NCBI RefSeq assembly: GCF_027942865.1
Contig: NC_134515.1
Span: 28,649,949 to 28,713,948, forward strand
Reading direction: 5' to 3'
Source: Odontesthes bonariensis
Lineage: Eukaryota; Chordata; Actinopteri; Atheriniformes; Atherinopsidae
DNA: 64,000 nt
Shown here in pieces: positions 1 to 64,000 of the stretch. The notes beneath the pieces are model-generated. The model had not been told where the DNA came from, ran no database searches, and saw only the letters and a list, made by a program, of their open reading frames with translations. A program made the position numbers and the translations under genes. Numbering within the stretch: position 1 is the stretch's first letter; the number at the start of each line of letters is the position of its first letter.

Positions 1-374
1 ATCAAGGCATTCTGGAGCGAAATGTGCTGCCTAGTGTCAGAAAGCTTGGTCTCGGTCGCAGGTCATTGGTCTTACAACAGGATAATGACCAAAAACACAC
101 AGCTAAAAACACTCAAGAATGGCTAAGAGCAAAACATTGGACTATTCTGAAGTGGCCTTCTATTTGCCCTGATCTAAATCCTATGGAACATCTGTGGAAG
201 GAGCTGAAACATGCCGTCTGGAGAAGGCCCCCTTCAAACCTGAGACAACTGGAGCAGTTTGCTCACGAGGAGTCGAACAAAATACCTGTCGACTGGTGCA
301 GAAGTCTCATTGACAGTTACAGAAATCGATTGATTGCAGTGATTGCCTCACAAGGTTGTGCAACAAAATATTAA
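1..374 (+). mobile_element. Tc1/mariner transposase, C-terminal fragment
   Basis: The frame is open from the window edge to the TAA at 372-374 and encodes the C-terminal third of a Tc1-type DDE transposase. The block LQQDNDQKHTAKNTQEWL holds the second catalytic aspartate, and CPDLNPMEHLWKEL holds the third acidic residue about 34 residues later, as in DD34E Tc1 enzymes. The 5' half lies outside the window. The stretch after the stop (375 to about 660) is probably the element's 3' untranslated part, but I could not define a terminal inverted repeat. The fragment is not a host gene. Confidence 0.9.
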
Positions 375-2558
375 GTTAAGGGTACCATTATATTTGTCCG
401 GGCCTGTTTCTTAAGTTTGTTTTTTACCAAACATGGTACCAACAGTTTTGTCCATGTGTGTATGTGCCACCCAAAAGAGTTCCTATCACCCGTTCCACAA
501 GAAATGTTATTTATCTCATTCAATGCACATGTGCTCTGGTATATCTTGGCAAAATTCAAAAAGTATTTCAAACTTGTACACCAGAGTGAAGAGGCTGCAT
601 CCAGATCCAAGATCAGCGTAACTCAGGGGATTTGCACTTCAGGGAGTCTCAAGGAGAGTTTTTAAATTTTTACACTTCAAACTTAAGAGTCTGAGATCAA
701 ACATGTTCTTTGATCTATACCATAATGTCCTCTCCTTTATTCAGACATTATCATAACTATGTATTGAGGTATAACAGGGATGTCCTTCCTTATTGATCTT
801 GTGGTGACCCGCAGTTGTTGACTTTCCTACAGGATGATATATGCTTTATCTTATGTCCATGTGTTGTTGATCTGGATGATTTCAAAGTTTTAACAATTAA
901 TTCAGAACTACTTATACATTTTGAATGACCTATGACCCCACCAGGAGCTTGTTAGTCCAGGACATGATGGTCTTCTACAAACTTTTGTCCTGATGAAGAC
1001 CGAAGTTGGATCTAAGCTGATCAATTCATAATCTCTGTGGCTTTGAGTACATGTTATGGTATTTCAGTTTTTTTTTTTTTTTTTTCGTCGCCCTGCGCAT
1101 ATTTTTAAAATGTGCATACAACTGCCTCCTGTTTTTTAGGCAAAGATTAGTTTGATGGGTTTCCCATTTTTATTTCAACAACCAGCTGCTAAAAAAAAGA
1201 AAAATGTTTCAACATGAATGATTACACAGCTCCCACTGTTCAGCAGCTCTTCTTTTTGATATCTGTGCAGAAAAGTCTGTTGACAGTTTGGCAAATGCAG
1301 CCTGTAGTCATCCTTTATTGCAAATGGACACTTTGTTAACAGAGAATGAAAGTTGCTCTCTGCTCAGCAGCCTAGTGGGCTTTAACAGCCTTTTAGCTTG
1401 GCTTTAAATAGCGCAGGTCTTCCAGTGCTCACACTATGCTGCTGCTGCTGGACCATAGTGTGTGTTTACTGAGAGCAGAAAGAAAATTAATTTATTTAGA
1501 GACTCAATGCCTGATAGTATCCGGTCCGTCATTGTTGTTGTAGGTTAATAAACAGCATGTTTCATTTTCATCTTTTTGTGGGCAGTGCTGTTTCATCCGT
1601 GTCCATTAGCCATTCTGTTCCACTTCAAATGAAATTTTCTTGTTATCTGATCCTGCATTGTCTGCTCACACAGTCAGTGTTGTCAACAGAGGCAGTCCAT
1701 TTATGCTGTAAACTGGCCTCATTTAAAGCCCTCGGTTACAAGTCAGAGAGTCTGTGCCTTTGTCTTCTCCCGATGAAAAGCTCTTCAAAAGGCTGCTAGG
1801 AACTGAAGCTAAAGCTGTAAACATTGAACTGGGCTGGGCTGATAACGGAGTTATATGCAATGCTTTGTTTGCTCGCTCCAGTCCTCTTCGATACACATAA
1901 TATAGTGCTTAGTTTATTTTTGTCTCAAGAAACAAACTTAATCTGTGTTGGTTGTTTGCACTGGAACAACTGCGGGGTGTATTTCCCACTTCCATAGTGC
2001 AGCTTTTTTGCTTTACATTTTGTACTCTTTGCTCTTCCTCTGTGCATCGTCTCTCACTTAATCACTTAAAGCCCTAAATGATCAACACTGAAAACCAAAC
2101 ATGCATCCAAAGTAGAAATTATGCCACTAGGAATTTAGGGGATTGCACTGAAATGTGTGATTTAAGCCTCTATGAACTGAGAAAAATGTTCACATCGAAC
2201 AATGATGTGAAAATGACTGATGCAGTAATGTATTTACTGCTGAAAAATATCCCTATTTTGTGTGAGGATACATTCTTTTAAGCAGAAGTTTACATAAGCC
2301 TTCGGGCTTTAGTGAATTACTGAAAAGAAAGAAGTATTGTATTTACCCCATAAATTAAATCTGTTCACCGTGGTGAAAGTTACAAATATAATCAGAGTAT
2401 AGGGACTGCATTCGCACATTTAGTTTGTCTTTCATTACTTCCTAAAACCCTATTAACTGCAAGTTGTGTTACAGCAACAGTTGCTGCAGCATTCTCTTTA
2501 AATTGATGAGTGCTTCCTGTCATAGAAGACACATAAGTGCTAATTACAATCACTAAGA
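375..2558. other. Intergenic DNA without an identified gene
   Basis: The stretch is AT-rich, with a poly-T run at about 1070-1085. The short open frames, for example 1557-1799 and 2078-2281, have no recognisable domain, no splice context and no conserved-looking composition. The first part (to about 660) may be the tail of the Tc1 copy at the window start. Confidence 0.5.
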
Positions 2559-2565
2559 CAATAAT

Positions 2566-4777
2566 CCATCCATCATCTTCCGCTGGTCCGGGGATCGGGT
2601 CGCGGGGGCAGCAGCTTGAGCAAAGAGACCCAGACGTCCCTGTCCCCGGCCACTTCCTCCAGCTCTTCTGGGGGGACCCCGAGGCGTTCCCAGGCCAGCC
2701 GAGAGACATAGTCTCTCCAACGTGTCCTGGGTCTTCCCCGGGGCCTCCTCCCAGTGGGACGGGCCCGGAACACCTCACCGGGGAGGCGTCCAGGAGGCAT
2801 TCTCACTAGATGCCCGAGCCACCTCATCTGACTCCTCTCGATGCCGGAGGAGCAGCGGTTCTACTCCGAGCCTCTCCCGGATGACCGAGCTTCTCACCCT
2901 ATCTCTAAGGGAGAGCCCAGACACCCTGCGGAGGAAACTCATTTCGGCCGCTTGTATTCGCGATCTCGTTCTTTCGGTCACTACCCACAGCTCGTGACCA
3001 TAGGGGAGGGTAGGAACATAGATTGACCGGTAAATCGAGAGCTTCGCCTTCTGGCTCAGCTCCTTCTTCACCACGACGGGCCGGTGCAGAGCCCGCATCA
3101 CTGCAGACGCCGCACCGATCCGTCTGTCAATCTCCTGCTCCATTCGTCCCCCACTCGTGAACAAGACCCCGAGATACTTGAACTCCTCCACTTGGGGAAG
3201 GATCTCATTCCCGACCCGGAGAGGGCATTCCACCCTTTTCCGGCCGAGGACCATGGTCTCGGATTTGGAGGTGCTGATTCTCATCCCAGCCCAGCCCCGG
3301 CGCCACGAGGGGGCACTCGCGGGCATTGCCCCCCCATCCACCCCGGTGTGCCCCCCCTGGGTTCACTTTGACGTTTGACCGGAGATTGCTTCAAACACTG
3401 AGGGGACACGATCTAAAAGTCTTAAATAAAAAATACGTTTTTTAAGGTCTTAAAATGTTTTAAATTTCTCTGATTTTCGAAGAGTGGCATTAAATTTCAT
3501 CTGGGCGGAATGAAAGAAAGATATGTCTGGAGAGAGCTTTTGTGTGTGCGCCAGTACTTCCGGTGGAAACTTCCGGTGATTTGACAGCTAAGCTAACGCG
3601 TCAGGTTAAGGCCAGTGGCCATAAACAAAGGCTATAGCCGAGAAGAAAGATAATAAAATAACGCAGCTAAAAAGACTAGCTTTCTTCAGTAGCCTAATGC
3701 TTACCGATTTAGCAAGCCTAGCAGCCTCGTTGCTAATGCTAGCCGCCGTAACGTTACCAACCATACCCGACGTCCCGGGGAAAATTGCCAGGGCCGATTT
3801 TTTTTTTTTTCCCCAGTCCGACCCTGAACTACATGTTCAAATGCGTTCTAATGTCGGCTCAGCGCCAGTCTAAATTCACTGTGGCCGTGCGTGGGCGTTG
3901 TTGTTGCGCTCCTGTTTGCTCGTTGTGTGTATTAGTATTAATGGCGACTAGAAAGGGGCAAACGTGATCTGGGCTTTGCGTTCAATTTATGCACCGATGA
4001 TTATACAGAGTGGATTAAACTGTCAGGCTATTCGAGATGTCTCCGAATGCCTACTTTAAAGGAAGCGTGATGTGTTTGCCAGGGCTGCCTAAACGAGTTG
4101 CCAACCGTCCCTTGAAATAATGGAATCGTCCCGTATTTAGTAACAAAAGGACAGTTCCTTATTGTGCTGAAACGGGGCCCACAATTCGGTTAAAATGCAG
4201 AAAATTGCATCTAAGAAATACCAAATTTTCGGGGGGAGGACCCCCAGACCCCCCGCTAGGGGGCCCCCCCTACTCATTTAAATGCCCGTCCAATAGCTTG
4301 TTTCTGCCGCCGGGTCTGTCCCAGCCGCTTCACATTCGGCTGCGAAACGCTCCAGTGAGAGCTGAAGGTCACGGCCTGAGGACGCCAACAGAACCACATC
4401 GTCCGCAAAGAGCAGAGACCCGATTCTGAGGTCGCCAAACCGGACCCCCTCAACGCCCTGGCTGCGCCTAGAAATTCTGTCCATAAAAATTATGAACAGA
4501 ATCGGTGACAAAGGGCAGCCCTGACCGAGCCAACCCTCGCAGGAAACATGTCCGACTTACTGCCGGCAATGCGGACCAAACTCTGACACCGGTCATACAG
4601 GGACCGAACAGCCTGTATCAAAGAGTCCGGCACTCCATACTCCCGGAGCACCCCCCACAAGAGTCCCCGAGGGACACGGTCGAACGCCTTCTCCAAGTCC
4701 ACAAAACACATGTAGACCGGTTGGGCGAACTCCCATGCACTCCAGGATCCTGCGGAGGGTATAGAGCTGGTCCACTG
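2566..4777 (-). mobile_element. RTE-like LINE, 5'-truncated, ORF2 3' part, split by a hAT insertion
   Basis: On the minus strand, 4777-4320 encodes the reverse-transcriptase palm, including FVDLEKAFDRVPRGLLW and the active-site block LLFADDVVLLAS. Then 3291-2573 encodes the thumb and C-terminal region (EFKYLGVLFTSGGRMEQEID, then RPRGRPRTRWRDYVSRLAWE). The two parts join in frame once the 3292-4326 insert and its target repeat are removed (AECEAAG, then MRISTSK). Frameshifts near 4490-4511 and 2775-2830 make it non-functional. The 3' end is a (GGAT)n tail at 2566-2573. A possible 7-bp target duplication, CAATAAT, lies at 2559-2565 and 4778-4784. RTE assignment rests on general resemblance, so the clade is uncertain. 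Confidence 0.85.
3292..4318. mobile_element. Non-autonomous hAT element with 8-bp target duplication
   Basis: This 1,027-bp insert interrupts the LINE reverse-transcriptase frame. It is flanked by an exact 8-bp direct repeat, TCCCAGCC, at 3284-3291 and 4319-4326. Its ends are inverted repeats: CAGCCCCGGCGCCA on the left and CAGACCCGGCGGCA on the right read in reverse, which match at 12 of 14 positions. An 8-bp duplication with CAG...CTG ends is the hAT signature. The interior has no transposase-like frame. It holds G/C homopolymer-rich blocks near both ends (3330-3360 and 4232-4270) and a poly-T run at 3799-3811. Confidence 0.85.
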
Positions 4778-5465
4778 CAATAATCAGCAGAGAAACGCAG
4801 ACCTCAGAGTAGCTGGGTTGCTCTTTTCATCAGTATCACATGCATGTTAAAGGGAAGAGAGGGTTTTTCTTCTGCTAGCTTGTGTCTTGTGTTTTTACAT
4901 AGTATTTCCCCTACAATTGTGCAAGCCCGGTGGGCTTTCAGACCAACGAGAACCTCTACCAGGGCAAAAGAATAAGTAAATAAAATGGAAAGCTTCTAAC
5001 TGTCAAACAAAAGAACATAAGACTGAGCAGCCTAATCAGTTAGATTAAAATGAACTTGTTTCATCTCCGTCTCCTCCATAGCACAGCAGGGAAGACACAG
5101 TTTCTTCAGTTTATGATAACAAAGACACTAAATTCAATGGCAAACTGATAAGTGTTGCTTCCCTAAAGGAAAGGGTTGTTTGAGGTACACTTAGATAAGA
5201 CTAACTAAAGCTTATAACACACAAAGCGTTGTTATAAATAGTTTACAGAAATGTATATTACAACATAAAGAAAACAATATTTAGTTGGATTTTAAGATAA
5301 AATTCTCTGTATGGATTAAAAGGTAACATGTTAGTCTAGCGGAGAGTCATCAGTATACTCTAACATATAAAGCAGGCTTACAGCAGACCTCTCTCCCTGC
5401 TGACTCTTAAACTCAAAATGAAAACTGAAAATAAAGTCCGCACACCAATCTCCCGTTTCTAAATT

Positions 5466-5506
5466 TAATGTGACGTTTCGGGCAGCCTGCCCTTCCTCAG
5501 ACATTA
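5466..5506 (-). ncRNA. Hammerhead-ribozyme-like motif, left Penelope-like arm
   Basis: Read on the minus strand, the order is TAATGT, CTGAGGA, a stem (GGGCA/TGCCC with a GGC loop), GAAAC, GTC and ACATTA. CTGAGGA fits the conserved CUGANGA box and GAAA the second box. TAATGT and ACATTA pair perfectly as a six-base-pair stem I closing on the GUC cleavage site. Stem III would be only AC/GU with no loop, so cleavage as a dimer is more plausible than as a monomer. One extra A lies between the CUGANGA box and stem II. Penelope-like elements are known to carry minimal hammerheads in their terminal repeats. Activity is inferred. Confidence 0.65.
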
Positions 5507-5866
5507 CAAACACATAAAAAACCACTGTTTAAATACCCATGATCCCATAGGTGGTTCAACCCCCACCCAGGTGATCCCCATTGATGTTAATCACCTGGGA
5601 AAAGTGACGTGTGCAACATAAAACCACATAGTGAATGTCCAATATATGCAATATGTACAATGAAATATGAAAAATGAAAACTGGTCAGAGAAAAAGCACA
5701 AGGAAGTACGACCATCAGAGAAGAGCTCCAGATCTTGTCTAATCATTAACATTGCCCAAATGATGGGAATAGACAATAGCAAAGTCCCAGTAAGGAGACA
5801 TTGAATAAATATACAGATAAAAATACAGAGCATCCCACATTACAATATGACAAAAAACAAAAAACA

Positions 5867-6994
5867 TTACAAAAAAGGTCTCAAGTCAAATTCTTCGTTC
5901 AGTCCCTTTGGGGACAGCGTGTCCAACGTATAGATCCAGTACGCCTCTCTTTTTAGCAAAAGAGTGTTGATATCGCCACCTCGGCTGGGGGGTCTGATAC
6001 GTTCAATGCCTGTATAGCGCAGGGAAGCTACAGTGTGTGATGCTTGTGTGAAATGTAAAGCAACAGGACTTTTAACGTCATGGTTGCGGATCGTGGACCT
6101 ATGTTCCGCAATCCGGGTTTTGAGTGGCCTAGTTGTTTTGCCAATATAGGCTAGCCCACAGGGGCATCTCAACATGTAAATGACATTGTTCGTGTTACAG
6201 GTGATTGTGCCACGGATCTTATATTCTTTGCCTGTGCGTGGATGGTTGAAAGACTTAGTTTTATGTGTAAAGTTGCATTGAATACAGTTATTGCACTTGT
6301 AGTTCCCGCTCGGTGTCTGACGTAGAAAATGCTGTGTGTGTGGTGGGTGGTGGGCTCTCACTAGCATGTTTCTCAGGTTCGGTGGACGTTTAAACACAAC
6401 TTTAGGAGCTGATGTAAAGACTGAAAGGGCAGAGTCTGACTCTATAATGTGCCAGTGTTTGTTAATGACAGATTGAAACTCCTTAGCTAGTGGTGAGTAC
6501 TGAACCACACACATCAGATTGGGTTGTTCACGGGCTTGTCTTCTTCTTTGTAAGCAATCCGTTTGGGACATCCCCTGAAAGCGGTCCCGTGCATGGGATA
6601 CCCACCCCGATCTGTACTGTCTCTGGCTGAATCTTTGCTCAAGATCTTTAGCTTGCAATTCAAAGTCTTCATCAGTGCTACAGATGCGCCTGATGCGATT
6701 GAATTGTGAGATAGGCAGAGATTTTTTCAGTGGCACTGGGTGATAGGAGTGTCCATGTAAAATGGAGTTTCTGTCTGTATTTTTGCGATAGAGCGTGGTG
6801 CCCAGTCTGTGGGAGTCTCTGTATATTGTGATGTCTAAAAAGCTCATCTTGTGTGCATCAAAGTCCATTGTGAATTTAAGATGTGGGCAAGCACTGTTCA
6901 TAAAGGTGTGAAATTCTTTGAGCTGAGTCTCTGAGCCCCTCCACAAGAACCATATATCGTCGATGTACCTTTTCCAGTTCGACAGAAACTCCAT
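5867..6994 (-). CDS. Penelope-like protein: RT end plus GIY-YIG endonuclease (left copy, partial)
   Basis: The minus-strand frame starts within the reverse-transcriptase domain. NWKRYIDDIWFLW carries the YxDD catalytic box, followed by the end of the RT domain (HKMSFLDITIYRDSHRLGTT). Next comes a linker with a Cys-rich motif (KCNNCIQCNF) and a GIY-YIG nuclease domain: VIYMLRCPCGLAYIGKTTR, the arginine-containing RPLKTRIAEH, and a glutamate in LLLKREAYWIY. The RT-plus-GIY-YIG order defines Penelope-like elements. The first five residues (MEFLS) are read from the antisense of the other arm, so this ATG is an artefact of the junction at 6980/6981 and not the element's true start. Everything 5' of the YxDD box is missing. 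Confidence 0.88.
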   Translation of the reverse strand: MEFLSNWKRYIDDIWFLWRGSETQLKEFHTFMNSACPHLKFTMDFDAHKMSFLDITIYRDSHRLGTTLYRKNTDRNSILHGHSYHPVPLKKSLPISQFNRIRRICSTDEDFELQAKDLEQRFSQRQYRSGWVSHARDRFQGMSQTDCLQRRRQAREQPNLMCVVQYSPLAKEFQSVINKHWHIIESDSALSVFTSAPKVVFKRPPNLRNMLVRAHHPPHTQHFLRQTPSGNYKCNNCIQCNFTHKTKSFNHPRTGKEYKIRGTITCNTNNVIYMLRCPCGLAYIGKTTRPLKTRIAEHRSTIRNHDVKSPVALHFTQASHTVASLRYTGIERIRPPSRGGDINTLLLKREAYWIYTLDTLSPKGLNEEFDLRPFL

Positions 6995-7889
6995 TTTACA
7001 TGGACACTCCTATCACCCAGTGCCACTGAAAAAATCTCTGCCTATCTCACAATTCAATCGCATCAGGCGCATCTGTAGCACTGATGAAGACTTTGAATTG
7101 CAAGCTAAAGATCTTGAGCAAAGATTCAGCCAGAGACAGTACAGATCGGGGTGGGTATCCCATGCACGGGACCGCTTTCAGGGGATGTCCCAAACGGATT
7201 GCTTACAAAGAAGAAGACAAGCCCGTGAACAACCCAATCTGATGTGTGTGGTTCAGTACTCACCACTAGCTAAGGAGTTTCAATCTGTCATTAACAAACA
7301 CTGGCACATTATAGAGTCAGACTCTGCCCTTTCAGTCTTTACATCAGCTCCTAAAGTTGTGTTTAAACGTCCACCGAACCTGAGAAACATGCTAGTGAGA
7401 GCCCACCACCCACCACACACACAGCATTTTCTACGTCAGACACCGAGCGGGAACTACAAGTGCAATAACTGTATTCAATGCAACTTTACACATAAAACTA
7501 AGTCTTTCAACCATCCACGCACAGGCAAAGAATATAAGATCCGTGGCACAATCACCTGTAACACGAACAATGTCATTTACATGTTGAGATGCCCCTGTGG
7601 GCTAGCCTATATTGGCAAAACAACTAGGCCACTCAAAACCCGGATTGCGGAACATAGGTCCACGATCCGCAACCATGACGTTAAAAGTCCTGTTGCTTTA
7701 CATTTCACACAAGCATCACACACTGTAGCTTCCCTGCGCTATACAGGCATTGAACGTATCAGACCCCCCAGCCGAGGTGGCGATATCAACACTCTTTTGC
7801 TAAAAAGAGAGGCGTACTGGATCTATACGTTGGACACGCTGTCCCCAAAGGGACTGAACGAAGAATTTGACTTGAGACCTTTTTTGTAA
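6963..7889 (+). CDS. Penelope-like protein: linker plus GIY-YIG endonuclease (right copy, partial)
   Basis: From RNSILHGHSYHP to the C-terminal FDLRPFL this plus-strand frame is identical in protein sequence to the left copy. It keeps the Cys-rich linker and the complete GIY-YIG domain (NVIYMLRCPCGLAYIGKTTR). It lacks the YxDD box because this copy is truncated about 70 codons further downstream. The apparent start at 6963 and the residues before RNSIL come from the spacer. A nuclease-only product could in principle be made, but no promoter or real start is visible. Confidence 0.85.
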   Translation: MYLFQFDRNSILHGHSYHPVPLKKSLPISQFNRIRRICSTDEDFELQAKDLEQRFSQRQYRSGWVSHARDRFQGMSQTDCLQRRRQAREQPNLMCVVQYSPLAKEFQSVINKHWHIIESDSALSVFTSAPKVVFKRPPNLRNMLVRAHHPPHTQHFLRQTPSGNYKCNNCIQCNFTHKTKSFNHPRTGKEYKIRGTITCNTNNVIYMLRCPCGLAYIGKTTRPLKTRIAEHRSTIRNHDVKSPVALHFTQASHTVASLRYTGIERIRPPSRGGDINTLLLKREAYWIYTLDTLSPKGLNEEFDLRPFL

Positions 7890-8249
7890 TGTTTTTTGTT
7901 TTTTGTCATATTGTAATGTGGGATGCTCTGTATTTTTATCTGTATATTTATTCAATGTCTCCTTACTGGGACTTTGCTATTGTCTATTCCCATCATTTGG
8001 GCAATGTTAATGATTAGACAAGATCTGGAGCTCTTCTCTGATGGTCGTACTTCCTTGTGCTTTTTCTCTGACCAGTTTTCATTTTTCATATTTCATTGTA
8101 CATATTGCATATATTGGACATTCACTATGTGGTTTTATGTTGCACACGTCACTTTTCCCAGGTGATTAACATCAATGGGGATCACCTGGGTGGGGGTTGA
8201 ACCACCTATGGGATCATGGGTATTTAAACAGTGGTTTTTTATGTGTTTG

Positions 8250-8290
8250 TAATGTCTGAGGAAGGGCAGGCTGCCCGAAACGTCACATTA
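8250..8290 (+). ncRNA. Hammerhead-ribozyme-like motif, right Penelope-like arm
   Basis: This is the exact reverse-strand counterpart of the motif at 5466-5506, lying about 360 bases after the stop codon of the right-hand frame. It has the same order: stem I (TAATGT...ACATTA), CTGAGGA, a five-base-pair stem II, GAAAC, then GTC. It is 41 nt long. The two motifs face outward near both ends of the inverted dimer. Confidence 0.65.
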
Positions 8291-8424
8291 AATTTAGAAA
8301 CGGGAGATTGGTGTGCGGACTTTATTTTCAGTTTTCATGTTACTTTGCTAGTCCTGCACCCATACTTTTTTTGAGACGGATGTGCGTGTTTTTTCTTTGC
8401 TCAACGTGGACTCTTAAACTCAAA

Positions 8425-12248
<3,824 letters not shown>

Positions 12249-12542
12249 CTGGAAAAAGGGTATGCAGCGGAATTGAAGGATAAATGATTTAAAAACTCCA
12301 TTGTGAAACACATCTGTGGAATAAAAGCATCCAGCCAGCAACGGATAATGTTATTAACTGGACGTTGGCAGATTTCGTTCTGCACCTACGTGATAAACGG
12401 ACGTCTTTAGGAGTGACTGAACTGTGATGAGAAGGCATCATGACAATCTGATTGGTCCAGTTGTTGCTCTGTTCTGTGCTTAAATATATGTATTTCTGTC
12501 ATTGTCCTCTTGCTTTGTATTTGAAACTTTTTTATGTCATAA

Positions 12543-12548
12543 AATAAA
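12543..12548 (+). terminator. Polyadenylation signal of samd10
   Basis: AATAAA lies about 295 bases after the samd10 stop, in an AT-rich stretch and just before the uckl1 promoter region. Confidence 0.6.
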
Positions 12549-12751
12549 AATATTAAGCAGTGCTACTTTTTTTTCGACTTAAATTATTATCCGTGGCTAG
12601 TGTTTAAAGATCTAAATTGAGTGCGTTTGCGCTTGACTATGTGGACGAGCATGATAACAAACTGCATTACCCACAATTCCTCAGCACGTTCAAGAAGAAA
12701 TCCATCGATGGCTCAACCAGCCGATACCGGCTTCGAGCTTTTAGGATCCCG

Positions 12752-26710
<13,959 letters not shown>

Positions 26711-29440
26711 CTCAAACTGCTGTGATTCTCTTTGAAAGACCAAACAAAATTGCAGGAAAACTCTGGTTATTCTGCACCCCCCCTCTTCAGGCACACAGAA
26801 GCAAAAAAAATTGTTATATTCACTTTAATGGACTGTACGTGACATTTTTTTTACTCTGCTGCAGCCGGTAAATCAGTGTAGTAGTAAATCAGTGGGACAC
26901 TTTGATCTGTTTTGCAACTGCAATCTGTTCATTGTTAATATTTTCATTTCGAAGGGTCATAGATGCAAAAGAGTGCCATGACCTTTAAGGTACAATACTG
27001 CAATTACTTTATTTATTAAATAATTCGATGTGGGCGTAGTTACACTAGCGGCACTTAAATCCAGGACTTAGCCTGTGATCATTTGGATTATCGTGTGAAG
27101 ACTCGAGTAGTTTACTTGAATAGAAACTCAACCATCACCGTCCTAGTTCAGCATGTTAGGGGGTCAAAGGTGCGCTAATAAGCAATACATACGTGGTGCA
27201 GTCAAGGCTAATGGAAATGTTTGTCATAAGTTATAAATCAAAGACATATTGACAATCATTTATTCATTAATGTCTGTCTAATAGTTGTTGAGACATTTAA
27301 CATAAAAACTAGAGGTGTCACTTGGAGAAAGAGTTCTGGGCCAAGACCTGAGCTCTGTTGTAAGTTTAAAGAAAGTGACCCGGGTCTGCACTACCGTTGA
27401 CTGTGTTCTTCATCTGCTCACGCTCCACCTGTCTAACGAGTGTCGTGAAATTCAGCTTGGTAGTTTTTGTGTAATCTTGCTGACAGACAGACAGACAGAC
27501 AGCATTCCTCTATCTCACCTCTCACCTTAGAATCAAAGGGTTCAGCCTCATGAGGATGAAGGATGAACATTGAAAGGACGTTATTATGCATACTCATGAG
27601 AGCCGTGCACAGATGGACAAAGCCTGCAGGTCTAGGTGCAAGTCTTAGTCCAAATTCTACTTCTACTTTGTGCCAGTCATTAACGTCACTGAACTACAGA
27701 TTAGTATGTTAACTGATACGCTGCTAACCGGTCAACAGATAATCGACCGTCTTCTAGAACTAGATGAGTTCTATAAGTTAATTTACATTTTATGTAAACT
27801 TACATCCGCGGTAGAATGGAAGTGCAAACTTTATGTTGAGATACAAGGGTGTCCATGTTATTTATATATATCTCTATATATATTTTTAGAATCCAAATCG
27901 TACATATTCATTCCAGCAGTAAATTACCAAACGTATGTGATAATTCCTTAATTCAGGGGTTTTAGGAAAGACTTTTGGGCCCATATTCAGCTTTCACTTC
28001 TCACAGCTACTACTGCAACATCGCTGGAATTCATTTCTTGAATGAGTGGTTCGTGTGAGGTCACAGACGGTCACAACCTCACGTCTGAATATTTCAGATA
28101 CTCCTCAGACTCTCAGGGTTCACACCCACGCTGCCCGGCTCCCCCCTCTGTGATGCACTTTAATGCCTGAAGGGGTCAGTATAGCCCCCTTAAAATGACT
28201 CTTTCAGAGTGATTTATGGAGTCTCCCTCTCAGCAATGTGTTCTTCACAATGCAGAATGCACCTGAATCACAAGTTAAAAAAGAGCTGGGATGTGGGATC
28301 ACGAGCGGCCGTAAACGGATGCATCCTCACGCTTTTCTGATTTCACTGACTGATCTGGTGCTGAATTCTGTGTGTTGATGCCAACTGACTGTAAAAACCT
28401 GGAAGATGATGATGATGATGTTAATGTCTTTTCAGGGTTGCAAAATGAGCAGTAAAAACCTCAAGCCTCCTGTTCTTTCCTCCCTGTTGTGCTCACACCT
28501 CTTGATCCTTGCTGTGAGAGCCTGCTTGGGGATAACAAGACTCCCCGTGATGGTGTAATCTGCCAGTTTATGACCTTATATTCAGTGTGATCTCTCCTCT
28601 CTGCGCGTCTCTGATCTTGTGTCTTTTCGCTGTCATGCACCTTCAATGAATCTTACTGCCTCATTCATGTGTTTATTCAGCCATTCATGCTGCGCACAGT
28701 GAGATTAACACATCATAGAAGCTGTGAATGTGGTGTCAGCTTCACACCTTCAGTATCTGCTGCTCCTGCACGTGTGTTTTTGGGCTGTTTTTCCCTGTGA
28801 TAGTTCCTCGCCGAGCGGGTGACACTGTGATCACGGCTGTCACACGACACGCGCTGTATTCTTCAAGACAGCAGAAGACTTGCTCGCCCATGTGACTACT
28901 GCCTCAAGGTTAACCTGTTACCATGGAGACAAGCCGGCCAATGAAAATTCAGCAGATGGTTGCGATGTTGACTGCAAGCTTTTTGTTTTAAGGGGTGACC
29001 TATTTTTTTTCTTTTTTCCTCCTCCCCCCCTCCGCCCTCCACAGCTACTCAGACGCAGACCCCACTACTCTGGCACATGTGCACGTCCACATTCACAGAG
29101 ACGGGGGGGGGGACATGGGAAGGCTACTCACACAAACACACTTGTACTCCATGTGAAATAGGTTGTAAGGTTGTGCACAAAGGAAGCAAAGGACAAAGGA
29201 AGAGATCAGTGGCCTTATTTTTAAATGGATGAAAATACGACACATTTCTTTAATCATTTTCGTGCTACATCCCCTGGAAAATTAGCAATGGAGGTATGCA
29301 AAGGTTTGAAGGACTGAAGATACAAATATTCGGGCAGCTTTTAAGATCAAAAGAAAAAGCCATAACTCAAAAAAAAAAAAAAAGGCTCAGCAAATTCTGC
29401 TTTCGGTCCCCTTCAATAAGCGAGACTATGAGATAAAACA
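26711..29440. other. uckl1 3' region and intergenic DNA
   Basis: The uckl1 3' UTR starts here. Only a variant ATTAAA (27015-27020) is seen as a possible polyadenylation signal. The rest has a (GACA)n run at 27481-27502, a short (GAT)n run at about 28405-28420, and C/G runs near 29026-29110. No gene was found. The two genes flanking this region converge (uckl1 +, adaptor -). Confidence 0.5.
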
Positions 29441-29460
29441 TATTTCTTTTAAAGTGCCAC

Positions 29461-29466
29461 TTTATT
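29461..29466 (-). terminator. Likely polyadenylation signal of the lime1/pag1-like gene
   Basis: AATAAA on the minus strand, about 1.8 kb after the stop at 31274. It implies a long 3' UTR from 31273 to about 29440, with no other gene in between. Confidence 0.45.
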
Positions 29467-32077
29467 ACAAAAGTATAAACTTGACTGACATTTCATGAAT
29501 AGTAATCTTGATATAAAACATTACAATCTTTTGCACTTTAGCACTTAATTACACGCTTTTTGAGTACAAGACCCTGTAGTCTGAATAGCAAACACACAAC
29601 ATTAGCTGCCACATTTAACTTAGCAGGGCTTTCCAAGAACACACCGTAGCTTCATGGCTTCGAAAAAACAACAAACAGAATACACTGAAATTGACATTGC
29701 AGCTGTTTTGCAGTTTGTGTCACAATATAAGTCATTCCAAAACACAATTGAACATAATAGAAAAAGATAGATTTCTTGACACTGATGATATATTTATTAT
29801 TCTTTCTCTTTTGTCATGTACATACACATTGCATCAACATTACAGTATAATCACATTGTTTGCGGGGGGGTATTTGGTTGTGTGAAGTTGTCGTTATTGT
29901 CCAGGAATCGGATGTAATTTGTGTGCGCTTTCCTCGGGGCAATGCTTTGAAAACCGCTCTCTTCACATTTTTGCCATTTCTGCGATATTTTCAACACTGA
30001 TAACAGAGAGCGTGTTTGTCGATGGAGTGATGATGAGACATGATGTTTGCTAACACACATCAGTTCTACTGTAGCTTTCCACTCTGCACTATGATGAAAC
30101 CCAAGCAGATTCATATGACCACAAGGCAGGGACTATGTAGATGAACAATCCACAGATATGAGTGAGGACTGAGCAGACGAGGGGGGGGTTGAGTGGACTG
30201 TCTCCACCTTTAGGACTCGAGCGGTTCTCTCTTTGTTTCATCTGTACTGTGTATGTCGCAGAAGAGAAAATGAATCCTCTCAGCTCTCAGAGTCCCACCG
30301 AGCCACAGGACATCCTTAATCTAACTGGCTTTGAGCTCTACAGAGAAATAAAGCAACACACTAAAACAAAAATAAACAACCAACGACAAAAGAAAAGAAA
30401 AACATTCATATAGAGGTACCACATGACAGTGCTTGATTTTTAAATTATTATTTTTTAAGATTTTTTTTAAGATTTTTTTTATTTTCCCCACTTTTTTAGG
30501 CATGCAACTTGTAGCAGGCAAAGTGCAGAAACAGGATCAACAAAGTAAAACACTTCATTTACAGACGGCAGTGGAGACAGTGTTCAGTCCACATCGAGGT
30601 GAAACCAACATGACGGAGGGAAGTATCTGATCGGCTTTGTAATGTGGAAATGGTCTAAATCAGTCGAAACTTTTAGGAGGAATGCAAAATCTGTGCAACT
30701 TTTGTTATAATACTCTCATAATTGTTTCTCTTGGTCCCTGAGCTTTCAAGTATTTTGATTAAGTAATTCATTCCTTTGACTCGTTTAAATTCCGTCCTGA
30801 ATCCCATCTTATCAAACGCAGGGAAGGCCTGTTCACAACAGACTAAGTGCTACCAAAATTTTTCACACTGTGCCTTTTTCCCCAATTAGAGGTCCTGCTT
30901 GGACCAGATATAGAACTATTTTTACCCGCAAGAATTGAGGAAGAATTTAGGCTTTAACTTTATTGTGCTTTGCACATATGAATCAGTAAAACAGAAGTGC
31001 TACTGTTACCAACAGATTGCTCTGCAATGGTCTTGTGCTCATTTATTATTCACTACCTTTGGATTTCTTATACGGACTTTGTATTCAGCCCAGGTCATAA
31101 CGGATCAACATTAATACCCCAAGGCCTCTGGAGCCTATGAAAGGCTTGATGTTATGACTTGAATGTAAACAGTATGTATGGGTGAGCATGACAGGGGCCC
31201 AGCCGTCACTCCTTGTGGTGTAAGCTCAGCTCCTTGTGTTGGAAGGAAAGGGGGTCACAGTGCAGCCGCCGCCTCAGAGCCCTGTTACGTACATCTCCAT
31301 GCCGTCATTGAAAGTGAAGATGGTGGTGGTGCTGGAGGTGGCGGAGCCCTGCTTCAGGTCGCCAATGCTCTCGTACAGGTTCTCCCCTGGCAACAGCAAG
31401 GCTTTGGCGGGCAGGTGCTGCAACTTCGGAGTCTGCTGCGTCGGCGGTGGTGGAGGGGGATGCTGCTGCTGCAAGGGCTGCTGGGCTTTCTTCCTCCTCG
31501 GCCGCAAGGTGGCGCACGTGTTGGGGGGCCTCTCTCGCTTCCATGCGCCACCACCCTCCACGTTTTCATAGGCCGGATCACACTCCTCAGTCCCAATGGA
31601 CTCGTAGCAGTGGTCATCGAGGGGCCCTCCGACTGCTTTGCCCTCTTGAGGGGCCCATGTCTGGGGTTTGACCACTACACTAAACCCCCCGTCTCGGTCT
31701 CGGTCCCGGTCACCTCGACCTAAGGTCCGGAAGCCAAGGTTGGCTGGGGGAGACCCCGGCACAGCTCTCTTCTTCTTCCCAGGTTTGCACACTTTAGAGT
31801 ACATCTCGGCAACCTGCGAGCACAGCAAACATTTAGAGGTTATCTGCTGTAAAAAGAGACTTTAAAGGATCAATTCAACAACTGCATCTGTCATGGATCT
31901 ACAGCTAGCAGCTGGTTAGCTTAGCTTGGACTGGGGGGAAAAAACATCTTACCTGGTTACCTTCAAGTAACCAAATCATCCTACAAGCACCTTTAAATTA
32001 CTGTAAAAAAAACATGTTGTATGTTGCTTTTTAAATATGCGTAAAAGGCAAAATGGCAAGATTTATCTAATTTTGCA

Positions 32078-32110
32078 ACAGGCATGGTACACCCTGGATA
32101 GGTCGCCAGC
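32078..32110 (-). repeat. SINE fragment (middle part)
   Basis: The block GGTACACCCTGGATAGGTCG, then CCAGCCCAG, corresponds in reverse to the segment of the SINE at 62706-63065 that reads CTGGCGGCCTGTCCAGGGTG. It is a short, diverged copy within an intron of the adaptor gene. Confidence 0.5.
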
Positions 32111-32559
32111 CCAGAAAACGATAATATCTGATGGAATTCAACATCACATCAGAATAACAAAGACTGGCAAAGTGATGTACAGATGGCAGATGGAAATAAA
32201 AGATTCACTTCAACATTGGATCTCCCTCAGATTTGAACCTCACACTTTTATCTGAACAAGTCTATAGTATGTTCACTGGACTGATTAAGAGTTTCTTGAC
32301 CACAATTAGAAAAAAAGGATGCAGAATCTCATGAAAAGAGTCATGTTTACGTTGTAAACAGTGCGGCTAGTAGAATCATTTTTAGAACTTTGAATTGTGA
32401 ATAAATTAGAAAAGTTACCGTGTTAAACAAGTGTTATCTTAACTTTGACCAGGGGTGTCAAAAAAAAATGCATTAAGCTGTATGAATGATGCTCTATGAA
32501 TTGTGCGACCTCTTTGGAGTGAATCAATTTAATAGTATTAAAACTTTAATGAAGAGATT

Positions 32560-32590
32560 AGTCACGCATACACACACACACACACACACT
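32560..32590. repeat. (CA)n microsatellite
   Basis: About ten CA units lie in the adaptor intron 5 side, just downstream of the 32673-32810 exon. Confidence 0.8.
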
Positions 32591-34119
32591 ACGGATGCTG
32601 TTAAAAGGGAACCTTAGAAGCAAAGAGCTTCAACAAACAGTTTAATGCACATGCTGATGATTTTTCACTCACCACAGCTGCAGACGGTTGTATATTCTCC
32701 ACTGTGTGAGCACCTAGCGGCACCAGGGCTTTATTTTGGAGCGTGAGCATCTCTTCGTCCTCTGGAGGCTTCCAGATGTACTGCTCTCCATTGCCCATGA
32801 ACATCACTTCCTATCAATGAAGCAACAAATCACATTTTGGACAAACTGATCACATGTTCTGTGCATCTGTGAATGTTAAACAAAATCAATTTTTTAAAAA
32901 GTCATAACAAGACTCAAACTACACAGCAAACTAACCACTTTCAACTAAACCTGTAGTGTTTGAAACGTGCAAGATGGATTTCATATAGCACTGAGTAGAT
33001 TGTCCCTGAAAGGTGGAGCCTGTGAGAATGCAGGTGCTTTTATTGTGGATGACTCCATTTCAACACGTTGCATCATCCACGTGAAAATCGGCAGTGAACA
33101 GACCTGCGAGCAAACTGCTTACACATGTAAGGCTCTGAACTCTTCATGTTGCTGAACTCGGGTCACAGCAAATACTTTGACCTCGTTGACCTGAAACAGG
33201 GGAGCAAACGGTCTCCCTCTGTCACCCAGAGGGGAGCAGGGAGCCGTGCACCTACAGTAAAAACAGACAGTCTACTCTCCTGCTGCTGCCAACATATGGA
33301 GGAGGCCACACTGCCGGGAGCAGAAACACCCCACTAACACCGGGAACTCTCTGACAAATAAAATAGATTTCTGCAGAAGTGTCGGCATATCAGAACACCA
33401 GGAACAGGACAGTCGAGTGCGGAGGAAACTGCAACGCTGGCTCAATTACAGCCTTGCACATCCTCTGCTGCATCAACAGGAAACCTCACAGAAATGCTCT
33501 CCAGATACTGATCACCACAACTCGACCGTTAACAACGCATTTACTGAATGTGTAACGCGAGTGCTGATAATACAATGACATATTTCAAATATTTCCTTAC
33601 ACGTGTCAAAACAAAAACTGACACGCTTTCATACATGTCACTCACTCACTGTGTGTCTGTAAGACTGATGTGCACAAGGCTTCTACTCAGTCTCGCCCTG
33701 CTTTGAATGAGCTCATCTTCTGCTCCACTCAGACCTCTGGAGAACCACTAACAACCCAACTAAGCGGTTAACTCCCTCTCCCCCTCAAGCTATCACTTCC
33801 TCGCTTCTTTCCAGACCATAAAACAGACCACTAAGGTACTTCTGTCGAGTCTTAATGCCGTTCATCTAAACCTCGATTGAATTTCTCTTTTTATTTCATC
33901 AATCGACACAAACAACACTCAAAATGACACATTTGAAAAAAAAAAGTTTCAGTTATGCTACATTTCAGAATCGAAAGACTAAAATATCCCATATTATATA
34001 TAAAATATCCCGTATTTAGAATCCTTTTTTTGTAACGCTCACAACTGAACTGTGGTGCTTCGTACTTCTTTCAGCAGTCCTTGAAATGCTGTTGCTACTT
34101 GAAAGTTGTCCATCTGTGC

Positions 34120-34860
34120 CTAACTGAATTCACTGGGCATAACTAAGAAGGGACACGCCTGTTTATAAAAGGTATTGATGGTGTATATCTGAGTGAACAC
34201 AGAACCATGGTTGGCACAGATCTGGGTGAAGGACAGGATCAAATTTTTTGCAGCCATTAAAAAGGCACTGTTGCATAAATCATTCTAAAATGGAACCAAA
34301 GAAAAAAACACAAGTGCAGCACTGCACCAATTAAGCTTCTACTGTAGAGTGGAAAGACAGAAGCCATTCCTCACTAAAAATGAACATGAAATCCTGCTGG
34401 AAGTTTGGCAAATGACTCTCAGAATTAAAGAGGCCAAATCCTCTGATCAGATGAGACAAAAACAGAACTATTTGGCCATGATTACCAAGCGTCATGTGAG
34501 GAGAATACCAGAAACTGAGCATAACCTTATAATACCATCCCTACAGACAAACATAGTGATAGCAGCATCATTCAGTGGGGATATGTTTCCACTAGATGAG
34601 CTAAGAGGAAAGTTAGGATAGAGAGAAGACTAATGTAAACCAAAAAGCTTTTCCAGATTGTTCAGTATCTCAGACATTGGGGAAAAGTGTTCCTTTTTAT
34701 AAGACAATGACTTGAATAACTCAAAGAAAACACATAGGAGTGGCTCAAACTCCCAAACGAAAGGTGTGCCCAGCGTGTAGGATCATTCACAAGAGAACCT
34801 GAGACTGCCGTAGCTTACAAGTTCAAATTAAAATCTACATGACAAGCTCACCATTTGAAG
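34120..34860 (+). mobile_element. Old Tc1-like transposon remnant
   Basis: Within adaptor intron 4, the sequence around 34318-34510 matches the Tc1 transposase middle: CACCAATTAAGCTTCTACTG, then a GTGGAAAGACAGAAGCCATT block, a CTCTGATCAGATGAGACAAA block (the segment before the first catalytic aspartate) and CCAAGCGTCATGTGAGGAG. Stops and indels prevent a full frame (34349-34621 is the longest piece). Boundaries are approximate. Confidence 0.65.
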
Positions 34861-37548
34861 GGTGCAAAATATTTCTCATTTTGAAACAAAGGAGATATAA
34901 AACAAAAGAAAACCAAATTGAAAATGTTGCCTGCACAAGTATTATCCTTAAGAAGTTTCCTTTATTTAGCATCACTCCATCATTCCCTCAATTCTGACAA
35001 ATTTCCTAGGCTCCCCAGAAGTCCCATAGTCCCACAGCATGACCCTGCCATCACCATACTGTGGACACTTTTGCAAAGCACAGTGAGTTACGGTCTAAAT
35101 CCTTATGGAAATGGGATATGTCACATCTGTTATACATGTTTTTCTTCGATTAATAGATAATGCATAACACACATTTGCATTGCCATGGCGCTGCATTATA
35201 TTTAGCTTGAGGCAGAAGAAGATTAACTGAATCCAATTTTAGATGAGGGTTCAAAAAATGGATTCAAGATAAGTCTATAGAAACTTTTGCACTATAGCTG
35301 TGCTGATATGATACAAGTTTTTAAATGATCCTTTTGTTTAAGAACAATTACAGTGCATGTGGCTGCAGGGGACTTTTCCTACATTTCATACTCAATCTCT
35401 GTCATCTCGTTTCCCCTCTGATTCTGTCATACCAGTCTTTGCAGGCTAAAAATTCACAAATCATGAATAAATTCACAAATTCCACAGATTATGTGGAATA
35501 CCCATGTGAATGCATTCTTGGAGTTACACGTATTCACAGAAAAAGCCTGCTTTGTGCATGTTTTTAAAGGAATAGTTTGAGGAAGTTTGGGAAATTTTAC
35601 TCAAATAAGATAAGATAAGATTGCCACTCATTTCTCAAGCGAAGTGTTACCTTAGCATTCAGAGAGTGGAGACATTGACATTGGCAACCAGGGAACAAAA
35701 ACATTTTGTGTAAAATGGTTTTGTCTTCTCCCAAGAGTACACAGACTCTTTGAGTATTCATGGAGCGTTACTTTTGTTAAACTTGGACATGTTATTCCCT
35801 CTTCTTCAGACTTTCGGTTACTGTATATACAAAGACGTGTGCCCTTCAAAATGCTTTGCAGCCTTAGGTTCTGAACAGATGTGGTGATTATCAAACAGCA
35901 CCTGACCGCAGTTTGGAGCCGCATCAAAGGGTCTGAGGATATGTAAATGAAGAATCTCACCTTCCTAGTTTAACTGAGTATGCACGAAAATGAAAACATG
36001 TTTTGTAAGCTTGTGAGGAAATGTCACGTATGCAGAAAGTGAAGAGGTCTCAGCAAGCCTGTCAAAAGCATTCCTGTCGGATTAGAGATACAAATTTTGA
36101 AAAAAAGTGTAACTTTACCAACCTTTGGAAATGACGGGACGTTAAAGGCCTCAACGTTTCTGCGGGGCAACTTTGTGCTGTGGGGGTGTGGCGGAGGAGG
36201 GGCTGGATGTGACGGCGGGGCGTGTCGTGGAGGTGGCGCCGGCGGTTCCACCATATCCGTCCCACTGTCCCTCTTCTGAGGCGCCTTGTCGGCCTTCCTC
36301 AGCTTCCTGACGCAGGCGTACTCTGCTGTCTCCGGAGGGTGAGAGGGAGACATGACCTGGGCCTCGGGTTCAGGTAGCCCTCCTTCCACATCCCCGTCTG
36401 GATCTGGTGGTGCCGGGGTGTTGGCAGGGACGGCTGGAGGCGCCGGAGTGTCCGTCTGCCCGGCCCTGCCTACCATGGCGTAGAGGGCATCGTCAGTACG
36501 TGTAGTAGAGGAGCGTTGGCCCACTTCAGAGTAAGTGTGCTCGCCTTCCTCTCCAGTCCCAGAGGGGATCTGGGGAAGCTGCCTGCCTTAAGAACGAAGG
36601 TCAGAGTTAGACCAGCGGCTGGGAAGCAGCAGAAGGTCCATGTTGGCTGGACCTTTCTTTTTAGGTACCTCTGCAAGACACATACAGCCCGTACCACCGA
36701 TACCCTCCGCAAAACAGAACTCACATCCTTTACGTTTTCGCCTTATGTAGTAAATGATTGCACAATAATTGTGAACTTGAATAAATCTCTCACTTAAAAA
36801 ATCTGAACCAGGCAGTAAACTGGGAACTGACATAGATCTTTGAGAATATGCATCCAAATTGGCTTCATACCACTCCAGTGGAAGCAGGACAAGTATGAAG
36901 CAGGACATATGTTTATATCTCTTCAAAACCTCTCGGGCTACTGTCACAGTGCCCACAAATGCAGTTCCCTGTTGACACTCAGCGATGGAGCTCCAGGATT
37001 TGTCTTGGCTCTCTGATTTGTCTTTGAGAGAGAGAGAGATGCACGTTCAAAAATCCGCACTGAAAATCCTTGTGAAATAAGGCTGAATTGTAAATGCGAT
37101 GTGAATTCTGTTTTAGGGGTCAATTTCTCCTTTTATATGTCGTAAAACTGAATGGCAGAGAGGATTTAGAGTGAATTTACGGTCCGATCAGCTGCACGGG
37201 AAAGGTGTAGAGTGAAAACCTTCAGCTTCCAGCTCATTTGATTGTCGTGCTTTCAGACACAATGATAGTTTAAGTGCTCCAGATGTTTTTGGAGAAAAGT
37301 TTTTAACCTGTCTAACTCGGATATTATGTGGTCACGCAGCTAAAAACAAGACCTTGTAGCTCCTGAACAGTTGACACTTAAATGATGCAGAGTTCTCCTG
37401 TGGCAGTGGGAAACCACTTACAGAGCACAGGTCAGGAGTTTTATGTGAAATATGTACTCACTTTTGCCATTGCAGTTCATCTTGTTCATCTCAGTGTCTG
37501 ATTTACTGATGGAGCGCAGCTTGGACTGCCTGAGTATACCCTGACAAC

Positions 37549-37556
37549 ACACACAG

Positions 37557-37605
<49 letters not shown>
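37549..37605. repeat. (CA)n microsatellite
   Basis: A run of about 25 CA units, directly upstream (minus strand) of the adaptor exon at 37540-37462 and within a few bases of its splice acceptor. Confidence 0.9.
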
Positions 37606-38399
37606 CGCACAGGAGCAGTTAAGCAGTAATTAAGACTGAAGAGGTGTCCTCTGCATGATATTGTTCCCTGGTGAACTGAGTGGCTTTAGCCACCTCTGCT
37701 GCAATACAAACACAACATTGAGAAGCATGTTGCCTGATACCTACCATGTCCATAAGACGGTGTTTTCCACCCTCGCCGGGGACATTGTGTGTCTTCCCCT
37801 TCCTGTGATAAACACAACAGCTCTGTCATATACCATCGAATTCTGATGCATTTCTTAGTGTGCGCAGAGTCTCTGTGTGAGTCACTGTCCATGTGTGGCT
37901 GAGTCATCTTTATGACTGTGCATATGAGAGAAAGAGGTTCCAGTGTGCACCTACCAGTCTTGGAGAGTAACTAAGTACATTTAGTCAAGTAGTGTAATAT
38001 ATTTTTGAAGTCACCTACCATTTCAGGTTTTTTTTTTCATTTTGTGCCAATTCACAACAAAAAGAAATGGTAGCTATCGTTCTAAGTTCCTTACTTCTCA
38101 GATAAATATCTTCTTCGAACAAGTTTCCTTATCACCACAAATTTGAATGACAGAAGTTTTTTTTCTTTTCTTTTTTATCCTCCATTAATCACCTCATGAC
38201 TAGGGTCGGTAATCATTTGAATGTTATCATTTCCAGTTTGTATTCTGATATTTCTTATCAATCCGATTTCAATTCATTCTTAGTTACAATTCCAAAAATC
38301 CGGTCTAATTTTCAAAACTATGTCTCTATGTCCTCGTAGAGTTATCCTTGCAGCCTACTGATATTGCCGGATACCTGATTGATACCTGATACCTGATTG

Positions 38400-38492
38400 A
38401 AATTTAAATTCAAAAATAAAATTTTTGAATTTCCCCCATTGGGGGATGAATAAAGTATTTTTCTATTCTATTCTATTCTATTCTATTCTACT
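38400..38492. repeat. LINE/SINE-tail repeat with (TTCTA)n microsatellite
   Basis: GAATTTCCCCCATTGGGGGA, then TGAATAAAGTATTTTTCTATTC and four further TTCTA units. The same sequence occurs in reverse orientation at 53955-54015. It is a dispersed repeat whose end is a pentanucleotide tail. Confidence 0.7.
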
Positions 38493-41400
38493 GAGTGAGG
38501 GACTCTAGAGCCTACATATTAACCCTTGACCCTTAAGATGTATCTTGTTATTCTTTAAAGGGTGCCTGAGGTTTGAAACAACTAGACTATACTATCCGAA
38601 AAAATAAATGCAGCTCCACCTTTGTCTCCTACAAAAGTTTATGTTGCTTATGCATCAACAGAACAGTCCTCAAATATATCTTATCATAATTACATGGGCC
38701 CTTATGCTGCTGAGTTGAAAACATAGGGCTTTCACTTGTAAAGGGAGGGGTTTAGATAGTTGAATCGGTACGTTTTCTTGAGTAAAAGGTCTGAGTGCTT
38801 CTTCGACTACTGATGTGTGCACATGTAAATACTCTTACGTTTAAATGCAGAAGTGTGTGTTTGGTCATGTGTGTGTGTGTGTTCTCTCACCTCTGGCAGC
38901 CCACGCAGAGCACCACAATGAGGATCGTAACAACAAAGGCTGAGGCAGCAGCGATAGCGCCCAGCAGCAGGACCTTGCCGTAAGGAGGAGCCGTGAAGTT
39001 CAGCCCGTCCTGCATGGAGGCCATGTGGGAGCGCGGGCGCTCACTTGCTCTCACACACACACACACTCACACCCTTAGACTCATGCACGCATGGAAGTGC
39101 CACGTTCTCACTGGGATCTGCAGGCACAGAGACGGGCTTGATTACAGAATGATCTAACCTTTGCAAAACATTAAGGAGGTTAACAAAGCAGCGGAACCAG
39201 AAGTAAAATATTCACGGTGCAGAAGGAAAGCAGCAGTTTGAAAAGAGGGACAGTGTGAATTCCCATCCAACACGGGAGCAGTGAAGTGAACAGACATTGT
39301 GCCTGTGGCATGCCCTTCTTCTTTTTTAGCTTGTTGGAGGGATTACTGAGCTTTGTGTGTCACGGCTACAGAGGCATCAACAACACACCTGCTCACCAGA
39401 ATTGATTTTCAGGTTTCTACAGAGTTACAGCCGCATTTTCTTTTCCTGAGAGTAAAACTAAAAGAAAAAGATCGGAGCAATTTTTAAATGATCTTGTCCT
39501 TATGTGTTTGTCACATAGCTGTTGCTCAGTGTGGATAAATATGATTTTCCCACATTTGAACCATTCTAACAAGAACAAACAAACATACTGAGGCGCTACG
39601 ATGAGTCAGAGCGAAGCTGAACATGCCAGCGTGCTGAGGAACCTAAAGCACTGAAGGAGACGAGTGTGAAAGCAGAGTGCTTAGATCGAAACACGTCTGC
39701 CTCTTCTTCTCTGCTCCTTGCCAAACAGCTTCACATTTGGCAGTGTAATATGTTTCAAATAAACAATAAAACCCAGAGCTGTACCAAAAGACCAAACAAA
39801 CAAGCCTAATCTCTGTCGAATCACGCCATCTGTCTACTGACATGTTTTCATGCGTGTTGTGTTTGTCACTTGTCCATCATTGACAACAAGGCTGTGTTCT
39901 GTAGAATGTGTCCAAGTTCTGGTTGAAGTGAAGTAGCATGTCTCTCCCTTTTCTTGTGTATTTATTCAGTTCTTCGCTAACGTTCTGTGTTGGATCTCTT
40001 TGTACGGTTTGCGCGTGTCCTCTTTAAACTGCTTGCTTTAGTATAGGATTCCACACAGACAGAATTTAATCTCCACATGCTGAATTACTTAAACGGTTTG
40101 TCTGTGTAGTCGATCCTCTCTGAAGGTTAGCCAGAATCTTCAAAAAAATTTTAGAAGAAGCCATCACATTACTGCTGGGCCTTTCTGAAGCAAACATCTC
40201 AATGTGAAGTGGCTCAGCGACGTTGTCATTGTAGTGAGCTGCAGGGAGGTATAAGAAGGATTCAACTCAAGTCTGAAATGTTGTTTCATTTTTCTGTTTC
40301 ATCTATATGTATTGCACAAGGTCCACTGATTTAGGCCACACTCCCTCCTACATTGATAGAGTTAGTTAAATTTGGCCAGTTATGCAGTTTGTTCTGATAT
40401 ATGTCTGCTAAGTGTCCTGTAGATCTGATGATAGAGTCTAAAAGTCTAAGAGAATGCATTTGTTCATCAGTTAATTACATCTGTGGTGCCCCATTTAGGT
40501 GTTCAGGTATATTTTTGTGCATCATCTTTTTTGCTTATAAAAAACACAGCAGCTACACATTTCTGGCATTCATCTGATCAAATGGAGCACATGTTTACAT
40601 CCCACTATCCCCATATAAGGCAAACGTCTTATATCGAGCATGATTAGGTTGTGATTAAATCGTCCTGAAATAAAAGTTCCGACTGGATTTCTAACTGGAC
40701 GAAAACTCAAGCTCACCTCATATCAGTTCTGATCGTCATTATTTGATTAGTCTTTTATTCTTTGGAAATTGGCTGCATTGAAGCACACAAATCTGCCATA
40801 TGTGAAACTTCTCCTGTTGACCAACTGTGTGTCAAAAATCTATTTTAATCATTTCATTTTTTTAGTGTGTGTCAGCCAATTCATGTATGTACAGGAAACC
40901 TGAAGAAATGTGTAGCTTTATTACTATCAATAACATATATACAGTCGAACTACAATAATGGATTATAGTGTTTGCCTAAACAAAGTTAAGAACCTACAGC
41001 AAATGTAACATTGCTGATGTGAAGCAGATAACACATTTACTTTATTGGTTTAGCATGACATCATGCTAACACGTGCTAGTTAGAGCTAAATACAAATACC
41101 ACTAAGGCTGAAGTTTAGTCATAAACTACAGCTTTGGACAAGTGAATGAAGAAATTGTTCTTAAGACAGTTTACTCTGCTGAGAATTGGAATGTCTTTGC
41201 TAAATTTCATGTTACTTATTCATCTGTTTGTAGAGACTTTTATTTCAAAGTCCCAATCCACCAGATAGATGTTGACATGCGATTTCCAGTGTAAAGGAAA
41301 ATATTAGTTTGCTGTTGAAGAAAGAAGAAGAAAAGTCAGGCTAAAGTCTGTATTATATTCGGCTTCTGTTGTTATCTGCCCATTAAATGGACTTTATCAG

Positions 41401-41709
41401 ATGTTATCACTCCCATAATTATGGACAGCAGGTGAGTTTTTCACCTCTTAGTAGATTCTGTAGCCTGATAATCTCTATTCTGTCCCAAGTTATGTGAGCA
41501 ATCTCTTGCACAAGAGCACGTTAAACCTCTGCATGTGTCATCAAGTGAAAGGTTACATTTTATATCTCCCTAACCCTAAACATGTCATTTTGTTGCCAAA
41601 CACTAACCAAACACAGACTAAAAAAACAAAACAATAACATTTTTTCAACTGTCTCCTGGGTGAAACCCTAAACCAAACCTAACAACAGATGTCTGAAACA
41701 AGTCTAACA

Positions 41710-41745
41710 ACAGACAATATATATTCATATTCATATTCATATTCA
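41710..41745. repeat. Short (TTCATA)n array
   Basis: Four near-perfect six-base units (ATATTC/ATATTCATATTC) in the adaptor 5' intron. Confidence 0.7.
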
Positions 41746-42709
41746 TGATTTCAGGATGCAGGTCTCAAACATGAGCCTCCTGGGGGCCTTTGTCACTTAA
41801 GTGATATGTGAGAAGTTACCAGATCCATAAAAGATGGACTCAAATGCACACTATGCAAATTTCAACCACACCACATGAGAGATGACTAACATGAGGGAAT
41901 CATGGGGTTATCTTGGATTGTGGCTCACAGTTAGAGAGGTTCAAAGAGTGTTATAATGTTGTGACCAAAGATTCCCAGAAAAAAACCTTCTGACAAGATC
42001 AGAAATTTAGGATGATCATCCTGCAGTGCGGCTACTGTTATGACCTTTATCTCCTAATCAACAAATAGAACTATAACACGACACTGATTGTGTGAAAACT
42101 AAAACGAACTTAAGTCAAATGAGATAAATGTGACAGATGGAATTCAAACAAAGAAGCAAATCTGGTTTAGCTGAGGCAGCAGAATCCTCATCTGTGTGTT
42201 CTATGCCCCAACTCAGACCATGAACATGACAAATAAGAGGAGGAATTACAACTTTTTTAATGAATAGCAAACCATTCAACTTATTAATAAACACACCAGT
42301 CAATAGACAGTCATTTTTAAGTCACTCAGCTCATAAAACAGACTTTACGTTAGCATGACACGAAGAATCTGGGCTGCTCTTCACAGTTACAACAAGGAGG
42401 AACCTAAAGTAGGATTTCCTTAACAGTTGCTGAGCTCACTCTCACTAGCTCCAGTACACTTCAATTTAAATAAAAAAAACCATTAAGCTAATATATTTTT
42501 ACTGTCAAGTCATTGTGATGTCATTAGCTTAATTCCCTCCCTCTGATCAGTGTGCTAGTGGTGCCTCTTAAAATAATGATGTGATTAAGTGAATTAATAC
42601 TGTAGATACTGAGCCTAAACTATACTGATCTTTGTCCGATTAGGTTCAAAGCATCACAGCACAGCTTTATCCTTTAGTTCAAATATGGTCACACTTGGCT
42701 ACAAGAAAG

Positions 42710-43266
42710 TAGCCTGACTATGTCATACTCACAATTCTAGTCAGAATGTGAGTCTGATACCGCTGGATAGAGTTTTGAGTATGGGGCGTGTTTCAACCGA
42801 ACCAGGAGAAAAAATGCCTCTTCGCTCAATTGGATACACCTACAACCAATCAGAGCAACGTAGTATGTGACGTAGATTAAGCAACACACACTTGTTGTAG
42901 GAAGGACGGCAAAAACATCTTTTCTATCGATAAAAGCCTTTATGGCGTTCCTCTGTTCGTCTTTCAAAATGAATGCAATGTGGAGATCCTGTAGAACAGA
43001 CTCGATGGCAGAATCTACACACCCTAGCTCTCCAGCGGCAGCCATGTTTGTTTCAAACGAATTCAAACCAAGCGCTCTTTAGTGACGTAGTCGATAATGT
43101 CCCTGTTGATCATCTGTCCATCATCGTATAAAGCCCGCCCTGGCAATCTGACTGGGTCGACTGTTTTGATGTCGAGCATAGAGATTTCCCAACTGAGCAG
43201 AGCCAGACCGAACTTCCCGACCAAAAATTTTATGGGCGGGGCTAAGTTCGGCTGGCACCCAGGCTA
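42710..43266. mobile_element. Non-autonomous DNA element with 9-bp target duplication and a helicase-like fragment
   Basis: This 557-bp unit is bounded by TAGCCTG and CAGGCTA and flanked by an exact 9-bp repeat, ACAAGAAAG, at 42701-42709 and 43267-43275. On the minus strand it encodes MAAAGELGCVDSAIESVLQD, then LKDEQRNAIKAFIDRKDVFA and VLPT. This resembles the N-terminal Q-motif and the start of motif I (LPTGxGKS) of RecQ-type helicases, and it stops short of the GxGKS loop. The 9-bp duplication would suit a MULE-like element, but the 7-bp inverted ends are too short to classify. Confidence 0.6.
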
Positions 43267-45889
43267 ACAAGAAAGGGCATGATGACTAAATTCCAAGTTC
43301 AAGGTTTCATTAAAACTGTTCACAAACCAATGGATGGCCTCACTATGTCCACTTCTGCATATATGACTGAGCATACAAGGGAGACATAACATCCTCTGGG
43401 AAGCATGAACATGTTTTATGTTCGCCAAAGTGTTGGACCGACATCACCAAAGAGACACAGACAAAAAACCAGCTGTGGCTGCTTCCCAATTACATCTCAC
43501 AGTTATTCAGCTGTGGAGTCTTTAACTCAGAAGCAGCTGGAGGCAGAGTTAATATAACAAAGTCAGAAATGAATCAGAGGAGTTACAAAACTAATGAAAG
43601 GGTCTTCTGAATCGTGGCAGCTTCTCTCGAGACACCTGCATGTGTAGTGTTAACAAAGCTCAGTAGATGGTTTAATATCACTGGTAAGCGCAGTTGACCC
43701 TCACTGTCAGGATTAAATGGCACAGCTTCTTTTTCTTGCACGGGTGCCTTTGAGGTAGGTTCTTCTTCTTTAAAATGATATCCTTACAACCGTCATATCA
43801 TTCAAGAAAACAGATTTTCCAGTAAATCACACAGCGGAAAGAAGTTCTGCAGACTTTTGGCAATTTGTATATTTCTCAGTAGACATCCAGAAATAAACAC
43901 TACTTTTATCAGCATGGGATCCAATTTGCACCATATTACATGCACAGGCCTGTTACTGGTTCTTTGCATGCTGCTTTTAGATCTTTCCTCTATGTTCGAG
44001 GTGTCCAAACCAGTGAGAATAAAACCGCTTTGTTTTCTAATTCAAATCCCTTTGATTATGATTGAGTATGATCAATTTTAAGCAGTGCATATCCAATTTA
44101 ATTCCTTCTTGAGCATGTCTCTGGAAAGTAATTACAACAGGGAACATGTTTTCCCAGCATGTCAATCAAAGGTCTTTCAATTGCAGTGTTTGTCTGCTGC
44201 CCGCTTTAGGTGCTGCTAAAACATCCACCAGTTCTTCATCTTAAACCAGAGCCCTTCCTGAGTGAGCAGTCTGGAATATCAGGTTGAGTTTACAGCACAA
44301 TATGCATCAATGAGGCAATGATCATTTAATTCACAGCTGCAACCGTGTCAGGATAATTGTATCTGTGCTCATTTGACAACAGAGCTGAGCAGTGGAGACA
44401 GAGAGAGTAATGAGAGAGAAGGCAGAAGAAAGGTGTAGGTGTGGAGGACAAGAAAGGAGAGGGGAGGGAGGAAGACATGCGTAGGAGTCTTGTGGCAGGT
44501 GTTTGAAGAACCTCAAAGAAGATGACGAGAAGAGGCTTTCCCATTTCTCAAAGGTGCTTCCTTTCCCTATCTTCCTTTTCTTTCGCTTCCCTGTGTCCGT
44601 GAGTGTGTCCACACCTCCTTGGCCATTAGTCTCTCCCTCTATCCCCCTGCCTCTGCCTGCGGTGCTCAGAGTGACACCTCAGCACTGCAGTGTAATCTCT
44701 GGCCCTAGAGCTGCTTCGTCTTATCCAACCAATTGGACGGAGTGCTCAAAGCATGAGGACGAAATGGCCCCCAACCGCCTGCCTTTCTGCTAAACAAAGC
44801 CCCAATTCCCTCGTCCCCGGAGACTCACACTGAGACACTTGGGCCATACCTGTCGGTGGAAAAGACACTGGAACGTCACTGATCACCATCGCAGCATCAA
44901 AAGCTCATTCTTGACTTAAGATGGTAACAAAAGCTCCAAAAGCAAAAGTAAGTGGACCTTTGAGCTTGGACTTCACCTGATATAAATTAGATGTAGATTT
45001 TATGATTTTTCTCTATTCTTCATATATCTTTATCTCTTCATGCATCAGTGGACATTATATTTTCAACTGCTTTCTTTAGGCCGTACATGTTGTCCTTGCA
45101 GCTTTTTGTCCGTGTCTAATAACCTGATTTGTTCAACCAGCAGTCCAACCTATAGAAAAGAATGAATTTACCTAGGCTAGGTGATTCTGAAGCCACACAA
45201 CCTGCCAAAAACCCTGTGCTTTCCAGCGTCACAAGTGCGAGAATGTGTTTCCTTTCTTGTCTTAGATCACATTAAATTGATTTTCTGGATTTTTAGACTG
45301 TTTGCCAGACTATACAAAACATCAGAAGAGACTGTGATGGAGATTTTTGCGTGATTCTCTGCTGTTACATAGACCAAAAGATTAATCAGTTCATCATAAA
45401 CATAACAGTTAGTTCCAGGTCACCTGTTGACTTAGATCCAATCTCAGTATTCATTTGTGTTTAGACAAAGACTGAAGCATGCTGTGTAACACATTTGGAC
45501 AGATATCCGATCATATTTTGAGGCCACAAATCTCCTCCTTTTGGCAAATGTTTGTACTTTCTGCTTACAACACTAGATGTGGATATGAAAGGAAACAAGG
45601 ATTTAAGGTGTTATTCTCATTTAAAAAAAAAAAAAAAAACATTTTGAAGAACACAACTAGCCGCAGTAGCAATCAATTCTTGTAGGCATTTCATTTTCCA
45701 GGAACATGCACAGCCTTTACATGTGTCTTCATTATTAATCATACTAGTGCTCCTTTCAAACAGGACCAGCCAGCCAACAGTGTCCTCTCTGCCAATCTGC
45801 TCAGGTTTTCATAAACCACCTGGGAGTTCATGTGGACCAAAATCCTCACCCTCTGTGTGACACAAATAACAGCAACACGCGAGTGTGTG

Positions 45890-45911
45890 TGTTAGGGGGG
45901 GGGGGGGGGAG
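45890..45911. repeat. GTGT/poly-G low-complexity run
   Basis: GTGTGTGTGTTA leads into a run of about 14 G. It lies in the adaptor 5' region. Confidence 0.8.
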
Positions 45912-46169
45912 GACACTGCTATTGTGTGAGAATGTGAATTAGGTCAAATGTTTGCTTGCAACAACGATTAACCATGCCCCTGTGAGGAAGAAAGCTGAAG
46001 CCTGTGTGGAAGAGGCTCTGTGTTCATCTGCCTCTCATACACACACACTGACTGACACTGGGAGTCTTAAAAACAAATCACAGAATAAATATCATATCTT
46101 ATGATCACATGAGTATTCTCTCCGGAGGGATGGACCCTTTCTACTTTTGTAAAAAATAAAGACAGTCCT

Positions 46170-46470
46170 GTATGAGGGACCTGTGTGTATGTGTGTGTGT
46201 GTGTGTGTGTGTGTATATAAATGTGGGGAGGTTCTGTGTATGTGGCTCATCATGGCACCCGCTCAGGAGGCATCCATCACACTCGGGGTGACGGCTGGCC
46301 GCACCTCTGGACACCTCAAACTGCAGCGATGCTGCTGACAACAGGTTAGAAACCAGGACTGGGGGGGGGGGTGCCCGTGTAGGTAGAGGCTATATACGGC
46401 CACAGAAAATGAGAAAAAAAAGTCCTGTGTGTGTGTGTGTATGTGTGTGTGTGTGTGTGTGTGTGTCTGC
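46170..46470. repeat. Two (TG)n microsatellites
   Basis: TG runs lie at 46182-46215 and 46425-46467, with a poly-G run at 46360-46370 between them. They sit in the adaptor 5' region. Confidence 0.85.
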
Positions 46471-47529
46471 CTATACAGCCTGTATAGGCAGAGATTTTTT
46501 TCCTCCCTTTCTTCTCCTCTAATCATCAAAGCGTTTCCGATTAATTTCCAGATCAAAGTGATGATGGCTGAGAAGGTTGTGTCCCCGAGGTCAGGTGGCA
46601 ACTTACACGACAAAGCCCCCACCACCACCTCCACCCCAACACCCCCTTTGAGTGATGAGGGTTGTACATTTCATAGGAAGGTCCAACGTTAATGAGCCTT
46701 ATGCTCCACAGTGACAGAAAATAGCCTGATCCGAGGCTCCCTCTTGCCAAATGACAATCAAGTTATCTGATGAATCTGCTCGTTCGGAGCTTAAAATGGG
46801 GAAAATAATAATAATAATTTTAATTAAAGAAATTGTAAGAAAAAAAAAGGCGACGCAGTAAAAGCCGAGGTGGGTGCGCATGTGTCTGTGTGGTAAATGT
46901 ATGACCCGTGCAAATGAAGGCACGGCAGGGCGAGCACAAAGGAAAACGGGCGACAGCGACATTTTTTAACTGGATGAATAAAAGATGCTGCGTGTCCTTA
47001 TCGAGCTGAATCTATAGGCACAAATAATGACCCCCCCCCCTCCCGCCCCTCTCCTGCCTCCCTCCAGCCTGTCACACAGAGCACTGCGCTATTGCATCCC
47101 TGTACTCACTCAGCTCAGAGGTTTGGGGAGACGCAGCATCAGCCCCGGTCGCTTTCTTCAGTTTCTGCTTCCCCTCGGACCAGGCGCTCCCCGCGACCAT
47201 AATCAACCAAAGGCGATAACTTGGCTTTACTGGGCTTCACAAAACAGGAATGCAGCATACTGCATGTGGCATCCTCTGTGAGCCCGCTGACCCCCTCGTG
47301 CGCCCTGTCCACTTCCCCAGCCAGGAGGGAAGCTGGGAAGTGTTGAACCTGCCTGTCTTCTTCCCCGCAGCCGCCGCTGCAGCTCTGTCTCCAATATTAT
47401 CTCCAAGTGCCAGCTTTCTCATCCACAGTCCCTCAAGCCCCCTCCATCTCCGCTCGCATCCCTTCGGCTCAGCTACTGTGCTTCCATGTGACACAGGCAG
47501 AGCTGGAGACCCCCCAATTATAAATGTGT

Positions 47530-49276
47530 CTTTTTGATTCTAGCGTCATCCTTCGGAGGGACGGGGAAGTGCGAGTAGGAGTCTAATGAATGGACTCCAG
47601 ATTAAGAGGGTCGCACATTCGCTGCTACAACATCCCCACTGGTCTGGGAAACGTGGCTCTAAATTCTAGTTATTTTCACATGCAGATATGGAACATTTCG
47701 ACTTCGGAAATTGAGACACTTTAGAGTCCAAATTAGTCATGCAGTGTGCTGTTTAAGATCACAAAAACAGTGGAAATAGTTGTGATTGTGACTGAGACTG
47801 GCATAAAACACAAGAGAGTAAGTGAAAGTAACACACGTCAAACCTTTAGTTGGGGGGTTATAATTTCTTTGATGATTAGGTTTTACTTATTTAAGTGGAA
47901 GCTCAAGATCCCTGTAAGAGCCACTAATGCGACTCCCACATGTTTGCCTTTTCCACTTTGGAAAATATTGGACCAACTGACCGAAATAACATCACGGTTT
48001 CTTTTATTTATCAAATTTTTATTTATTAAAAAGAACAACTCGTGATGCCTTTTTCTCTGGTCTGTTATGTTTTATAAAATCTTGCCACTCACATACCTTT
48101 GAACCCTTTACCTCTACCACTACCACCACCTGCTGGACTCATCGGAGCACTGGAAAGAACACCCACCTATCAGGCTGCAGAGGACGGTGTTGCTGTATGA
48201 GGGTCAATCCATGCCCCTGTCAGAAAGACAATCAGGGGCTTCCCTGCCGTGAAAAGTACAGCACAGTAAAGGTTACGTTCAACATATAAGTTTCCTCGAA
48301 TCTAGCCTAATTAACGATATGGGTCAATTGAAGGCAACTCCCAAAGCAACATATGAAAATTGTTATTATTTTTAGATACTATAAAGAGGAACTCAAATCA
48401 TTTTTACGTTCACCATGGAGACTGAGGTTTGTGTCCTAAGTTAGAATTTCCCACTGTTTTTAGTCTTGGATGCACACAGTTGTGTCTGCACAATGCCAAA
48501 ATATGACAGAATTTACATCTCTCACACCCCCACGAGGACTCAGACATATGAATTGGCCCTCATTCACACAAGCAATTTTTAACCCCTTGAAAAATCTACC
48601 AGAAGTGGTGATTCAAGGGGATAAGACGACACAAAGAACGATGAAACTGGCTAGATTGGTTAAACAAAATGTAAGTCTCAACAGAGGAGCACTTATAATT
48701 GTGCCCAGTTTCTCTAGGTTTTTGCATTGAGCAAGATTCCCATTATTCCATTTTTAGAAGACAAATATCCTTTAACATTATCCCATCACACGTTTTAATG
48801 TTAGCCATGATCATCCCTGAACCATAATTGAGTAGTTTTTAAACCTTCAGAGAACCAAACTGTAACAGTTTTGAAAGACACTGACATATGATGAAGTCTT
48901 GTATTCTATCAGATAACATGTCATCAGTAGAGGAAGAAAATGTAAAAGATCAAGTTAGATTGTTAGAGAAGCTAAAGAAAATATCCCAACTGATTTTGTG
49001 CTGTAGGGTTTCCCCCTCTCTCCTCCTAATTGATGTATGAATCACCCCTCATACATCAGCCCCCCCCCCCCCTCCTCTGTAGTGCTCCTCTGGGGACAGC
49101 CCACTGTGTTTTCCTCCTGAGGTAAAGTGCTCTCTGTGTTTCCTCACACGTCTGGCAATGGATCCGAAGCGGCAGAGTTTCTGCTGTCGCGTTTGAACAA
49201 ATTTTGAGGAATCTTATTGTTTTCCACATCATCACCATCATCATCATCATCATCAGACCACACAGAGGAGAGGAAG
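47530..49276. other. Intergenic region between the divergent adaptor and nkain4 genes
   Basis: No coding exon or clear transposon was recognised. It separates the minus-strand adaptor from plus-strand nkain4, so both promoters could lie within or near it. A poly-C run lies at 49060-49073. A (CAT)n run at 49228-49256 is just before the nkain4 start codon. Confidence 0.45.
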
Positions 49277-54602
<5,326 letters not shown>

Positions 54603-55117
54603 TTTAATCATGGAAGGTATGTGGCATCAGAAAAACCCTGCTTGTTTGCATCCATCTTTCCTGTGTCAGGTCCACCGTTTCTTACACATGTTTTGTTTTT
54701 GTTTAGATTACAAATAACCGCAAAGAAAAAGTGTTTGCAAGAAGCTGAAAGGGAGCAGGGGATCCATCTCAGACGACTCTTATGAACTACTTATCTTTGG
54801 ATTGGTTGTAAAACATGCATCACAAGGCCTGAACCCCTGCTGTTCCCCCCTGATTCAAGAGGGAATTTCCATTGTCACACGCCTGTTTTTGTTTTCGTCT
54901 AAAAAAAAAAAAAATCTGTCAACCTACTTGTGTGTCTGTGCGTGAAAGATTGCTTATCGCTCAATTGGATTTCAGATAGAGGTGTGGTTTTAATTGTGTA
55001 AATAAGTAGATATGCCTCCATCTGATGTTTTAAAAATTGTATGGATTGTTAATATGCATTATTTCAGTTATAAAAAGTAACAAACCAACACGTCAAATGT
55101 GTGGTGTCATCGAGTGG

Positions 55118-55123
55118 AATAAA
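55118..55123 (+). terminator. Polyadenylation signal of nkain4
   Basis: AATAAA about 515 bases after the nkain4 stop. Confidence 0.55.
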
Positions 55124-55818
55124 CTACATCTATAGTGTGTCTTGGAGTGTGTGAGATTTGATTAAGTTTAGGGCTGCACAATATTAGGGAAAACATGCAA
55201 TATTGATAACGATAAATTTTCATAATTTGGTTTCAATCGAATTTGATTGGTTTGTATTCTATTTATTTAGTTGAGCACTATATCTGGGGTTTGTCATCTT
55301 ATAGACCAACAATATACATTTTACTGTTTACTCCAGTGTTGTGACATTTTAACGTTTTTAGGTTGTATAACAGGTTGGGGGAAATAAACAAATAAATGCA
55401 TCAATTAAAAGCATTTCACAATGATTTAACTAGAAAGTACATTTTAGAATAGATGATGAAACAAGTTGGTGGAAAATGCTTAGAAATAATAATAGATCAA
55501 TACAAGGATGGAAAAATAAATGTTTTAAAAAAGAAACAGCTGTGGGGGGCCCTATCTGGGGCCTTCCTCTGCTGCCCGCTGTGCTGGACCGTGGCTTTCC
55601 TGTGATGGGCTGTCTGGTTTCTCTCTTCCTTACCTCATAGGGGTTACTGGTTGCCCATGTCCAGGGGCCTTTCCTGTTTGCTCCTAATCTCCGGGCGAAA
55701 AATTCATGTAAAACCTTTGGCTTATAATTGACATACACACATGCAGAAGCACTCTTTCCCTTACATGCTCACTCCACTGTTACAATGTGGCTTTAATGAT
55801 AATCAGTAACTTCACCAA

Positions 55819-55877
55819 CAGCAAGTGTATGAGAAGGAAAGTCACTGTAGTTGACTTTCCTTCTCATATACTTGCTG
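55819..55877. repeat. 26-bp hairpin between nkain4 and ythdf1
   Basis: CAGCAAGTGTATGAGAAGGA (arm start) at 55819-55844 pairs with 55852-55877 with one G/A difference (a possible G:U pair) across a 7-base loop, CTGTAGT. Partial matching extends a further 30 or so bases out, so this may be the core of an older inverted repeat. Confidence 0.75.
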
Positions 55878-56319
55878 CTGGGGATGTTGTTGCTGTTTGT
55901 TGTGTGTTTCTGCAGTTGCTCCTGACGATCCTGGGTATGGCCGCAGTTTGCTTTCATTTCTCTCCACAGATGCAGCAGTTGGTTACCTGTTTTTTTTTTT
56001 GTGGCTGTTGGTGCTGATGGCTTTGAGTGCAGCAAAAAAAAAAAAAAAAGATAATTATAATAGTGAAAAAGAAAGAGAAATGATTTCATTGATTAATAGA
56101 ATTTATAATCAAACGTCGAAGCAAATAAAAGGGGACAATAAGTAAAGGTTAAACACATAACGTTGGACATTAAAGCAGAATTTTTTTTATGTCACATGTG
56201 GACACAATGTAGCTTAGATTTATTCATACATGTATTGCTATAATTCTTCGGAATATGCACTTTTTGTCACTTATGTGTGTGTCCATACTGTATACATGAA
56301 ATATAATGTAAACAGCGAG

Positions 56320-56705
56320 CCGCTGCTGCCAGGCAGCAATGGACGCATTCTACACGTCACCAACGTCATTTCCGCTCCTCAGACCCCGGATGAAGCTGCC
56401 TTTGGGGGCAAGTGAGAAGCAGGACTGCCAAGGCTTGCTGGTTTTTAATTTAGCACCGAGGGGGTCGGAGCGCATTGAAGCCCCGCTGGATTCATGTGGA
56501 CAGGGCAGCGCAAAGTGCCAACAGGGCCGCGACGAGCAAGCCGAGTGGAGACAGCGGCTAGCAGCTGCTGCTAACTGTCTATAATTGTTAGCAGAACACA
56601 GATAGTCTCCCCGGCTGTTAGCCTCTCCATATAGCGGGGTTTGTAGCTCATACTCTGCACGTCGTGTTGGGTCTCCAGTCTAACACAACACCTGGTGGAT
56701 GAATG
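56320..56705 (+). promoter_or_regulatory. ythdf1: Probable ythdf1 promoter and 5' UTR
   Basis: A GC-richer, CpG-containing stretch precedes the ythdf1 start codon. It includes ATTTCCGC (ETS-like, about 56367), CACGTC/CGTCAC motifs (56351-56366) and CGCGACGAGC (about 56527). No TATA box is evident. The extent is approximate. Confidence 0.45.
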
Positions 56706-59700
56706 ATGTCTACCGCTAGTATTGACCCTCAGGTAAGCAGCGAGGGGTAACTCTCAACGCGAGGCTTTTTGCCTCTGCAGGGAAGTGAAATGAGCTGTGT
56801 GAATGCATCCCACTGTGGGTACGATGCCACCTCTGGCAGCCAGCTAGTTAGCCAAAGAGAGAGAGGAGAGGTTAGCTGGGAAAAAATGATCTGTTGGGGA
56901 AATGAGCAAGGCCTGGACCACAGCTTCAGTGGCAAAACACAACCCACCGTTGGCTTTAGGGTGACACTGGGCTTTTCAGAGGAAATGTTTGCATAGATCT
57001 GAGAGTGTAGCTAACCTAATGTGTGATGCTGTGAATAACAGGCGTGACCCAAACAAGCTTTCTTTGTTTTCTCCTTTTAAATTTCACTGTGAAGACATCG
57101 AAAGGACAAGATGCAAGCAAAGGTAAGAAAGGAATGCTTTGTGTATCTCCTCAGAAGTTCCTGCATTCAAAGGTGCTGCACGTAAACCTGCTTGACGTCC
57201 TGTGTTAAACGGTGCAAAACGGCCACCTGATGTCTTATGTCTGAGATGTGACACATCCATTTATTTATTTGTGTGTTTGTTTGTTTGTTTGTTTAAAGTC
57301 TGAGAAAAGATATCTAAAATGTTTACGTCCTCGCATGTATACTATTCATGTATACTATTCATGTATACTTTCCGTAGCTGTGTGCATCAAATTAAAAAAC
57401 AGGTGTTACGGCAAACAGCTTATCAAATTACAACAAAAAAAAAAAAGAAAACGACCCAAACCCTTTTTTAATTTGAAAGGCTAAATCATAAAGGTTGGAT
57501 CTATCTAGAGGATCACTGCCCTGCTGCAGTGAGACAATCTGTTTGAAATCTCAATAAACACAGCAACTTTCTTGTCTTTAGTTGTGGAGGGATTAAGACC
57601 TAAAAGGCACAGATGTGTGAGATTCCCCCTCCAGTCATCTAGTGTACCCCTTTTTGACCAACTTCAGCCAGGTATCCGTACTGGGCGCTATCCAGAACAC
57701 ACAATGGCTCTCATTTATCAAGCCGTCGTAGAAAGCATTGTATATATGAGCGGAGAACTCGTCGTATGCAGAGGCTAAAGTGAGATTTACAGAACATGCG
57801 TACCACACCAATCCCATCGTAAGACCGAGCGGCTGTTGATAAATCCGGCGGCTGAAATCCATCGTAATTATCCTAATCACGCCTTCTACAAAAGGGGGTT
57901 GAGAGGCCGCACCTCTAGAATTTGCGACATGGATAGACGAAAGGCGGCAAAGAAACGCTGTCAACGCTGTTGACAGCTGGGACGGCTGTCAACAGCGTTG
58001 GTGATGTAAATCGCAGACCGGATGAGTTATGTATTTTCCCCTACTGTGATGGTCAATAAAATGTGATAAACTCCAGATTAAATGAAATCTAAAATTGAAC
58101 GATGTTTTACTTTTTCTCCAATAAGATCAGGAAGAAGTGGCCACCAAAGAAGGTCGCAGCTCTCCGACGCAGCATGTCACAAATGGGGGGGGGGCTCCGA
58201 TCCAGGTTTGGATTTGAGTGCCTTGGAGGAGAGTGTGGCTGGCCTGATCGGAGCTACGTCTTTTTTCCTTGAATAACAGAATTCTTACCAAAAGTCAGAA
58301 TCGCTGAATAAGTTCCTCTCTCCTCCTGAGTGCTCTTGCCTGTGCAGCCTGGTGGTAGGGATCTCTGGGTATGGGGTCCTCTGGATGTACATCTGGAAAT
58401 GGCACTCCATTTTTTTGGGCAATGTATGGAGAACTCCGCATGCAATAATAATATTGCATACCTTTTCGGGCGTATATAGAAGGGTTCCCCCCGCAGCCGA
58501 GAGACAGATCCACCTGCCCTTTAGGAGCCCTAACCTCTCCACAGTGGCACGCGTGCGCGTATGCGTTCGGTGTGAGGGTGCGCGATTGAATAATGAGCCA
58601 TCACTCTTCCAATTACGGAGTTGTACTTGTTTAATTTATTTAATTTGCGTTTATGTTTATATTTATGTTGAAGTCAAATAAAACATGGGCCTTCTTTGAA
58701 GTGATAAGTCTGTAATTTTAACCTAGAGATTTGTTGCGACTCATGAGGCACGCACTAGTGAGCTGCTGTTTATGTATGCTATTGCAGTCACCGCAAGTCA
58801 AAATGGAAAAGTGCGTACACGGCTTCAGACCTGTCGTGGCGATTTCATCTTTCCTGTGCTCACGATGGATTTGATAAATGCCAACCTTTGCGCAGAAAAG
58901 AACGTACACACGACCTACGCATGTTTTTCGTCTTACGCAAGTTTGATAAATGAGGGCCTTTGTATTTCTGGTTAAGGGGTCCCCTTACACCTTTGGGCCC
59001 CTGGACCTGTATCCAGTGATCTGGATCTTTAGTCTGGTTTTGTGGGCGATCACGGTGCGGTTGTTCAGTAGACACATCCTGGTGTTCAGTTTGCATCAAA
59101 GTTACATTGATGACATTTGAGACTGTCAACCATTGTATCATTTTGTCCATACTCTCTAGCATGGGCATCACAGGGAGAGCACGCTCCTGGTTTGAATCAT
59201 ACCTCACTGGTCGGTCATTCAAAATCCTGGCTTGGTCACACTTCTGCAGCGCACCACCTCGCCGCAGGGGTCCCCCAAGGTTCAGTACTGGGACCTTCTC
59301 TGCCATATACACCACCTCACTGGGCCAAATCATCCCATCACATGGCTTCTCATACCAATGTTATGCTGACAATGCCCAGCTCCATCTGCCATTCCCACCT
59401 GATGACCACACGGTCTCAGCACGAATCTCAGACTGTCTTTCTGACATATCGAAATGGATGAAAGCCCATCACCTCCAACTAAACCTCTCTAAAACTGAAC
59501 TGCTTGTCTTCCCAGCCAAACCAACCATACACCACAGCATCTGCATCCAAACTGAATCCCAATCTCTTGCTCCATCAAAGGTAGCTAGAAACTTAGGTGT
59601 CACGATTGATGACCAACTAACCTTTAAAGATCATGTGACTTAAGTTGCTCGATCATGCCGCTTTGCATTGCTAAACATAAGAAAGATCAGGCCATACCTT

Positions 59701-62320
59701 ACCCAACATGCCACCCAGCTCCTGGTGCAGGCTATGGTCATCTCCTGCCTTGACTACTGCAACGCTCTCCTAACTGGTCTCCCAGCCTGTGCTGTGAAAC
59801 CGCTGCAGATGGTCCAGCACGCGGCGGCGCGTCTGGTCTTCCATCAGCCGAACAGAGCACACGCCACCCCTCTGTTCATTGAACTCCACTGGCTACCCAT
59901 AGCCGCCCGCATCAAATTCAAGTCACTGATGCTAGCCTTCAAAGTGCTTAATGGAACGTCTCCCATCTACTTGAATGCTCTTGCAAAGGCTTATTTCACA
60001 ACCCGGTCACTCCGGTCGTCACAGGATTGTCGTCCAGCAGTGCCTACACCACGCTTAAGACGATCCGGACTCTTTTCATGTGTCGCTCCACGATGGTGGA
60101 ATGACCTTCTGAGTGCTACCAGAACAGGGGCGTCTCTGTCTAGCTTCAAGAAACTCTTGAAGACCCAGCTCTTCAGAGAGCATCTCCTATCCCAGCACTT
60201 ACCCTGTACCCTCTATCTCTACACTGTCACCTCTGACAGAGTCTGACTAGTGGTTTCCTTCTATGTAGCTTATTGTTAGCTTTGATGTTAGCTGTAATGT
60301 TATATCCTCATTTGTAAGTCGCTTTGGATAAAAGCGTCTGCCAAATGCATAAACATAAACATGATGAGTTTAGAGATATATATTTTAGACCTCATGATAA
60401 ACTTTGCTTCATTTGTGTGGTTGGAGGTTTATGTAAACTGTGATGTACAGCTTTGACAGCAGTTTAATTTCATTGCAGCCTTTCCAGTTTCAGTGCAGAA
60501 TGGCTCCCTCCACCAGAAGGACACGGTGCATGATAATGACTTTGAGCCCTATCTCACCAGCCAGACCAGCCAGGTAGGAAAATGGGAGGCACTTTTGAAA
60601 TTTAAACTTTTGAGGAATCTCTGAAATGTCTTGTATCGAAAACTAATGATTACTCTGTTTCTGTTTGTAGAATAACAGCTATCAGTCCATGACAGACCCT
60701 TACTTGTCCAGCTATTATGCCCCCTCTATTGGATTTCCTTACCCTCTCAATGAGGCCCCCTGGTCCACAGGAGGCGACCCACCGATTCCCTACCTGACAC
60801 CCTATGCCCCACTCAGTAATGGAGACCATCACTTCATGCCTGACACTGTGTTTGGGCAGCCCGGTGGGCTCAGCAGCAGCATTTACCCCCACAGGTTTAA
60901 CTTTTTCCCAGAGAATCCGGCGTTCTCGGCCTGGGGCACCAGTGGTTCTCAGGGCCAGCAGACTCAGAACTCAGCCTACGGGGGCAGCTACAGCTACCCA
61001 CCAAGCTCTCTGGGAGGCACATTGGTCCCTGATGGGCAGACAGGTTTCCATAGTGACACCCTGAGCAAGGCTCCAGGCATGAACAGCCTAGAGCAGGGCA
61101 TGCTAGGCCTAAAAATAGGCGGGGATGTGACAGGAAGCGGCTCAGGTGGGAAGAGTGCAGGCTCCGTGATTGGTGGTGGCGGTAGTGTAGCTGCAGCTGT
61201 TGCCACAGGCAACGGTGGCACCTCGGTAGGAATGCCCCTTCAGAAACCTACGTCGTGGGCTGCTATTGCCAGTAAACCCGCCAAGCTGCAGCAACAAAAG
61301 ATCAAGAACAAACCTGGTGTTCCGATGATTGGAGGAGCTCTGCCTCCTCCTCCAATTAAACACAACATGGACATTGATACATGGGATAATAAAGGGACTG
61401 GTACCAAGATGGCCCCTCCCACGACCCACCACCACCACCACCACCAACACCACCAACAGCACCCGCCCCAGCTTCACTCCCACGTCCCCAGTCTCATACC
61501 TCCCCTTCAGCAGTCCCTGCAGTCTGCCCAGTCCCTTGTGCAGCAGATGACCATGCAGGGTCCTCCTCCGCCCCCTCCACACTCTTACCAGAACCACAGC
61601 TCTGCTCCAACACCTCAAAACCGATGGGTGGCTCCGCGTAATCGCAACCTTTGCTATGGTGGTGGGAGCTTGGACAGCAGTGGCTCCTCAAACGGCGGCG
61701 GTATGGGGTGTGGTGTTATGGGGGGAGGGGGCATGCCTCCAGAGCTGGGCTTAGACTCCCATCCTGTGCTGGAGAAACTGCGAGCAGCACACAGCTACAA
61801 CCCCAAGGAGTTTGACTGGAACCTGAAAAACGGCCGCGTATTCATCATCAAGAGCTACTCCGAGGACGACATCCACCGCTCCATCAAATACTCCATCTGG
61901 TGCAGCACGGAGCACGGCAATAAGCGTTTGGACTCAGCCTACAGAGGGATGAACTCTAAAGGTCCCGTGTACTTGTTGTTCAGCGTCAACGGCAGCGGGC
62001 ATTTCTGCGGCGTGGCGGAGATGCACTCTCCCGTGGACTACAGCACCAGCGCTGGTGTCTGGGCGCAGGACAAGTGGAAGGGCAAGTTTGATGTGAACTG
62101 GTTGTTTGTTAAGGACGTGCCTAATAGCCAGCTGCGCCACATCCGCCTGGAAAACAACGACAACAAGCCAGTCACCAACTCGCGTGACACTCAGGAGGTT
62201 CCTCTGGAAAAGGCGAAGCAGGTGCTCAAGATTATTGCTCAGTACAAACACACGACCTCCATCTTTGATGACTTCTCCCACTATGAGAAGAAGCAGGAGG
62301 AGGAGGAGGTGGTGAAAAAG
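56706..62320 (+). CDS. ythdf1: YTH m6A RNA-binding protein 1 (last exon not found)
   Basis: Exons 56706-56732, 57095-57122, 60494-60573 and 60671-62320 give 595 in-frame codons. The start MSTASIDPQ aligns with human MSATSVDTQ. Then come [29 protein letters not shown] and the low-complexity region ([40 protein letters not shown]). The YTH domain is at about residues 412-577 ([20 protein letters not shown]). Aromatic-cage tryptophans sit in [17 protein letters not shown] and the following KWKG. Family role: cytoplasmic reader of N6-methyladenosine in mRNA, linked to translation and decay. The donor at 62321 (AAG|GTAGTC) is followed by no recognised terminal exon; in human it encodes only about eight residues. 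Reading on past the donor would add 16 codons to a TAG. An alternative acceptor at 60478 would add AFPVS in frame. A His-rich stretch ([12 protein letters not shown]) is not in human YTHDF1. Confidence 0.93.
57706..58958. mobile_element. PIF/Harbinger-type transposon in ythdf1 intron 2
   Basis: The ends are inverted repeats: GGCTCTCATTTATCAA on the left and TTGATAAATGAGGGCC on the right (one mismatch). On the plus strand 58082-58276 encodes a degraded Myb/SANT-type helper ([16 protein letters not shown], then [16 protein letters not shown]). On the minus strand 58285-58542 encodes the C-terminal nuclease part ([20 protein letters not shown], then [14 protein letters not shown]), as in HARBI1-type transposases. 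Two convergent frames of this kind are the PIF/Harbinger pattern. The upstream catalytic part is missing. No 3-bp target duplication was confirmed. Confidence 0.75.
57962..58000. repeat. Perfect 16-bp hairpin inside the Harbinger element
   Basis: CAACGCTGTTGACAGC and its exact reverse complement GCTGTCAACAGCGTTG flank a 7-base loop. It is internal to the transposon at 57706-58958. Confidence 0.85.
59090..60356 (+). mobile_element. L2-type LINE, 5'-truncated, in ythdf1 intron 2
   Basis: The frame 59107-59643, then 59650-60246 after an in-frame TAA (59641-59643), encodes the reverse-transcriptase second half: [20 protein letters not shown], the active-site block [29 protein letters not shown], and the C-terminal blocks [15 protein letters not shown] and [20 protein letters not shown]. 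The usual YADD is YADN, so the enzyme would be inactive. The 3' end AAGTCGCTTTGGATAAAAGC, then GTCTGCCAAATGCATAAACA, is the L2-type tail of fish genomes. Frameshifts around 59220-59290 add further damage. Confidence 0.85.
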
Positions 62321-62584
62321 GTAGTCGTTTCAGACTTCATATTTTTTAAAGATAGAATTAGGAATAAGTAGGCGATGTATTAAATGAATATGATGAGGAG
62401 GACTGTGATGGTTGAATATATGTTATCTGATGACATTCCAGTAAATGCAGTAAAATGTCTCTCAGAGCTTCCCTGTATCACAGCTTCCCTTCCTCTGTTG
62501 CAGTGGAGAAATATGGCGCTGACACATGGAGCTCTGCTGTAATAATTAATGTGTTTGAAGGGAAAGCTGAATTCAATTCAATTA

Positions 62585-64000
62585 AATTCATTTTTATTTA
62601 TATAGCGCCAAATACAACAAATGTCATCTCAAGGCACTTGGATAGTAAGTCCAATTCAAGCCAATTGGAATTCAATTAATTAATAATAATCATAATTCAT
62701 AAAATTGGTTAGCACCGTCGCCTCACAGCAAGAAGGTTCCAGGTTCAACACCCAGCTGGGGCCTTTCTGTGTGGAGTTTGCATGTTCTCCCCGTGTATGC
62801 GTGGGTTCTCTCCGGGTACTCCGGCTTCCTCCCACTGTCCAAAAATCATGCATGTTAGGTTGATTGGCATCTCTAAATTGTCCTTAGGAGTGAGTGTGAG
62901 CGTGCATGGTTGTTTGTCCCGTTTGTCTCTATGTGGCCCTGCGATGGACTGGCGGCCTGTCCAGGGTGTACCCCGCCTCTCGCCCATTGACTGCTGGGAT
63001 AGGCTCCAGCCCGCCCGCGACCCGATCGACGGATTCAGCGGTATAGATAATGGATGGATGGATGGATTCATAAAATAATCCAATTCGTTCATATAGAGCC
63101 AATTCAAAAACAATTTCCTAGCTAAGAAAACCAACAGATTGCACTGAAAACTTTTTGTTTTTCGGTCCAATCTCCCGGCCTGAGCGTGCCTGAGGCGACT
63201 GTGGAGAGAAACGACTCCCTTTTAACAGGAAGAAACCTCTGGCAGAACCAGACTCAGGAAGGGTGGCCATCCGCCTCGACCAGCTGGGGTTTGAGAAGAC
63301 AGAAAGGGGGGGGGGGCTGCCGCGGCGGCGGCGGCGGCGGCACTGTAACACCATTCAAAGGATATCTGTTGGAACAGGGAAACACGAGTTAATGACCACA
63401 ATAATGTCACATATACATAAAGAGAGTAAAGTGAGGAAAGGTGTGACAGATGAGCTCCCCCAGCAGGCTAGGCCTATAGCAGCTTAACTATGGGATGTTT
63501 CAGGATCACCTGAGCCATCCCTAACTATAAGCTTTATAAAAAAGGAAAGTTTTAAGCCTGGTCTTAAAAGTGGAAAGGGTGTCTGCTTCCCGGACATTTA
63601 CTGGCAGCTTATTCCACAAGAGAGGGGCCTGATAACTGAAGGTTCTGCCTCCCATTCTACTTTTAGAAACTCTGGGAACCTCAAGTAAACCTGCAGTTTG
63701 GGAACGAAGTGCTCTGTTAGGAAAATATCTTACAATGAGATCTTTAAGATATGATGGAGCTCGGTCATTAAGAGCTTTATATGTGAGGAGAAGAATCTTA
63801 AACTCTATTCTGAATTTAACAGGGAGCCATTGAAGAGAAGCTAAAACTGGAGAAATATGATCTCTCCTGTTAGTTCTCGTCAAAACTCTGGCTGCAGCAT
63901 TTTGGATCAACTGAAGGCTTTTCAGAGAATATGTGGGACAGCCCAATAATAAAGAATTACAGTAGTCCAATCTTGAAGTAAATAATGCATGAATTAGTTT
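62585..64000 (-). mobile_element. L2-type LINE, 3' part, continuing past the window
   Basis: On the minus strand 63970-63521 encodes the RT C-terminal part (MDYCNSLLLGCPTYSLKSLQ, LQWLPVKFRIEFKILLLTYK, PLLWNKLPVNVREADTLSTF). It is followed by a long 3' UTR with a (CGG)n-like run (63303-63340) and the block TTATTTATATAGCGCCAAAT near 62595-62620. A SINE insertion sits at 62706-63065. The 5' part is beyond the window edge. It lies downstream of the last ythdf1 exon seen. Confidence 0.8.
62706..63065 (+). mobile_element. tRNA-type SINE nested in an L2 LINE
   Basis: A 360-bp insert with an 11-bp target duplication, ATTCATAAAAT, at 62695-62705 and 63066-63076. A pol III B-box, GGTTCAACACC, at 62742-62752 fits GGTTCRANNCC. 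An A-box-like TAGCACCGTCG lies at 62710-62720 (9 of 11). The body contains GAGTTTGCATGTTCTCCCCG and ends in a (ATGG)n tail. The last about 50 bases resemble the 3' end of the LINE at 2566-4777, so that LINE family may mobilise it. Confidence 0.85.

Follow-up and report, generated by a model that had tools for sequence, protein, structure and literature searches.

Head-to-head pairs of Penelope-like element copies inside one target duplication in Odontesthes bonariensis

We analyzed a 64,000-nucleotide stretch of the Odontesthes bonariensis assembly (contig NC_134515.1 of GCF_027942865.1), hereafter the window, in which positions 5418-8408 consist of two 5'-truncated copies of a Penelope-like element (PLE) with their 5' ends face to face and a single 16-bp target duplication around both. 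The duplication is an exact direct repeat, GACTCTTAAACTCAAA, at 5402-5417 and 8409-8424, and no other direct repeat of at least 14 nt was found when 5000-8800 was scanned. On the reverse strand, the left arm runs from its 5' end at 6981 to its 3' end at 5418, and on the forward strand the right arm covers 6981-8408, such that the two meet at 6981 with a 1-bp overlap. Both arms carry the same 3' half in opposite orientation, forming an inverted repeat at 5415-6775 and 6981-8341 (1,361 nt each) with 0 mismatches in 1,358 nt and about 0-1 in 1,361, as counts differ by comparison. The 205-bp spacer between them (6776-6980, reverse strand) is reverse transcriptase (RT) sequence found only in the left arm. 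A near-perfect palindrome of 1.36 kb bracketed by an exact 16-bp repeat is far beyond chance.

An earlier note on this DNA had proposed the PLE identity, the head-to-head layout, the shared 3' half, the one-sided spacer and the bracketing repeat, all of which were borne out. It had also put the YxDD box of the left copy at the junction. The YIDD codons of the left arm, which specify the RT catalytic motif, do lie just inside it (6956-6967, reverse strand), although the junction itself required correction to 6981; the right arm, whose truncation point lies downstream, lacks these codons. However, the two copies are not equivalent, as the note had assumed in ending the right arm at 8338. That arm continues to 8408 through a previously unmentioned 70-bp tail (8339-8408, forward strand) that is absent from the left arm. 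The tail corresponds to the stretch between two inferred reverse-transcription start positions, an interpretation taken from work on an Anolis PLE in which reverse transcription begins at either of two neighboring internal positions that delimit the tail (PMC11167929).

The family encodes RT in a single open reading frame, as seen in stop-to-stop frames of 796 aa (locus L015) and 830 aa (locus L010) that matched RVT_1 above the Pfam cut-off (E 1.4e-8 and 2.6e-8, respectively); the truncated window copy gave no RT match in Pfam. By eye, we assigned what we take to be the YIDD and DKG motifs. The C-terminal part of the reading frame (7449-7889, forward strand), a coding region also present in the left arm, contains YIGKT, presumably the motif of PLE GIY-YIG endonucleases. 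YIGKT and its neighboring residues are conserved, at 60% identity, between this family and a second PLE family described below. Pfam returned no GIY-YIG match in the window copy or the L015 and L010 frames, and solved structures included no relative by sequence (E 1; E 0.01). An AlphaFold2 model of the endonuclease region, built from 2 sequences, had a pLDDT of 32 and was discarded.

A motif scan placed a putative minimal type I hammerhead ribozyme, with core and 6-bp stem I, in both arms: at 8250-8290 on the forward strand, with cleavage predicted after 8284, and at 5466-5506 on the reverse strand. As a control, the window was shuffled 20 times by mononucleotide, and 3 of these shuffles contained one match each, scored on the core alone. 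Rfam reported no hammerhead in the window region at E 1, the only hit being a chance snoRNA match (E 9.5), and RNA folding of the terminal region was not clearly better than that of shuffles (z of -1.1 and -0.06).

The earlier note recommended looking genome-wide for other head-to-head copies with flanking repeats, which turned up 14 more independent insertions. Specifically, 27 regions of the family were fetched from the same assembly and reduced to 24 independent insertions by leaving out L014 (a duplicate of L012) and L034 (83% identity) and merging L011 with L010. These 24 are the insertions detected by sequence search, which may miss older or more diverged copies. Head-to-head pairs accounted for 15 and single copies for 9; the inverted pair is therefore the usual insertion form of this PLE family and not the exception that the note had taken it for. 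The PLE layout of inverted terminal repeats, optional tail and target duplication was thus present in 15 of 24 insertions, while a direct (head-to-tail) arrangement occurred in none of the 27 regions. The 5' region of the element was found at two loci only.

All 15 pairs are enclosed by a single exact target duplication of 14-17 bp. One of them, L017, is inserted in a repeat, and all six uninterrupted paralogous copies of that repeat that we fetched carry the target once. No target-sequence consensus was evident by eye among the insertions. The same arrangement exists in the second PLE family, which is 66-69% identical to the window family in the matched stretch. Both loci fetched from it are head-to-head, each inside an exact 17-bp duplication and with the 3' end reaching further on one side than on the other. 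Because these two, out of 10 regions sought, were picked for their head-to-head matches, they speak to existence and not to frequency. In the hammerhead motif of this second family, stem II differs from that of the window family yet still pairs, and stem I has just 2 bp.

Every one of the 15 pairs combines one tailed and one tail-less arm. The tailed arm ends at ref 1627-1633 and its partner stops before the tail, at ref 1557-1570 in 12 of 15 pairs and earlier in L015 (ref 1541), L018 (ref 1454) and L020 (ref 1550); tail length in the family is 67-70 bp. Single copies comprised 5 with a tail and 4 without, and at these frequencies independent choice of start would give 15 mixed pairs out of 15 with p = 2.5e-5. 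In 6 pairs, the window included, the tail-less arm extends further 5' than the tailed arm, which implies that neither arm there was copied wholly from the other. That one of the inverted repeats may or may not carry a tail was described previously (PMC3846280). The one-tail rule is an addition of this analysis, as the portions of PMC11167929, PMC3846280, PMC12910113, PMC8969392 and PMC7761336 drawn on here do not state it as a rule. This rule disfavors fold-back copying; it would be compatible with the copying of one RNA twice.

At the inner junctions, the arms overlapped by 1-6 bp in 10 of the 14 tabulated cases, and at least 1 bp was common to both arms in 10 of 11 gap-free junctions (chance of about 0.0017). 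Filler was present at 3 of the 14, measuring 5-17 nt by exact 14-mer matching or 1-11 nt by BLAST ends, and the L010 junction has a longer templated filler; joining was thus not uniform. Arms overlap in sequence in 14 of 15 pairs, those of L033 sharing no overlap, and differ from each other in 12 of the 14 overlapping pairs. In 11 of these 14, the tail-less arm is no closer to its own partner than to some other copy, so a shared source of both arms is established only for L009, L010 and L017. Arm lengths within pairs were correlated across all 15 pairs (Spearman 0.68) and uncorrelated across the 10 pairs that were not both short (0.02). The pairs split into 5 both-short and 10 both-long (1/3003), which we rejected as evidence for one RNA: copies whose tail end is a variant, found in 4 of the 5 short pairs and also in L022, confound this split.

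We consider it probable that the window holds a single insertion of an endonuclease-bearing PLE, produced when both sides of a staggered double cut served for target-primed reverse transcription. The enzyme of the element would cut the two target strands at a spacing of 14-17 bp, and the 3' end exposed on each side would prime a cDNA within the 3' region of the element RNA. One cDNA would start at the outer position and so include the tail, and the other about 67-70 nt upstream and lack it. Both would head for the 5' region of the RNA, halt at different points, and be joined at a 0-6 bp overlap or via a short filler, after which gap filling of the overhangs would leave one target duplication around the head-to-head pair. 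The direct observations in support are the single duplication, an empty-site match for one pair (L017), outer ends that recur, the one-tail pattern and short overlaps at most junctions. What the enzyme does, in which order the steps occur, how the cDNAs are joined and whether one RNA or two take part are inferred. Since 9 of 24 insertions are single copies, two-ended priming would not be obligatory.

Alternative origins were weighed against the same observations. Identity of the window arms over 1,358 bp is what a palindromic chimera of sequencing or assembly would produce. Such an artefact is very improbable: a missed-adapter chimera would invert the flanks too, whereas the window arms stop where the element does, one of them having the tail and the other the spacer sequence. 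Moreover, 15 independent loci, each in its own flanking sequence, show this form, mostly with arms that differ. Partial tandems and nested PLE copies have been reported (PMC3846280), and a second element could have landed head-to-head beside or inside the first. We likewise give two separate insertions very little credence, given the one duplication around the whole pair in 15 of 15 cases and the lack of a second direct repeat in the window; at L017, the six uninterrupted paralogues with the target once disfavor them strongly. The earlier note had argued from the single duplication for one insertion event, and this held.

Copying of one strand back on itself is harder to dismiss and still unlikely. 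Here a single cDNA, or else an antisense RNA whose end folds over, would prime its own copying, and the authors of PMC3846280 favored self-priming on antisense RNA for head-to-head pairs with a single duplication in Adineta vaga. A local palindrome at the L010 junction, with arms of about 20 bp, is in its favor. However, among the printed junction strings stem-like sequence appears only in L029 (an ACATTA overlap) and in the fillers of L024 and L010, and short overlaps are the common form. Fold-back also predicts equal outer ends, which are unequal in 15 of 15 pairs, and in 6 of 15 each arm has sequence missing from the other. The template-switched origin, one of two intermediates suggested by the earlier note, fits poorly for similar reasons, as each window arm holds sequence absent from the other and the outer ends recur. 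For the other, a dimeric RNA as template, the data speak neither way, and it may have played a part. L1 elements undergo twin priming, in which the other target end serves as primer for a second cDNA at an internal point of the same RNA. The product has an inverted 5' part, short overlaps where the orientation switches, and no second copy of the 3' half. Our preferred model of two-ended priming is a relative of this process, sharing second-end priming, and the L033 arms, which lack overlap, equally fit an L1-like twin-priming product as they stand. Elsewhere we regard ordinary twin priming as slightly less likely still than fold-back. The window insertion contains the same 3' half twice, overlapping by 1,358 bp, as the earlier note had rightly objected; arms overlap in all pairs except L033, and in 12 of 15 pairs the second outer end recurs at one position near the 3' end instead of at varied internal points.

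Two cDNAs from two target ends fit better because the outer ends match two start sites of another PLE. The model agrees with the biochemistry of purified Anolis PLE protein, which cuts and extends both strands (PMC11167929). Tentatively, a single PLE RNA might be copied twice per integration, the first cDNA starting from the inner site, so that the outer site alone stays available, and the second having to start there and displacing the first. We hold this to be possible and no stronger given that a shared arm source was established for only 3 of 14 pairs. If true, the one-tail pattern in 15 of 15 pairs would follow, and the mirror-image pair would be a normal product and no accident. In the in vitro work of Frangieh et al., no difference in start site was seen between top and bottom strands (PMC11167929), and those data therefore do not predict a one-tail pattern.

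Head-to-head PLEs with one duplication were previously described in Adineta vaga (PMC3846280), and the window family is a further case. There, too, endonuclease-bearing Penelope elements occur in inverted arrangement, most frequently head-to-head, and several copies have one target duplication around the whole insert. The Adineta vaga elements differ in having target duplications of 8-10 bp versus 14-17 bp here, tails of 31 bp versus 67-70 bp, and, in several families, direct terminal repeats, of which we saw none in the window family (PMC3846280). Poseidon PAc of Anolis carolinensis has RT and GIY-YIG in one reading frame, a hammerhead motif, two start sites that bound the tail, and a protein that cuts and extends both strands. 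The window family resembles it in the RT, in a putative GIY-YIG region and hammerhead judged by motifs, and in the tail, whose bounding start sites, like the two-strand activity, are proposed from the insertions. PAc differs in being described as tandemly repeated, and the term head-to-head was not found in the portion of PMC11167929 consulted.

The integration scenario of Frangieh et al. ends with steps "yet to be validated experimentally" (PMC11167929). A family that is mostly head-to-head, with one duplication and exactly one tail per pair, gives a genomic counterpart to the in vitro observations of two start sites and of extension on both strands. The one-tail pattern can also be counted, and as a prediction it tells two-ended priming apart from fold-back copying. 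A further caution for work on large assemblies is that a perfect palindrome, even a long one, may be nothing more than an ordinary retrotransposon insertion. The consistently one-sided tail offers a clue to how a poorly understood class of elements moves.

We found two inverted arms of a Penelope-like element (PLE) at 5415-6775 and 6981-8341, each of 1,361 nt with 205 nt between them and printed as 100% complementary; one count gave 1 mismatch in 1,361 and another 0 in 1,358. An exact 16-mer lies on both sides (5402-5417 and 8409-8424), which bears out the palindrome and bracketing repeat described in the earlier note. The left arm is antisense and lacks the tail, that is, the 3' stretch between two inferred reverse-transcription start positions. 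The right arm is sense and 70 bp longer, its 70-bp tail (8339-8408, forward strand) standing directly before the second 16-mer. By comparison with the C1 copy of the family, where this sequence is uninterrupted, the arms join at 6981 with a 1-bp overlap; the left arm begins slightly upstream of the YIDD codons and the right arm ~205 bp downstream of the left arm's start point. The lack of any difference between arms at 1,358 sites here (locus L009), and at 740 sites in another pair of the family (L017), points to recent insertion or conversion between arms.

Elsewhere in the window, a second palindrome (18877-20163) has 621-nt arms at 99% and a 45-nt spacer. By eye, its ends resemble a Tc1/mariner element and each arm holds a PLE-terminal, hammerhead-like piece. 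A LINE-like reverse transcriptase remnant occupies 4278-4783 on the reverse strand, with RVT_1 matches at E 3.2e-9 and 7.1e-4 in two frames, and a UnaL2 LINE 3' element (Rfam RF00436) lies at 60301-60353 on the forward strand.

Longer copies in the same 945-Mb assembly contain stop-to-stop frames 796 and 830 aa long. In these copies, a reverse transcriptase domain exceeds the Pfam cut-off, a YIGKT motif is C-terminal, and a motif scan places a minimal hammerhead close to the 3' end. We take YIGKT to be typical of PLE GIY-YIG endonucleases. The endonuclease here is putative, and neither a profile search nor a structure model gave confirmation of one in the family. As far as the available portions of PMC3846280 and PMC11167929 describe them, endonuclease-bearing Penelope elements share the same anatomy of hammerhead motif, tail, inverted partner and target duplication.

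Searches with the whole feature and with its 3' end (all 36 candidates scored) returned close matches in an identical set of 27 regions, L009 to L035. These reduced to 24 independent insertions once L011 was merged with L010, and L014 (a duplicate of L012) and L034 (83% identity) were left out. Head-to-head pairs accounted for 15 of the 24 (L009, L010, L012, L013, L015, L017, L018, L019, L020, L022, L024, L027, L029, L030 and L033) and single copies for nine (L016, L021, L023, L025, L026, L028, L031, L032 and L035). A single exact duplication of 14-17 bp encloses the whole pair in 15/15 cases, and candidate duplications (8-16 bp) accompany seven of the nine single copies, of which the 8-bp case at L023 is weak. 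No head-to-tail copies were seen in the 27 fetched regions; the 5' region of the element was found at only two loci. L012 and L014, ~14 kb apart on C19, are one insertion present twice with identical duplication, flanks and junction, probably through segmental duplication after insertion. In the C1 pair, the tailed arm is broken by a later ~5.8-kb insertion (L010:8306 to L011:3645), which is A-rich at one end and carries a 16-bp duplication.

In every pair (15/15), one arm reaches the tail end (positions 1627-1633 of the reference, ref) and its partner stops before the tail, at ref 1557-1570 in 12 pairs and earlier in L015 (1541), L018 (1454) and L020 (1550). The same start was never used on both sides of one insertion (0/15). 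If sides chose independently at the frequencies of the single copies (five tailed, four tail-less), 15 mixed pairs out of 15 would have a probability of 2.5e-5. As a stated rule, this pattern was not found in the available portions of the open-access literature.

Fold-back would make each pair a hairpin copy of one arm from the other. The tailed arm extends further 5' in nine of the 15 pairs, by 1 nt in L030, and the tail-less arm does so in six (L009, L010, L015, L022, L029 and L033). Neither arm of these six can be wholly a copy of the other, because each contains sequence missing from its partner. Moreover, outer ends are unequal in all 15 pairs, which a hairpin copy would not produce. Ordinary L1-style twin priming would also fit L033 only, since the arms of that pair do not overlap. 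Eleven of the 14 tabulated junctions have no gap, with 1-6 bp shared in 10 of them; the other three carry filler, measured as 5-17 nt with exact 14-mer matching and as 1-11 nt with BLAST ends. At the fifteenth junction (L010), the filler is palindromic and repeated. Seven short insertions or short arms (L024, L025, L026, L027, L029, L031 and L032) have one 5' end each within 13 nt (ref 1469-1481), where the hammerhead motif has its 5' limit, as though this were the start of the template RNA.

Private substitutions common to partner arms were present in L009 (6), L010 (4), L013 (2), L017 (2) and L018 (1), and absent from the other nine of 14 pairs with overlapping arms. Among these 14, the partner was clearly the closest copy for L009, L010 and L017 only; another copy was equally close or closer in the remaining 11, as in L019, where 3 of 287 sites differ from the partner and 0 of 280 from L017. 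This comparison has little power either way because the family is young and overlaps are short.

An empty site was sought for L017, in paralogous copies of its high-copy host repeat; the best 40 of 322 candidates were scored and six of these 40 fetched. Since all six run uninterrupted through the site with the 15-mer once (five exact, one with a mismatch), the whole 1.95-kb pair most likely arrived as one unit, duplicating its target. The same 15-bp target, AAACACGAGTTAATG, was hit in two copies of this repeat, by the pair at L017:3229-5207 and by an 86-bp single copy at L032:1927-2046. L021 lies in the same repeat, ~70 bp off, and the three together suggest target preference.

Available portions of earlier work describe head-to-head inverted PLEs in A. 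vaga, with one duplication enclosing the insert as a whole and one of the inverted repeats tailed, attributed to self-priming on antisense RNA (PMC3846280); among known peculiarities, a curation guide, likewise seen in part, names inverted pLTRs and short 3' extensions (PMC8969392). The type of the window feature is therefore already known. The whole-feature query also matched a second PLE family in this assembly, at 66-69% identity in the matched stretches. Both of its fetched loci (L046 and L047), picked for head-to-head hits, have the head-to-head form with an exact 17-bp duplication. In each, the right arm extends further at the 3' end than the left, by 29 bp in L047; in L046 the left arm ends ~200 bp before the position usual for tail-less arms.

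According to the sections available of Frangieh et al. (PMC11167929), both strands of the target are cut and extended by a purified PLE from Anolis. Its reverse transcription begins at two adjacent sites within the RNA, which mark the limits of the genomic tail. Priming from two ends in this way predicts what is seen in the pairs. Both target ends would prime cDNA, so that 3' ends point outward on both sides and outer ends fall at either of two start positions; the two arms would be 5'-truncated separately and then joined inside at short overlaps, leaving one target duplication. The absence of same-start pairs (0/15) goes beyond the data in those sections. One RNA copied twice would explain the one-tail pattern, because use of the inner site would leave only the outer; so would two RNAs held by an asymmetric protein dimer.
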